Positions 1 through 64,000 of a stretch of DNA of 64,000 bases are shown here, in pieces. Both the position numbers and the translations under genes were made by a program. The stretch is from Pseudobdellovibrionaceae bacterium. Its GTDB lineage: Bacteria > Bdellovibrionota > Bdellovibrionia > Bdellovibrionales > Bdellovibrionaceae. Position 1 is the stretch's first letter. Every line of letters begins with the position of its first letter. The notes below the pieces were generated by a model. The model was not told the DNA's origin. It worked only from the letters and a program-made list of their open reading frames with translations, and did not search any database. The stretch lies in assembly GCA_947449255.1 (NCBI GenBank), contig CANFQX010000001.1, positions 124,001 to 188,000 of the forward strand. Reading direction: 5' to 3'.

Positions 1-2
1 CC

Positions 3-422
3 AAGACCAAAGAATTTCAATCAGCCTTCAACAAGTCTTTAATTGCACGCGAAATTAAAAAAATCTATACGGCTCGAGTCCTTCAACCCCCAGGACTAGG
101 ACTCATGAAACATTTCATGGAAATCTCACCCCGAGCGCCAAAAAAAATAGACCGCATCGCAAATCCTGGATGGCAAGAATGTTTGCTTGATATTTTAAGT
201 AAAAAAAAATTACATGATGATTCCTATGAACTTAGAATACAATTGCACACCGGGCGAACCCACCAGATTCGGGCTCAACTGGGTTTTGAGAACTGTCCCA
301 TTTTGGGAGACCACGCCTATGGAGCAGCAAAAACAGAGAATCTCGACAAGATTGAACTCGAGGCCAGTGAACTGGAGTTTACAAACCCTCTCACAGATGA
401 AAATCATATTTTCAGAATTTAA
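3..422 (+). CDS. RluA-family pseudouridine synthase, C-terminal part (5' end outside window)
   Basis: Frame is open from base 3 (KTKEFQSAFNKSLIAREIKKIYTARV...) into the listed ORF; motif LHTGRTHQIRAQLGFENCPILGDHAYG is typical of RluA-type synthases. Confidence 0.85.
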   Translation, partial: KTKEFQSAFNKSLIAREIKKIYTARVLQPPGLGLMKHFMEISPRAPKKIDRIANPGWQECLLDILSKKKLHDDSYELRIQLHTGRTHQIRAQLGFENCPILGDHAYGAAKTENLDKIELEASELEFTNPLTDENHIFRI

Positions 423-566
423 TTCTCTGGACGAGACTCCAAATTCAATCCTAGTTTCAGGTCGAGACATCCACTTCTGACTTTCCGAAAATTAAGCATA
501 AAATGAGAGCAAGACCCCCTCCTTCTTTTCTTTGTTCTGAGGAGATAGCTTGCTATAATCAGAGCT

Positions 567-1799
567 ATGAAAAATCCAAATTTCTTAATTTTAAATAAGT
601 CTAAATTCAATGTTTTCATGGCAACAATTGGCCTCTCCATTGCACTTTTTTTTTCAAATGCTAGCTGGGCAGAGGGAATGCATGGAGTGTTTATGGTTGT
701 GAAGGGAAACGTCAACCTCACAAACAATCAAGCACAGACAAAAAAAGTCAAAGTTGGCGACAAGGTTGTCCCTGGCGACCTCGTTGAAACGGCCATTGAT
801 TCCCGTGCCAAAATTGTGATGAGTGATAGAAACGTCATCAATGTTTCACCTGAGACAAAATTAAAAATTGAGAAATATGAAAATAATGGCGAAGACAAAA
901 ATGTTGAGATGAATCTACTGGAAGGCAAAGTCCGAAACAATGTCGAACAAAAATACGACGGCGAAAAAAATAAATTTATTGTGAAAACTCCAACGGCTGT
1001 GGCCGGTGTGCGTGGCACGCAATTTTTTACAAGTTTTGATCCAGGCACAAAGCTGACATCTGTGGTGACCTTGCGCGGAGCTGTTTCATTGGCACCACTG
1101 AATATGAACGTGGCCAATGCCAAGCCTGTCATTATCAAAATGGGAGAATCCACCACATTAGCTCCGGGAGCCAATCCTGAAACTCCAAAACCAATGCCCA
1201 AAGAGGATTTGAAAAAACTCGATCAAGAATCGACTGTCTCAGCAGCGCCTTCAAAACAAGATGCTCCAAAGGAAACTGCAAAGAGTGATAAAAAATCTGA
1301 CGACAAAAAATCCGATTCAAAGGACTCAAATTCTTCAACGGCTTCAAAAAGTGGGTCCTCCACCACTGAAACTGCCAGTAGCAATAAAGCAGGATCGCCT
1401 CCTGCAGAGCAGACAGCTGCTTCAGGCCAAACGACAAGCAACTCTGCTCCGGCAACGGCGGCCGAGCCCGCTGCCACCGCAAGTCAAGCTTCCGCTCCAG
1501 CCGCTTCCTCCAGCACAAATCGAGCACCAGCTTCTGTAGATCCAAGTGCTTCGACAGCCATGGCGCCATCTGCAGCGGCACCAGCCCCCATTAAAATGGT
1601 TGAGGTCGGTGATGTTGACGTGGGACAATTCAAGCAGATCCTTCCCCCCGCAGCTGCTGTAAGTCAACCCAGACCACCGCCGCCTATTTTGGTGAACACC
1701 CCTGTGGCGGTGGCTCCTCCGGTGACTGTCATCAATGATATCATTCGAGGTGCGACTGGAAAAGCCCATGTCATTATCATTCCTCAGTTGCCCAAATAA
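567..1799 (+). CDS. FecR-domain periplasmic protein with Ser/Ala/Pro-rich C-terminal half
   Basis: Signal peptide; FecR-like core (GDLVETAIDSRAKIVMSDRNVINVSPETKLKI...TPTAVAGVRGTQF); low-complexity tail. Confidence 0.8.
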   Translation: MKNPNFLILNKSKFNVFMATIGLSIALFFSNASWAEGMHGVFMVVKGNVNLTNNQAQTKKVKVGDKVVPGDLVETAIDSRAKIVMSDRNVINVSPETKLKIEKYENNGEDKNVEMNLLEGKVRNNVEQKYDGEKNKFIVKTPTAVAGVRGTQFFTSFDPGTKLTSVVTLRGAVSLAPLNMNVANAKPVIIKMGESTTLAPGANPETPKPMPKEDLKKLDQESTVSAAPSKQDAPKETAKSDKKSDDKKSDSKDSNSSTASKSGSSTTETASSNKAGSPPAEQTAASGQTTSNSAPATAAEPAATASQASAPAASSSTNRAPASVDPSASTAMAPSAAAPAPIKMVEVGDVDVGQFKQILPPAAAVSQPRPPPPILVNTPVAVAPPVTVINDIIRGATGKAHVIIIPQLPK

Positions 1800-4025
1800 T
1801 TGAATTCAAGAAAAAAGAGAGCTCCACACATGATGAAACCACAGCTGGGATCGACTTTGAAAAAACAAAACTCCACTTTAAAATCAGCCACAGTGAAGGT
1901 CGCTTTGGCCTTCGCTCTGACTTTTATTTTTAATATAACCTTGCTCTTTAGTTTGGAAGTGGCCGCAGAACAAAAAATGGCCGCTGGAGATTTTATTTAT
2001 ATAGAAATGAAAATAAAAAAATCTAAGGTTCCAAAAATAGTTCGAATCAGAGTCAAGGATAGGGAAACGGGAAAAAGTGCCACTATTAATTTGTCACCAT
2101 CCACCGAAAATCCTCGCATCGCTCAGGGTTATTTTGCCCTTCAATTTGATGAGCATGGTACAGATATCGATAAACTCGATTTTTTTATTAAAAATAAGAA
2201 AATGACCCCCTTTTCAGCTGGACCAAACTCAAAAAAGACGCACCGAGTGTTCTTGTTTAAATCTGCTCGAGAAACTGCAAACTTTGCCAGTGAGTTTCTC
2301 AAAGATGACAAATGGAAGGACTACCCTCATTTAGATGCTGGAAAAGTTGAAATGCAAGCCGTCAAAGCAGTTCCACTCCTAGTTCCACCTGTTGTTATAC
2401 CGACTCCCGCAGTGATCCCTACCATTGAAATTGCAAAGGAAACTCCTAAAGAAATTGCCAAAGAAGTTCCCAAGGAAATTCCCAAAGCCGAGCCCCTTGC
2501 CGTTAAAACGGAAGAGATCCAACGCCAAGAAAATCTAGCTAAGCTTGACCTAGAATCCATTGAGGCCCAGAAGCGTGCTAATGAACTGGAAAAATTAGCC
2601 CTCCTCAAAGAGGACGAAAAAAAGATTCGCAAGGACAAAGCTCAAGAAATTGCAACCAAGGCGTCATTGGCCTACAAAAATGGCGATTATAAAACTTCCG
2701 TCGCATTTTATTCTGAAGCCACCAATTTAGATCCAGAATCAGACACTTTTTATTTTCAACATGGTGTCGCACTTTACAAACTGGGCGATTATAAAAAGTC
2801 CTTGGCCACCCTCTCCATGGCAGAGGGGCAATCAGACAACAGAAATGAGCTCACTTACTTCAAAGCCCTCAATCACATGAAATTGGAAGAGTACGATCAA
2901 GCCCTTGAAGAGTTCACGGCCATTCAAGAAGAAAATGACGAGAGCCTCAGCGGCACCGCCGCTTTTTTTGCTGGAAACATTGCCTTTCGTAAAGAAAAAT
3001 ATCCTGAAGCTCGCAAAAGCCTAGAGTACACGCTCGATCATTCCAAAGATCCAAAAACGGACAAACAGGCTGAAGAACTTATCGAAGAGATCGATCGCAT
3101 TGAAGCTTTCATCAGTAAAACTAAAGAGATATTTCGCTACTCTTTGACGGCTGGAGCTGGCTACGATCAAAATATTCTCAATGTGGCCACTCAAAACACA
3201 GCCATCAATAAAGATGGTTATCGAGCAAGTTACGGTGGAAGCTTTCTCTATCGTTTTTTGTATGATTACCGCAATGAATTTTCAAGTGAATTCAACTTGA
3301 ATAATATGTACACAGTGAAAACAAACTTCGAAGCTGACACCACCTTGCAAGCTGCAGATCCCCTGGTGCTATCCTTGGGACTTCCCTATCATCGCCAAAG
3401 CTTGATCGCCAAAAGGTCCATAACCTGGGGAGTTACACCCCAATACCAGACCATTTTGATGAGCCTCGATGGCGGAGCTCGCAGTGAAATTCTTTCGTCG
3501 ACCTTGCTCAAGTTTGATGCCAATTTTATGTACAATGCAAAATGGATGAGTGCTTACCGCGCAGAGTATTCCATGGACACCTCGGGCCTCCCCGCGGGTT
3601 CCGCGGATGATAATTTAAGCGGTACAAAGTCAACCCTGGGCATGACACAAACACAACTGCTTGATCAAAGAGGAACCCAAACTTGGAACTACTCGCTGGA
3701 ATACTCCATCAATGAGGCTCTTGGAAAAAACTATCGGTATAATAAATGGGCTTTGGGTCTTGGATATGCTGATAAAGTTTTAAAAGACCATGATGGCACT
3801 TTAAAATTGGATTACTCATCCCAGGATTATGGACAGGCAACGACAGCCAGAACAGACAACCTCTTGGGCTTGACAGCCACAGTGGGTAAAGAGTACTGGC
3901 CCGCCACCTATGTCAGCTACTCGGCTCAGTACAATCTAAATGCATCCAATGTCAGCACTTATCAGTATGATAAATTCGTTCTTAATTTTTCAGTGGCTTA
4001 CTCGGGAAGCAAGAAAAGAAAATAA
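1800..4025 (+). CDS. TPR-containing surface protein with probable C-terminal outer-membrane barrel (ATG at 1830 may be the true start)
   Basis: TPR-like segment (ASLAYKNGDYKTSVAFYSEATNLDPESDTFYFQHGVALYKLGDYKKSL) followed by aromatic/alternating strand-rich region; follows FecR gene directly. Confidence 0.7.
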   Translation: MNSRKKRAPHMMKPQLGSTLKKQNSTLKSATVKVALAFALTFIFNITLLFSLEVAAEQKMAAGDFIYIEMKIKKSKVPKIVRIRVKDRETGKSATINLSPSTENPRIAQGYFALQFDEHGTDIDKLDFFIKNKKMTPFSAGPNSKKTHRVFLFKSARETANFASEFLKDDKWKDYPHLDAGKVEMQAVKAVPLLVPPVVIPTPAVIPTIEIAKETPKEIAKEVPKEIPKAEPLAVKTEEIQRQENLAKLDLESIEAQKRANELEKLALLKEDEKKIRKDKAQEIATKASLAYKNGDYKTSVAFYSEATNLDPESDTFYFQHGVALYKLGDYKKSLATLSMAEGQSDNRNELTYFKALNHMKLEEYDQALEEFTAIQEENDESLSGTAAFFAGNIAFRKEKYPEARKSLEYTLDHSKDPKTDKQAEELIEEIDRIEAFISKTKEIFRYSLTAGAGYDQNILNVATQNTAINKDGYRASYGGSFLYRFLYDYRNEFSSEFNLNNMYTVKTNFEADTTLQAADPLVLSLGLPYHRQSLIAKRSITWGVTPQYQTILMSLDGGARSEILSSTLLKFDANFMYNAKWMSAYRAEYSMDTSGLPAGSADDNLSGTKSTLGMTQTQLLDQRGTQTWNYSLEYSINEALGKNYRYNKWALGLGYADKVLKDHDGTLKLDYSSQDYGQATTARTDNLLGLTATVGKEYWPATYVSYSAQYNLNASNVSTYQYDKFVLNFSVAYSGSKKRK

Positions 4026-4041
4026 TCAAGATAGCCATCTC

Positions 4042-4065
4042 AAGTGAGGTCCGCAGACCTCACTT
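4042..4065. terminator. Perfect 10-bp stem hairpin between convergent genes, likely bidirectional terminator
   Basis: AAGTGAGGTC-CGCA-GACCTCACTT. Confidence 0.65.
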
Positions 4066-4070
4066 TAAAC

Positions 4071-6710
4071 TTACTTGGTCTTCATGGTCACAACACCATC
4101 CCAAGGCTCAACTGGGGGCTCAAGCAAAAAGTCTTCACAGCGCTCGACATACAATTTGGAGACCTTATCCATCGGGTCCAGTTGGGCTGCCAATAAAAAA
4201 TCCTGAAGAGCTTCTGCGAATTGCATTTTAAAATACTTTTCCAAGCCGCGCTTAAAAGTCTCTACTTGCTCGAGATGTTGGTCTTGCAAAGCTCCTTCGG
4301 CAATCAGCTCATAAATTCGAACTGGTTCATTTTTTCCTTTTACTTTCACGCGGTCGACCTCGCGAGTTGAAAAAGTGTCTTTCACTTCGATGTAGGTGAA
4401 TTGTGAAATTATAATATGAGTCCCGTATTCCTTATTGATGGCTTCAAGACGAGAACCCAAGTTCACGGAATCCCCCATCACCGTGTAATTTTGCACGATA
4501 TTGGACCCCATGTTGCCAACACTCATTTCACCCGTATTGATCCCAATGCCGATATCGATGTGCGGAAGATTTTCTGCCTCAAATTCTTTTTGTAATTCTC
4601 TGAGTTTTTCCATACTTTTTAAAGCGCACCGACAAGCATGATGAGGATGTTCGGGATGAGCAATCGGGGCCCCAAAAAAAGCCATGATAGCATCCCCCAT
4701 ATACTTATCCAAAGTCCCTTGATTTTGAAAAACGATGTCTGTCATGGGTGTGAGGTAGCGGTTCAATAAATTTGAAAGCTCCGTGGGACTGAGTTTTTCT
4801 GAAATTGTTGTAAAGCCCCGCAGATCACTAAAAAAGACTGTCATGTTCTGTTTTCGACCGCCCAGTTTTAAGTTTTCTACATCTTTCAGAATTTCATCAA
4901 CAACTCGCGGGGACACGTATTTTGAAAAAGTCTGTCTGATTTCTTTCTTTTTCTTTTCTTCAGTAAAATATTTAAAAATTGTGATGCCAAAAAATATAAC
5001 ACCCAACTGGATCACTACAAAAAGACTTGAAATAAAGATTTTATATTTTGTAAAGAGCAGCAAATCAAGACCTAGAAATAAAAGATTAAGTGCAAAAAAC
5101 ATGTTCATCGAAAATACCGCACCCATAAAAGACCAAGCGACAGAAACCAACAGCCCAATAGCTAAAACCACCCACGGCATCCACTTGGATTCAAGGCTCC
5201 AAAATTTAATAAAACTTTGATCGAGCAAATTAGCCAATACGGTCATATGAATTTCTGATCCCGGGTAATTTGGCTCAAGCGGTACAGTTCTTAAATCGTA
5301 AAGCCCTGTCGCCGTCGCCCCCACTAAGACCATTCTGCCTTTAAAAAAATTCTTTTTATTTTCTTTTTTATTTTCAATGACAAATTGATTTCCCTTGCCT
5401 CCTGAGGATCTTCGCTGAACGATGATGTCATCGAATTCAGAAAACAGCTCTTTAGCTGGTACGTAGGGAACACTCATCTGCTTGCCATAATAATCAATAA
5501 TCAATTGTCCTTTTTCATCCACGGGCAGCTCTGCAACTTTTGACTCTGGGTTTGTGCTGGGATTCATGATTGCAAAGGAGCTCACGACTCTTTTATTGCC
5601 TTCTTCGGAAACCTTCACATCGGCACGGTAGCCTTGACCTGCTAAATAGGTCTGCAATGCTAGAGAGGGAATGTAACTGCTGCCCAGTTTATTGCCACTT
5701 CTATAAAATAAAGGATAGCGACGGATAGAGCCGTCAGGATCTTGCTTAGCCACAAAAGAAGCTGTGTAGAGGGCTTCTTCTTGCAAGGGTTTTATATTAG
5801 CCAACCAGTCTCCATACTGCGGCACAGAGTGGGCTTTGACGCTTTTTTTGATAAATGCAATGGACTGATCAAAACTCAAACCACTGAATTGTTTGAATTT
5901 AGAGAGAGCTTTTTTATAGATAGGTTCAATTTTTTTCTTTGTCTCGGTTTTTAAAAAATCATCTTCACTAGTCAGCCAAGTCTTGCAATAATCAAATACA
6001 GCTCTGGTTTTTTGCGCGGTCAAAAAATTCTTTTGATAGGGCGTCAACTGAGCAACTTCTTTTTTTCCCAAGGACTTTAAAACTTCATTTTCTGTCTCTT
6101 GTTTTTTATTGGAAAATAGAATCTGAAAGAGTGAAGTCCAATTGACCCCATCTAAAAACGATCCCTCATCATCAACAACAAAGCTTGCATTCAATTTGAC
6201 GATCTGATCTCCCCCATTATCAAGAAAAGCCTCGGCCACGCAAAAATCTTGATAGGGCAAATAGTTCGACAAATCATCACTTTGAACACCCAAGATGACT
6301 TTCTCTTTATTTGCGGAGATGGTTTTTGCCATTTTTAAATCAGACTCGGGAAATCCTCTCTCGGGCTCTGAAAAAATAATATCAAATCCAACCGAAGCGG
6401 CGCCAAGGTCCATCAGTTTTTGTGTCATCTCAGACATCAATTCACGACTCCAGGGCCAACGACCAATTTCGCCTAAAGAGTCACCATCCACTGCAACCAG
6501 GGCGATAGGGGCTTGGCTTAGCCGATCTTCGCGGGCTTTGTATTTAAAATCATTATAACGCAGATCGACCGCTTCGATGGCATCCAGCAGAGGACTTTTT
6601 TCGCGAGTGAAATCGAGTTGATTTTTATATTTATAATATTCAAATGTAATACCAAAAATAGTGAATGCAAAAATAAAGCCAATCAAGATGCTGTGTTTTT
6701 CAGTTTTCAT
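4071..6710 (-). CDS. CHASE2-type sensor adenylate/guanylate cyclase
   Basis: N-terminal TM + CHASE2-like extracellular region (VDGDSLGEIGRWPWSRELMSEMTQKLMDLGAASVGFDIIFSEPE), TM block, class III cyclase domain (VFFSDLRGFTTISEKLSPTELSNLLNRYLTPMTDIVFQNQGTLDKYMGDAIMAFFGAP). Confidence 0.93.
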   Translation of the reverse strand: MKTEKHSILIGFIFAFTIFGITFEYYKYKNQLDFTREKSPLLDAIEAVDLRYNDFKYKAREDRLSQAPIALVAVDGDSLGEIGRWPWSRELMSEMTQKLMDLGAASVGFDIIFSEPERGFPESDLKMAKTISANKEKVILGVQSDDLSNYLPYQDFCVAEAFLDNGGDQIVKLNASFVVDDEGSFLDGVNWTSLFQILFSNKKQETENEVLKSLGKKEVAQLTPYQKNFLTAQKTRAVFDYCKTWLTSEDDFLKTETKKKIEPIYKKALSKFKQFSGLSFDQSIAFIKKSVKAHSVPQYGDWLANIKPLQEEALYTASFVAKQDPDGSIRRYPLFYRSGNKLGSSYIPSLALQTYLAGQGYRADVKVSEEGNKRVVSSFAIMNPSTNPESKVAELPVDEKGQLIIDYYGKQMSVPYVPAKELFSEFDDIIVQRRSSGGKGNQFVIENKKENKKNFFKGRMVLVGATATGLYDLRTVPLEPNYPGSEIHMTVLANLLDQSFIKFWSLESKWMPWVVLAIGLLVSVAWSFMGAVFSMNMFFALNLLFLGLDLLLFTKYKIFISSLFVVIQLGVIFFGITIFKYFTEEKKKKEIRQTFSKYVSPRVVDEILKDVENLKLGGRKQNMTVFFSDLRGFTTISEKLSPTELSNLLNRYLTPMTDIVFQNQGTLDKYMGDAIMAFFGAPIAHPEHPHHACRCALKSMEKLRELQKEFEAENLPHIDIGIGINTGEMSVGNMGSNIVQNYTVMGDSVNLGSRLEAINKEYGTHIIISQFTYIEVKDTFSTREVDRVKVKGKNEPVRIYELIAEGALQDQHLEQVETFKRGLEKYFKMQFAEALQDFLLAAQLDPMDKVSKLYVERCEDFLLEPPVEPWDGVVTMKTK

Positions 6711-6862
6711 AGTAGTTCTTTTCGGACTTATACCTAACTTAAATAAGTCTAGAAGAGATTATTTCACTCTAAATTAGACTGCCCATCTTCGAATTTAAAG
6801 TATGAAATTGGACTTGGGCCCTATCCTATAGTTCTAAGTCTAGAAGGCTTAGGATGGCCAGA

Positions 6863-7738
6863 TTATTTCGAATTAAGAAAAAGGCCCGCTAGAATGATAC
6901 AAGCCCCAACGATTTGTCGAGGGGACAACCCCTCACCAAGAATCAGCCATCCGGCCAAGGCCGCTGTCACCGGCTCGATCATCACAATAATCGAGGCCTT
7001 CGAACTTGTGATTTTTTGCATCCCCGACAAAAAGAGCGTCAGCGGCATGATTGTCCCAATGGTGGAAATTCCTAAAATATAATAATATTGCTGCAGATGA
7101 AAGGCCTTCATTCGATTCAAATCAGGATGATGGAAAAGCCACAAAGTCACTGCGGCGGCCGTAATCACATAGAGACTTGAAGATAAGGGCTCAACATTTT
7201 TTTGAACTTTTCCCGAAACCAAGACATAAATGGCATAGGCTATTCCCGAGGCCAAGCCCCAGCCAATGCTCGAAACCTTGTTCACACTCATATCGCCCCA
7301 AAGCAAAAGCATCATTCCACACACAGAAAGAATTAGACTAAGAACTTGCTTGGATTTCATTTTCTCTTTGAAGAAGAAATAAGCTCCTAAATTAACAAAA
7401 ATTGGAAAAGTAAAAAGCAACATCGCCGCAATGGCGATGGAAACACCTTGGATCGTCTTAAAATAAAGAGTCGAAAAAACCGAATAGCCAAAAACACCCA
7501 GCAGACTTGATATAAAAATTTGTCTAAAAGAAAGTTTTAAAAGATCCCTTCGAAAAACCAAAAGACCAAACCACAACATCACGGCTGCAGCGAAAAACCT
7601 TAAAGTTAACAACTCCCCGACGGTGATCCCCGAAGCAAAAGCCAAACGACCAAAAATACCTAAAAATCCAAAACCAACACCGGCCAAGATAATTTCAATA
7701 AAACTAATGGAAGTGGAAAATTTGCCGTATTTTTTCAT
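6863..7738 (-). CDS. EamA/DMT-family transporter
   Basis: About 10 hydrophobic segments, C-terminal EPVTAALAGWLILGEGLSPRQIVGACIILAGL. Confidence 0.85.
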   Translation of the reverse strand: MKKYGKFSTSISFIEIILAGVGFGFLGIFGRLAFASGITVGELLTLRFFAAAVMLWFGLLVFRRDLLKLSFRQIFISSLLGVFGYSVFSTLYFKTIQGVSIAIAAMLLFTFPIFVNLGAYFFFKEKMKSKQVLSLILSVCGMMLLLWGDMSVNKVSSIGWGLASGIAYAIYVLVSGKVQKNVEPLSSSLYVITAAAVTLWLFHHPDLNRMKAFHLQQYYYILGISTIGTIMPLTLFLSGMQKITSSKASIIVMIEPVTAALAGWLILGEGLSPRQIVGACIILAGLFLNSK

Positions 7739-8674
7739 TTAAAAAATAAAAGCATTCGTCATTAGACTGTACTGTGTGTTCTCGGGTTGAAAAAATGCAA
7801 TATCATTGCCACGATTGCTTCCAAGAAGAGTGTCATTTTGCACCCCCAGGGTGAAATTCACTCTCCGCAGGGGTTTGATCAGCAACCCTAGGCCTGCACG
7901 ACATTTTGTGACATGGCCGCCCTCCAACTGCTCTGCCGCAGAGGCATAGTACCAGTCCTCACTCACTCCAATCTTTGGAGTCAAAGTCAGGTATTTATTA
8001 AAACTCCAATTCAACTGAAGGTAGTGCTCCAGGCTAAATTGCTTATTTGTTGAGCGAGGGTCCCTCATGAATGTCCCATCTTCATACTGCGGAATATCTT
8101 CAGCATTAAAATAGGCTGTCTGAGATTGAAAGAAAATATCGGGCTTCACAACATACTCAAGAGACGAGTTCCTGCCCAATTGCCACTCAAAAAATCCTTC
8201 AAATCGTAATTTCGCTATCGTTTTAGCTGCTTGAGAATAGGCACTCGTGGGAAGAAATAATTTAATATTTCCTGCAAGATCAATATCACCAATATAACCT
8301 AAATCATAATTTGAATAGGCAAAATGGATGTCCGAAAGTGCGATCTTACTGGGCTTTTGATCTCCATACTCATTGATGCCCGCCGTGCTCATCAAAAAGG
8401 GCAGACGCAGAGAAGCTTTTGAATCTGCATTCAATTTATAATTCACACTCAAATATTCATAACTATCAAAAAGCCTTTCATAGAGGTGTTGCGGCTGATC
8501 CTTGCCCTGCTTCATGTTGTTGATTGAAATAATGGAAAAAAAACTTGTCGAAAAATTACTTTTTTTAACTTCCCCGAGTGAGATGACACTGGCTTCTTGA
8601 TCCATGAGACTTGCCATTGAAGACACTGCCGCGAAATAAGTGAATATACCTACCAAAAGTGCTTTTTTAATCAA
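7739..8674 (-). CDS. Probable outer-membrane protein, hypothetical
   Basis: Signal peptide, alternating strand pattern, C-terminal Phe (TNAFIF). Confidence 0.6.
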   Translation of the reverse strand: MIKKALLVGIFTYFAAVSSMASLMDQEASVISLGEVKKSNFSTSFFSIISINNMKQGKDQPQHLYERLFDSYEYLSVNYKLNADSKASLRLPFLMSTAGINEYGDQKPSKIALSDIHFAYSNYDLGYIGDIDLAGNIKLFLPTSAYSQAAKTIAKLRFEGFFEWQLGRNSSLEYVVKPDIFFQSQTAYFNAEDIPQYEDGTFMRDPRSTNKQFSLEHYLQLNWSFNKYLTLTPKIGVSEDWYYASAAEQLEGGHVTKCRAGLGLLIKPLRRVNFTLGVQNDTLLGSNRGNDIAFFQPENTQYSLMTNAFIF

Positions 8675-8774
8675 GACAGCCTACCTTTACAACATGAGCG
8701 AAGCATCTACTAAAAAGGTATGCCACAACACCTCTTTGGGCACAACCAACAAAGCTCACACACCCTTTGATTGA

Positions 8775-9947
8775 TTGTTATTTTTTCTTTTCAGCTTGAA
8801 TGAACCGACCAAACGCTTTACCTTTTCAGGAATGAAAATCTTACTTCATAAAATCTACTCCAGTGCATGCATCCTCCTCCTCTCCACAGGCTGTGCCATC
8901 AGCTTTCAGAAAGACCACTGGGACCTCCCCCCAAAGAGCTCCCAAGAAATCAGCTTCATGTCCTTCAATATGGAAAATCTTTTTGATACAGAGCACACCC
9001 CGGGACACGACGATTATACTTTTTTACCGATGGCCCTTAAAATCTCTGACCCCACCCTGCGAGAAGGCTGTCAGACCTCTAGCGACTCTGACAAGCGCCG
9101 TGATGAATGTTTGAATACAGATTGGACTCCGCAGGCCCTAGACAAAAAACTAACAAATATCTCTAAAGTGGTTCAGGGCGTCGACGAAGGCGGTCCTGAC
9201 AATCTTATGATCATAGAAATTGAAAGTGAAAAGGTCTTAACTCAACTCAACAAAAAATATTTAGAAAAAGCCCATTATATCACCCAGGTTCTGATCGATG
9301 GACCGGACAAACGGGGCATCAATTTGGGCTTTCTTTCAAAGTTTCCCTTGGTAGGCCTTCCCATTTTACATCCTATTCCCTGGAAACCAAAAAATGAGGA
9401 AGACAAAATTTGGATGGAGCGATCGCGCAGGATTCTTGAGGTCACAGTAAAGGCCCCCAACTCTTCCCCGATCACGTTTTTTATCGTGCATTTTCCATCC
9501 CAAGCAAATCCCACTTATTGGCGCGAGCAAGTGGCACAATTTTTAGCTGAATTAATCAAAGGCAAGGGGCCGCAGGCGATGGTGATTGCAGCTGGTGATC
9601 TTAACATCACTCATGAGGAAGAATCTAATTCTCATATTTTTAGAGATATTTTATCGCAAGGGGGCGCTATTTCTCATTTCATTGGTTGCGAAAAATGCCC
9701 TGGAACTCATAACTATAAAAAATCTTGGTCCTTTTTGGATGCCCAAGTTTACAGCAAAGCACTTTTGGCCGAGGGCAAAGGCAGCTATGAACTGGAACCA
9801 AAAACAATTGATGTCATCCGCTACAATCCGATTCACTTGAAACGCGGCAAATACCCCAACCGCTGGGACAATGAAACACAGACGGGCGTCTCGGACCACT
9901 TTCCACTTTATGGTCGCTTAAAGGAGCGGTTAAAAACAAATCCTTAG
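8775..9947 (+). CDS. Endonuclease/exonuclease/phosphatase-family protein, probable lipoprotein (ATG at 8832 plausible)
   Basis: SFMSFNMENLFDT, AAGDLNI, VSDHFPLYGRL motifs; lipobox LLSTGC. Confidence 0.85.
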   Translation: MLFFLFSLNEPTKRFTFSGMKILLHKIYSSACILLLSTGCAISFQKDHWDLPPKSSQEISFMSFNMENLFDTEHTPGHDDYTFLPMALKISDPTLREGCQTSSDSDKRRDECLNTDWTPQALDKKLTNISKVVQGVDEGGPDNLMIIEIESEKVLTQLNKKYLEKAHYITQVLIDGPDKRGINLGFLSKFPLVGLPILHPIPWKPKNEEDKIWMERSRRILEVTVKAPNSSPITFFIVHFPSQANPTYWREQVAQFLAELIKGKGPQAMVIAAGDLNITHEEESNSHIFRDILSQGGAISHFIGCEKCPGTHNYKKSWSFLDAQVYSKALLAEGKGSYELEPKTIDVIRYNPIHLKRGKYPNRWDNETQTGVSDHFPLYGRLKERLKTNP

Positions 9948-10975
9948 TTCATCAAAAATCGACTTAAATCCACAGTGGGTCTTTTGCCACAAAGGACTAA
10001 AGCACTTGTCCATTTTTTTTCTGCAACTGTGAATTGCTGACTCTCTGAATTGATAACAAATTTATTTCTCGGCCCAGCCATGGCATTAAAGGCTCCGGTT
10101 GAGGCAAAACAAAGACCATCCGCTTTCATCGCCAGGTTGGCACCTTCTAGAGTCACACTGAAGGTCTTGCCATTAAATCCAGGAAAGTTAATGGTGGCCG
10201 AACTGCTCAAGACTTTCACATCTTGGGTTTTTAGCGAACATCTGCTGATGAACATCTGAAGAGTCACCGAAATTTTATTCGAAACGCTGGCGGCACCGCG
10301 GGCGCCAACCAAAGAACCATCCATCTTAAGATTAACCCGTAAAATATCCGATTCTTTTTTATCCAATTCAAAATTCAATTCATAAATATCCTCAGACAAA
10401 CTGACAAATTTTTTCTCTGATCCCACGTATTCCAGGCTGGTTTTATTTCCTTCACCCTTCACCACAAGAGATTCAAGCCCCTGCTCAGATTCAGAATAAT
10501 TCACTGCAAAACTTTTTTTATTTTTAGACTGCAAGGGCTGATCGCGCAGGACATATTCTAAGGTCTCACTGTTTGAGACAATGCGAGTTTGATTTTGGCC
10601 TCCCTGTAGCTTTGCACCATCAGCGCCAGAATTCTCAACCTTGTATTGCGACTTCATTGGATCTAAAGATCCGGTCGCAAGTTTTGCAAGCTCAATAGCC
10701 TCATTTTGCTTTTCTATTAAAAATGCCGCCAGTGGGAAAGTTTCTAAAACAAAACCTGCAGTCGCATTATTTTTTGAGGATCCTATTTTATATTTATTTA
10801 TTTTTGCTCGTGTTGCATCATCCACAACTTTAACATCTCGAGGAGTACAGGCAGCCAGAGAAAGGGCTGCAGCAAGAAGCAAAGTCTGACAAGACTTGAG
10901 CCTTATTTTAAAAACTTCACTCGTGAATACTTTTATCATAAAGAACCTTCTCGCTTTAAAAGAGTATAAAGACAT
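9944..10975 (-). CDS. Hypothetical lipoprotein (ATG at 10939 likely)
   Basis: Lipobox AAALSLAAC; stop overlaps the convergent gene stop (TTAG). Confidence 0.6.
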
Positions 10976-12144
10976 CTCAATCCACCGTTGTTGATCTTAA
11001 GCTCTTTTTCAATTTGATATCCAGGAGGAGGTGCCATCAGTTTCTCTTTTTCTGGGAAAAGCAAACCCAATTTCTCAGGACTGTATTTTGCTGTTAATTT
11101 GAAAGCCAAAGTTTTTAAACCGCCAACACCCTCAGAGGAAAGTCTTTCTCCATAGGGAGGATTTAAAATCATCCACAGAGGAGCTTCTGGAATAAAGCTA
11201 CCCTCAAAGCAGTTTTGATGAACCCATTGCACCTTGGAGGCTTTAAAGTCTTCTTTTTCCTGGGCCTTGATTTGCGCTTCGACAGAATCAAAATTAGCGC
11301 CTGAAATTTTGACCATCTTTTCATCCAGATCCGTTCCGACAAAAGCTTTAAAGATCTTAGAAGCTGGCAAATCGTAATTAAAAACAAAGGTTGGTGAAAT
11401 AAACAGCTTTGGTGTTTTCTTCCATTTTTGAAAAGCATATTCTCTTTGAAATTGTCCCTGCCAAAGGCCGCGAGCTTCAGTTAAAAAAGTTCCCGACCCC
11501 GCCATGGGATCAAACAAGGTGATTTTTGATAACTCCCCAGGAGTCGTCTCGCCAATCGTGGCTCTCAGTAAATAAGCGGCCGTCGTTTCACGCAAAGGAG
11601 CTTCACCCTTCAAAACAGTCCAGCCACGCTTATGAAGATGTTCTCCTGTCGAATCCAAACTGATCGTGCATAGATCATCTTCCATGCGGATATAAATGCT
11701 GCCGCAAGAAACAAAATGGGCGGTCTCTTGAGTGCTCTTGATGTTGAACAATTCATTCAGTGCCTTTTCGGCGCTTTCCTGCAATCGTTTTTCATTATTA
11801 ATACGACTTTTTTGAGCAGCGACTTCCCACTCCACTTTTCCATGAACCAAATATTCACGCCACGGCAAAGCTTTAAACTTTTGGTAAAACTTAGGTAAAT
11901 CCTTTGTTCGAAAGGAAGTCATTCTCATGAGAATTCGATTGGCTGATTTTAAGAAAAAATTGAGTTGTACAGCCGCAAAAGGATCCGCTTCAAACTCAAG
12001 GCCTCCATCCAGCAATTCAACCTCTGGAAAGGCCATCGAATGAGTTTTTGAGTCCTTCCCTAAAAGGTAGGGCCATGCTTCTTTCATTTCTTCTAAAACA
12101 TTTTTTTCAAATCCTAGCGGAGTTGAAATAAAGAATTTATTCAC
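10936..12144 (-). CDS. THUMP/RlmL-like SAM-dependent RNA methyltransferase
   Basis: [15 protein letters not shown] and LNPPYGERL motifs with RlmL-like N-terminal region. Confidence 0.82.
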
Positions 12145-12232
12145 TAAAAAACTCCACTTCCTGTTAGATAAAAAATAAAGAACTCAGTTCCCGCCATACT
12201 TAACTAATCTTTTAAGCTTATACAATGCCTAT

Positions 12233-14542
12233 TCATTTCAGATTCAACTCAAGCTTCAGAGATCCAAAAATTCTTAAGATGTCTTTACGAGTGGCTTCTT
12301 GAATGAAATGCTTTTTCAGTTCAAACCCCAAGAGCTCGGTCGCGGAAGGAATCTTTCCGACAAAAACCAAGTAAACAAATCCCTCGTGAAGCAGTATTTC
12401 TGACCTGCTGGGATTTAATTTCTTAATTATTAAATTCAATCTGGGTGCTGCAGAGACCACTTCGTTGATTGAAAGGGTCTGATTGCCATCCTTATCGAAA
12501 GCTCTCATCAAGGCTTCCACATAATGCAAAACAGTCACTATTGTGCGAATATTTTCAGTTTCCAGCAGACCCACAATTTGTCCATCAACCAAAGAGGCTG
12601 ATTTTAAATATTTAAAAAACTCATCAAATTCAGGATCCGTGAGCTTTGCCACATAGCGACTCATTCCAGGGAGATTATCAAAATAATCAGCGAACTTCAT
12701 CCGCAGCTGTTTTTTTACGCAAAGTTCACGCAAATAAAAATAGCCAAAGACATCTGTTTTCTTAATTCGACAGCCTTGAAGATCATTTTGAATCTGATCA
12801 CTGGTTCCAAGTCCCACACTGAAGAGCAAACTCACATATTCAAAGGTTTCTTTATAATCCATCACAGCATCGCCATTGCCACTGGGCGTAAATAAATTTG
12901 CCTCTATGAAACTGCCCGGCCCAGAGTTGCCTTTCCGCGGGTCAAAGGCCTTCAGATCCAAACCCATTTCATTGAAATCATCATACCAAGCCGAAAATCC
13001 TGATTCCTTCAACTCGGCATGAGTCAATGAACCTAAAGAGTTTTCCCCATATCCAATCAACAATAAACGACCCAGCCCCCGAAAAAGATTGAGCTTAGTC
13101 AAAGTGAGCCAAGTGAACGGCTCACTTGCACTTGGGGCCGACTCAATCCATCGACCCTTTTTGTTAAAGTTGATCGGAAGCGGAGAACTCAACAATTGGT
13201 AAAATTCGTCCTGTGCTTTTTTCAGCATTTCTTGTTCTAATAGATTTTCATTTTTCCATTTTTCAGAATCTGTTTGGGCGAAATAAGAACGCATTTGAAC
13301 AACAAAATCTTTTTGCAATATGGCTTTTTGACTTTTCATTTTAAAAGCAGAGTCGACAAATTCCTGAATCATTTTCCATATTTTAAATTCATGACGGAGG
13401 CTTCCTAGATGTTTATTGTCAAACCCGATGAAGCTTCTAAAATCAACTTTTTCAAGGAAGTCTTGATCTCTCCCCAACATCCGCATGACAAAAAGTCTAT
13501 AGGTTTTCTTGAAGGTGCTTTTTTTAATTTTGGGATTCAGCTCAAGGCGTGGCACCACTTCATCAATAAAGGCATCTATCTCTTGGGTCGGAATCAAGCC
13601 CCTCATCTGCAATTGCGGAGATCGCTCTAACAAATCTAAAACGCCCTCAATAAAAACAGACAGAGCCTGAGTAACCTTGCCCTTTTCTAAGGATATTTTC
13701 TTTAATGTGTAGTTGTATTTAAGAAAAAGGTCATAGGCTTGTATGAAAGTTTGTATGCCATTTCTCCATTCAGCAGCCGTTGAAAAATTGGCCTTTTTGC
13801 CAACCAGGACATTTTTGATGACCTCGAGCAGCGGCACGAGATCTTTAAAATTATCGTAGGAAATATCATAGGAGCTCTTGGCCTCTGATCCCCTTAAAAA
13901 ATCAGACAGTCCAGAAAGCGCTCGCTTTAGTTCTTCGATGCCATATTCAGATTTTACTATTTGGGTTTTTCCTAGAATTTTAAAAACCGATGAATTTAAC
14001 TGCACAGTGGCTTTGCTGATTTCTTCCCCATCAGCAATTTTTTGTTTCATCATCAGCAATTTCATGGATGGAGAAAGTGCTACTGATTCTGTCTTTATTA
14101 CGCTGAGTAAATCGACCAATTGGACGATCTCATCTTTTGTAATGACAGATTCACTGCCTCCCAGGAGGGCCTGCTTGATCTTCATAAGTTCTGCTGCAAA
14201 CTCTGGGGTCACCTGATTTTCTTTTAAAAAGTATTTTGAAAAAAAGCGCCGCAATTCATCGCCCGTGTATCCATTCGGTACAGATCCGAATGTTTTATTT
14301 TTAAAATAGTTCAAAGCATCACGAGCGCAATCAAAACTGCTGTTTATGTCCTCAGAACTGCCTTCACCCACGGATATTTTTTCCAAACTGAGGGGCAGTT
14401 CCTTCAAACACAAAAGCCTATCACTTGAAAAATTTAGAACTTCGGAATCCTTTTTCTTCTCATTCAGATACTCTCCACATCCACTCAAGGAGAGGAGAGA
14501 GGCTGCGACGACAAGACCGCTCACCAGCATTTTATAGCGCAT
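12233..14542 (-). CDS. EF-hand-containing lipoprotein (module copy 1); start set at ATG 14542 rather than 14641
   Basis: Lipobox SLLSLSGC after MRYKM; canonical EF-hand loop DKDGNQTLSINE at 12461-12496; second loop-like SGNGDAVMDYKE. Confidence 0.75.
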   Translation of the reverse strand: MRYKMLVSGLVVAASLLSLSGCGEYLNEKKKDSEVLNFSSDRLLCLKELPLSLEKISVGEGSSEDINSSFDCARDALNYFKNKTFGSVPNGYTGDELRRFFSKYFLKENQVTPEFAAELMKIKQALLGGSESVITKDEIVQLVDLLSVIKTESVALSPSMKLLMMKQKIADGEEISKATVQLNSSVFKILGKTQIVKSEYGIEELKRALSGLSDFLRGSEAKSSYDISYDNFKDLVPLLEVIKNVLVGKKANFSTAAEWRNGIQTFIQAYDLFLKYNYTLKKISLEKGKVTQALSVFIEGVLDLLERSPQLQMRGLIPTQEIDAFIDEVVPRLELNPKIKKSTFKKTYRLFVMRMLGRDQDFLEKVDFRSFIGFDNKHLGSLRHEFKIWKMIQEFVDSAFKMKSQKAILQKDFVVQMRSYFAQTDSEKWKNENLLEQEMLKKAQDEFYQLLSSPLPINFNKKGRWIESAPSASEPFTWLTLTKLNLFRGLGRLLLIGYGENSLGSLTHAELKESGFSAWYDDFNEMGLDLKAFDPRKGNSGPGSFIEANLFTPSGNGDAVMDYKETFEYVSLLFSVGLGTSDQIQNDLQGCRIKKTDVFGYFYLRELCVKKQLRMKFADYFDNLPGMSRYVAKLTDPEFDEFFKYLKSASLVDGQIVGLLETENIRTIVTVLHYVEALMRAFDKDGNQTLSINEVVSAAPRLNLIIKKLNPSRSEILLHEGFVYLVFVGKIPSATELLGFELKKHFIQEATRKDILRIFGSLKLELNLK

Positions 14543-15920
14543 AAGAAACACCCACCATGAGTCGGTCATTGTTTGAAAGTTCAGCGATATCATTGATATT
14601 ATTTTTGTTGATCGATCCCGCCCTGAGGATCTGCATCTCACTTAAAAAAGCCCAATTCTGGGAATAGCGAAATCGCGCGTTGAGGCGGATCAAATCAAAA
14701 TCATTTTTGTCCGAGTGAGTAAAACTGACTTTTGAATTTATTTTTCGACCAGGACTTATGGATTGATTCAATTCCACGGCTAACATCTGGGCCTGTTGAA
14801 AGGGATACAAGTTTGTGAGCGGGGTGTTTGCCAGATTTTCGCCGACCTCCTTGACCCCACCTCCGTAGATATCCAACTGAAAAACACTGATGGACCACAG
14901 CCCATTATCCCACTGAACAAATGGACTCAAAAGAAAGGCATCTTTGAAAAGTGGCTGACTCCAAGCGCTATCAAAAATCTTATCTTGAGCCGGGTGATCA
15001 AAAGTTCCTCCCAGGCCCACTTTCCAGTTTTCATACTTCGTTGAAAAATCCACACCAGCCAGCGAATGGAAAAAAACTTGAGGCTGCAACTCGACATTGC
15101 CCTTCAAAGTACTTAAATCTAAGCTTCCCCGATACCCCAGCGCTAGGACATTGTCGGGACCATAGAGATAACTCAATTGAGTTCGAAAGTTTTTATTTTC
15201 TCCAAAGGAAAGTTTAGCGCCATAAGAACTTTGCATAACAATTTGACTGTCATTGGGCCGGTCAAAGTGATATTGCATTTCAGTAGCTTGATCCCATATT
15301 CGAACACTGGGAGGGGGTTCGCGAAACCAGGGATTGCCCTTCACAAAGCCACCATCTTTGATTTCAAAATTAGGTCCTTGACTTGGAAAATACACAGGCG
15401 AGGCAAACAGGACAAAGGTGTACGAGGGCTTATCGATTTGCCAGAAAAGGCCCGTGAGCCCCTGCTCTTCAGGCGCTAGAGGATTCCATTTATAGACAGG
15501 TTGCCAAACCCCTAAATTCCAACGCGAATCGAGCTCGCTCCAGCGCATTTTTTTTCGACCAACATAAAAATTTTCAGATAAGTTTTGAGGATTTTTAAAA
15601 TAAAGCTCAGCGATGTTGAGATAATTCATGAGGGGTGAACCGACGGCGACTCCTCCTGATATTTCCATTCTTATGTTATCCTCTGAACTGGTGTCTGTTT
15701 TTAACATGGCTCCAATAAACTGATAATTATTTTTTTCTGTGGACTCAAAAGCTGGGCTGATAAAGGAATCAGAAAAGACTTTCATTTCAGTGTGCGTCTG
15801 CCCAAAAACAAGACTTGCCCCGGTCTGAAATAATAAAAATAGAAACCACGCCCCCCAGTTTCGGGGAAGGATCACTGAAGACTTAAATGGGAGGCCCCAT
15901 ATCGAATTCAGAAATGTCAT
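14532..15920 (-). CDS. Probable outer-membrane barrel protein (module copy 1)
   Basis: Signal sequence, strand-rich; shared motif GRKKMRWSELDSRWNLGVWQPVY...LAPEEQGLTGLF with ORF 49748-51187. Confidence 0.72.
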   Translation of the reverse strand: MTFLNSIWGLPFKSSVILPRNWGAWFLFLLFQTGASLVFGQTHTEMKVFSDSFISPAFESTEKNNYQFIGAMLKTDTSSEDNIRMEISGGVAVGSPLMNYLNIAELYFKNPQNLSENFYVGRKKMRWSELDSRWNLGVWQPVYKWNPLAPEEQGLTGLFWQIDKPSYTFVLFASPVYFPSQGPNFEIKDGGFVKGNPWFREPPPSVRIWDQATEMQYHFDRPNDSQIVMQSSYGAKLSFGENKNFRTQLSYLYGPDNVLALGYRGSLDLSTLKGNVELQPQVFFHSLAGVDFSTKYENWKVGLGGTFDHPAQDKIFDSAWSQPLFKDAFLLSPFVQWDNGLWSISVFQLDIYGGGVKEVGENLANTPLTNLYPFQQAQMLAVELNQSISPGRKINSKVSFTHSDKNDFDLIRLNARFRYSQNWAFLSEMQILRAGSINKNNINDIAELSNNDRLMVGVSYAL

Positions 15921-16080
15921 GAGTCTCCTTTTATAAAAAATGGCAGGTTCAGGGAAGGAGCTTCAATCTCCGTGCCCAAGAAAACCTGGAAGGTGAGCAC
16001 TTTAGAGCCATCAGGCCAAGACTCCATGAGCTTTTTTTAAACAAGTGACCTTTTATGTCAGCTTTGCTAGAATCCAGGGG

Positions 16081-17124
16081 ATGTCTAATAAATTGCCAAC
16101 TGCCAAAATTTTAGTCATTCGCTTTTCAAGTATAGGTGATGTCGTTCAAGCTTTAAGCATCCCCTCTGCTTTGGCTCTGCGATTTTCAAATGCCGAAATT
16201 CATTGGATCACACGCAAAGACTTAGCCCCCTTGCTTAAAAATCACCCGCATATTCACAAAATTTGGGAGCTTGATCGCAAAGCGGGTTTCCTTGGCTTGC
16301 TTCAATTAGCCAGGCTCATGAAAACTGAAAATTTCACTCATATTTATGATGCGCACAACAATGCCAGATCTCGTACTGTGACTTTTATTCTTCGCCCGTG
16401 GGGATTTTTGGGGATGGGCCCCACCTTGATACGCCGATCGATTAGGCGCTGGAAAAGATTGCTGCTTTTCAAGTTTCGCATCAACACATTTGAAATGCCT
16501 TTTTCAGGCCAACGGGATCTGCTAGAGCCCTTGCAAAGCTGGGGCATAGAAAAGCAGGCTCCCCCCGCGCCCCAATTATTTCCCAGCGAAGACAGCTCTA
16601 AAAAAGCCCTCGAGGTGTTGGGATCTTTTGCAGGAGGCATCTCGCTTGCACCCTCTGCTGCCTATTTTTTAAAGCGCTGGCCGAAAAGTTATTGGAAGGA
16701 ACTTATCCAAGCTTTTCCTGAACAAAAATTTATCCTACTGGGCGGTCCTGAAGATTCTTTTTTAGAAGATATTGCTGCCGTTGCACCAAATCGAGTTTTA
16801 AATTTAGCGGGTCGATGCACTTTGCCAGTGAGTGCAGCCGTTGTGGGTCTTTCCAAGGCTCTGGTCAGCAACGACACCGGTCTATTGCATATTGCAGAAC
16901 AATTGGGCAAAAAAGCAATCGCCTTGATGGGACCTGCGCCCTTTGGATTTCCCTCTCGCCCAACGACGAAAATCCTCGAACTCAATCTTAAATGTCGCCC
17001 CTGCAGCAAACATGGCCAAGGCCCCTGCACAAACACGATCAAATATCATGAGTGCCTTGTTGGAATCACACCGCAGGATGTGACCAAGGCATTGAACCAG
17101 CTCCTTGGAGATCTCAATTCATGA
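16081..17124 (+). CDS. Glycosyltransferase family 9 / lipopolysaccharide heptosyltransferase
   Basis: KILVIRFSSIGDVVQALSIPSAL...IHWITRK; VSNDTGLLHIAEQLGKKAIALMGP. Confidence 0.88.
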   Translation: MSNKLPTAKILVIRFSSIGDVVQALSIPSALALRFSNAEIHWITRKDLAPLLKNHPHIHKIWELDRKAGFLGLLQLARLMKTENFTHIYDAHNNARSRTVTFILRPWGFLGMGPTLIRRSIRRWKRLLLFKFRINTFEMPFSGQRDLLEPLQSWGIEKQAPPAPQLFPSEDSSKKALEVLGSFAGGISLAPSAAYFLKRWPKSYWKELIQAFPEQKFILLGGPEDSFLEDIAAVAPNRVLNLAGRCTLPVSAAVVGLSKALVSNDTGLLHIAEQLGKKAIALMGPAPFGFPSRPTTKILELNLKCRPCSKHGQGPCTNTIKYHECLVGITPQDVTKALNQLLGDLNS

Positions 17125-18398
17125 GTTTTTTATTTTTTATTATTTACAGATTCACCGTGGCTCCATTGACTTGGTTTTTGATGCAAATATTGAGGCCCGT
17201 TCTCAATGACAAATTGCAAGAGCTGATTCAAGACAAAAATAAGGGTTTTTATAAAATAAAAAAACCTGGCACTGAAAATAAAATTGCCCTAGCCCGACCT
17301 CTTTGGATTCATGCGGCCAGCGGAGAAATCGAGTACGCTCGTCCTATCATCCGAGAATACAAGAAAAAAAATCCTGACGTTCCCATCCTCATCACCTACA
17401 CCTCACCTTCCGCAAAAAAAATTCTGGAAGGACTGGATGAGGTCGATGCCTGGGGAGTGCTCCCGTGGGAGTTTAATTTTTTAATGAATGCTTTTATCAA
17501 AAAATGGAACCCCCGTGCTCTGCTTATATCCAGAACGGATGTCTGGCCCATTCTGGCAAATTCAATGTCGTCAGCTAAGATCCCAAGCTTGCTCTTCTCT
17601 GCAACATTTGCCGAAAACTCCTCAAGACTCAAAGGATTCACGCGCTTTTTAACACGCTATACTTTAAATCAATTGACTGAGATTCATTGTGTCTCTGAGG
17701 ATGATCGCAAAAACCTCGAAGATCTTCAGCTGAAATGTAAGATATGCGTCAGCGGCGACACCCGCTTTGATCAGGTTTTCCATCGCCTTGAAAACCCGAA
17801 AGCGCTGAAAAGCGAGCTGATGCCCACACCAGACGACTTTGTTTTTATCGCAGGTTCGACATGGCCCGAGGACGAAAAGCACCTCCTTGGAGCTCTTGCA
17901 AAGTTTAAAGGGCAATTGCTAAAGGTCATCATTGCCCCCCATGAAGCCACGCCCACTCATCTTGAGCAGCTCGAGCAACAAATTCAAGAACTTGGCCTGA
18001 AATCTCTGCGCTATTCAACGGCAAATCATTGGCCTGAAGGAAAAATTTTGATTGTGGATCAAGTGGGAATTTTAGCAGAACTTTACACTTGGTCTGATTT
18101 GGCTTTCATCGGTGGATCCTTTAAAAAGCAAGTGCACTCGGTCATGGAGGCCCTTGCCGCCGGTGTCCCCGTGATGGTCGGTCCATTTCACAAAAACAAC
18201 AGAGAGGCTTTATTTTATCAAAAAAAGAATTTCTCTGCGGGAATGATTGTACAAGTGGTTCACTCTGCCGACGACATCGTGGTCCTGGTCGACCGCATGA
18301 AGAAAAAAATATTAATGCTTCCGCAAATCAAAGAACAAATTAGAGCTGAAGTTTATAAAAACAGAAACAGCACCCAAAGGATTCTTGAGGCGCTTTGA
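17121..18398 (+). CDS. waaA: 3-deoxy-D-manno-octulosonic acid (Kdo) transferase
   Basis: IHAASGEIEYARPII, ISRTDVWPIL, GDTRFDQV, GGSFKKQVHSVMEALAAGVPVMVGP; ATGA overlap with upstream heptosyltransferase. Confidence 0.85.
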   Translation: MSFLFFIIYRFTVAPLTWFLMQILRPVLNDKLQELIQDKNKGFYKIKKPGTENKIALARPLWIHAASGEIEYARPIIREYKKKNPDVPILITYTSPSAKKILEGLDEVDAWGVLPWEFNFLMNAFIKKWNPRALLISRTDVWPILANSMSSAKIPSLLFSATFAENSSRLKGFTRFLTRYTLNQLTEIHCVSEDDRKNLEDLQLKCKICVSGDTRFDQVFHRLENPKALKSELMPTPDDFVFIAGSTWPEDEKHLLGALAKFKGQLLKVIIAPHEATPTHLEQLEQQIQELGLKSLRYSTANHWPEGKILIVDQVGILAELYTWSDLAFIGGSFKKQVHSVMEALAAGVPVMVGPFHKNNREALFYQKKNFSAGMIVQVVHSADDIVVLVDRMKKKILMLPQIKEQIRAEVYKNRNSTQRILEAL

Positions 18399-18423
18399 AG
18401 TTGAGGTTTGAATTTAAGCACAC

Positions 18424-19086
18424 TCACGGACAAATAAGTCTATTATTCCTGACGTTACAAACTACACAGTTCGCACTTCCATCTAGGTTTAGCCCGACCA
18501 TAAACTGATCGGCGGGACATAGACCTACATTACAGCTGTCAATTTTAACTGCGGTCGCGGAGACAGGGGTAATAGCCAGTGATATAGGTAGATTCAGATC
18601 AGAAATAGCACGAACCAATTTTGCATTGTCAAATTTAACTCTGAGATTTCCTTGAGCCGTATTGTTACCAAGAGCAACAGAACTTATTTCTATTTGAAAA
18701 CCATTCTCTGTTCCATTGTTCGCCAAAACAGTCAAATTGGAAGTCCATGCCGAAACCTGCCCACCCACGCTGATCTCAGCCACTTTTTCTAATTTTAATG
18801 AATAGGGCAGAGTCGTTGGATTAAAGGTGAGCTTAGTCACACCCCCCGTGATATTCCCTGCATTCAATAGTTCAGTGCATGTCCTTACATTAGATATGAT
18901 TTGGCTTATGACTCGCTGGAAATCTATAGCTGCAACCTTTTCGGTCAAGGCCTCATTTTCTCTTTGCTGTGAAATCTGAATACTTAGCATTGCGACGAAA
19001 AAAATCATCGAAATGCCACTCAAGATAAGGACTTGAATCAACACATTACCAGATTCATTATTTTTGCCGATCCCAAAGCACGTCAT
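18424..19086 (-). CDS. Prepilin-like protein, paralogue of the next ORF
   Basis: N-terminal NESG|NVLIQVLILSGISMIFFVAML, co-linear similarity to 19148-20137. Confidence 0.6.
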   Translation of the reverse strand: MTCFGIGKNNESGNVLIQVLILSGISMIFFVAMLSIQISQQRENEALTEKVAAIDFQRVISQIISNVRTCTELLNAGNITGGVTKLTFNPTTLPYSLKLEKVAEISVGGQVSAWTSNLTVLANNGTENGFQIEISSVALGNNTAQGNLRVKFDNAKLVRAISDLNLPISLAITPVSATAVKIDSCNVGLCPADQFMVGLNLDGSANCVVCNVRNNRLICP

Positions 19087-19147
19087 ATGGAGTCCTCAAT
19101 TTTATTCGGTCGAAATAGTCCGGTAAAAAATTGCCTATTTTTCTAAT

Positions 19148-20119
19148 TTAATTGCATGTGATCAGACTAACTGGATCATTAACGGGATAGCATAAAAGTG
19201 CGTTCTCATGAACCCCACTGACCCGTCCTTGCGCAAAATCAAAACTTCCCTTTGCTGAGAGCCCTCCAGTCCCTGAGGACGGACATCGTCCGTTAAGAAC
19301 ATTTCCATAACAATAAGAAAATCCACTCGCCCATCCAAAAGAGCAACCCGCAAAAATGCCCAGCGGAGCTGATGTATCCGGAGTTGCGGGGATTGTGCAA
19401 GTGTCAGTGCCATTCGTGCAGGTTTTTGCTGGGTGCTGATAAATATTCGCGACGGTGCATTTCTTACAGATAGGCTCGCCCAGAGCGTCTATCCCCTTCA
19501 GGACTAGTTTAGGGTCACAGCTTAAAGCCTCTGCTGTCTTACATCCTAGAATTTTAACAGCCGTTAAAGGGCCACTCGTTGACAGATTAATTGGAAATTT
19601 CAGATCACGAAGACTTCGAATCAGTTTTGATTTTTTAAAAATAATATTGAGAGCACCGCGTGCAGTATTTTTAGCGAGATCTACGCTGTATATATTTAAT
19701 TCCATTCCAAAATTTGCACTGGTTTCGATTTCCAAACTTCTTGAAAGGGGTGATACCAATCCGCCGACACTTGTATCGCCGATTTTTCTTAGGCCGAAGC
19801 GGTGTGTGATAGCCGGATCTGGCGGATTCGCAGGCACCTCGACAACATTACTATTAAAAGTCAATTTAGGAAGCCCACCCACAACATTGGCTGATAAAAA
19901 TAAATCACTACAGGTTTTTGAGTTTGATAATATTTGCGATACCGATCGGGCATAATCCAAAGCCGCCAACTTTTGCTCCAGGGCACTATTCTCTTTGCTT
20001 TGCATGGATTGCATGGCCGCTAAAGCCATCACTAAAATCATCGAAATCCCAATCCCGACCAAAGCTTGAACGATGGACTGGCCCGATTGATCTTTGAAAT
20101 AAAACCGGCTGGATTTCAT
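19148..20119 (-). CDS. Prepilin-like protein (ORF to 20137; ATG at 20119 likely)
   Basis: DQSG|QSIVQALVGIGISMILVMALAAMQ; Cys-rich C-terminal extension. Confidence 0.62.
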   Translation of the reverse strand: MKSSRFYFKDQSGQSIVQALVGIGISMILVMALAAMQSMQSKENSALEQKLAALDYARSVSQILSNSKTCSDLFLSANVVGGLPKLTFNSNVVEVPANPPDPAITHRFGLRKIGDTSVGGLVSPLSRSLEIETSANFGMELNIYSVDLAKNTARGALNIIFKKSKLIRSLRDLKFPINLSTSGPLTAVKILGCKTAEALSCDPKLVLKGIDALGEPICKKCTVANIYQHPAKTCTNGTDTCTIPATPDTSAPLGIFAGCSFGWASGFSYCYGNVLNGRCPSSGTGGLSAKGSFDFAQGRVSGVHENALLCYPVNDPVSLITCN

Positions 20120-20248
20120 ATCAACTCCCTCTATCATCTAGGCTAACAGAAAAAAAAATTATTTCATTAGCAACCTGCGGGATCGAATAAGGTCGCTTAT
20201 GAAATTCTCAACATGGGATTTCTCAGCATGGGATTTTTTTTAGCCGAC

Positions 20249-21604
20249 CTAGGCCCCTGCAAAACTGCAAGATTTCACCAAAACATCTGGGCAAATCATC
20301 GAGCTTCCCGGTTGATTGTATTCATTCCCCAACTGCTCAATATCCGACAAAAGAGTCAGCACATTGCCGGAGATAACGAAGCGATCAATGGCCCCCAAGC
20401 ATTTTCCATTTTCGTATAAAAACCCCTCAGCAGGCAAAGAAAAATCACCTGTTGATTCCTTAAATCCAGCATGCAAGCCACCAGAAAATTCAGTGAGATA
20501 AACCACCTTAGGATAGGAAGCTAAAAGTTCTGCCAAAGTTTTTTCACCTTGAGCCAAAATTAAATTTGTCGGCGCAATTCCCAGCGAAGAGGCCGGACTG
20601 CGAGAAGCATGGGCCGTGTGGGCCATCTGCATTTTTTTTGAGTATTCCAAATTAGTCAGAAAACTTTTTAAAACTCCATTTTCAACCAAAACAGTTTTTT
20701 GAGAAGGAGCACCCTCATCATCAAAAGGACGAACGATGCGACCGTCACTGCGAAATGGATCATCGCTGAGTTGAAATTTTTCACTAGCAATGCTTTGTCC
20801 CAGTTTACCTTCAAATAAAGATTTCCCTTCATGAAGCTCTTTCGCTGAAAAATAGGAGCTGATCATATTCAAGACTGTTGGGAATTGTTCGCGGCAGATC
20901 ACGACGGGATAATTCCCTGTCGCCAGGGTCTGTGCTCCGAGCCGTGAAATAGCTTTTTGAACTCCCTCTTGGGCCACTTTATCAACATTGATTTCCTTAA
21001 AAGTGCGAACAAAAAATCCTTCGCCATCCATTTTTGAAGATTCGCCCTCTTTGGCTAAGGCATAAGCATAGCCTGAAAAATAACTCTGCTTAAACTGCTG
21101 GTCCAAACCTTCAGAGTTCAAAATTCTTTTTGAACTGACTGTCTCTGCCAGTCCAGAATAGGGAACGGATTGGACGCGCTGATCTAAATCCAAACACTTT
21201 GCTTCAAGATTTCGGGCGATTTCCATTTTTTTGTCCATAGGAATCTCTTCGCTAGAGAAAAGATGTGACATTTCTTGATTCAGTTGTGTGGCCCCTGATG
21301 GTCCTTGCAATGGAATTTGAAAGTCCTCATCATTGTGAACGGTTTTGGCGTTCATCAGGGCCTCGTTATAGGTTCGAAGCAATGATTCTGAGGATAAATT
21401 CTCGGTGTAGGCATAGCCTTGATTTGCTCCTAAAATCACTCTCAAACCGGCCATTTGAGCTTGCGTTGATTCAAAGGAATGCAATTTTCTTTTTTGAAAT
21501 CCGATGCTTAAATTTTCGCCACCAGTCAGCAACATTTCAACTTTTGCGCCATCATGATGAGCTTGTTCTGAAATTTTTTGAAAGTTTAATTTTATTGTAT
21601 CCAT
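20249..21604 (-). CDS. pmbA: TldE/PmbA-family metalloprotease partner
   Basis: PmbA/TldE-like family architecture, lacks HExxxH, sits immediately downstream of tldD with 1-nt overlap (TAATG). Confidence 0.82.
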   Translation of the reverse strand: MDTIKLNFQKISEQAHHDGAKVEMLLTGGENLSIGFQKRKLHSFESTQAQMAGLRVILGANQGYAYTENLSSESLLRTYNEALMNAKTVHNDEDFQIPLQGPSGATQLNQEMSHLFSSEEIPMDKKMEIARNLEAKCLDLDQRVQSVPYSGLAETVSSKRILNSEGLDQQFKQSYFSGYAYALAKEGESSKMDGEGFFVRTFKEINVDKVAQEGVQKAISRLGAQTLATGNYPVVICREQFPTVLNMISSYFSAKELHEGKSLFEGKLGQSIASEKFQLSDDPFRSDGRIVRPFDDEGAPSQKTVLVENGVLKSFLTNLEYSKKMQMAHTAHASRSPASSLGIAPTNLILAQGEKTLAELLASYPKVVYLTEFSGGLHAGFKESTGDFSLPAEGFLYENGKCLGAIDRFVISGNVLTLLSDIEQLGNEYNQPGSSMICPDVLVKSCSFAGA

Positions 21605-23022
21605 TATTTTGCTCTCCCACCGACCATCAAGCTAGAAACGAGGATCTGTGGTTGCCCCACTGCGGCTGGAATGCTCCCACTGACAGACCCACACATTCCC
21701 CGCGCCAATTTTAAATCCTTCGACACCTTCGTGATTTTACCCAAAGTATCAATCCCCCGTCCAATCAAACAAGCACCCTTCACCGGCTCTTCAATACGGC
21801 CGTTGCGAATGATGTAGGCTTCCCCGACTTGGAAATTGAAATCTCCGGTGCCGGGATTGACAGAACCCCCGCCCATTTTTTTTGCATAGAGCCCATAATC
21901 CACATCGCGAATCATTTCTTCAAAACTGTCGTTCCCAGCTGCGATATAGGTGTTTCGCATGCGAGAGGCAGGTGCATACTTGTAGGACTGACGACGGCCA
22001 CTGCCCGTTATTTCATGGCCAGTTTGCCGCGATCCCATTTCGTCGACGATGTAAGATTTCAAAACGCCATTTTCAATCAACACAGTTTTCTGAGTTTTAT
22101 TTCCCTCGTCATCAATATTTAAGGAGCCCCACCCATTTTCAATAGTGCCATCATCAATGGCCGTGACACTTTCATGGGCAATTTTTTGTCCCAGTTTGCC
22201 ACAAAAAACAGAAGCCTCCTTGGCGATACTGGTCGTTTCGAGGCCGTGTCCTGAGGCCTCATGAAAAATCACGCCGCCAAAGCCATTGTCGATGACCACA
22301 GGCATTTCACCGGCTGGGGCATAGTCCGCTGTCGTTAGCATCATCGCACAGTCGACGGCCTTCTCTGCGAGCTCTTTCAGCTGAATCTGATCATAGATCT
22401 CAGATGTACCCATATGCCCTTCATCTTCTGAAGAGCTTTCTTTTAGGCCATTGTTGTCTACGAAAGTCTGCATCCGTAACCTTGAGTAAGCGCGTTCATC
22501 GTAGGCCATCAGGCCTCGCGAGTTCGCAATCTGTATTTTTTGAAACTTTTCATTCAAGCCCGCCTCAACTTGCGTCACGGATGAGCTGCGAGCCCTGGCA
22601 TGTTGATCGATGGAATTGAGCCACTGGAATTTTCGGTCCCGATTCATCTCCCAAGGTTTTTCTCCATAGGTGTGAACGGAATCAAAAGAAACCTGCAGCA
22701 AAGGCAAAGTTTTTTTACCAGCTCCACCATCCCGACTTTGTGCGGCTCTTAAGGCCGCTTTGACTAAGCCCGTTTCAGACAGATCGTTCGTTGTGACATA
22801 AATAATTTCATGACCAAAAAATAAGCGAATCCCTGCCCCATAAAGTTGACCAACAATGGCTTGCTCGGGACGAGAGTTCAAAATAGAAAGTTGTGAAGAG
22901 TAGGTGTCTTCAAGAAAAATATCTGCGAAGTCAGCTCCGCTGCTCATTGCTGCATCCAAAGCCTTCGATAAAATATGAGATTGAACAATCATGATGTCCC
23001 CTTTAATGAGACCAGGATACAT
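21604..23022 (-). CDS. tldD: TldD-family metalloprotease (start may be ATG 22992)
   Basis: HEASGHGLE metal-binding motif; GTGDFNFQVGEAYIIRNGRIEEPVKGACLIG. Confidence 0.9.
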   Translation of the reverse strand: MYPGLIKGDIMIVQSHILSKALDAAMSSGADFADIFLEDTYSSQLSILNSRPEQAIVGQLYGAGIRLFFGHEIIYVTTNDLSETGLVKAALRAAQSRDGGAGKKTLPLLQVSFDSVHTYGEKPWEMNRDRKFQWLNSIDQHARARSSSVTQVEAGLNEKFQKIQIANSRGLMAYDERAYSRLRMQTFVDNNGLKESSSEDEGHMGTSEIYDQIQLKELAEKAVDCAMMLTTADYAPAGEMPVVIDNGFGGVIFHEASGHGLETTSIAKEASVFCGKLGQKIAHESVTAIDDGTIENGWGSLNIDDEGNKTQKTVLIENGVLKSYIVDEMGSRQTGHEITGSGRRQSYKYAPASRMRNTYIAAGNDSFEEMIRDVDYGLYAKKMGGGSVNPGTGDFNFQVGEAYIIRNGRIEEPVKGACLIGRGIDTLGKITKVSKDLKLARGMCGSVSGSIPAAVGQPQILVSSLMVGGRAK

Positions 23023-23188
23023 CGAAGAGGCCTTCCTTCAAAATAAAAAAGCAACAACTCACATTTCATTTAAAAAAAATTGTATTGCGAGGACGACTTG
23101 TGGTTTATAGTTAAGACTGGGCAGGCTTTATCATCATTTGCTAAATCCTTCTACCACCTCAATGACCACTCCTTGAAAAGGTTGAAAC

Positions 23189-23752
23189 ATGCCTTTTATC
23201 CGTGCAAAAAAAATGTCTACTTTCAGAAAAGTAGCCCTGTCACTTTGGAATTCTGGAGGCGATCCTTCTGTGTATGGCTTCCTGGAGGTCGATGTGACTG
23301 ACAAAGACCTCACCTCCCCGATGCCTTTAGTTAAAAACGCCCGTCTCATTAGGAAAAGGGAGGATCCACATCTGGGATTTGCCTTCAATTTAATTGGCAG
23401 CTTGCCATGGTTTATGACCAAACTTTTTTTAAATTTTTATTCTTTTTTAACTCATGACCTCAATATCAATTTTAAAAAAATAAGACTGCCACATATTCCC
23501 CTGGGCTCAATCATCATCACAAATGTGGGCTCTTTGGGAATTAAAAAGGCGCTAGTTCCGCTAGTTCCCTTCAGTCGATCAGCAATGCTGCTCTCGGTGG
23601 GAGAGATCACCAAAGAAGCGCGAGTCGTTAACGATACAATTCAAATTCGAAAAATCATGCATCTTGGAGTCACCTTTGATCATCGCTTCTTTGATGGATC
23701 CCAGGCGGCAGCCATGATTCGAGATTTTGAATTCCATTTTCATCAACTCTAG
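23189..23752 (+). CDS. Stand-alone 2-oxoacid dehydrogenase E2-type acyltransferase catalytic domain protein
   Basis: C-terminal LGVTFDHRFFDGSQAAAMIRDFE (HxxxDG catalytic motif); no lipoyl or E1/E3-binding domain. Confidence 0.65.
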   Translation: MPFIRAKKMSTFRKVALSLWNSGGDPSVYGFLEVDVTDKDLTSPMPLVKNARLIRKREDPHLGFAFNLIGSLPWFMTKLFLNFYSFLTHDLNINFKKIRLPHIPLGSIIITNVGSLGIKKALVPLVPFSRSAMLLSVGEITKEARVVNDTIQIRKIMHLGVTFDHRFFDGSQAAAMIRDFEFHFHQL

Positions 23753-23772
23753 AGATTATATTTTTTTAAAAA

Positions 23773-24039
23773 TCAAAAAATGACGTTATGGTCTTCAAAA
23801 AGCTGGATAAAAAACCGCATTATAAAAACAGATCTTAAGGACCAAAATATTGTTCGCACCCAATTTGATTGATTCAAAAACTGCACTGTTTCTAAATTAA
23901 ACTCAATGGAAAGCTTATTGTGCGCAGGAACACTCAAAAAAGCTGTTGCCAACCAAATAAGACCCGTCATAAAAAAACAACAAAAAGCATGCGCCATATA
24001 GATCATCGGAAAAAAGTTTTGACTCAAAGAATTCTCCAA
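23773..24039 (-). pseudogene. Possible truncated remnant of a small integral-membrane protein family
   Basis: LIWLATAFLSVPAHNKL...LNQSNWVRTIFWSLRS resembles the C-terminal part of a recalled membrane family (P-x-H...NWxRTxxW); N-terminal half appears absent. Confidence 0.3.
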
Positions 24040-24405
24040 CCAAAAAAACGAGGTTGCATTTGATACACGAGTTCTTGAGATTAAATCAGTAAGAACTCAA
24101 GTCAATGGCTGCTGAGTTAAAAAATATCAACTTGTTTATGTGGCGCCCCTTTACGTCACCTGTCTAAGGATTAACCATGGGCCTTCCAGGCTCTCGCCGC
24201 TGAGCTTTTGTTTAGTTTATGCTTCTAGGGAAACACAGAATATCTCAAAAAATTATATACTTACAGGGCTTAATTCAACCCCAAGCTTCGACTCCACTGG
24301 GAAATTCCACAAGTTGTCAGGCACCACGCCCTTCGATTTAGCCGGCACAAGAATTGAAGTGAAATAGAACTAGAGGCGATCTCCTTTTGGAGAAATGGGC
24401 TGATA

Positions 24406-25596
24406 TTGAGTTCGAATTATTTAATTTTTGGAGTTGATGTGACCAAGCAAACACTGACATTATTGAGTTCTTATCTCATCTTGAATGTGAGTATTGCCTA
24501 TGCTGGAAACACATACACCAGAACACCAAGCCAACAAAACACCCTGCAAACCGAAAATAAAATCAAAGAAGATAAATTAACAACAGAATGGCGACTCCGC
24601 TTTGCAGGGGTTGGCTCTAATGATGACCAAAGTCAGTCCAAGTATATTGATTTCAAATTGGATCTGCGCTCTAAATATACCCTTCATCATAATTTAGTCT
24701 TGGATATTCAACCTTCCTTGCGATTGATTTCGGGCCAAAGTCAGACTATTGATGGCGCTGATAAATTAGAAAATAAAATTCTACTCAGCCAGGCTGCTGC
24801 TCATTTTACACCTTTTAATTACCTCCGGATGTCCGCAGGGGCATTAAATCAACGATATATTCACAACAGCCTTTTGGTCGATGATTTGGCCTTTCCCGCA
24901 GCGCGAACATTGGGGCAAATTAAAACTGATCATATTGAAACGGGCCTTGCTCTTGAAACGGCCATTCCAACGTCCTCCTCCCTCAGCACAAATACAAAAG
25001 AACTTGAACCGACTCCTTCTCTGAATTCAGCAGAGTTTGTCTTTAAGTGGTCCAACAAAGACAGTTTTTTTAAATTCAACCTAGGCTACTTTATTTTCAA
25101 CAATCTGCCCTCGTCAGTGGCGCAGCAGTCCATGCTTTTGGGAAACACCGTGAGCAACTTTTCTGATGCAAAGTATTCCTTTGTTAATAAATATGAAGGT
25201 TTTGAGGCTTCCACCGAATTCCAATTTCAATGCAATAAGTATTTTGACTTGATTTCACAGCTTGAATACCTAAAAAACACTCAAGTGCTCGATCAAGACT
25301 CTTCAGGCTACAAGGTCATACTTGGAACAAACCTACATTTGATCTCAAATATGGATTGGACCATGAAGGGTTCCTATTTCAGCATCGCTCCCGATGCTGC
25401 CGTCGCCTTTTTCAATTCAAGAAGTTATGAAACAAATCGAATTGGCTACAGTGCTGAATCCACTTTAGCTTTTAAAAAAGAAAACTTTAAAGTGGGAATT
25501 CAATTTAGTGAAACTGAAGTGATGTTTAACAATCCCGCTCAAACAAGGCAAAAATCTCTGATGATCAAAATGGAGACCTTTTATGCGAACATTTAA
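24406..25596 (+). CDS. Probable outer-membrane barrel protein, hypothetical
   Basis: Signal-like N-terminus, strand-rich; overlaps downstream lipoprotein start by 14 nt. Confidence 0.6.
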   Translation: MSSNYLIFGVDVTKQTLTLLSSYLILNVSIAYAGNTYTRTPSQQNTLQTENKIKEDKLTTEWRLRFAGVGSNDDQSQSKYIDFKLDLRSKYTLHHNLVLDIQPSLRLISGQSQTIDGADKLENKILLSQAAAHFTPFNYLRMSAGALNQRYIHNSLLVDDLAFPAARTLGQIKTDHIETGLALETAIPTSSSLSTNTKELEPTPSLNSAEFVFKWSNKDSFFKFNLGYFIFNNLPSSVAQQSMLLGNTVSNFSDAKYSFVNKYEGFEASTEFQFQCNKYFDLISQLEYLKNTQVLDQDSSGYKVILGTNLHLISNMDWTMKGSYFSIAPDAAVAFFNSRSYETNRIGYSAESTLAFKKENFKVGIQFSETEVMFNNPAQTRQKSLMIKMETFYANI

Positions 25597-28500
25597 GTTA
25601 ATCTTAAGATCGATGTTTGTTGGGCTGACAGGACTCTTTATTTTAGGCTGCAACTTGCCCTCACCATCAAGTCGAGAATCAGAAAAGGCAACAGCAAACA
25701 CCAGCAAAGACTCGTCCTCAGCCACTTTCAATATTGAAGCGGTGCCTGGCCGTTCCTCAGCCTTAGAGTCAGCCAGAGAAGATCTATTTGGCCTTCCGAC
25801 ATCAAAGTCTTTTAATTTTTATGCTTGTTTAAAAGATATTTACTATAACAAACCCATCACGGGACATGCCTTTAAAATTGAGGGCATCGATGCCAATGCC
25901 ACCAGTGATTCTTCAGGCTGCATCTCTTGGTCAGAAAATATTTCTTACAATTATCTTGGCGATTCAAAATATCTCAAGCTCACTCGCCACATCACCGGCA
26001 TGGGCATTCAAAAGGGCACACGCTCGGTGTCCTTTGCCATCAACCCGTGGTCTCACGGCGAAAACTTGGCCGCTGTGGTTGATGTCAAAAATGAAGGCTC
26101 CATTCCAAATCTTGTGAAGTCAGAATCCGACTCTTCCAGTGCCCTCAAAGGACTTTCAAAAGATGGAAATTTGAAAACACGCTCTTTGTGGCTAGATGAA
26201 GGCCGACTTTTTGTGACTGAAAAACAGATGACAACGAAGGGCGCAGACTTAATGATTGAGCTCCGTGGATCCCCCTCTATTCAACTTTCAAAAATGAGTG
26301 GGGATTTATGGCTCAGACCTCTCACTGAAGGAACTTTCAAGGTTCGCCTCAAAATCATTCACTCTTACATTGAAGCGGGCACAGAAATTCACCGCCTACT
26401 GAATCAAAGTGAATTGTTAGATGCTAAAATGGAAAGTGGCAGTTTAGCAGTGCGCTCACTTCTGACCATGACCGCAATTCCAACGCGAGGTCAATTGATT
26501 CTGGGCCTTGAATTAGAACCTGCACATGCCCCTCAGGGCTTAACCGCTTTCAGTGGAATTTATGTCCTTGGTGACTATGATCAATTGAAAGGAACCTCAT
26601 TTTTAAAATTAGCCACGGAAGTTGTCCAAGACAAAAACTTTAAAGTTGATAGCTACATCAATGCCAAACAAGATTTAATTTCACAAAACACCGACACTTA
26701 TCAAAAACCTAAAATAGAGGTTGCACCGCTCGAATTTAAATTTATCAAAGTTGGCGCAGAAAAAACTTCCGAACGTCAGGTCGTCTTTAATGTTAAAGCT
26801 TGTCTTCGAAATGGAATGGATCAAAAAAGCTCTCGGGCACAAACCTTTAAAATCTCCAAATTCAGAGCTAATCTTGTCGCATCTGAAAATGCCCTTCGGG
26901 TTCAAACGGATAACAATTCATGTGTGAATTGGGATGAAACAATTGAATTTAAGTATTTTGATTGCCAGCACTTCTTGAAAGGTTACGTTCAAATAGAAAA
27001 TGCTGATTTGGGCATGAATCAAAAGCTCGAGATCCTTGTGAATCCCTGGGACACTTTTAGCAGCATCGGTCGAGATTTACGTTATGTCGATCCCACCGAG
27101 AAATTAAGCTTAAACTGCAGTCATGAAAGCCGTCCAAAAACAAGATTAACGATGGACTCTTTTTCATACAACACAATCTCCTACAAATATGAAGTGGATG
27201 ATTTGCTAAGACTCAATGTTTTAAAAAAGATTCAACTCAAAATAGATCCACGCACCGTGGCTTACTCAAGCCTTTCGGCGGGTCGCAGCGAATCTGAAAA
27301 ACTGCGTGATGGCGTGTATCTGCTCAAACTCGCCATCGTTCGCAATCGCGATTATGATCAAAGCAACACCTATGTCACCTCAGCTGAAAAAATTGTCAAT
27401 GTGATCAATGGACAAATAAATACGGACATTACGTTTAAAGCCCATGACCTCAAAGCTCTCGGCAATCGAAATAATCTGTTGGTTGAGCTTTACCCAGCGG
27501 ATGAAAGTAAATTGCTGATAACAAACTCAGCGATCCATCTTCAACAGCCAGAAAAAGGCATGGATTTCATTATCGCTCAAGATTCTGGCCTTGAGTCCCC
27601 CACTTTCATCGGCCCCATCATCCTCAATCTCGATGAGTCCGCCAGATCATTACGAATTTTAGATGAAGCGGCGATCAGTTCTTTATTGATCCAGAACCAA
27701 AGTATTAAAAATTCACGCTCTGGCCTCGTTGGACAAATCATTGCTGAGGGTAAACTTGCTGAAAAGGCCAATCATGAATCTCAAAGATTGCATGCTGAAA
27801 ATGCGCAATTCACAGCAGATCACAATCTGTCCTTCATTGATTTGAATAAGTTAAATGACCACACTGATCTGTCTTTGGCTTTGAAACTCAATTCAGCTCA
27901 GACCAGAATAAATCTTAAGAAATCAGAACTGATGAGTCTTCAGAGCTCAAGCCAAATTCAAAAAGATTTGGCCACGAAGCTTTGTAACTTCTGGACCGTT
28001 GAATTTTTACCAAGCCAATTTGCAAATAAAGGTGGCAGTATTAGCCGATCCGGAAAATCAGGCTTCTACAATGATTGCCTGCAAGCGGCAGCTAAAAACC
28101 CCTCCACATTCTTTTTGATCGATCGTCGCCTTAAAGTTAAAGAAGTGGGCGAAACAAAATATCTCAAAGGTTTTAATCAAGGGCTGACCGTTGGGACTAA
28201 CTTTTCATTGAGCAGATCTGACTCAGAAAATTTCAACACGACAAAGTCAGTTAGCGTCAGTGCAAAACTCGGTCTAGGAAAGCTTTTCCTAGATATGGTC
28301 TCCCTAGACACAGGGGCCAATATGTCGGCTTCTTGGACGACCAGTGAGTCCAACAGCACCAGCAGTTCAATTTCTGTGGGGGCCGCATCCACAATAGTGG
28401 TCCAGACAAGCCGACTCAAGGTGACTCTGAAACAATATGAAAAGTGCACACAAATTAAACTAAACCCCCTTCTCTTCAAAAAAGACGACCATTGGTTTGG

Positions 28501-28885
28501 CAGAAAAGATTATTTTTCGATTTTAAATAACCGCCTCAGTGATGAAGAAAAGCTTCAAGCCATGACTCACGGATTGATGATTTGTGATGGGCAGACAAAC
28601 AATCAGCCCCTTGATGTGAATGAAACCTATTATCTTTTAACCCAAGAATCTAATATTTCTCAAATGCAGGATGCTGGGGATGAAAGAAATCGCAATTTCT
28701 TCGTTTCCTTGCGCTCTGAAAATGATTTCAATCGCTTTGTTGCAGCGATCAAGGGTCAAACTAAAATGCCTGGCACAGCCGACAATGAAATTCTGCACAA
28801 GGATGTAAATGACTTTATGGACAAAATATTCAATATGAAAGATCCAGCCACTCCCGGAATGTTTTCACTTCCAGCAGGGCTTTAG
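25583..28885 (+). CDS. Large lipoprotein with internally duplicated Cys-containing domain
   Basis: Lipobox GLFILGC; duplicated segment ACL...C-x-[SN]-W-x-E at 25811-26086 and 26785-27090. Confidence 0.7.
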   Translation: MRTFKLILRSMFVGLTGLFILGCNLPSPSSRESEKATANTSKDSSSATFNIEAVPGRSSALESAREDLFGLPTSKSFNFYACLKDIYYNKPITGHAFKIEGIDANATSDSSGCISWSENISYNYLGDSKYLKLTRHITGMGIQKGTRSVSFAINPWSHGENLAAVVDVKNEGSIPNLVKSESDSSSALKGLSKDGNLKTRSLWLDEGRLFVTEKQMTTKGADLMIELRGSPSIQLSKMSGDLWLRPLTEGTFKVRLKIIHSYIEAGTEIHRLLNQSELLDAKMESGSLAVRSLLTMTAIPTRGQLILGLELEPAHAPQGLTAFSGIYVLGDYDQLKGTSFLKLATEVVQDKNFKVDSYINAKQDLISQNTDTYQKPKIEVAPLEFKFIKVGAEKTSERQVVFNVKACLRNGMDQKSSRAQTFKISKFRANLVASENALRVQTDNNSCVNWDETIEFKYFDCQHFLKGYVQIENADLGMNQKLEILVNPWDTFSSIGRDLRYVDPTEKLSLNCSHESRPKTRLTMDSFSYNTISYKYEVDDLLRLNVLKKIQLKIDPRTVAYSSLSAGRSESEKLRDGVYLLKLAIVRNRDYDQSNTYVTSAEKIVNVINGQINTDITFKAHDLKALGNRNNLLVELYPADESKLLITNSAIHLQQPEKGMDFIIAQDSGLESPTFIGPIILNLDESARSLRILDEAAISSLLIQNQSIKNSRSGLVGQIIAEGKLAEKANHESQRLHAENAQFTADHNLSFIDLNKLNDHTDLSLALKLNSAQTRINLKKSELMSLQSSSQIQKDLATKLCNFWTVEFLPSQFANKGGSISRSGKSGFYNDCLQAAAKNPSTFFLIDRRLKVKEVGETKYLKGFNQGLTVGTNFSLSRSDSENFNTTKSVSVSAKLGLGKLFLDMVSLDTGANMSASWTTSESNSTSSSISVGAASTIVVQTSRLKVTLKQYEKCTQIKLNPLLFKKDDHWFGRKDYFSILNNRLSDEEKLQAMTHGLMICDGQTNNQPLDVNETYYLLTQESNISQMQDAGDERNRNFFVSLRSENDFNRFVAAIKGQTKMPGTADNEILHKDVNDFMDKIFNMKDPATPGMFSLPAGL

Positions 28886-28892
28886 CACCGAA

Positions 28893-28910
28893 GGGCCTCT
28901 TTTGAGGCCC
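28893..28910 (+). terminator. Hairpin downstream of lipoprotein gene (no clear T-tract)
   Basis: GGGCCTC-TTTT-GAGGCCC. Confidence 0.5.
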
Positions 28911-29036
28911 CCGCTAAGGAAATTCAGAAATAAATCCCGCCACAGACTTGTCTTTGGCATGCCGCCGACAAGAGTCAAATCTTGACCAACCCCTAGGACA
29001 ATAACAAGATCAAGACTTGATGTTGAGGTGTTATTT

Positions 29037-30329
29037 ATGACGACTTTTTTTCCCCTTCGTGAAAAACCGGCTCTAGCTCCCTATAAAAAGAATGATGTCC
29101 TTGTGCTCTTTGGTGAACTTTTTAGTAGAGGCTATGCAAACGGTTTGGTCGAAGAGGCTCAACTCAGAGGCATGACCATTGTGAGAGCCACTGTCGGACG
29201 CCGTGAAAAAAATGGAGAACTGAGAGAATTAAATGCTGAAGAAATACTCAACATTCCTGGTCCCTTCATAAATATCCCGCTGGAGGCTGGCTTTGACATG
29301 GAGCCTGACTCTCTAGGCCTTACGCCCTGTGACCAAATTAAAGATGTTAAATTAAGCAATTGGCAGGAAGCAAAACTTGACTGGGACTCCGTTGAAACTT
29401 CAATGACAAAAGGGACCCTCAGGTTTCGCAGGAATACAGCGCAATTTATTATCGAGCTTGAACAGTATATTCCAAAGGGTTCGAATGTTCTTTTTGCTCA
29501 TCTTATGGCTGGTGGAGTCCCACGAGCCAAGATTCTGATGCCTTTGCTCAATCGAATTTTTAAGGGAACTGGAGATAGGCATGTTTCCTCAAAAGTTTTG
29601 AATGATTCCGACATAGGACAGCTTTGCTTAAAGAACTTCAATGAAGTGACCGCTGAAACCTTCCACCATCTTATCGATATTTCAGGCCCACTTCGCGAGA
29701 AATTAGAGCAACAAGGCTCCCATGTGTCCTACACTGCTTATGGCTACCATGGCACCGATGTCTTGATTGGTGGAAAATATCAATGGCAAACCTACACTCC
29801 TTATTTTCAAGGATGGGCAAAAATAGCTCTGGAAGAGATTTCTGAAAGATACAGTCAAATGGGGGTCCATTGCTGTGTGTACAATTGTCCAGAAATATTG
29901 ACCAATTCAAGCTCTGTATTTCAAGGTGTTGAACTGTCCCTTTATCCCTTACTAGAAGCACTCCAAAAAGATGCTTCGAACAAAGAGGTTGCCCAAGTCA
30001 TTCTGAACGAATGCAAAACCCTTTTGAAAGATGAATTTGATTTTGCACACATTAAAAAAACACTGGATGACTATTTACAAAATGAAATCACCGTCGAACA
30101 CTGCAAGTATGAAACATGGCCACTCAATTCAAACAAGGCCCAAATGGAGTACATGATTCAAAGTTCGGACTATTTAATAGGACTTCATAAAGATGAAAAA
30201 AAATTGATCACTTTCATCTTGAGCGAAGTTGTTTTTAAATCCTGTGGCTACGTGATGTTTCATGACAGCTGGAGGCCAAAGGCTCCAGTGGCATGGATTG
30301 GACATGATCTTGTGGCAAGCTGTACATAA
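29037..30329 (+). CDS. Conserved hypothetical; possibly FabMG-type enoyl-ACP reductase family
   Basis: Long ORF with N-terminal NDVLVLFGELFSRGYANGLVEEAQLRGMTIVRATVGRR (nucleotide-binding-like start); family name is from memory and unverified. Confidence 0.4.
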   Translation: MTTFFPLREKPALAPYKKNDVLVLFGELFSRGYANGLVEEAQLRGMTIVRATVGRREKNGELRELNAEEILNIPGPFINIPLEAGFDMEPDSLGLTPCDQIKDVKLSNWQEAKLDWDSVETSMTKGTLRFRRNTAQFIIELEQYIPKGSNVLFAHLMAGGVPRAKILMPLLNRIFKGTGDRHVSSKVLNDSDIGQLCLKNFNEVTAETFHHLIDISGPLREKLEQQGSHVSYTAYGYHGTDVLIGGKYQWQTYTPYFQGWAKIALEEISERYSQMGVHCCVYNCPEILTNSSSVFQGVELSLYPLLEALQKDASNKEVAQVILNECKTLLKDEFDFAHIKKTLDDYLQNEITVEHCKYETWPLNSNKAQMEYMIQSSDYLIGLHKDEKKLITFILSEVVFKSCGYVMFHDSWRPKAPVAWIGHDLVASCT

Positions 30330-30377
30330 AAAATTGACCTTTTCCCGTCTTCAATGACGAGAACCTTGGAGTGACTG

Positions 30378-31220
30378 ATGTCCCTGAATGCCGGCGAAAC
30401 TTGGACTTATCAAAAGCATAAACTTCATGGACTTTCTTTATCGGGCATTCGCACAGCGATTTCTGTGCCAGATCTTTCCTTCAGTTTTGATGTGGCTCAA
30501 GGATATCCTTTCCTTTTAAATCTCAAAAAATTTTTTATCAGCCATGGGCATTTAGACCATGCCGCAGGAGTTCCCTATATCATCTCTCAAAAAGCGATGA
30601 ACTCTCAGGAGCCAGCCCTATTCTATATGCCAAAATCCCTTGTTGAGCCGCTAGATCAAATTATGAAAATATGGGAGAAAATTGAAGGCCATCAGTATAA
30701 TTATAAATTTGTTGGTGTCTCCGCGGATGAAGTCATCAAACTCAATGAACAGCACTACATCAAAGTGTTCCCAACAACACATCGAATTGAGTCTTTTGGG
30801 TACACTCTTTTTGAAACCCATAAAAAACTTAAAGCTCCACTTCAAGGTCTCTCCCAGGAAGAGATTGTTAAAGCTCGGCAAAGAGGCGAGGAAGTTAATG
30901 AAGTACATCATATTCCGTTGATAAGCTTTACTGGTGACACACAAATTGAATTCTTGCACTCCCGACCTTGGATCGCTGAATCTAAAATTCTTTTGATGGA
31001 ATCCACTTACCTTGATTGCCAGAAATCCATTGATGATGCGCGCAAATGGGGACATACCCATTTAGATGAAATCATTCCCTACCTTGATGAAATTCAAAGC
31101 GAAAAAATAGTCTTGATTCATATTTCAAGTCGATATTCTGACCGAGAAGCGAAAAAAGTTATCGCTGACAGAATTCCTTTGAAGCATCAACATCGCGTAG
31201 AGATATTTCCAGGACGATAA
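30378..31220 (+). CDS. MBL-fold (RNase Z-like) metal-dependent hydrolase
   Basis: ISHGHLDHAAG (HxHxDH), SFTGDTQIEFL, LIHISSRYSD. Confidence 0.82.
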   Translation: MSLNAGETWTYQKHKLHGLSLSGIRTAISVPDLSFSFDVAQGYPFLLNLKKFFISHGHLDHAAGVPYIISQKAMNSQEPALFYMPKSLVEPLDQIMKIWEKIEGHQYNYKFVGVSADEVIKLNEQHYIKVFPTTHRIESFGYTLFETHKKLKAPLQGLSQEEIVKARQRGEEVNEVHHIPLISFTGDTQIEFLHSRPWIAESKILLMESTYLDCQKSIDDARKWGHTHLDEIIPYLDEIQSEKIVLIHISSRYSDREAKKVIADRIPLKHQHRVEIFPGR

Positions 31221-31222
31221 GA

Positions 31223-31939
31223 CTAAAACATGTCGCTCATATCGAGCCAAAGCTTGCGTGAGGCAGCTTTTTTCTTTTTCAAATAATCCGTCCACTCTTG
31301 TGACGATCTTTTTTGCCAGTTTTCAGCTAAATTTGCCGCAAAAATCAAAGGACTATAGCCTTGTCCCATTTTATCTTTGGGAGGACGAATGGCCGTCAGC
31401 ATTTCAGGCCCATAAAAAGCAGTTGGCATCAAACGATCACGATCACCCAATTCACCAATAATCAGGGCACTTTTAATTTGCCCTAAAACAGTTCTATTTA
31501 AGGGGCTTGAGCTGTCTGAAGGTTTCGGAGAGCCCGCAGCACCGACAACAACCAAACCTTTTTCAATCTTTTTATTCAAGACCTCAACAAGAACTTTATT
31601 CTCATCTGTAAATTTTAAATTAAAGTCAAAAAACACAAAACTGATGTCCTCAGGCATTCCCTCAATGCGCTCCCTTAGAGCGGCTAAATCCAATGTGCCA
31701 TCTTTAGCATAAGGTGTAAAATTCACGATTTCACAAGCTTTGCATGATTCTTTAGCAAAAATAGGCTTGATTTTTTGTTCAAAAGCTTCCTGATTTTGCT
31801 GGCCAAAATAGACCACAATGGTTTTTTGGGGAGGCAATGCTGCCTGACCGTAAACAGTCCCCAAAAAAATAAAAATAAAGAGGCTTACCACAAAAAGCTG
31901 ACTGAAAGTTTGCGTAGATTTCATTTTTTTAAACTTCAT
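31223..31939 (-). CDS. Exported hypothetical protein
   Basis: Signal peptide FIFIFLGTVYGQA; weak subtilase-like C-terminal pattern. Confidence 0.55.
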   Translation of the reverse strand: MKFKKMKSTQTFSQLFVVSLFIFIFLGTVYGQAALPPQKTIVVYFGQQNQEAFEQKIKPIFAKESCKACEIVNFTPYAKDGTLDLAALRERIEGMPEDISFVFFDFNLKFTDENKVLVEVLNKKIEKGLVVVGAAGSPKPSDSSSPLNRTVLGQIKSALIIGELGDRDRLMPTAFYGPEMLTAIRPPKDKMGQGYSPLIFAANLAENWQKRSSQEWTDYLKKKKAASRKLWLDMSDMF

Positions 31940-32008
31940 ACCAAGAGTTTGACCCCGACGCTGCTTTGCTGTCGACTTTTTTATTTATTTATTGAACAAT
32001 GCAGCAAT

Positions 32009-33148
32009 ATGGAACCATGGAGCTGTATTCAAATATTTCACACTGGTGATGCCTATTATGAAAGTCTCATGGATAGAATTCGTCATGCCAAAAAAAGCAT
32101 CACGATTGAGGGTTATATTTTTTCCATCGACAGACTCACATCTGCTCTCTTGGAAGAACTTGCCATGGCCCGAAAAAGGGGATGCTTAGTCAAAATCATT
32201 GTCGATGGTTTTGGCAGTTACAATCAAATTCCAGAGCTAAAAAAAATTTGCCGCGCCAAGGGCATTGAGTTTCGTGTTTTTCATCCCCTCCCCTACTTCT
32301 CAAAACAAGTGCCTCGATGGAATGAACTCATGAATTTGAACTTTCGACTTTTTTTTAGGCGTATGAATCGGCGCAACCATAGGAAAATAGTCCTCATTGA
32401 TGAAATAGGTGCTTACTTAGGAAGTATGAACTTTACCGAGCAGCATTGCGAAAAATATGTTGGACGAAAGGCCTGGAGAGACACCGGGGTTTATCTTGAA
32501 GGCCCTGCAGTCAAGCATCTCGCCATTGCCGTACAGATCACCTATCTTCGAACCGTCTATCGTGGCATTTTAACCTGGGTGAGCCGATGGATGCTCCCTA
32601 GACCCTCATTTTCAGCAGCCCTACAATTGAACACAACTCAAAAAATGCGACGCGCACTTTACAGGGATCTACTGCGTCTTATCAATCAGGCCCAACATCG
32701 TATTTATATCACCACGGCCTATTTTCTACCCAAAAGAAAACTTCTCAAGGCGCTGATTGAGGCCTCAAATCGAGGCGTTGATGTGATTCTCATTCTTCCA
32801 GGAAAATCTGATGTGCCCTTAGTAAAGTGGGCTGCTTTTTATACAATCCAGTTGCTTTTATTAAGTCGAATTCCCATATATGAATACAAAGGCTCTGTTC
32901 TCCACGCAAAAAATATGATCGTGGATGATACAGCTTACATTGGGTCTTTTAACTTAAATCATCGCAGCCTGCTGCATGATTTGGAAGTGATCGCTCGCTT
33001 CCACGATTCGGCAAGCCTAGAAAACATGCTCAATCAATGGGAGCTTGATCTTGCAAATTCAGTCCTGCTGAAAGAAAAAGATCATTACTCAACTTGGCTC
33101 AGTCAGTGGTTCTATAAGATTGCCTTCCTTTTGAGATATTTGCTCTAG
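32009..33148 (+). CDS. Phospholipase D-like / cardiolipin synthase-family protein (ORF open from 31775)
   Basis: HKD-type motifs NHRKIVLIDEIGAYLGSMNFTE and LHAKNMIVDDTAYIGSFNLNHRS. Confidence 0.87.
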   Translation: MEPWSCIQIFHTGDAYYESLMDRIRHAKKSITIEGYIFSIDRLTSALLEELAMARKRGCLVKIIVDGFGSYNQIPELKKICRAKGIEFRVFHPLPYFSKQVPRWNELMNLNFRLFFRRMNRRNHRKIVLIDEIGAYLGSMNFTEQHCEKYVGRKAWRDTGVYLEGPAVKHLAIAVQITYLRTVYRGILTWVSRWMLPRPSFSAALQLNTTQKMRRALYRDLLRLINQAQHRIYITTAYFLPKRKLLKALIEASNRGVDVILILPGKSDVPLVKWAAFYTIQLLLLSRIPIYEYKGSVLHAKNMIVDDTAYIGSFNLNHRSLLHDLEVIARFHDSASLENMLNQWELDLANSVLLKEKDHYSTWLSQWFYKIAFLLRYLL

Positions 33149-33217
33149 CACCTGATTTTAGGTCGAAGAATTCTTTTTTTCTTTGACCTCATTTAGGATT
33201 CTTATGATGCTAGAGGA

Positions 33218-33823
33218 ATGAATTCACAAATTAAAGTTGCAATCACTGGTGGCCCTTCTGGGGGAAAAACAACTCTCATCGAGACTATTAAAAAAGATCT
33301 GGGTCAAAAATGCGCCGTGGTTCCAGAAGCAGCGAGTATCTTATATCGTGGAGGATTCCCTCGCTACAAAGAAGAGCTTTGTGTCGCACAAGCTCAACTT
33401 GCGATTTACCACACCCAACATGCACTTGAAGACATGATCTGCGGTATGAGCCAAAAAGGTCTTGTGGTCTGTGACCGAGGCACTATGGACAGCTTAGCTT
33501 ACTGGCCAATGGTCGAGGATGAGTTCTTCAAAAAAGTTCAAAGCAATCGCGCCAGAGAATTGGCTCGCTATGATTGGGTCATTCATCTAGATACAGCTTC
33601 TATTGATTACTACGACACTTCAAACCCAATCAGGACTGAAAACTTTGAAGAGGCTTGGTCATTGAATTCAAAAATAAAAGAGGCCTGGGCCGGGCACCCT
33701 CGTCGTTTGATCATCACACATAATGCTGATTTCATTTCCAAGATAACGACATCTCTTGCCATCATCAGAGCCATTATGAATCACGCAAGCGCCGAAGAAA
33801 TATCAAAGACTCTTTTAGTGTGA
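33218..33823 (+). CDS. AAA-family ATPase (AAA_28/NadR-kinase-like)
   Basis: Walker A GGPSGGKTT; VVCDRGTMDSLAYWP. Confidence 0.75.
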   Translation: MNSQIKVAITGGPSGGKTTLIETIKKDLGQKCAVVPEAASILYRGGFPRYKEELCVAQAQLAIYHTQHALEDMICGMSQKGLVVCDRGTMDSLAYWPMVEDEFFKKVQSNRARELARYDWVIHLDTASIDYYDTSNPIRTENFEEAWSLNSKIKEAWAGHPRRLIITHNADFISKITTSLAIIRAIMNHASAEEISKTLLV

Positions 33824-35625
33824 AAATTCAAAATCGAATGGTCAAAAAAGAAAAAATCACTTTCGCTCAATTACTTCTTACTTCAATTCTGATTTATGGC
33901 CTCCAAGGCCTTTCAAGTCCCATAAACTCGGAAAAAGAAATCAATTCAAACAATCTATCTCCACTCCCCTTCAGTGCTAAACTTAACAATGTTCAACTTC
34001 CTCCTCAAAGGTTTGAATACTCTCTCTGGGATGAAGATCGATTGTCCGTAGGAAATATCCTCATTGATTCGACCCAGCTGACATTTCAAATCAGCCCGTC
34101 TTCAAAAAAAACAAATAATTATAATGTTCAATTCACATGGCCAAGCGGACTGATGAAAAACGGCCATCTGAATATAAGAAATAATTCTGGAAAATCTATC
34201 TTTACTAGCGCGTTCAACACAGACAACATCACTATATCTAAGGGCAAAGGCATAGAAAATCGTGCAAATCTGCGCTCAGAAATTGCGACTTTTACAGTCA
34301 AAGATCTAGGTCCCGATTTTATAGAAAGCATGCGCAATTTGCCATTCCTCATATTTTGCGTCTATCGAGAAACAGAGTTAACTAAAATAAATATTTGCTC
34401 CAAGGAGCTCTACCTCTCCACTCAAAAGGGCAAAATAATGATCAAGCCCCGAAACCTTAACAAAAGAAATGCCCAAGTCGAAATTAATGGCGCAAAAACC
34501 GGAAATCAGGGCGTCATTTATTTGAATGACAGCAAGGAAACAATTAATTTTAAAAGCCAGACGCAATCAGGATCCTTCCTTGAAATGGATATTCGCACGA
34601 AAGATGTCTATTTCATGGACATCTTTCAGGATGGGGACGATATTATATTAACTGCGACCGGGACCGAGCCTGCGGATGAAAATATTTTTAAAAAAATTTC
34701 TGAAGCCACCTGGAGCATCAAACTCCCAAAAATTAGACCTGTCATTTATCTTAAAGGTGACGGAGACTTCCCCCTGCGGCAGGAGCTCAACATTCGTGGA
34801 CCTATTCCAAATTCTTCGAATCGGATATACATTGATAAAGACGCAACTGCAAAAACTTACAGCTCCACTCAAGAAATTCAGGTCACACCACCGAAAGAAA
34901 CTAAGATTGCTCTGCCAAAATCAGACACTTCAGCTTCACTTAAAAATATTGATGGCGAACATTATTTGTGGCAAATAAATGAAATCCCAAAGGGGTTAGA
35001 TCACCGGTATTTGAAATTAAACGTCGACAACACCACCTTCACTGCCAGCTTTGAGACCAACAGGGCTCCAGCATACTCTCTTTATCTTGGTGGCAACTAT
35101 AATCTTTCAGCAAATAAAAGCTCAATCCGAGCAGAGCTAGAGTGGTGGTTTGATAAGTTTCTCAAACTGAATTCTTCATGGTCAAAAAATCACTGGGGAA
35201 TGAATTTAAACCAAGATAACAATTCAAACACCTCAGGACTTGAGTTGCTCTGGAGATCAAAGCAAGGCATCCACATGGCTGAAAACACTTGGGGCCTAAC
35301 TCTTGGACTTCAAATGCCTAACTCAAACAACTCTGGTTTGCTAGTTTATGGTTTAGGTTTTTTTCTGCAAAAATCACTAGCTCAGAGTGCTATGCAAAAT
35401 TTTATGAATTTCTTTGAATTTAAAATTCATCAATATTTTAGCTCAGAGAGCGACCCCCAGAGATCTCATGGATTAGATTTCAACATGCAGGCCTATAAAA
35501 ATATTTTTGGACAACAATATCTATTTTTCCGCTATGGATTAGAAATTTCTCAGAACAATAGCGACGCCCCCAATAGCAATGAATTTCAAACACAACTTCA
35601 TTCGGGTATATCCTGGAAATTTTAG
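33820..35625 (+). CDS. Surface/outer-membrane hypothetical protein, paralogue of 53280-55358
   Basis: LPPQRFEYSLWDEDRLSVGNILIDSTQLTFQI matches LPPLEFEYELSTDGTQLKLGNLNISDSTFAFNI; strand-rich C-terminus ending in Phe. Confidence 0.65.
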   Translation: MKIQNRMVKKEKITFAQLLLTSILIYGLQGLSSPINSEKEINSNNLSPLPFSAKLNNVQLPPQRFEYSLWDEDRLSVGNILIDSTQLTFQISPSSKKTNNYNVQFTWPSGLMKNGHLNIRNNSGKSIFTSAFNTDNITISKGKGIENRANLRSEIATFTVKDLGPDFIESMRNLPFLIFCVYRETELTKINICSKELYLSTQKGKIMIKPRNLNKRNAQVEINGAKTGNQGVIYLNDSKETINFKSQTQSGSFLEMDIRTKDVYFMDIFQDGDDIILTATGTEPADENIFKKISEATWSIKLPKIRPVIYLKGDGDFPLRQELNIRGPIPNSSNRIYIDKDATAKTYSSTQEIQVTPPKETKIALPKSDTSASLKNIDGEHYLWQINEIPKGLDHRYLKLNVDNTTFTASFETNRAPAYSLYLGGNYNLSANKSSIRAELEWWFDKFLKLNSSWSKNHWGMNLNQDNNSNTSGLELLWRSKQGIHMAENTWGLTLGLQMPNSNNSGLLVYGLGFFLQKSLAQSAMQNFMNFFEFKIHQYFSSESDPQRSHGLDFNMQAYKNIFGQQYLFFRYGLEISQNNSDAPNSNEFQTQLHSGISWKF

Positions 35626-35629
35626 GGTT

Positions 35630-37567
35630 TTATTTTTTCTTAAATAAGCCGGTCAGCATTTCTTTTATGTCCATATTAAAGACATCTTGTTTTTTATTTA
35701 TTGATTCTAAAATTGAAATTTCACGGCGCGCCGGCATAAAGGTGGAATCTAGGCCAACGCTTTTTTCAAAAAATTTTCTTGCACCTGCTAAATCACCTCT
35801 ATTCTTACTGACCAATCCGTTCACAAAAGAAAATAGTGCATCGTATTTTTCATCAGCTGGTACTTGCAATAATTCAAGTTCAATTTCCCTCAAAATACTG
35901 CCCTTTTTAGTTGGATCTATAGGCATTCCCAACTTAGCCCAGGAATTATAAATATGAAATTGATGGGCCTGAGGATTTAATATAGCGACTTGCAATAATT
36001 TTGAGGTCGCTAGACTGAATTGATTTAAGTGAAGTGTCTTCCTCACTTCCTCCATTAAGTGCCCAGCTTGAATCCTTGCTTCAGAATCATTTCGGGCTAC
36101 TTCCTCGCGATACCTATCAATCTTCGTCGAGTCCAAGGACATCGACACAGCCTCTTCCACCGTGTATTTTATTTTACTCCACAAAGAATGCACGACCTTG
36201 TCACTTGCATGGGGCTCATTTCCAATGAGCTCGGAAAAAGAATGCATCATAACGTCTATGTTATTTGTCGAAAAACCGCACTTGTCTAAGTACGTAATAA
36301 TTTGAAATTCGTTTTTACCTTTTAAGTTATCCCATAACTTATTCAAGGAGCTTAACTGCTCCGCGGAGGAGGAAAAAATAGCTTTAGGCGCAAAAACAAC
36401 CAATCCCTTTATGAGCATAAAATACAATCCCTTATAGACCGTAATTTCATTATAGTCAGCAACATCCAGGAGCTGATTTAGGGTCACTTTTTTATCTAGA
36501 CGATTTTCAATACCCTCCAAACTCTTGACCAAAGGCAATTCTAGAGCAGCATTATCTTCTTTAAAATTTGAAGTTTTTAAAATAGCATTCTCAGACCAGA
36601 TCATGAAGAAAGACTTGAGCCAGTTCAATGAAATTTTGGCAGCGATCCAGTCATGCATAAATATAAGCAAATCATCTGAGCCTATGGAAGGATTCAACAT
36701 CTCAACATCAGAAGGTGCAAAATTGATACTCATCTTTTCTTCAACCATACGGCTTAACAATCGAAGATTCATCTGCTCTTTTAAAATAAAGTCAAAGGCA
36801 TGGGGACTGAGCTGATTGTTTTCAATCAAAAAGCTTCCCAGTCGTCTTTTTTTCTTTTCGACGAGTGCTAATTGTATATCTTGAGCATTGCAATAGCCAC
36901 TTTGTATAAGCATTTCACCGACAAGAGACTTTCCATCTCCAATATCAACACCAACAATACTGCCATGAGAGAACGCGATCACAGAAATGGACCCGTTCAC
37001 ATTGTAAATATTCAAAAAACCTGTGCTTTTAGCCTCAACAAGCAAAGACAAAACTAGAGGCAAATCGAAGCCACTGATTTGATCGACTGATTCAATAATT
37101 CTTTTCTTTTGACTTGAGCTTGCGGCTTGATTCGTAAAGATTTGATACAAACTCTTTCGAGCCTCTACTTCATTAGTTACATTAATTTTGGCCTCTTCAA
37201 CGGCAATAAGATCTAAAACATCACTCAACTGGAAAGGCTTGACCAAAAAAGCATAGGCCTGTGTTTTTTTTAAGGCCTCTTGAATAAAAGATTTATCTGT
37301 GTAAATGCCGCTCATCAAAATAATCTTAAATCGTGCACTGGGAAAGTTTTTTCCAATTTCATCAACAAAATCAAGCCCCGTCATTTGAGGCAACAGACAA
37401 TCACAAAACAAAAAATCAATCTGATTTAACTTAATATTTTCACTGGCGGAATCTGGATCAGAGGCAACAAATACTCGATGACCGGCACGCTCTAAAGTTT
37501 CCTTCAAAGCCGAACCAATTGTTTCATCATCATCAAGAATCAGGATATTTATCTTTTTTTCTTCCAC
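35630..37567 (-). CDS. Response regulator (REC) with DUF4388-like and repeat regions
   Basis: INILILDDDETIGSALKETLERAGHRV...DFLFCDCLLPQMTGLDFVDEI...FLVKPF; GFLNIYNVNGSISVIAFSHGSIVGVDIG. Confidence 0.78.
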   Translation of the reverse strand: MEEKKINILILDDDETIGSALKETLERAGHRVFVASDPDSASENIKLNQIDFLFCDCLLPQMTGLDFVDEIGKNFPSARFKIILMSGIYTDKSFIQEALKKTQAYAFLVKPFQLSDVLDLIAVEEAKINVTNEVEARKSLYQIFTNQAASSSQKKRIIESVDQISGFDLPLVLSLLVEAKSTGFLNIYNVNGSISVIAFSHGSIVGVDIGDGKSLVGEMLIQSGYCNAQDIQLALVEKKKRRLGSFLIENNQLSPHAFDFILKEQMNLRLLSRMVEEKMSINFAPSDVEMLNPSIGSDDLLIFMHDWIAAKISLNWLKSFFMIWSENAILKTSNFKEDNAALELPLVKSLEGIENRLDKKVTLNQLLDVADYNEITVYKGLYFMLIKGLVVFAPKAIFSSSAEQLSSLNKLWDNLKGKNEFQIITYLDKCGFSTNNIDVMMHSFSELIGNEPHASDKVVHSLWSKIKYTVEEAVSMSLDSTKIDRYREEVARNDSEARIQAGHLMEEVRKTLHLNQFSLATSKLLQVAILNPQAHQFHIYNSWAKLGMPIDPTKKGSILREIELELLQVPADEKYDALFSFVNGLVSKNRGDLAGARKFFEKSVGLDSTFMPARREISILESINKKQDVFNMDIKEMLTGLFKKK

Positions 37568-37714
37568 GTTGGGCTTATCGGAAGGATAAAAAATTTATTG
37601 AATCAAAGACCAAGATACAGGCTGCTTTACAAAAACTAGACCTTTGAGCCTCAAATGAGCGTTCAATTGGAACTACACAAACAAAAAATTGATCTGTTTA
37701 AATTAGTAAAAAAA

Positions 37715-38194
37715 TCACTTCTTACTTATAAATTTAAAATACTTCGCTTCAATAACGTCCATCTCCATGGGGCTGCCATCGGCATCTAATACAGAATCTG
37801 GGGGCCTCAATCCATTCTCGGAAAATTCAGTTCCATATTGAAACAAGATGCTTTTTTCAGTCCCATTTTTATCACTGTAATAGGGTACATAAAACGATCT
37901 AACTTTTCCAGTCGCTGGCAAAAAACCATCTACCATATTGATTTGATCGACAATAAGCTTAGCACAATTGACGTAGGTGATGGGCGCATCGCCAGCCGTT
38001 CTAATCCATTTTATCCACTCCCGTATTCCACAAGAATTGATACCTTTAACCAAGGATAGGTCAATTTCCAAAGAAGGATACCCAGAAAGATTGAATTTAT
38101 TAAAATCCACATCTTCATCAATAACACCAACCAATTGAAGTGTCGTTCTATCCTTATCCTTTACTAATTTAATATCAAATTTGCCCATCATCAT
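37715..38194 (-). CDS. STAS-like domain protein (ORF to 38239; start at ATG near 38194 likely)
   Basis: TTLQLVGVIDEDVDF...LEIDLSLVKGINSCGIREWIKWI, resembling the anti-anti-sigma STAS core. Confidence 0.5.
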   Translation of the reverse strand: MMMGKFDIKLVKDKDRTTLQLVGVIDEDVDFNKFNLSGYPSLEIDLSLVKGINSCGIREWIKWIRTAGDAPITYVNCAKLIVDQINMVDGFLPATGKVRSFYVPYYSDKNGTEKSILFQYGTEFSENGLRPPDSVLDADGSPMEMDVIEAKYFKFISKK

Positions 38195-38222
38195 CTCCAA
38201 GAAAAAAATATATATAGAAAAG

Positions 38223-40136
38223 TTAACCCAATCCCTCATTTTTTACGACAAAAAATGTGACGTCATCGATCAATGTGGCTCCACCACGATGACCTTGTAA
38301 ACTCGCCGTAAAAATAGCCACAGTCTCTGCCGCAGAGGCATTGTCTTTTGAGGCTGCAATCAGTGCTTTGATAAAAGCCCTTTCACCCCAGGATTTTTTT
38401 TTGGGATCTTGAATATCTGTAACTCCATCAGTGTAGAAAAAAATGAGGTCCCCACTCCCCAAGGTCATCTGAGTCTCTTGATAGACCGAGTCTCTTGATT
38501 GCCCTAAACGAGGATTATTGACCTCATTGAGAGGAATGAGGTCATTCTTCGTTAAAGGGATATCACTTTTTCGTAGAACCAAAGGGGCCTCGTGAGATGC
38601 ATTTGAATAAATCAGCTCACCCGTCCCGAAGTCAAATGACGCCAGAAAAAATGTCATCATGATCCGACCTTTTGAGACATCATAGATAGAACGATTTAAA
38701 AGTTCCATGGCTTTAGCTGGAGACACATTTAAAGTTTCGATGATCGTTGATGCAGATTTGGCAGCACTTGTAATCAAAGCCGCCGGCGCACCATGCCCAG
38801 TGGCATCACCAATCCACAAAAACATTTTAGAACCCACTTGGCAATAATGCCACCAATCTCCACCGCATTCGCTTGCCGGTTCATAATATCCAGAAATTGC
38901 TAAACCACCAATTTTAGCCAACGTCTCAGGAAATAGTGTCTCCTGGACTGTTTTTGCAGTTTGAAGCTCTGACTCCATTCGAGCTTTTTCTGCAGTCTGC
39001 TCCAAAAGTCTAGAAACTTCCAAGGCCATAATATTGAAGTTATTTGCAAGACTGCCGACTTCGTCTCTTGAGCTCACTTTGACTCTGATATCAAAATTTC
39101 CTTCAGAAACTTTTTTGGTCGCGATAAACAGATCCGTTAAAGCTTGGGTTAATCCATTCGAAGCAAACAAACTCACAATAACCGTTACTGAAATTAGAAT
39201 CCCAAAGAAAATCAAAGATTTTCGAATCAAAATCTGAACGGCACTCAGAGCGGACTTCTTGCGAACAGATGAAACCACAGTCAAGTCCCCAAAACCTACT
39301 CTGGAAAAAGAAGCCAACAGCTCTGTCCCATCAGCCATGCGAACGCCTTCAACACCCTGTACGATTTTATCCATGGAACGAGCTAAAAATGACGGCTTCA
39401 TAAATGATTGCATTTTTTTGCCAGAAACCTGCTCTGGGCCAAACAAGACCGTCCCGTCAGAATTTATTAAATAAATTTTTCGTGAAGTCACTGTATTGAA
39501 GGTCTCTGCCAGCTCACTCATTTTTATTTGAACTAGAAAGATTGTCACTCTTTGAGTCTTTTCATCACTCACTTTTTCAAAAAGAAAAACCCGGTCGTCT
39601 TGAAATGGCACAGCAACCAATCGCCCATCTTTGTTCGCTTTTTTAAGATAGTCATCAAACAGAACTTTAAATGCATTTGTTAATTTTGAAGTGCCTCCGA
39701 CTTCTTTTTCAAGAACAGCCACCTCTTTAAAGTCACCCAACGAAGACACCGTATAGGCTGAAATAGATTCGACATTGAATTCATTCTTAAAAATTAAATC
39801 TCCAACACTGGTAAATTTTTGCTCTAATAGAAAATCTTGAAATATGGGCCGCGTGATAGAGAGCACTGAGTTTAGCTGAGTCTTCATTTGAGCTGCAATA
39901 GATCCAGACATACTGCTAGAAGAATCAAAGACATAGGCGATCTTATCATCTTCAAAGATTTTCACTGCCAGCACCAAATAAATTGCCAAAGTTAGCAAAG
40001 GAATTGACGTCAATAAAAAAAGAATTTTGTATCGAATTGATATGCCACTTTTATTCACAGTCTGATTATGCCCACGTTTCAATCTAGCGGAAAGAAATTC
40101 CCTTCCGATCTTTATTGTATCTGGTCTTTGGTCCAT
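38223..40136 (-). CDS. Membrane HAMP-domain SpoIIE-family (PP2C-like) serine phosphatase
   Basis: HAMP linker; GYYEPASECGGDWWHY, LWIGDATGHGAPAALITS, DLIFFYTDGVTDIQDP. Confidence 0.88.
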   Translation of the reverse strand: MDQRPDTIKIGREFLSARLKRGHNQTVNKSGISIRYKILFLLTSIPLLTLAIYLVLAVKIFEDDKIAYVFDSSSSMSGSIAAQMKTQLNSVLSITRPIFQDFLLEQKFTSVGDLIFKNEFNVESISAYTVSSLGDFKEVAVLEKEVGGTSKLTNAFKVLFDDYLKKANKDGRLVAVPFQDDRVFLFEKVSDEKTQRVTIFLVQIKMSELAETFNTVTSRKIYLINSDGTVLFGPEQVSGKKMQSFMKPSFLARSMDKIVQGVEGVRMADGTELLASFSRVGFGDLTVVSSVRKKSALSAVQILIRKSLIFFGILISVTVIVSLFASNGLTQALTDLFIATKKVSEGNFDIRVKVSSRDEVGSLANNFNIMALEVSRLLEQTAEKARMESELQTAKTVQETLFPETLAKIGGLAISGYYEPASECGGDWWHYCQVGSKMFLWIGDATGHGAPAALITSAAKSASTIIETLNVSPAKAMELLNRSIYDVSKGRIMMTFFLASFDFGTGELIYSNASHEAPLVLRKSDIPLTKNDLIPLNEVNNPRLGQSRDSVYQETQMTLGSGDLIFFYTDGVTDIQDPKKKSWGERAFIKALIAASKDNASAAETVAIFTASLQGHRGGATLIDDVTFFVVKNEGLG

Positions 40137-40181
40137 TATATTTCTACCTCTAGACTACCGATATGAAAACCTAGAGGCTGA

Positions 40182-42353
40182 ATGTTAGATTTGAGAGCAA
40201 CTGATAAATTTATTTTTATGATCGCTACACTATTTTTAGTGTTGCTATCTTATTTGCTCTATGACGACTCTTTTTTTACTTCTTCAAAAACTTCAGCAAA
40301 CTTAAAAAACATTGGCTCTGTCTCCATCACACAAAATGATGTCAGAAGAAAAAACTTAGACACCTTCAGTTGGATCCCCGCGTCTAAGAAAGACTTGATC
40401 TTTCAGAATGACTCCATTTTTACAGGTGATCGTTCGATTGCAACTATCAATATGGATGATGGAACTCAGATTCACCTTGAGCCGAACTCACTCATTTCGT
40501 TAAGCATCGCCAAGGGCGAAATGAAACTTAACCTTCGCTACGGAAACTTAGTGAGTGATATCGCCAAGGACTCCACCCTAGTTGTTAAATCAGGCAACGA
40601 TGAAATAAAACTACAGGGCTCAACAAAGAAAAATGAAAAATCTCAAATCCGTTTAAAAAAAGTCCATTCAGAGTCTGTTGGTTTAAAGCTCATTTCTGGT
40701 GCGGCCCTATTGATTGATAAAAAGAAGCAAGCCAAAACAGAGCTCACCAAGGATTCAATCACCTCCATGAATTCTGAAGGAGAAATCAAGAAAGCTTTAG
40801 CTATCCCGATAACAATAAATGTCACCAATGCTAAATCTGAAAGAGTCAGAATAAGCCCCTTTGATCCCATTGGATTTGAATGGTCAAGCACCGGAGATGT
40901 TTCGCGCTATGAGCTAGAGTTTTCAAAGACCGAGGATTTTAGTGTTGTCATCCTCTCAAAAAAAACAACTGAGCGAAAAATACAATTGCTCGAATTTTTG
41001 GAGGCCGGAACAACTTATTGGCGAGTCAAAGCCTTTGATGAAATGGAACAAGAAGCGAAAGTCTCATCAGTGCAGTCCCTTTCATTGCGATACATGGATC
41101 CTCCATTGATCTTGAGCCCGATTGCACTCTCTGAATTGAATTTAGCGTTAGAACAAGATGAAGGTCAAACTCAGCCACTCATGACATCACTGAAGATGCA
41201 ATGGCAAGCCCCCGCTATTTTTAAAACCTTTAGGTATCAAATAAGCACAGATGCTGAATTTACAAATATTATCAAGCAAGACGCCACCACTCAATTGGAA
41301 ATGTTCAGTCCAAATTTGCCTAGCGGTGCCTATTGGATACGGGTTGCGGCACAAACGGAAAAGAAAGTTTCATCCAACTGGTCTGCCAAGGTCCCTTTTA
41401 AAATAAATCTCTCGGTGAAAATGGATAGAGCTCCAAATAGGCCTTTGCTAATGACTGAAAAGGTTAAATTCAATACCTCTGAAGATAAAAAACGCACCTT
41501 GGCCTCCAGCTTTGGCCCCCAAATAGAGTGGAAAAACCTTCCTGAGGCTGCCAAATATAAAGTTCAAATATCAAAAACAAAGGACTTTCAAGACAGCGAA
41601 ACTATCGAGTCCGTCAAGAATGAAATCGTTTGGGATAAATTTAAACTGGGCCTTTTTTACTTTCGCGTCTATGCCCTCAGTAAAAAAGATAAGATAAGCG
41701 AACCGAGCAAAACAGGATATCTCCAAGTTCAAATGACAAGCCCTCATTTAAATTCAATTCATCCGCTCGAGGCAGCAGGTGAGACTATTCCCAAAAAAGA
41801 GGCTTTAGTCACTTGGACCAAGATACCTGAAGCAACGTCTTACATTGTCCAGCTCAGTGAGGATGATAATTTTTCATCCCCTCAGAATTTTGAATTCGAA
41901 GCCAATAGTGCACAGTTGTCTGTCACAAAACCTGGCCAGTACAAAGTCCATGTCAAAGCTATGAATAGCTATAAAGAACCCATCACACCCTACTCAAGTA
42001 CAGAGTCATTTATTTATAAATTCAGTTTAAGGCTTAGAACGCCCACTCCTCTTGAGCCCTACAACAATTCATCAATATTTTTACAAAAACTCGAAGAACC
42101 TTCCATTTGGATTGAATGGAATAAAACACAAGGAGCGGAAGAATATTTATTAGAAATATCAGAAGATCCTGATTTCAGTCATGTCATCACATCAAAGAGT
42201 CTTGAAAACAATTTCGTACTTATCAACGAAAAACTCCCTCCTGGAAAAATTTATTGGAGAGTTCGATCGCAGACAAAAAATAGAAAAGTTTTTTCGGACT
42301 GGACCCTGACTCAAGAGTTTACTATTTACAATCAAAAGAATGAAACTTTTTAG
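40182..42353 (+). CDS. FecR-domain protein with multiple FN3-like repeats
   Basis: N-terminal TM; FecR-like FQNDSIFTGDRSIATINMDDGTQIHLEPNSLISL; repeated W...YxxxIS.D..F.....YWRV pattern. Confidence 0.72.
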   Translation: MLDLRATDKFIFMIATLFLVLLSYLLYDDSFFTSSKTSANLKNIGSVSITQNDVRRKNLDTFSWIPASKKDLIFQNDSIFTGDRSIATINMDDGTQIHLEPNSLISLSIAKGEMKLNLRYGNLVSDIAKDSTLVVKSGNDEIKLQGSTKKNEKSQIRLKKVHSESVGLKLISGAALLIDKKKQAKTELTKDSITSMNSEGEIKKALAIPITINVTNAKSERVRISPFDPIGFEWSSTGDVSRYELEFSKTEDFSVVILSKKTTERKIQLLEFLEAGTTYWRVKAFDEMEQEAKVSSVQSLSLRYMDPPLILSPIALSELNLALEQDEGQTQPLMTSLKMQWQAPAIFKTFRYQISTDAEFTNIIKQDATTQLEMFSPNLPSGAYWIRVAAQTEKKVSSNWSAKVPFKINLSVKMDRAPNRPLLMTEKVKFNTSEDKKRTLASSFGPQIEWKNLPEAAKYKVQISKTKDFQDSETIESVKNEIVWDKFKLGLFYFRVYALSKKDKISEPSKTGYLQVQMTSPHLNSIHPLEAAGETIPKKEALVTWTKIPEATSYIVQLSEDDNFSSPQNFEFEANSAQLSVTKPGQYKVHVKAMNSYKEPITPYSSTESFIYKFSLRLRTPTPLEPYNNSSIFLQKLEEPSIWIEWNKTQGAEEYLLEISEDPDFSHVITSKSLENNFVLINEKLPPGKIYWRVRSQTKNRKVFSDWTLTQEFTIYNQKNETF

Positions 42354-42355
42354 AC

Positions 42356-44335
42356 ATGAAAAACAATTACTTTATATTCGACACTCTACTGGAACCCATC
42401 TTTATCCTTAATTCTGAACAAAAGGTTGTGTACTGCAACGAAGCCGCTGCGTTGATTGCAGGACTATCCGTTAGAAAAATATCAAAGGGAATAGATTTTT
42501 TTAGCCTTTTTTCATTTACCGAAAACATATGGGAAAATAAAAATATTCAAGAAATCACCACGCCCAGCTCCTACAAAGAAGTCTCCTACACTGCCACCAA
42601 CGGTGACAGTGGTGCAATACAAATCATGATTCAGCCACTTCCAGAAGACAATTCAAAATCACCGGACGGCAGTGACGAAGAACAGAGCGACAACAGCCAA
42701 GCCAAAAAACTCTGGATTATCTTTATTCGCGATGTGACATTAGAGCAACGACTTCAAAAAAAATATCGCAATGAGCTTCAAAAAAAAGAGGACGTCATTC
42801 AAGCCCTCAATGAAGCTCACGTCCAGCTGGAAAATTACAGTAAAAATCTAGAAGGCATGGTTGTCGTCCGAACTGCCGAAATTCAATATATAAACCAGCT
42901 CATGACTGCCCTTTTAGACAGTTTAACTCAAGGCTTTTTTATATTTAACAAAGATGGGAAAATTTTAGAGTTTTCGTCAAAGGCCTGTGAATTCACAATC
43001 GAATGCAAGCCTCAAGGAAAATACATCTGGGAGGTTTTAAAGCTTCCCGAAAATAAAATCCTGGGCTTTAAAAAATGGATTCAAGTCCTTTTTTCTGGTG
43101 CTTTGTCTTTCGAGGAACTTGCCCCTCTAGGTACAAAGGAATATCCTCACAGCGAAAAGCGAAACATCACCTTAGAATATTTTCCACTCTCCTCAGATAT
43201 GGGCGAACTTGAAGGTGTGGTGGTTGTCGCCTCAGACATCACATCACTGATTGAGGCGCAGCGCCTTTCTGAACAAGAAAAAAACCATTCGAAGCTCATC
43301 ATCAATCTCATACGAAACAAAAAGAACATTGGCCGATTTATACGTGAGTCAAAGGCTTTAATCTGTGAAATGCACACCACTCTAACTGTCCCCGCGGCAC
43401 AACTGAACGCCGAATGCTTATTTCGGCAAATTCACACACTCAAGGGCAGTGCGGGAATTTTATCCATTCAACAAATGATAGAATCCTGCCACTATGCTGA
43501 AACTCTCCTGCAAAAATTTAAAGAAAACCCAACAGCAAGTGCCCTGCAAGAACTTCAGGCAGAGTCTCATATTATTGATTCTAACTTTTCTGATTTTGTA
43601 AAGATGAGTGAAGAGATTCTCGGGCTTAATACATTATCCTCTGAGCGACAAATCGAAATCCCGATCTCCAAATTAAAGCAAACCCTTACGAAAGCAGAAC
43701 TTGCGAATTCCCCAATGACAGAACTCTTTCTGAATGATTTTATCCTTGAGAGCATTGGGAACTTTTTTGTGAGCTTTAACATTGCCGCTGAGCAAATGGC
43801 AAAAAAAACAGACAAGTTGATCAATCCCATTGAACTTTGTAATGCCGACTTAAAAATATTACCGGAAGCCTATTCTAGTTTATTTTCATCATTCATTCAT
43901 GCCATCGGCAACGCCATTGACCACGGGATTGAAACGCCAGCGGTCAGAGAATTAAATAATAAATCAGCGGCCGGAAATATAAAGATTTCCTTTGAGCACT
44001 CTAAAAACAATCGATTAACTGTCTGTGTCGAAGATGATGGGGCAGGTATAGATGCTGAAAAAATTCGCCTACGCTTAAATTCAAAGGGGATAAAGAACTC
44101 ACATGAATCTGACAGCGAAGTTATTCAGCATATTTTTGACAGTCAATTTTCCACTCGAGAGCAGGTCACAGTGCTTTCAGGTCGCGGAGTTGGGATGGAC
44201 GCCATCAGACATGCAGCAGAGGCACTTGGCGGGAGCGCTTGGGTTACCTCTGAATGCAAAAAGGGAACTTCTCTGTTTGTCGAGGTTCCTTTCATTAATA
44301 CATTTGAATACGAAAAAATAAAATTGGCTTCATGA
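42356..44335 (+). CDS. PAS-Hpt-CheA-like histidine kinase without recognisable CheW-like P5 domain
   Basis: PAS-like N-terminus; Hpt IHTLKGSAGILS; HATPase AIGNAIDHGIETPAVR...VEDDGAGIDAEKIRLRLNSKGI...LSGRGVGMDAIRHA. Confidence 0.83.
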   Translation: MKNNYFIFDTLLEPIFILNSEQKVVYCNEAAALIAGLSVRKISKGIDFFSLFSFTENIWENKNIQEITTPSSYKEVSYTATNGDSGAIQIMIQPLPEDNSKSPDGSDEEQSDNSQAKKLWIIFIRDVTLEQRLQKKYRNELQKKEDVIQALNEAHVQLENYSKNLEGMVVVRTAEIQYINQLMTALLDSLTQGFFIFNKDGKILEFSSKACEFTIECKPQGKYIWEVLKLPENKILGFKKWIQVLFSGALSFEELAPLGTKEYPHSEKRNITLEYFPLSSDMGELEGVVVVASDITSLIEAQRLSEQEKNHSKLIINLIRNKKNIGRFIRESKALICEMHTTLTVPAAQLNAECLFRQIHTLKGSAGILSIQQMIESCHYAETLLQKFKENPTASALQELQAESHIIDSNFSDFVKMSEEILGLNTLSSERQIEIPISKLKQTLTKAELANSPMTELFLNDFILESIGNFFVSFNIAAEQMAKKTDKLINPIELCNADLKILPEAYSSLFSSFIHAIGNAIDHGIETPAVRELNNKSAAGNIKISFEHSKNNRLTVCVEDDGAGIDAEKIRLRLNSKGIKNSHESDSEVIQHIFDSQFSTREQVTVLSGRGVGMDAIRHAAEALGGSAWVTSECKKGTSLFVEVPFINTFEYEKIKLAS

Positions 44336-44386
44336 ACATTTTGTTCGAAAGAACCGAAACGCATATCTAAACCATCGGCGACTTGC

Positions 44387-44815
44387 TTATGACTTCTGCA
44401 AGTGCTTCTGCTGTTTTACCCACACGGCATTCAACTTTTCTTCAAGAATCTTTTTGGTAAACGGCTTGACGATGAAATTTGAAATCCCCGCAAGAATAGC
44501 GGTTGTCACTTGCTCGAGTTCAGATTCAGAGGTCAGCATGACAAAGGGAACTGGCCCCAGAGCGGGCATTGCACGAACCTGCTTAAACAGCTCCATACCA
44601 TCCATAGTAGGCATATTCCAGTCAGAAATAATCAATTGCACGGGCTCACGACTCTTTAGGCACTGAGTAAGAACAGCCATTGCTTTTTCACCATCTGAGG
44701 CCTCAATAATATCAGATAAGCCCATATCCATGAGGTTGTTTTTTACTAAGGTACGTATAGACCCCATATCATCGACGATGAGAATTTTTGTGCTTGCTGG
44801 AAACATTCGACTCAA
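44387..44815 (-). CDS. CheY-like single-domain response regulator
   Basis: KILIVDDMGSIRTLVKNNL...LIISDWNMPTMDGMELFKQVR...VMLTSES...FIVKPFT. Confidence 0.92.
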   Translation of the reverse strand: MSRMFPASTKILIVDDMGSIRTLVKNNLMDMGLSDIIEASDGEKAMAVLTQCLKSREPVQLIISDWNMPTMDGMELFKQVRAMPALGPVPFVMLTSESELEQVTTAILAGISNFIVKPFTKKILEEKLNAVWVKQQKHLQKS

Positions 44816-44863
44816 CTCCTAGAAAATATTATGAATGTCTCGGCGAAATTAACAATTTCTCTT

Positions 44864-45745
44864 TTAATAACCTGGACTTTCGCCCGACTTAAGCCACAGA
44901 TAGTCGGCTCTGATCTCATTGCCAGCGGTGGGTTGTACTTCCAACTGTATTTCATCCAAGGTCATTCCTGAGGTATTTATGAGTGAAAAAGTCGTTACTG
45001 GCAAAGCTGGAGCACGGGCTCGAATTCGATCTGGCAATCCTCCTCCAAATTGAACATGAAAGTCGCCCACAATGATAACTAAAACCTGATCCCCATGTGA
45101 TTTGATATACTCAGTAGCGACCCATGCCATGGTGTCATCCCAAATGGATTGGGCCGTAAAATACCGTTCTCCGGCCTCCTTATTTGGAAAATGACTCCCC
45201 ATGTAATGAAAAAATCGATTTTTATAAGAATTTCGCCCTAAAGAAAAGACTGGCGGCAACAAACGCATTTCTAATTCTGTTAATGCACTCAGACCTAACT
45301 TACTCACTTTGCCTGTCAATGAACGAGGAGCATTGAGGGCCACGGTATGGGCTCCCTCATTGATCATAGGAAACAGGACCTGAGGTCGATAAAAATCATA
45401 CGAAAAGCCCGTCCATTGAATACGGCTAAGAAATTCTGCCTCGGGGACTTTTCCCTCTCGATAGTCTTCCAAAATAGCTTGATCGGTGTATGTAAAAAAC
45501 TCCATGCCCAAGGCCACGTTGAGACCTTTTTTTCTGAGTTGATTGAGGATGTCCAATTGTTGATTTTGATGAATCTGTAGGGCATGATTCTCACCAACAA
45601 TAAGGATGGACCCCGCTGATACGGAATCAAGAGACTGATCCAAGCTGACGGATTGGAGATCTCCCCCTTTAATTATGCCCTCAATTTGGGCATAAGTTTC
45701 CTCTGAAAAGAGAGCTAAGACAGCAAAAAGCACCACTAACTTCAT
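44864..45745 (-). CDS. ChaN/Tiki-superfamily protein (ORF to 45850; ATG 45745 likely)
   Basis: ILIVGENHALQIHQNQQLDILNQL...ALGMEFF...QSIWDDTMAW...VIIVGDFHVQFGGGLPDRI. Confidence 0.83.
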   Translation of the reverse strand: MKLVVLFAVLALFSEETYAQIEGIIKGGDLQSVSLDQSLDSVSAGSILIVGENHALQIHQNQQLDILNQLRKKGLNVALGMEFFTYTDQAILEDYREGKVPEAEFLSRIQWTGFSYDFYRPQVLFPMINEGAHTVALNAPRSLTGKVSKLGLSALTELEMRLLPPVFSLGRNSYKNRFFHYMGSHFPNKEAGERYFTAQSIWDDTMAWVATEYIKSHGDQVLVIIVGDFHVQFGGGLPDRIRARAPALPVTTFSLINTSGMTLDEIQLEVQPTAGNEIRADYLWLKSGESPGY

Positions 45746-45921
45746 ATTCCCCCCTTTGAATTGAAATTGCCTATTGAAGTTTGATACTTCATTTGGTACT
45801 TTGTCACCCTTTGATAGGATATTGTCAGTTTTTAGTATTTCGCATAACAATGAACGACTCTATCTCTTATTTATGATGAACAAGCATCACAACGAAACTG
45901 TGATTTAGACAGGGGCATAAA

Positions 45922-46101
45922 ATGGCTAAGAAATCAGGAAGAATCATCATCACTCTCGAGTGCACAGAAGCTCGCGCTGAAGGCAAACCCGTATCTCGGT
46001 ACACAACTACAAAAAACAAAACCAAAACTCCAGGACGTCTTGAGAAGAAAAAATACAATCCAAATCTAATGCGCCATACGGTTCATAGAGAAACTAAGTA
46101 A
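45922..46101 (+). CDS. rpmG: 50S ribosomal protein L33 (59 aa, not in supplied ORF track)
   Basis: Direct translation [59 protein letters not shown]; stop overlaps dcd start (TAATG). Confidence 0.93.
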
Positions 46102-46637
46102 TGATTCTTACGGATCAGAAAATTCTTGAATTCATGGAAGAGGGCTCCATCAAGGTTGACCCTTTTCACATGGAATGCCTAGGAACTAATTCTTATGATG
46201 TTCACCTAGGCAAAACTCTTGCAGTTTATGAAGAGAGAATTCTGGACGCAAAAAAGCATAACAAAATACGCACCTTTGAAATTCCTGAAGAGGGTTTCGT
46301 TCTCATGCAAGACACACTGTATTTGGGTGTCACCATGGAGTACACTGAAACTCTAAGGCATGTGCCTTTTCTAGAGGGCAAGTCGAGTGTAGGCCGCCTG
46401 GGAATAGACATCCACGCCACAGCAGGCAAAGGTGATGTTGGCTTCTGTAATTACTGGACTTTAGAGATCTCTGCAAAGCAACCTGTGAGGGTCTATGCAG
46501 GAATGCCGATCGGACAGCTGATTTACTTTGAAATCTCAGGCGACATTTTAACACCTTACAATGTTAAGCCCTCTGCAAAGTATAATGAAAAAAAACAACT
46601 TCCCGTTGAATCGATGATGTGGAAAAATTCCTTCTAA
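46101..46637 (+). CDS. dcd: dCTP deaminase
   Basis: LGTNSYDVHLGKTL, FLEGKSSVGRLGIDIHATAGKGDVGFCNYWTLEIS, GMPIGQLIYFE. Confidence 0.92.
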   Translation: MILTDQKILEFMEEGSIKVDPFHMECLGTNSYDVHLGKTLAVYEERILDAKKHNKIRTFEIPEEGFVLMQDTLYLGVTMEYTETLRHVPFLEGKSSVGRLGIDIHATAGKGDVGFCNYWTLEISAKQPVRVYAGMPIGQLIYFEISGDILTPYNVKPSAKYNEKKQLPVESMMWKNSF

Positions 46638-46641
46638 AAAA

Positions 46642-46676
46642 AACTCAAGGTAAGAAAAAACTGCCCACCTTGAGTT
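46642..46676 (-). terminator. Intrinsic terminator for the 49758-46702 lipoprotein operon
   Basis: Perfect 10-bp inverted repeat AACTCAAGGT...ACCTTGAGTT, followed on the minus strand by an 8-T run. Confidence 0.75.
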
Positions 46677-46701
46677 CTATAATTTTCCAAAATAATTTCT
46701 A

Positions 46702-49700
46702 CTATTCAGAATGATGATTATATTTAAAATTCAATATTTCGGCAATGGCAACTTTCGCAGTCTTGTCTGCAACATAGCCTAGGACCTTCGCTAGCGAGCT
46801 TCTGTCTGCCCATACATCAAGTTCCTCTGGAGTTTTACCCTTCCACTTAAAGTAAAAAACTACCTTTTCTTTGGAGGTTTCTGGAGGTTTTCCGTAAACA
46901 AGCATAAAGCAGAAAATGGCTGGCAAATCTTTTTCATTCAGGGAGCCATTCTCAATGTCTTCTTTAGCAAACTCCAACAAAAGGCCCTTAAATAAAGAAT
47001 AAGCTCTCAGTGCTTCTGCTGTGGTAATTGCCCCATCCTTATTTTTATCAAATCGTGCCATCAGCATTTCAATATACTGAACAACATGAGGAGCCATGCT
47101 CAGATCTCCCCATCTCACCATTTTCTGAGAGTTAAATACATAGCCAGAGGCCTTAAAGACATTCATCATAAATGCATCAAGCTCATCATTAGTCTTAGCC
47201 GTTTTTAGAAATTTTAAAAATTCTGGTGTGGCCTGCATTTGTGTTGAAAATGCTTTTTTATAAGATTGAATGGCACAATCTAATTTTACAAGTGTTTCAT
47301 CTTTTGGATCTTTCACATTACCCAGGCAGTCAGCAGATAAATCCACTTTTAAACTCGAATTAATATTCAATCCAGAAACAATCATTCCAATCAAATCCGT
47401 CAACTCGGGATATGAAGCAAACTGATCCCCATTTCCATGGGGAGTAAATAAATTGGAATCCCTAAAGCGGGACTCACCAAAAGCATTGTCTCTTTCCTCG
47501 AGCCACCCTAATCCAACAAAAACGCTCTTAAGATTAACAAAATTGTCTTGAACCTCAGAAAGACTAAGCCCGATATATTTATTGATTCTGGTCAAATCTT
47601 TAGCAAACGAGCGAATTGCCAGCCTGGACATGGCCCGTGATAGATTCAGCTGCTTCAAACTTTCACTGTTATAAAATTGCTCGAACTGATTTGTAATAAC
47701 CAAGCGGCCTTGTGAATCAAAAGTTATTGGAACCTGACTTGAAATGGACAATATCAATTCCTTTAGGCCCTCATCTAAGAAGACAGAATGACCCAGAGCC
47801 GTTGTTTCATTGCGAATGATTGCCAAAATAGTTTTGGCAGACATACCCTCCCCAGGGCCCCACTTCTGTGATATTTTTGCGATAAATCTTTCTGTATCCA
47901 GCCAAACTTGAAACTCTCGACGAAAGACTTCGACAGAGTCCACGGTCAATCCATTGGGTTCAAGGCCACCAATTCGATCTTCAGGACTTAAAATGATATT
48001 ATTAACAAAAACTTTGATGATCTTGTTGGCGGATTGTTGATCAATTCCCTCAGGCAATAACTTCAGCTTAATAAGATCATAGGCAATAATTGCAAGCTCA
48101 TCACTTGAAATTTTGAAACCATTTTTAAGCTTCAAAACATCACTTAAAATATTCAGAGCCTGATTGCTTGCAAAAGATACATGAGCCAACTTTTCTGACT
48201 GGGTTAAATTCTTTGGTTCAACAAAATAGTGAAAATAAAGATAATCAGTGTACAACCTTGAGCCTAAGCTAAATAAATTCACCCAGTGGCTCTTATTCAA
48301 AGTTGAACTCGCACCTCCAAGACTCACCCACTTCAAATCAATAGCAAAATTTATATATTTTTCTAGTAATTTAAATACAGATCCATCAGGATTTCTTGGA
48401 GGATAGAGCCGCTCAAATTCCTTAGCTAACTGCACAAGATCACGCATATCATAGGAGCCCTCAATGAGACTGCCTAGCTCATGAGCTGTGGCCTCTAAAG
48501 TGTATTGAGACTCCATAAAAAACTCTTGAGCCTCATCAGCACTATAAATACCTGGGTCCCACTCTTTACAATAAATCGACCAATAGGGCATGAATCTTTC
48601 AACTAAGGATTTTAAGCGCGTCACTTTTAATCGTGCTGTGTTAAAATCATTTGCAGTGAAGGAGTCTTGATCTCCACCAAACAGGAGTGTTTTCATTTTC
48701 ATGACTTCGTCCAAAAGCTCCTCAGAAACCTTAAACTCAGCCCAATTCGCAGAAAGGGTCGAAAGCAGCTCAAAGACTTCTGCCCGGGAAACCACACCTT
48801 CTGACTTACCTGCTGTTAAATCTTCAAAGACGGATAACAAATCTTCCACTGTCCTTGAAATATAGGCCAACCGATAACTGACACCTTCTTCATCTGTGGA
48901 TTTAATGAAATAGTAAAAGCGCAGATATTGCACATAACCGCGAGATCCCAATACACCAAAGCGACTCCACTCTTGGGGCGCCACGATATTGCCATCACCA
49001 CCTGCCAAGGCTTTTTTCATTTTTTTTGCAACTGGTAAATACTTTGAAATGGTTTTATTTATTTCCCACTCTTCACCAAAAAATTTGTCTATCTCTTCAA
49101 TCAATGATGCAAAATCATTGAGCGCATAGGTCTGTCCATTGCGCTGAAAAATGGCAGCCAAACCTTTAGCAGCTTTCTGAATAGCCAAGTTGGACTCTTC
49201 AAAATAGTCCATATCTGCGTGACTCTGTTGATCTGGATCAACAGTCCAATTCATTGTGACGACCTTCATATAGGGATTTAAGTCAATACTTAAGTCCCTC
49301 AAAAGAGCGAAGACATTGACACTGTCATCCAGCTCTTTACGAGTGATATATTCGCGACTCCCGCCCACAAGAAGCTGTTTTATTTTCATGAATTCAGCTT
49401 GAAGTCCGGGAGCTATGATAACATTCTTTTTTTTATCAAAGAAATTCTTCTCAAGAAAAGTAGCTAATTCCTGTGAGGTGTAGCGATCAGCCTCATTTCC
49501 GCGGACATTCTTTTTAAATTGAAATACGGCGGTATCGACACAATCCCAAAGTGCCCTCAGCTCCTTGGTTTTCCCTTTTCCCTTAAGATAATCTTTTATC
49601 ATTGGCGTAGTGGTCGATAGACATTCTGCCCCAGAAAAGCCATAGGCATTATTCGGGGGTGCTGATTCGCCCAAATGGGCGCCACAACCGATTAAAAAGC

Positions 49701-49758
49701 TCATTGCAAAAAACGACAGAAAAGAAATTAAGAGATACGATTTGAACTTAAAACACAT
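46702..49758 (-). CDS. EF-hand-containing lipoprotein (module copy 2, longer)
   Basis: Lipobox AMSFLIGC; EF-hand loop DKNKDGAITTAE at 47014-47049; shared NLFTPxGNGD motif with 12233-14542; internal repeats. Confidence 0.77.
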   Translation of the reverse strand: MCFKFKSYLLISFLSFFAMSFLIGCGAHLGESAPPNNAYGFSGAECLSTTTPMIKDYLKGKGKTKELRALWDCVDTAVFQFKKNVRGNEADRYTSQELATFLEKNFFDKKKNVIIAPGLQAEFMKIKQLLVGGSREYITRKELDDSVNVFALLRDLSIDLNPYMKVVTMNWTVDPDQQSHADMDYFEESNLAIQKAAKGLAAIFQRNGQTYALNDFASLIEEIDKFFGEEWEINKTISKYLPVAKKMKKALAGGDGNIVAPQEWSRFGVLGSRGYVQYLRFYYFIKSTDEEGVSYRLAYISRTVEDLLSVFEDLTAGKSEGVVSRAEVFELLSTLSANWAEFKVSEELLDEVMKMKTLLFGGDQDSFTANDFNTARLKVTRLKSLVERFMPYWSIYCKEWDPGIYSADEAQEFFMESQYTLEATAHELGSLIEGSYDMRDLVQLAKEFERLYPPRNPDGSVFKLLEKYINFAIDLKWVSLGGASSTLNKSHWVNLFSLGSRLYTDYLYFHYFVEPKNLTQSEKLAHVSFASNQALNILSDVLKLKNGFKISSDELAIIAYDLIKLKLLPEGIDQQSANKIIKVFVNNIILSPEDRIGGLEPNGLTVDSVEVFRREFQVWLDTERFIAKISQKWGPGEGMSAKTILAIIRNETTALGHSVFLDEGLKELILSISSQVPITFDSQGRLVITNQFEQFYNSESLKQLNLSRAMSRLAIRSFAKDLTRINKYIGLSLSEVQDNFVNLKSVFVGLGWLEERDNAFGESRFRDSNLFTPHGNGDQFASYPELTDLIGMIVSGLNINSSLKVDLSADCLGNVKDPKDETLVKLDCAIQSYKKAFSTQMQATPEFLKFLKTAKTNDELDAFMMNVFKASGYVFNSQKMVRWGDLSMAPHVVQYIEMLMARFDKNKDGAITTAEALRAYSLFKGLLLEFAKEDIENGSLNEKDLPAIFCFMLVYGKPPETSKEKVVFYFKWKGKTPEELDVWADRSSLAKVLGYVADKTAKVAIAEILNFKYNHHSE

Positions 49759-51187
49759 GAGTCATGCCCCCGTATACGCGGTCGTTGGCACGAAACTCAT
49801 TCAGAAATGCAGATTTGTTATAATTTTCATCCTGCACACCGAGGACATCTCCGCCCAATACAAGTGTCCATTTTGGGTATGGATAAAACTGAATTTCAGT
49901 TTTGAGCAAAGATCCTCTTTGTATATAATCATATATATATTGAATGCTGGTTTTTACAGGCCGATGTTGAATTGTTCCTAAAAGTCCTTCGATTTTGATT
50001 TGTGCCGCATCAGTAAATTTCATTCGTGAATCAAACATCGTGAAGGAATCAGGATTGCCATTGCTTGTGATATCTTGGATATCACCGCCAATCGCTTTGA
50101 TCGTCTCTAATTGCAGATCAACTGGAATTTGAAAAATATTTGACAAGGAAAAATCAATTGCGGTAGCAAAGACCTGAATTGGATTTAACTTCTGTATCGA
50201 CATGTCCTCAGCGGGCGATTTAGCAATTGGATCATCTTGTAAATAAGAAATGGACGCCTTCATTTTTTTAAATGTATATCCCATATCGAGCGAGCCAATT
50301 TTGTGCTGAGTCAGCTTTGGCGTCACGGTAACATCAATCTTATCACTTGAAACAGATTTATACGCGGCTCTCTGAAGTATCAATTCATTCACAGGTAAAT
50401 ATCCTGCTGAAAACACAATCCACGGGCCGTGTTCTTTCTGACCAAAACGGCTCATGAAGGCCACGCCACCATTTTTAATGATTTCAAGTTGATCTGGGAC
50501 ATTCAACTTGTATGAAATGATATTGATATTGCTGTTAAAATCATAATTCCGAGACGGAGGACGATACCACCTTGTGTCTGCAGCCAAACCTCCCTTATCT
50601 TCCCTGACATCAGGACCCAAGTTGGGGATATTGATGGTGGTTCCAAAAAGTAGAACTTCCCATCCTGCTCTTTCGTATTCTAGGAAAAGTCCCGTCAGGC
50701 CTGCCTGCTCAGGACGAAGTGCATCCATTGTATACACGGACTGCCACAGGCCGAGATTCCAACGACGATCGACCTCACTCCATTCTTTTTTCTTTCGTCC
50801 GAGGCTAACCTTGGCAGGGCTGCCGTGAGTTTCCATAAAGGCCTCATGAACCATCACATGAGATTGCCCCTTGGTAAAAAAAGTTCCCGCAGAAGTGTCC
50901 GTAAAAAAATTAAACCAGGAAGTTTCTTTTGTGAGATTAATACGAGTGGAGAGCAACTGACTGTGAGTCAAATCCGGAACTTCAGGAAGAGCCGTCAAAT
51001 ATTGCATCTCCTCGACACGGATCTGCCCATGAAAATCAACAGATTTTGAAGGAGATGTTTCAAAGCTATTTTGGATGACACTCTTCACTTGATCAAATTG
51101 CGCCACTGATCGTGTGGATTCAATTTTAGAATCTGGTGTCATGGATATGCCCGCAAGCACACCCGCAAGATAAGTTCGACCTCTCAC
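49748..51187 (-). CDS. Probable outer-membrane barrel protein (module copy 2)
   Basis: LGRKKKEWSEVDRRWNLGLWQSVYTMDALRPEQAGLTGLF shared with 14532-15920; C-terminal Phe (GGMTHVF). Confidence 0.73.
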   Translation of the reverse strand: MRGRTYLAGVLAGISMTPDSKIESTRSVAQFDQVKSVIQNSFETSPSKSVDFHGQIRVEEMQYLTALPEVPDLTHSQLLSTRINLTKETSWFNFFTDTSAGTFFTKGQSHVMVHEAFMETHGSPAKVSLGRKKKEWSEVDRRWNLGLWQSVYTMDALRPEQAGLTGLFLEYERAGWEVLLFGTTINIPNLGPDVREDKGGLAADTRWYRPPSRNYDFNSNINIISYKLNVPDQLEIIKNGGVAFMSRFGQKEHGPWIVFSAGYLPVNELILQRAAYKSVSSDKIDVTVTPKLTQHKIGSLDMGYTFKKMKASISYLQDDPIAKSPAEDMSIQKLNPIQVFATAIDFSLSNIFQIPVDLQLETIKAIGGDIQDITSNGNPDSFTMFDSRMKFTDAAQIKIEGLLGTIQHRPVKTSIQYIYDYIQRGSLLKTEIQFYPYPKWTLVLGGDVLGVQDENYNKSAFLNEFRANDRVYGGMTHVF

Positions 51188-51493
51188 AAATCCTCTACCT
51201 TCGTTGTTTGGGGGACAGAAAATAGGATAACCAGAGAGGAGTCAACGGGACCCCGTGTCCAATACCCGTCAGATACAATACAATCGTTTTAAAACAAAAA
51301 CACGATCGCTAATTGAAAAAATTTCTCTAAAAAAAAACGTCGTAATTTCAACAACTTGAATAGTGACAAGGGACGCCACAAAAAAACACAAAACTCCTCT
51401 GCAATGCAGCGAAATATTTCCAATGTTTGCACCAAGCCCTGAGCACCCTTAGACTTTCAACAGCGTTCGTAAAATCAATGAAGGGGCAAAACA

Positions 51494-52297
51494 ATGATTC
51501 AGCTGGAAAATCTTTTAGTGCAAATGTGGGCAGATTATTGCAAAATCAATCCTGAAGCTAAGCGCGTCTTTGACGTCCTGACCGCCGAAGGGGAACAGAT
51601 CCTCAATGATCACATTGCCTTGCGCACTTTCAATCACCCTCGCCTGGGAATTTCTTCGCTTTCAAAGCACTTCATGGACCTGGGCTATGAAATCGCTGAT
51701 CAAGAATACGTCTTCACTGAAAAAAAACTTTTTGCTAAACATTTTATGCCCCCCAATGAAAGCCTTCCTAAAATATTCATCAGTGAACTTGAACTTGAAA
51801 AAGTTTCTCCCTTTGTTCGAGAGTCCGTCAATAAACTCATCGACCAATTAGATTCATCCGTGATTGAAAGCGCAAGCTTTGCCATGTCAGGCCGACCTTG
51901 GGATCTCAGCTATGAACTTTATTCTCAATTAGCAAAGGAAAGTGAATATGCTTCTTGGGTTGCAGCCTTCGGCTTTAGACCCAATCACTTCACAGTCAGC
52001 ATCAACAATTTGAAAAAATATTCAGACATTAAGACTTTAAATTCATTTTTAAAATCAAAGGGATTTATTCTGAATTCATTCGGTGGAGAAATCAAAGGAA
52101 CACCTGAAGAGCACTTAGAGCAAAGCTCCACAATGGCTTCAGAAATTGCCGTGAGTTTCAGTGATGGAACCCATAAAATTCCAGGCTGCTACTATGAATT
52201 TGCAAAGCGCTACCCACAAGCTGACGGTAAACTTTATCAAGGATTTATAGCCAAATCTGCTGACAAAATTTTTGAAAGCACAAATCAACTCAAATAA
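51494..52297 (+). CDS. DUF1338-family protein (2-oxoadipate dioxygenase/decarboxylase-like)
   Basis: DHIALRTFNHP, RPNHFTVSINNL, QSSTMASEIAVSFSDGTHKIPGCYYEFAKRY. Confidence 0.82.
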   Translation: MIQLENLLVQMWADYCKINPEAKRVFDVLTAEGEQILNDHIALRTFNHPRLGISSLSKHFMDLGYEIADQEYVFTEKKLFAKHFMPPNESLPKIFISELELEKVSPFVRESVNKLIDQLDSSVIESASFAMSGRPWDLSYELYSQLAKESEYASWVAAFGFRPNHFTVSINNLKKYSDIKTLNSFLKSKGFILNSFGGEIKGTPEEHLEQSSTMASEIAVSFSDGTHKIPGCYYEFAKRYPQADGKLYQGFIAKSADKIFESTNQLK

Positions 52298-52321
52298 ATA
52301 ACCTCATAAAATTAACTTTGG

Positions 52322-52346
52322 CCTCAAGCGCACGATGCGCTTGAGG
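52322..52346. terminator. Perfect 11-bp stem hairpin between convergent genes
   Basis: CCTCAAGCGCA-CGA-TGCGCTTGAGG. Confidence 0.55.
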
Positions 52347-52471
52347 AAGGCCGCACAGGATGGCCATAGGATCGAACACCCAAGAGCAGCTGCAAAAAAC
52401 CACTTAAAAATTTAAAGCACTATTTTGCAAGAGTTTTTGATAAGTTTTAAAAACGACTTTTAAAGAATAAT

Positions 52472-53125
52472 TTAGGCCACTTTTTTAATGATATAATTAA
52501 AAGTATCTTGGTCGGATTCTTGAGTTTTCCAGTTCTTGTGAGTTTCTAAAAAAATTTTAGCCAACTGCGAATCAAACTGCGTTCCCGAGCACCGCTTAAT
52601 TTCTGCATAGACAACATCATCAGGCATACCCTGGCGATAAGAACGTGTAAAGGACATGGCGTCGTAAGTGTCGACAACTAAAACCACCCTAGCTAGAAGG
52701 GGAATCTCATCGCCTATTTTCTTATCTGGATATCCGGCTCCGTCATACCGTTCATGATGTCCCCGAATTGAAGGCAAAATTTGTTTTACAAAGTCATGAA
52801 AAGCTAAAGGTTGAATAATATTTTCACTCATTTCAGGATGGGTCTTCATGATCTCAAATTCATCCAGATCCAGGCGCCCAGGCTTTGTGATGATTGATTG
52901 AGCGATGCCTATTTTTCCAATGTCATGGAATAGACCAGCAAATTCTGCCAACTTTTGTTCATAGGGATTTAAGCCAGCATCACGAGCTAGCTTGCGTGAA
53001 AATTCAGCGACCCGACAGCAATGAGCATAGGTGGAGGGATCTACCAGTTTAAAGGCCTGCATCAGAGATTGAGCGGACTCATAAATCCAATCTGGAATAT
53101 CACCCCATTGTGAACTCACCGGCAC
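52472..53125 (-). CDS. HD-GYP-type phosphohydrolase
   Basis: LFHDIGKIGI, HHERYDGAGYPDKKIGDEIPLLARVVLVVDTYDAM. Confidence 0.88.
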   Translation of the reverse strand: MPVSSQWGDIPDWIYESAQSLMQAFKLVDPSTYAHCCRVAEFSRKLARDAGLNPYEQKLAEFAGLFHDIGKIGIAQSIITKPGRLDLDEFEIMKTHPEMSENIIQPLAFHDFVKQILPSIRGHHERYDGAGYPDKKIGDEIPLLARVVLVVDTYDAMSFTRSYRQGMPDDVVYAEIKRCSGTQFDSQLAKIFLETHKNWKTQESDQDTFNYIIKKVA

Positions 53126-53279
53126 CCCATTTCTTTCCGTACTCTCTTTCGGCTTTTTCCCGCACCAACATAAGCATAAGTTGTTTAAATTTGTTTAAAT
53201 TTATTATCTCTATTCACTTTTCCAGCATTTTTTTAAGGACTTTAATCTCAATTTGAGATTTGTTTTTTAGAATTCGCAC

Positions 53280-55358
53280 TCAAAAGTTTAAACCAAGTCC
53301 CATTGTGCCGTAAAAGGCATTGATTTCGGCTTTTTGTGCTGTGGTTGCCTGTAAAAAGGCAAAGCGCTTCACGCCAAACCCCGCCTCGCCGTAAAAAGTA
53401 TCCGACCAAAGAACTTTCCCATGAAAGTTCAAAGCTAAAGTTGAGTTCAATTCGATACTGGCGTCTAAGGGCTTGAAATAATAAATAAACTCCATATCTA
53501 CCCATTTGGGATATCTCATCAAGGGTACGATGTTAAAAAGATTATCAAAGACCAAGGGCATTGAACGAGCCCAAAAACCACCCACACCAATCATGCCAGC
53601 TTTCAAATTTCCAAAGGCAAAATCTTGATGACTGGCAATAATGCCAACAGCTTCATCTCGCCCCCACAATCCAGGAGTTGCGCGAAATTTCAAATCTATA
53701 ACTGTCGCACTCAAACCTCCAAGTTCACCAGCCGCATTGATAGGAAGTTGACTTAAAGACTGAAAATACTTTGCTGTGAGCCCCCAGCGCTGCCTTGAAA
53801 TATAATAGTTTGTCCAGCCAAATAGATCCTCAAACCACTGACTATAGGCAATCTCTCCCAAAACAACTCCATTTCCAGAAGCTGTAATTGCAGACAATCG
53901 CGTGGAAATTTCGCGAGGATAGCCTTTATACAATTCAATATAAGATCTATAGTTCTTGTCTTGAAAATTGACGTTGAGATAGGCCCGATTGATCTGCCCA
54001 CGATGGAGGGCTTTAAAATTCCAATAAAAATGCCGATTGTCTTTAGGATCAACCTCCACAGAATTTTCATCTGAAGTCACCTTCACCCAGGCCTGTTTTC
54101 GGCCCTCCAATATAACCCCATCGATATAAGTTCCCCGGGGAGTTTTCCGATGCAAATGCACTCGCGCCTGACGCAATGGAATCCGAGTCATTTCAAACCG
54201 CTGTTTAAAAAGCCCACCACCTTGCCCAGGCAAATACACTTTCGAGTCGCGAGCCTGAATCTCAGTTTCCCAATACTGTCGATTGTCCTTAATTGTGGCT
54301 TCAAAGCCCATTAATTTTGTTAAAGCCCCTTCTTCATCAACTTTCTTGATAAGATTGACATTTCCGATAGGTTTGGTCTCATACCCCACAATTCTAATAA
54401 CATCTGCTTGATCCGTATCAACAATGTCCATCAATTTCAGTGGCGAGGGCATGGCGATGAACTCATAGGATTCCCCATTGATCAGCTCGGCGAAGAAGGA
54501 AGTGCTTTGATTTGTCGCAACGACTATATTCTGTTTTAGGGGAGCGCTTTCACCATTTAAAATCACTCTGGGCGTTTTGTTTTTTAAGCCAATTTTTTCA
54601 AAATTCAGCCCTTGTTTGGTTTTCTTCAGACCATAATACTGAGAACAAAATTTTGTAGTCCCTTGAGCCTGTTGATTTGAAATACAGAACCGAAAGCTTG
54701 ATTTGGTCCTGAAAAGAAACCCCTCTTTTTCGATATCTAAAATCGCGAAGGTGGAGGACGGCAAGGCCTGTGTACTCTTTTTTTGCAGCCCCGCTTCAGT
54801 CATCTTTTTGCGCCACTGAGACTGCACTCCTGACCATCTTTCAAGCTCCTCTGTCGAGATCACTTTTTTCCAAATAACTTCGCCATTTTTTGCAATCATC
54901 TCAAGCGTTCCTGACCCCATCAATGGCTCAGGCCATGACATCACCAAGGCTAATTTTTCGGATTCTTCCTTACTGAGCAAGTTTTTCATCAACGGGTGCA
55001 GTTTCTGCAAAGCAGTTATATTGAAGGCAAAAGTTGAATCACTGATATTTAGATTGCCTAATTTGAGTTGGGTTCCGTCAGTGGAAAGCTCATATTCAAA
55101 TTCAAGAGGAGGCAAAACCAAACCATTGTCTAATTGGTCAAAATAAGTCTGGGCATTAAAATCACTCTGAGAGCTCAACTTCAAAGAGGGCTTAGGCGTC
55201 TGCTGAGGAGAAGATTTTTTAAAGCTTGAATCTGTTAACGGACCGCTGGACTTGCTTGATGAATTTGAGGTTTGGTTTAAATTTTGGCTTTGGATGGCTT
55301 TTCCAAATGAACTTGCTCCAAAATTGAGAACACAAATAAAAAAAAGTAATTTCCCCAC
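53280..55358 (-). CDS. Surface/outer-membrane hypothetical protein, paralogue of 33820-35625
   Basis: Shared N-terminal and central motifs; C-terminal strand-rich region ending GLGLNF. Confidence 0.68.
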   Translation of the reverse strand: MGKLLFFICVLNFGASSFGKAIQSQNLNQTSNSSSKSSGPLTDSSFKKSSPQQTPKPSLKLSSQSDFNAQTYFDQLDNGLVLPPLEFEYELSTDGTQLKLGNLNISDSTFAFNITALQKLHPLMKNLLSKEESEKLALVMSWPEPLMGSGTLEMIAKNGEVIWKKVISTEELERWSGVQSQWRKKMTEAGLQKKSTQALPSSTFAILDIEKEGFLFRTKSSFRFCISNQQAQGTTKFCSQYYGLKKTKQGLNFEKIGLKNKTPRVILNGESAPLKQNIVVATNQSTSFFAELINGESYEFIAMPSPLKLMDIVDTDQADVIRIVGYETKPIGNVNLIKKVDEEGALTKLMGFEATIKDNRQYWETEIQARDSKVYLPGQGGGLFKQRFEMTRIPLRQARVHLHRKTPRGTYIDGVILEGRKQAWVKVTSDENSVEVDPKDNRHFYWNFKALHRGQINRAYLNVNFQDKNYRSYIELYKGYPREISTRLSAITASGNGVVLGEIAYSQWFEDLFGWTNYYISRQRWGLTAKYFQSLSQLPINAAGELGGLSATVIDLKFRATPGLWGRDEAVGIIASHQDFAFGNLKAGMIGVGGFWARSMPLVFDNLFNIVPLMRYPKWVDMEFIYYFKPLDASIELNSTLALNFHGKVLWSDTFYGEAGFGVKRFAFLQATTAQKAEINAFYGTMGLGLNF

Positions 55359-55518
55359 TATTGGCCCTCTGTCATCTCATTGAACATATACGCACAATAT
55401 AACAATAAACAACTAAGTGCAGACTAACAATTCAAAACATTGGACTGAGCGATTATTTGGGTTTATAGGTGGACTGGATTTAGGTTCTTGAATAGTTATA
55501 AAGTTTTTTAGGAGTTTT

Positions 55519-56241
55519 ATGTCTTCCGCCCGAACTATCTACCATATGAAATTAGATCAAATCATTGATCACACACCGACGGTCCGAGAGCTCGTCTTAA
55601 AAACGGACTCCCCCTCAGATTTTTCCTTTAAAGCCGGTCAGTTTGTCATGCTCAACGTCCCTCAAGGCGAGGCAAAGCCCGCTTTGCGAGCTTATTCAAT
55701 AGCTTCCGAAGAACAAATTAAAAAAGGCTTTCGACTTTTGTTTAAGTTTGTCGATAATGGAGTCGCATCAAACTTCGTCTGGGGTCTCACCGGAGGAGAA
55801 GTCTTAAATTTTACTGGACCTTTTGGGAAGGTCTTTTTTCAAGAGCCGCCAACAGAGCAAATCATTTTTCTTAATACCGGCACCGGACTTTCGCAACACC
55901 TGTGCTATTTGCTATCTAAAAAGGCGCAATTTCCAAATTTAAAATATCGAATGCTTTTCGGCGTGCGCAGCGAACAAGACATGTACTTTAAGCCACAGCT
56001 GGATGCTTTAGCCAAGGAGCTCAACGACTTTCAATATGAATTTGTTTTGAGTCGACCCAGTGAAAACTGGCAAGGTAAAAAAGGCTACGTTCAAAACTTT
56101 ATGGCCGATTTTGATTATAAAAATATTCCTAGCACATTTTATCTCTGTGGAAATGGCGGCATGATCAAAGAAGTCAAACATCAGCTCCTCGAATTGGATG
56201 GACTTGAAAAATCGCAAATTTGGGCTGAAGCTTTTGACTAA
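55519..56241 (+). CDS. FAD/NAD(P)-binding ferredoxin reductase-like oxidoreductase
   Basis: AGQFVMLNVP, RAYSIASEE, IIFLNTGTGLSQHLCYL, STFYLCGNGGMIKEVKHQL. Confidence 0.78.
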   Translation: MSSARTIYHMKLDQIIDHTPTVRELVLKTDSPSDFSFKAGQFVMLNVPQGEAKPALRAYSIASEEQIKKGFRLLFKFVDNGVASNFVWGLTGGEVLNFTGPFGKVFFQEPPTEQIIFLNTGTGLSQHLCYLLSKKAQFPNLKYRMLFGVRSEQDMYFKPQLDALAKELNDFQYEFVLSRPSENWQGKKGYVQNFMADFDYKNIPSTFYLCGNGGMIKEVKHQLLELDGLEKSQIWAEAFD

Positions 56242-57190
56242 AAAAAAAGCTATCTTAGAATTGATTTTTGCAGGTTGCCTTTGGGGATTCGGATTTGTAG
56301 CTGCAGTCTGGGCTCTTGAGGCCTTTACTCCAGCTGAAATCTTAATTTATCGCTTTCTTATAGCCTCAGTGATTGGCGAATTGCTTTATTTAGTTGTTCG
56401 AGGTCCAAATCTTAAATCTGCAAAAAGTGATTTTTTAAAAGCACTCCCCGCTGGGGCAATTTTAGGCGGGCTCCTTCTACTCCAAACCATAGGATTAAAA
56501 TCCACGACAGCTACAAAAAGTGGTTTCATCACCAGCCTTTATGTAATTTTAGTTCCGCTATTTAACTCTTGGTTTTTAAAAAGTGCTCAATGCTGGCAAA
56601 ATTTTGTTTTTGCCCTCTTTGCTTTATTTGGAACATTTATTTTAGTGGATGCCAATTTTAATAATTTTAACAACGGCGACCTATGGACCTTTGGATGTGC
56701 CATTTTTGCAACTTTTCATATCATCTACATCGGAAAAATTTCCGGCAAAATTGGCAATTCATTTCGATTTAACAATTTTCAATCTTTTTGGAGTTTGATG
56801 ATACTCCTTCCGCTTTTATTTTTTCAAGATTCTATCTCTTGGAAGATTCCCAATATTCGAGTTTGGGCTGGAATTTTTTCTTTAGGACTGGGCTCTAGCG
56901 TGATTGCATTTTATATTCAAATTAGAGCCCAAAAAATTCTATCAGACAGCACGGCCAGTATGATTTTTTTATTAGAGTCACCCTTTGCTGCCCTTTTTGG
57001 CTTTTTATTGCTGAATGAACGTTTAAATTCATTTCAGATTTTAGGAGCCCTTATCATCCTTGTGGCCTCTATTTTACAAATTCTTTTTGACCCCTCCGCA
57101 AAGAATCCACCAGAGATAATATCAGAATCACGGCCCCAACAAGACCCGTCACCCATTCTGGCAAATGTAAAAAAGGATCTAACAACATGA
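56198..57190 (+). CDS. EamA/DMT-family transporter (TTG 56234 also possible start)
   Basis: Ten hydrophobic segments; LELIFAGCLWGFGFVAAVWALEAFTPAEILIYRF; LLESPFAALFGFLLLNERLNSFQILGALIIL. Confidence 0.85.
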   Translation: MDLKNRKFGLKLLTKKKAILELIFAGCLWGFGFVAAVWALEAFTPAEILIYRFLIASVIGELLYLVVRGPNLKSAKSDFLKALPAGAILGGLLLLQTIGLKSTTATKSGFITSLYVILVPLFNSWFLKSAQCWQNFVFALFALFGTFILVDANFNNFNNGDLWTFGCAIFATFHIIYIGKISGKIGNSFRFNNFQSFWSLMILLPLLFFQDSISWKIPNIRVWAGIFSLGLGSSVIAFYIQIRAQKILSDSTASMIFLLESPFAALFGFLLLNERLNSFQILGALIILVASILQILFDPSAKNPPEIISESRPQQDPSPILANVKKDLTT

Positions 57191-58097
57191 TCATTGCCAA
57201 GGTTCCAATAGCATAAAAAGCCCCATGCTCGAGATAAGCAAATTTAGATAGAGCATCTTTTTCAACAAACATAATTGTTAGACTTCGAACGAAAAAAGCA
57301 CCAATGCTCAGCCCAATCATAATAATGAACAAATTATGAGTGATGGCAAAAGCTCCCACAACGCCATCAAAACTGAATGAGGCATCTAAAACTTCTAAAT
57401 AAATAAACATCCCGGCACTGGCCCGATGGATGTCATTCATCGTCTCGCCGGAGGCCTCCATGAAGGCACCTATGCCATCAACTGCAACAAAAACAACAAG
57501 TCCTGCAATCCCCGCTTTGAGAAAGCTGAGGGCTTCCATCTGTGGTAAAAAAAGTGAAGTGATATAAATCACAAGCAAAGACACTGCCATTTCAATGGCT
57601 TCCACTTTGCCTAACAAAACGAATGGTTTCTCTATGACGGCAATCCAATGCTCTACTTTTTCTTCATCATAGAAATACTTCAGAGCCACCATCAATAAAA
57701 AAGAGCCACCAAAAGCAGCCACTTCCAAATGGGCTGATTTCATTAAATTTGCATATTCTTCGGGCCTTAAGGCTGCCATGACCAGGGCATTCCAGGGACC
57801 GATATGTCCGACAACAGCAACAATCAATAAAGGAAAGACCAATCGCATTCCAAAAACCGCAATAATCATCCCCCATGTTAAAAATCTGTGTCTCCAAATT
57901 GGGGTCATTTTTTTTAACACCAACGCATTCACGATGGCATTATCAAATGACAATGAGATCTCTAAGACAGCCAGCACCGAAGCAATAAATAAGGCTTCAA
58001 AGGCCTTCGCCTGGGTTTGTCCGTAATATTGACCAATAAAAAAAGCTGCGGCTAAGCCAAAAAAAGTAAAAATAAAAGAGCCCTTAAAGTATTTCAT
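57069..58097 (-). CDS. DUF475/TerC-like integral membrane protein
   Basis: VLEISLSFDNAIVNALVLKKMTPIWRHRFLTWGMIIAVFGMRLVFPLLIV; FSFDGVVGAFAITHNLFIIMIGLSIGA. Confidence 0.85.
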   Translation of the reverse strand: MKYFKGSFIFTFFGLAAAFFIGQYYGQTQAKAFEALFIASVLAVLEISLSFDNAIVNALVLKKMTPIWRHRFLTWGMIIAVFGMRLVFPLLIVAVVGHIGPWNALVMAALRPEEYANLMKSAHLEVAAFGGSFLLMVALKYFYDEEKVEHWIAVIEKPFVLLGKVEAIEMAVSLLVIYITSLFLPQMEALSFLKAGIAGLVVFVAVDGIGAFMEASGETMNDIHRASAGMFIYLEVLDASFSFDGVVGAFAITHNLFIIMIGLSIGAFFVRSLTIMFVEKDALSKFAYLEHGAFYAIGTLAMIMLLDPFLHLPEWVTGLVGAVILILSLVDSLRRGQKEFVK

Positions 58098-58167
58098 CCG
58101 AAGTGGTATCTCCTAAATATTAAAATTTTTATCATTTTCTAAATTGCCTCGGCTGGCAAAAAAAATA

Positions 58168-60780
58168 TCAAAGTCTGTTTTTTAAAACTGCCTTTAAATA
58201 TTTTCCAGTTTCGCTTTCCTTCACTTTAATAATCTGCTCTGGGGTTCCGGCAGCAACAATGCGACCTCCCCCATTGCCACCCTCTGGTCCTAAATCAATA
58301 ACATGATCTGAAACTTTGATGACTTCTAAATTGTGTTCGATGACCAAAACTGTGTTGCCCTGATTCGTTAACTCTTGAATGAGTTCCACCAGTTTTCTGA
58401 TATCATCAAAATGCAAACCTGTTGTGGGCTCATCCAAAATATAAAGGGTCTTTCCCGTTCCACGCCGAGAAAGCTCTTTAGATAATTTAACTCGCTGAGC
58501 CTCCCCACCTGACAAAGTGGTCGAGCTTTGCCCTAAGGTCATATAATCCAACCCCACCCGGTGCAAGGTCTCTAGTTTGCGATAAATATGATTGTGATTT
58601 CGAAAGAACTCAAGAGCCTCTTCAACACTCATATCCAAGACTTCTGAAATGGACTTGGATTTATATTTTATATTCAAAGTTTCGCGATTGTAGCGCTTCC
58701 CCATGCAGGTATCACAAGTCACAAACACATCGGTCAAAAAATGCATCTCGAGGCGCACTTGACCGTGACCCATGCAAGATTCGCAGCGTCCACCCTTCAC
58801 ATTAAAGCTGAACCGACCGGGCTCGTAGCCTCGCAACTTTGAATCAGGCAAGCTTGCAAAAAGATCTCTGACTAAAGGAAACAAACCCACATAAGTTGCC
58901 GGGGTTGACCTGGGGGTTCGACCGATAGGCCTTTGATTGATATCAATTACTTTGTCGACATGATCCAATCCCTCAATCTTTTTATAAGTGGATGGTTGTG
59001 CTGTGGCCTTATAAAAATGCTTTGCCAAAATCTTGTAAAGTGTATCGATGATCAAGGTGCTTTTCCCTGAACCTGAAACTCCCGTCACAGTGGTGAAAGT
59101 GCCCAGCGGTATTTCTAAATCTACATTTTGCAAATTATTGCCCGAAGCCCCCTTCAACTTAAGAGTGAGCCCGCTGCCAGATCGCCGTGACTTGGGAACT
59201 GGTATTCGAAGTTCTCCGGATAAATATCTTCCAGTTAAGGAATCTTTGTTCTTTTCAATTTCTTCTGGGGTTCCTTGGGCCATCATCTCGCCCCCTAACC
59301 GTCCAGCTCGTGGTCCTAAATCGACTACAAAGTCAGCATATCGTATGGTGTCTTCATCATGCTCCACCAATAAAATAGTGTTTCCCCGTTCTTTCAATTC
59401 ACCAATAATTTCTAACAATCGGTGATGATCGCGCGGATGCAGTCCAATGCTGGGCTCATCCATCACATACAGAACTCCAATCAAGGCTGAACCCACTTGA
59501 GTGGCCAATCGAATACGCTGAGCTTCTCCTCCAGAAAGGGTCCTTGATGGGCGACTTAGTGACAAATAAGAAGTTCCCACTCGAATCAAATAATCAAGAC
59601 GAGCTGAAATTTGTTTTACAATTTTTTCGGCAACCAATTTGTCTTTTGCTCGCCATTGAAACTTCCCCACAAAGGAACGCAATTCTAAGGCGCTCATGTC
59701 TGACAATTCGGCAATGGTTTTTCCTTCAAGCCGAATATTCAAGGCCTCAGTTCTTAAGCGCGATCCGTGACAATCGGGACAGGCCGTAAGCTCAATCTCT
59801 TCGCCTTCGTCTTCATCTTCCTCGGAAGTCTTTTTGCCTTTATACTTGTACACAACTTTTCCGGTTTTTTTTGTGCCCTCACTGCCTGAAAATTGCTCTT
59901 CTTCAACGAGATCTATAGTTCCAAGGCCATTGCAAGTTGTGCAGGCACCACGTGGGTTGTTAAAACTAAAAAGTCGCGGTTCCATCTCTGGAAAGCTGTA
60001 TCCACATTGCGGACAAGCTGAATGAATTGAGTAAGCCACGCGAAGCCCGTCAAGGTTCTCTATAATGACGCGGCCATTGGCCATGGAAATTGCGGTGTTG
60101 ATACTTTCAGAGAGACGATGTTTCAGGGAATCTTTTAAAATCAACTGATCAATAATTAAATCGACATCATGGGCTTTTGTCTTTGCAAGTTTTGTTGCCT
60201 TATCAAGCTCGATGATTTTTCCATCCACCTTGGCTTTGACAAAGCCTTTCTTTGCCCACTTTTGAAATTCAGTCAGGAATTCGCCCTTTTTGCCTTGGGC
60301 CATGGGAGCTAAAACAAAAAACTTTTCTCCTGCTGATTTCTTCAATACCTCTTCAACAATTTGCTGAGGAGTCTGACTTGTGACTGGAATATGATGCTTG
60401 GGACATTCTGGAGTGCCCACCTTCGCGTAAAGAAGCCTTAGATAGTCATAAATTTCAGTCACGGTCCCCACCGTCGACCGAGGATTTGTGCTCACTGATT
60501 TTTGATCAATAGCAATCGCAGGCGACAACCCAGTAATAGAATCGACATCTGGTTTTTTCAATTGCTCCAGAAAGTTTCGCGCATAAGCCGATAAGCTTTC
60601 GACGTAGCGACGCTGTCCCTCAGCGTACACAGTATCAAATGCAAGTGAAGATTTTCCACTGCCACTGAGCCCCGTAAACACCGTGATCTTATTCCGGGGA
60701 ATAACCACGCTGACATTTTTGAGGTTATGTTCTTTTGCGCCTTTGACTATGATACCATCTTCAGAATGTGACATATTCAT
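58168..60780 (-). CDS. uvrA: Excinuclease ABC subunit A
   Basis: VFTGLSGSGKSSLAFDTVYAEGQRRYVESLSAYARNFLEQ; two LSGGEAQR signatures; CxxC zinc motifs. Confidence 0.96.
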   Translation of the reverse strand: MNMSHSEDGIIVKGAKEHNLKNVSVVIPRNKITVFTGLSGSGKSSLAFDTVYAEGQRRYVESLSAYARNFLEQLKKPDVDSITGLSPAIAIDQKSVSTNPRSTVGTVTEIYDYLRLLYAKVGTPECPKHHIPVTSQTPQQIVEEVLKKSAGEKFFVLAPMAQGKKGEFLTEFQKWAKKGFVKAKVDGKIIELDKATKLAKTKAHDVDLIIDQLILKDSLKHRLSESINTAISMANGRVIIENLDGLRVAYSIHSACPQCGYSFPEMEPRLFSFNNPRGACTTCNGLGTIDLVEEEQFSGSEGTKKTGKVVYKYKGKKTSEEDEDEGEEIELTACPDCHGSRLRTEALNIRLEGKTIAELSDMSALELRSFVGKFQWRAKDKLVAEKIVKQISARLDYLIRVGTSYLSLSRPSRTLSGGEAQRIRLATQVGSALIGVLYVMDEPSIGLHPRDHHRLLEIIGELKERGNTILLVEHDEDTIRYADFVVDLGPRAGRLGGEMMAQGTPEEIEKNKDSLTGRYLSGELRIPVPKSRRSGSGLTLKLKGASGNNLQNVDLEIPLGTFTTVTGVSGSGKSTLIIDTLYKILAKHFYKATAQPSTYKKIEGLDHVDKVIDINQRPIGRTPRSTPATYVGLFPLVRDLFASLPDSKLRGYEPGRFSFNVKGGRCESCMGHGQVRLEMHFLTDVFVTCDTCMGKRYNRETLNIKYKSKSISEVLDMSVEEALEFFRNHNHIYRKLETLHRVGLDYMTLGQSSTTLSGGEAQRVKLSKELSRRGTGKTLYILDEPTTGLHFDDIRKLVELIQELTNQGNTVLVIEHNLEVIKVSDHVIDLGPEGGNGGGRIVAAGTPEQIIKVKESETGKYLKAVLKNRL

Positions 60781-60827
60781 TCATCTTAAGATGAGGCTTT
60801 GAACTCCACAAGCTGCGCTGTACTACT

Positions 60828-61334
60828 TTAATTTTTGCTGTTTTTAGTATTTTGACATTCAGGACAGACCCCGTAGAGTTCTAACACATGGTGAGTCAAT
60901 TTAAAGCCAAACTGATGGGCCACTTTTTCTTGAAGACTTTCAATGCCTCTATTTTCAAATTCACAAATTTTTCCGCATTTTACGCAAGTGAGATGATCAT
61001 GATGATCCCTGGGCGCCATTTCATAGCGCGCTGGCAGACCGCCCATACGCACCTCTGTCGCAAATCGGCCTTCAGTCAAAACGCGTAAAAAACGATAGAC
61101 CGTTGCAAAACCAATTTCTGGATGCTCTAAATTCAGTTTTTCATACAGCTCTTGGGCGGTAATATGCCTGCGACCTTCATGAAGGGCCTTCAAAATAGCC
61201 AGACGCTGCCCTGTGACCTTTAAATTTAATTCCCTGATGATTTTTTTAAGTTCAGATTCTTCAATGACATCATTGTGCATGATGATATCTTCATCGACTT
61301 GACGTGGTAAAAAGGGCACTGAACTTTGACGCAT
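60828..61334 (-). CDS. Fur-family transcriptional regulator
   Basis: HHDHLTCVKCGKICEFENRGIESLQEKVAHQFGFKLTHHVLELYGVCPEC; winged-helix GFATVYRFLRVL. Confidence 0.92.
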   Translation of the reverse strand: MRQSSVPFLPRQVDEDIIMHNDVIEESELKKIIRELNLKVTGQRLAILKALHEGRRHITAQELYEKLNLEHPEIGFATVYRFLRVLTEGRFATEVRMGGLPARYEMAPRDHHDHLTCVKCGKICEFENRGIESLQEKVAHQFGFKLTHHVLELYGVCPECQNTKNSKN

Positions 61335-61422
61335 ACTTAGACCTCTGGTCTTTTTTGATTTCGTAATAATCCCAAAAAAAACCCAATGTATATCTCTAAT
61401 TCTTAGATGAAGTCATCACATC

Positions 61423-61441
61423 TTAAGAATAATTCTCATTT
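61423..61441. promoter_or_regulatory. Fur-box-like AT-rich inverted repeat upstream of the Fur-family gene
   Basis: TTAAGAATAATTCTCATTT, containing AGAAT-A-ATTCT; reverse complement AATGAGAATTATTCTT resembles known Fur boxes. Confidence 0.4.
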
Positions 61442-61445
61442 AAAA

Positions 61446-62405
61446 TCAAAAATTTCTCAATTCCTGACCCTTTGATATTTTTGACACTGCATTGTGTGGA
61501 TGCAAACTTTCAAAATGACTAAATTCAGCAACAAAATCTAAAATTTCTGGGTGCTTCTCAAATTCAAAGGCCACTCGTCTTGCGGCATCTTCACAAAACA
61601 TCAGGTTTTGTCCATTTCGAAGTGCAAATTCCTGCTCGTCTTCACGCTTAACAGCCCCTTGCACCGAGGTTTGTAGACAATTTTCGATAAGGTCAATCAG
61701 CGCATGGAAATTAAAATCTTCATTGGCTTCTACCTTCACACGAGCAAAACTTCTTTGCGAATGTGGAGTCGCTATGATCCCTTGTGTTGTGCCTAACCAT
61801 GCATAAATTTTATCCAAATCAACGTTTGGATCACTGAAATCTTGCTTAAACTGAGCCTGAATCAACTGCCGTGACAAGGCCGCAGATGCGGGGCAGGTGC
61901 TCGAATAGGTGATAGTGACTTCGATATAGTACTTTTTTTGTCCTTGGATGTTCTCGCAAGATAAAATAACGGGATAAGTCCGCCAGGCCTGATTGTCCGA
62001 CTTGAGAGCCTGACGAACCAAGGGAGCTTCAAAGTGGACCTGTACAAAGGCTTTGGTTGAAAGCTCTTCATGACTCACTAAGAAATCTTCCGTCACTTGC
62101 CCTAAAAGCTTAAGATTCATTTCGCCTGCAGACAATGCTGCTTGTGCTAACAAATACAGCCTCGACATATGAATGCCGCGAGCTGCTTTTTTATCCAAAC
62201 TCACTTTAGCATCGACTTTTGCAGGAATCCGGAAAGTTTCTGCTCCAAGGTCCAAAACTATTGGCAATTCAATAGCAGACATTCCAACCCAATCAATAGG
62301 GGTCAGAGAGTTGGAACGAACTTCTAATGCAACATCGGGCAGGTTTTTCTTTGTCATAACTTTAGAGCCTCGAGATGGCCTTTTCTTTGGTGGTTTTTCA
62401 TGCAC
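61446..62405 (-). CDS. folE2: GTP cyclohydrolase FolE2 (type IB); start may be ATG 62357
   Basis: KKAARGIHMSRLYLL, TYSSTCPASAALSRQL, HSQRSFARVKVE, FCEDAARRVAFEFE. Confidence 0.88.
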   Translation of the reverse strand: MHEKPPKKRPSRGSKVMTKKNLPDVALEVRSNSLTPIDWVGMSAIELPIVLDLGAETFRIPAKVDAKVSLDKKAARGIHMSRLYLLAQAALSAGEMNLKLLGQVTEDFLVSHEELSTKAFVQVHFEAPLVRQALKSDNQAWRTYPVILSCENIQGQKKYYIEVTITYSSTCPASAALSRQLIQAQFKQDFSDPNVDLDKIYAWLGTTQGIIATPHSQRSFARVKVEANEDFNFHALIDLIENCLQTSVQGAVKREDEQEFALRNGQNLMFCEDAARRVAFEFEKHPEILDFVAEFSHFESLHPHNAVSKISKGQELRNF

Positions 62406-62426
62406 TTTTCAAATATAACCGATGAC

Positions 62427-62996
62427 ATGAAAAAGCAACTGATCCTCGCCAGCACTTCAAAATACAGAAAAGAACTTCTGCACCGCCTCGCAATAAACTT
62501 TATGGCCATGAGCCCCTTGATTGATGAGGAAAAAGAAAAAAACCCAACCTTGCCCCCCCGGGCTTTAGCTGAAAATTTAGCCTATTTGAAGGCCCACAGT
62601 CTTCAGCGAGCGGACCGCATTGTTATCGGAGGCGACCAACTGGTGTCCTTTGAAGGCCACATCATTGGCAAAGCCCACACCCAGGAAAGGGCTATTGAGC
62701 AGCTCCTTTCAATGCAGGGAAAAATCCATGAATTAATCACGGCAATTTGTGTGATTGATGGTGACAAGGTTCATCCCTACACCGACATCACTCGCATGCA
62801 CATGAAAACGCTCACCAAAGTCCAGATTGAAAAGTACGTCAATTTAGATCAAGTGACGGATTGCGCTGGCAGTTATAAAATCGAAGAGCACGGCATCATG
62901 CTTTTTAATAAAATTGAAAGCGAAGATTTTACAGCCATCCAAGGCCTGCCTCTGATCGCTTTAAATAAAATTCTAGAAACTTGTGATTGGGAATAG
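62427..62996 (+). CDS. Maf-family nucleotide pyrophosphatase
   Basis: LILASTSKYRKELL, ADRIVIGGDQLVSFEG, DCAGSYKIEEHG. Confidence 0.9.
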   Translation: MKKQLILASTSKYRKELLHRLAINFMAMSPLIDEEKEKNPTLPPRALAENLAYLKAHSLQRADRIVIGGDQLVSFEGHIIGKAHTQERAIEQLLSMQGKIHELITAICVIDGDKVHPYTDITRMHMKTLTKVQIEKYVNLDQVTDCAGSYKIEEHGIMLFNKIESEDFTAIQGLPLIALNKILETCDWE

Positions 62997-63008
62997 GAAA
63001 CACACTTC

Positions 63009-63422
63009 ATGACAGAGAATCAAAATAAACTTTTTGCGGCTGCGAGCCTCGTACAAAAAAGGGCTCATGCCCCTTACTCTAAGGCCTTTATTGGCTCTGC
63101 AGTCCTCATGAGTGATGGTCATATTTATTCAGGCTGCAATATTGAAAATGCTTCCTATGGTGGCACTGTTTGTGCTGAGCGAGTTGCCATATTTAAGGCG
63201 ATTAGCGAAGGCGCCATGACACCAATAAAAGAAATCTTGGTTGTGAGCGATGCAGACAAACCATGGCCACCCTGCGGATTCTGCCGCCAAATCATCGCTG
63301 AGTTTGCAACTGAGGGGACCCTAATACACACGGCGAATTTAAGTGGAAAAATAAAAACTTTTAGTTTTTTAGAAATCTTCCCGGAAGCTTTTACACCATC
63401 CAATTTAGATGATGTAAAATAA
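63009..63422 (+). CDS. cdd: Cytidine deaminase
   Basis: AHAPYSKAFIGSAV, GCNIENASYGGTVCAERVAIFKA, PPCGFCRQIIAEF. Confidence 0.94.
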   Translation: MTENQNKLFAAASLVQKRAHAPYSKAFIGSAVLMSDGHIYSGCNIENASYGGTVCAERVAIFKAISEGAMTPIKEILVVSDADKPWPPCGFCRQIIAEFATEGTLIHTANLSGKIKTFSFLEIFPEAFTPSNLDDVK

Positions 63423-63437
63423 CTTCCGAAAAAGACT

Positions 63438-64000
63438 TTATTGCATTTTTAATGCTTGAGGATTCATACTGACATGAGACTTGGCTCTAAAATTATTGAG
63501 CCATTTTTCAAATAGGGCGTCACCATGGCGTTTCTGCATCATCTCAATCGTTTTGGCGTCAAGACTTGCCATATCCGTCACTTTAAAATCTTTGAATTTC
63601 AGAATATACTTAAAATTGCCGTCTCTCACCAAGCGCTTTAAAAGCGGCTGAGACTTAGACAATTCAGAAATAGCCTCTGTAGCAACTGAACTTGAAATTT
63701 TTGGAAAAGAATCAGCTGCAAAATCAACCAAACCTGTTTCCTCCCAAGTCGCCTTCATCTCCTTCATCAGAGCATTGACGGCGGATTCATCCCCTTTGTT
63801 TAAGGCGTCATCTAAAGACTTCAAGGCAACCTCTGCCTTTTCTTTAGTCATCGACTTAACAATAGACTCTTGGTCAATCTTCACAAAGAGCACATTCAAC
63901 TTATGACTGCGAAGCTCCTGGTTTTTTTTGATCCCTAGATCAGATGGACGTCCGACCAACTCAAAAAGATGGCGAAGTCGAATATTTGAGATATCTTTTC
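63438..64000 (-). CDS. C-terminal part of a hypothetical protein (5' end outside window)
   Basis: Frame stays open to base 64000 (KDISNIRLRHLFELVGRPSDLG...); listed start at 63959 is only an internal TTG. Confidence 0.6.
   Translation of the reverse strand, partial: KDISNIRLRHLFELVGRPSDLGIKKNQELRSHKLNVLFVKIDQESIVKSMTKEKAEVALKSLDDALNKGDESAVNALMKEMKATWEETGLVDFAADSFPKISSSVATEAISELSKSQPLLKRLVRDGNFKYILKFKDFKVTDMASLDAKTIEMMQKRHGDALFEKWLNNFRAKSHVSMNPQALKMQ

Follow-up and report, generated by a model that had tools for sequence, protein, structure and literature searches.

A 64,000-nucleotide stretch of DNA from a Pseudobdellovibrionaceae bacterium (the window) carries a conserved composite module, which combines known partner-switching and phosphorelay parts. 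No description of it was found in the literature searched, and neither STAS nor phosphatase genes are mentioned in the main text of the Tn-seq paper. The explanation that we favor, at a probability of about one half, is a membrane-sensed partner switch coupled to an Hpt/CheA-like relay that would end in a REC-PATAN protein and not in a sigma factor. The earlier note on this DNA had named a lack of co-conservation in related genomes as counting against the system; this objection fails, as the set recurs across Bdellovibrionota, and one composite system is well supported since the gene linkage outlasts rearrangement.

Gene content and conservation of the module

The six open reading frames lie where the earlier note had placed them. 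The minus strand encodes a response regulator with Pfam matches to REC and to DUF4388, which we take to be the PATAN domain, followed by a C-terminal region (35630..37567), a STAS-only protein recognized via orthologue profiles and AlphaFold/Foldseek (37715..38194, start at 38194, 38191 or 38188), and a membrane dCache-like/HAMP/SpoIIE (PP2C) phosphatase assigned via Pfam, with intact catalytic residues (38223..40136). A divergent intergenic gap (40137..40181), indeed of 45 bp as described before, separates these from the plus-strand genes of a FecR protein with FN3-like repeats and a single hydrophobic anchor near its N-terminus (40182..42353; Pfam) and, after the 2 nt already described, of a PAS-PAS-Hpt-HATPase_c kinase (42356..44335; Pfam). 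The FecR-FN3 label held for FecR in Pfam, but FN3 was not named there and gave weak Ig-like matches only. Similarly, the reading as two divergent arms applies to the 45-bp gap but not to the single-domain CheY-like regulator (44387..44815, minus strand; Pfam), the gene of which is convergent with and tail to tail with the kinase gene and belongs to the transcript of neither arm. A scan for sigma-70 promoters returned matches no commoner than in shuffled sequence, and 11 terminator-like elements were found versus 7.3 in shuffles.

Sequence searches were performed in 40 relatives, and neighborhoods of up to 20 kb were compared. The genes for REC-DUF4388, STAS, SpoIIE, FecR-FN3 and the kinase occur together in all genus members drawn and also in a second genus of the same family; CheY mostly adjoins the kinase, is up to about 2.7 kb apart in some genomes and was not found on the short contig L104. 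Other families have the genes on a single strand in the order SpoIIE, RsbW-like ATPase, STAS, kinase, CheY and REC-DUF4388, with FecR-FN3 often divergent from SpoIIE. The module exists in at least two gene orders across Bdellovibrionota. Of the 80 loci that a scan of named genomes yielded, nearly all bear Bdellovibrionota or Bdellovibrio-like labels and a few bear broader or odd ones, e.g., one Streptomyces-labelled MAG. In a phylogeny of 63 phosphatases, the kinase changed its orientation relative to STAS once. A full-length or nearly full-length kinase is present in 52 of 241 genomes of the phylum and is no more than about 6 kb away from STAS in 48 of these 52, both figures being tallied by hand from tables and including many near relatives, which makes them non-independent. 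A putative outer-membrane protein (33820-35625, plus strand) and a ChaN-like protein (44864-45850, minus strand) lie on either side of the module in the whole genus and in some of the family; since neither flank adjoins it in the other families drawn, its ends were set at REC-DUF4388 and CheY.

The STAS protein and its putative switch kinase

As a single sequence, the STAS-like ORF of the window gave no Pfam match; among 75 orthologues, seven touched PF01740 (STAS) and 20 touched TIGR00377 (anti-sigma antagonist). The predicted STAS fold is confirmed by an AlphaFold model (pLDDT 93.9, pTM 0.87) and by Foldseek, which ranked anti-sigma antagonists first among PDB structures (best E-value 8.9e-5), with matches to 4hyl, to SpoIIAA in its SpoIIAB complexes and to RsbV in the RsbV/RsbW complex. 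Ser52 (157-amino-acid numbering; codon 38035-38033) lies at the position of SpoIIAA Ser58, and this serine is invariant in 83/83 sequences. An apparent overlap of the STAS and SpoIIE ORFs, considered as translational coupling, was rejected because the STAS start had been over-called: a GGAG motif and the three ATG codons listed above agree with the conserved STAS N-terminus. A further STAS paralogue of this family, which stands alone with no switch partners recognized alongside and retains the conserved serine, is encoded on contig C6 of the same genome (L127:2733-3215).

The earlier statement that no RsbW-like kinase is present is correct for this locus but not beyond it, as a homologous ATPase domain is encoded elsewhere in the genome. 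In most relatives, the SpoIIE and STAS genes have an RsbW-like ATPase gene between them, which is gone in the clade of the window. SpoIIE and STAS are separated either by less than about 90 bp or by about 700-860 bp (one exception at 521), and the longer gap is the place of the RsbW-like gene. In the phosphatase tree, the window falls within a clade of 29 rows (support 99) that lacks the local ATPase gene; six of the seven rows of the sister clade have kept it, and its presence or absence changes six times in all. The local ATPase is distant from the Pfam families, with only sub-threshold Pfam matches to HATPase_c_2 and HATPase_c and below-cut-off matches to RsbW-type families, and a PDB sequence search with its profile gave no match. 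The same profile finds a 476-amino-acid protein in the window's own genome on another contig (L166:7680-9110, minus strand). This protein comprises a cNMP-binding domain (E-value 2.6e-10), a receiver-like region recognized by eye and from weak response-regulator matches of one orthologue, and an ATPase domain homologous to the local ATPase (hhalign probability 99.2%); Foldseek of the fused ATPase gave mainly cNMP-domain matches among the matches listed.

The fused ATPase occurs in 40/53 STAS-positive as compared to 0/20 STAS-negative genomes of the order. Within the order, 47 genomes have the kinase, and the fused ATPase was found in 30 of the 31 of these without the local gene and in nine of the 16 with it (Fisher p 0.001, which weakens to 0.04 if the genus is entered as a single case, kinship being ignored); one genome (G229) has STAS and kinase and neither ATPase. 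These distributions suggest, with moderate confidence because the counts were made by hand and are uncorrected for phylogeny, that the role of the switch kinase passed to the fused protein. The fused gene looks split in two genomes, with separated fragments in G012 (L172:7679-10556) and a frame change in G004 (L165:1468-2971), either of which could be a real disruption or an assembly error. Furthermore, contig C6 of the window's genome holds a second partner-switch locus (L128:7186-12429), in the order of an outward-facing RsbW-like ATPase gene, a STAS paralogue, another ATPase-like gene, a FIST protein and a SpoIIE phosphatase; in two outgroups, similar ribD, trmH-like and epimerase-like genes adjoin the main module.

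Proposed signaling route and alternative explanations

On the input side, HAMP and SpoIIE domains of the phosphatase were matched, the dCache-like part gave a Pfam match below cut-off, and the metal-binding Asp of SpoIIE (PP2C) is invariant (59/59). FecR-FN3 accompanies SpoIIE at 41 of the 46 loci having enough upstream sequence and at none of the 15 loci lacking SpoIIE, and is the likely envelope partner of the phosphatase. FecR-like genes also lie, divergently, near other SpoIIE paralogues (L121, L133, L134, L135). On the relay side, the kinase is CheA-like without a CheW-like domain and ends with its HATPase domain; the Hpt His (His360 in the window kinase) is invariant in 65/65 sequences, as are the Asp of CheY (57/57) and that of REC (60/60). 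The REC-DUF4388 protein is the sole DUF4388 match in the genome, and its orthologues show TPR matches in the C-terminal region. A DnaJ-type HPD motif is frequent in the orthologues of relatives with the other gene order and absent from the window protein and its close relatives; two orthologues (L109:6774-8708 and L114:12550-14493) display a DnaJ-like segment with the HPD motif as well as TPR matches.

Following this, we propose that an envelope signal is perceived by the membrane SpoIIE phosphatase, probably together with the FecR-FN3 protein, and that the phosphatase would take the phosphate off the conserved STAS serine, while the RsbW-like ATPase would set the opposite STAS state. In the lineage of the window, this ATPase was probably replaced by the cNMP-binding/receiver-like/RsbW-like fusion. 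The STAS protein, or a partner released by it, would then tune the Hpt-CheA-like kinase, which may phosphorylate CheY and the REC-PATAN protein, the latter being the proposed output protein of the module. The module might act through contact between proteins and not through a sigma factor, with the pole or surface motility as possible targets; this last suggestion is only an analogy to cyanobacterial PATAN-REC proteins, which are tied to the type IV pilus machinery (PMC7690835).

A tentative proposal, in which we place clearly less confidence, is that the partner switch targets the histidine phosphorelay directly, i.e., that STAS or its RsbW-like partner gates the CheA-like kinase and thus the REC-PATAN protein, the switch kinase having given way to one that is gated by cyclic nucleotides, is encoded elsewhere and would supply a second-messenger input. 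Slightly less probable again is a sigma switch, in which STAS would free an unlinked sigma factor from the RsbW-like anti-sigma kinase, here the fused cNMP-ATPase, and the Hpt kinase would be an added regulatory input or a mere neighbor. The earlier note had reasoned from the missing RsbW-like kinase that the output may not be a sigma switch, which needs revision as the loci of relatives do carry such an ATPase and the window's genome keeps a homologous domain elsewhere. In favor of a sigma switch, SpoIIE, RsbW-like and STAS proteins form the core of such systems, and SpoIIAA/RsbV-type antagonists are the closest matches of the STAS model. However, the relay genes stay by STAS even without SpoIIE (L201, L208, L217), and a non-sigma output is still the better guess, although not proven, because no sigma factor gene was recognized in the parts of the neighboring loci read.

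It is unlikely that the SpoIIE/STAS switch and the Hpt-kinase/CheY/REC relay are independent neighbors that exchange no signal. Consistent with independence, the window has two divergent transcripts plus a convergent CheY gene, and half-modules exist, namely SpoIIE-RsbW-STAS without the kinase and RsbW-STAS-kinase-CheY-REC without SpoIIE, so coupling of the two arms is not obligatory. Moreover, a FliA-type site lies on one arm only in the genus: TAAA-N15/16-[AG]CCGATA precedes the FecR-kinase operon at 12 loci (background 0.005 per 330 nt), a thirteenth listed match (L105) sitting at a different position, and resembles the published attack-phase FliA consensus TTAAG-N16-CCGATA (PMC3627812). 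As most members of the genus that were sampled possess the site, it suggests expression in the attack phase, a hint for the genus and not for the window, because the site found there by motif scan (40136-40163, plus strand, weak and mostly inside the divergent gap) has a good -10 (CCGATA) and a poor -35, and a scan of the window's whole genome with the strict consensus showed no enrichment (5 matches versus 7 in the reversed control). By contrast, other families display a one-strand apparent operon with STAS adjoining the kinase (L203, L222, L229), and the linkage holds phylum-wide. Quite improbable is phosphorylation of the STAS serine by the Hpt kinase's own ATPase domain where the RsbW-like gene was lost, which would need no protein in trans: this domain is the sole ATPase left in the locus and has a weak RsbW match (E-value 0.023), but the kinase is CheA-like with an invariant Hpt histidine, arguing for a histidine kinase, and 30/31 genomes without the local gene possess the fused RsbW-like protein.

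Comparison with known systems

A partner switch coupled to an Hpt/CheA-like relay would join in one module two kinds of protein switch that are normally studied apart. With its defined set of genes, the module lends itself to knock-out studies of the interplay between envelope signals, cyclic nucleotides and a phosphorelay in a predatory bacterium. A conserved operon that has cleanly lost a central kinase gene, while the active sites of the kinase's partners were kept, is a natural experiment in rewiring. The module resembles the RsbU/RsbV/RsbW and SpoIIE/SpoIIAA/SpoIIAB switches in its SpoIIE phosphatase with intact PP2C metal sites, its STAS protein with the conserved phospho-serine position and the adjacent RsbW-like ATPase of relatives; unlike these, the window has no RsbW-like gene in the locus, no linked sigma factor was seen, and an Hpt-CheA/CheY/REC relay is linked. 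Weak matches of the ATPase to NF047703 and of STAS to NF047705, below any useful cut-off, suggest a distant relationship to the slr1658/slr1659 pair, the function of which is not established in the portions of the literature found.

In SiaABCD of Pseudomonas aeruginosa, a membrane HAMP-PP2C phosphatase likewise acts on a phospho-switch protein with non-sigma output (PMC7647112, PMC8457831), and SiaA was the best NCBIfam model for the window phosphatase, at 63 bits versus a cut-off of 700. However, its switch protein belongs to another family than the STAS protein, and unlike in SiaABCD no GGDEF protein (diguanylate cyclase) is among the six genes. The HptB-HsbR-HsbA system of P. aeruginosa, in which an Hpt relay feeds a PP2C/STAS switch for lifestyle and motility (PMC6482189, PMC8256260), shares with the module the combination of a histidine phosphorelay (Hpt) and a PP2C/STAS partner switch. 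HsbR, by contrast, unites REC, phosphatase and kinase in one protein and targets FlgM/RpoS, whereas the phosphatase described here is a dCache-like/HAMP membrane sensor without REC, and the module has an Hpt-CheA-like kinase and a separate REC-PATAN protein. The six genes gave no matches to a CheW-like domain, MCP or CheW, as distinct from chemotaxis CheA/CheY systems. Finally, the domain order and C-terminal part of the cyanobacterial PATAN-REC proteins PixE and PixG differ from those of the REC-PATAN protein, but these proteins are similar to the proposed route of the module in placing a receiver and a PATAN domain downstream of CheA-like signaling (PMC7690835).
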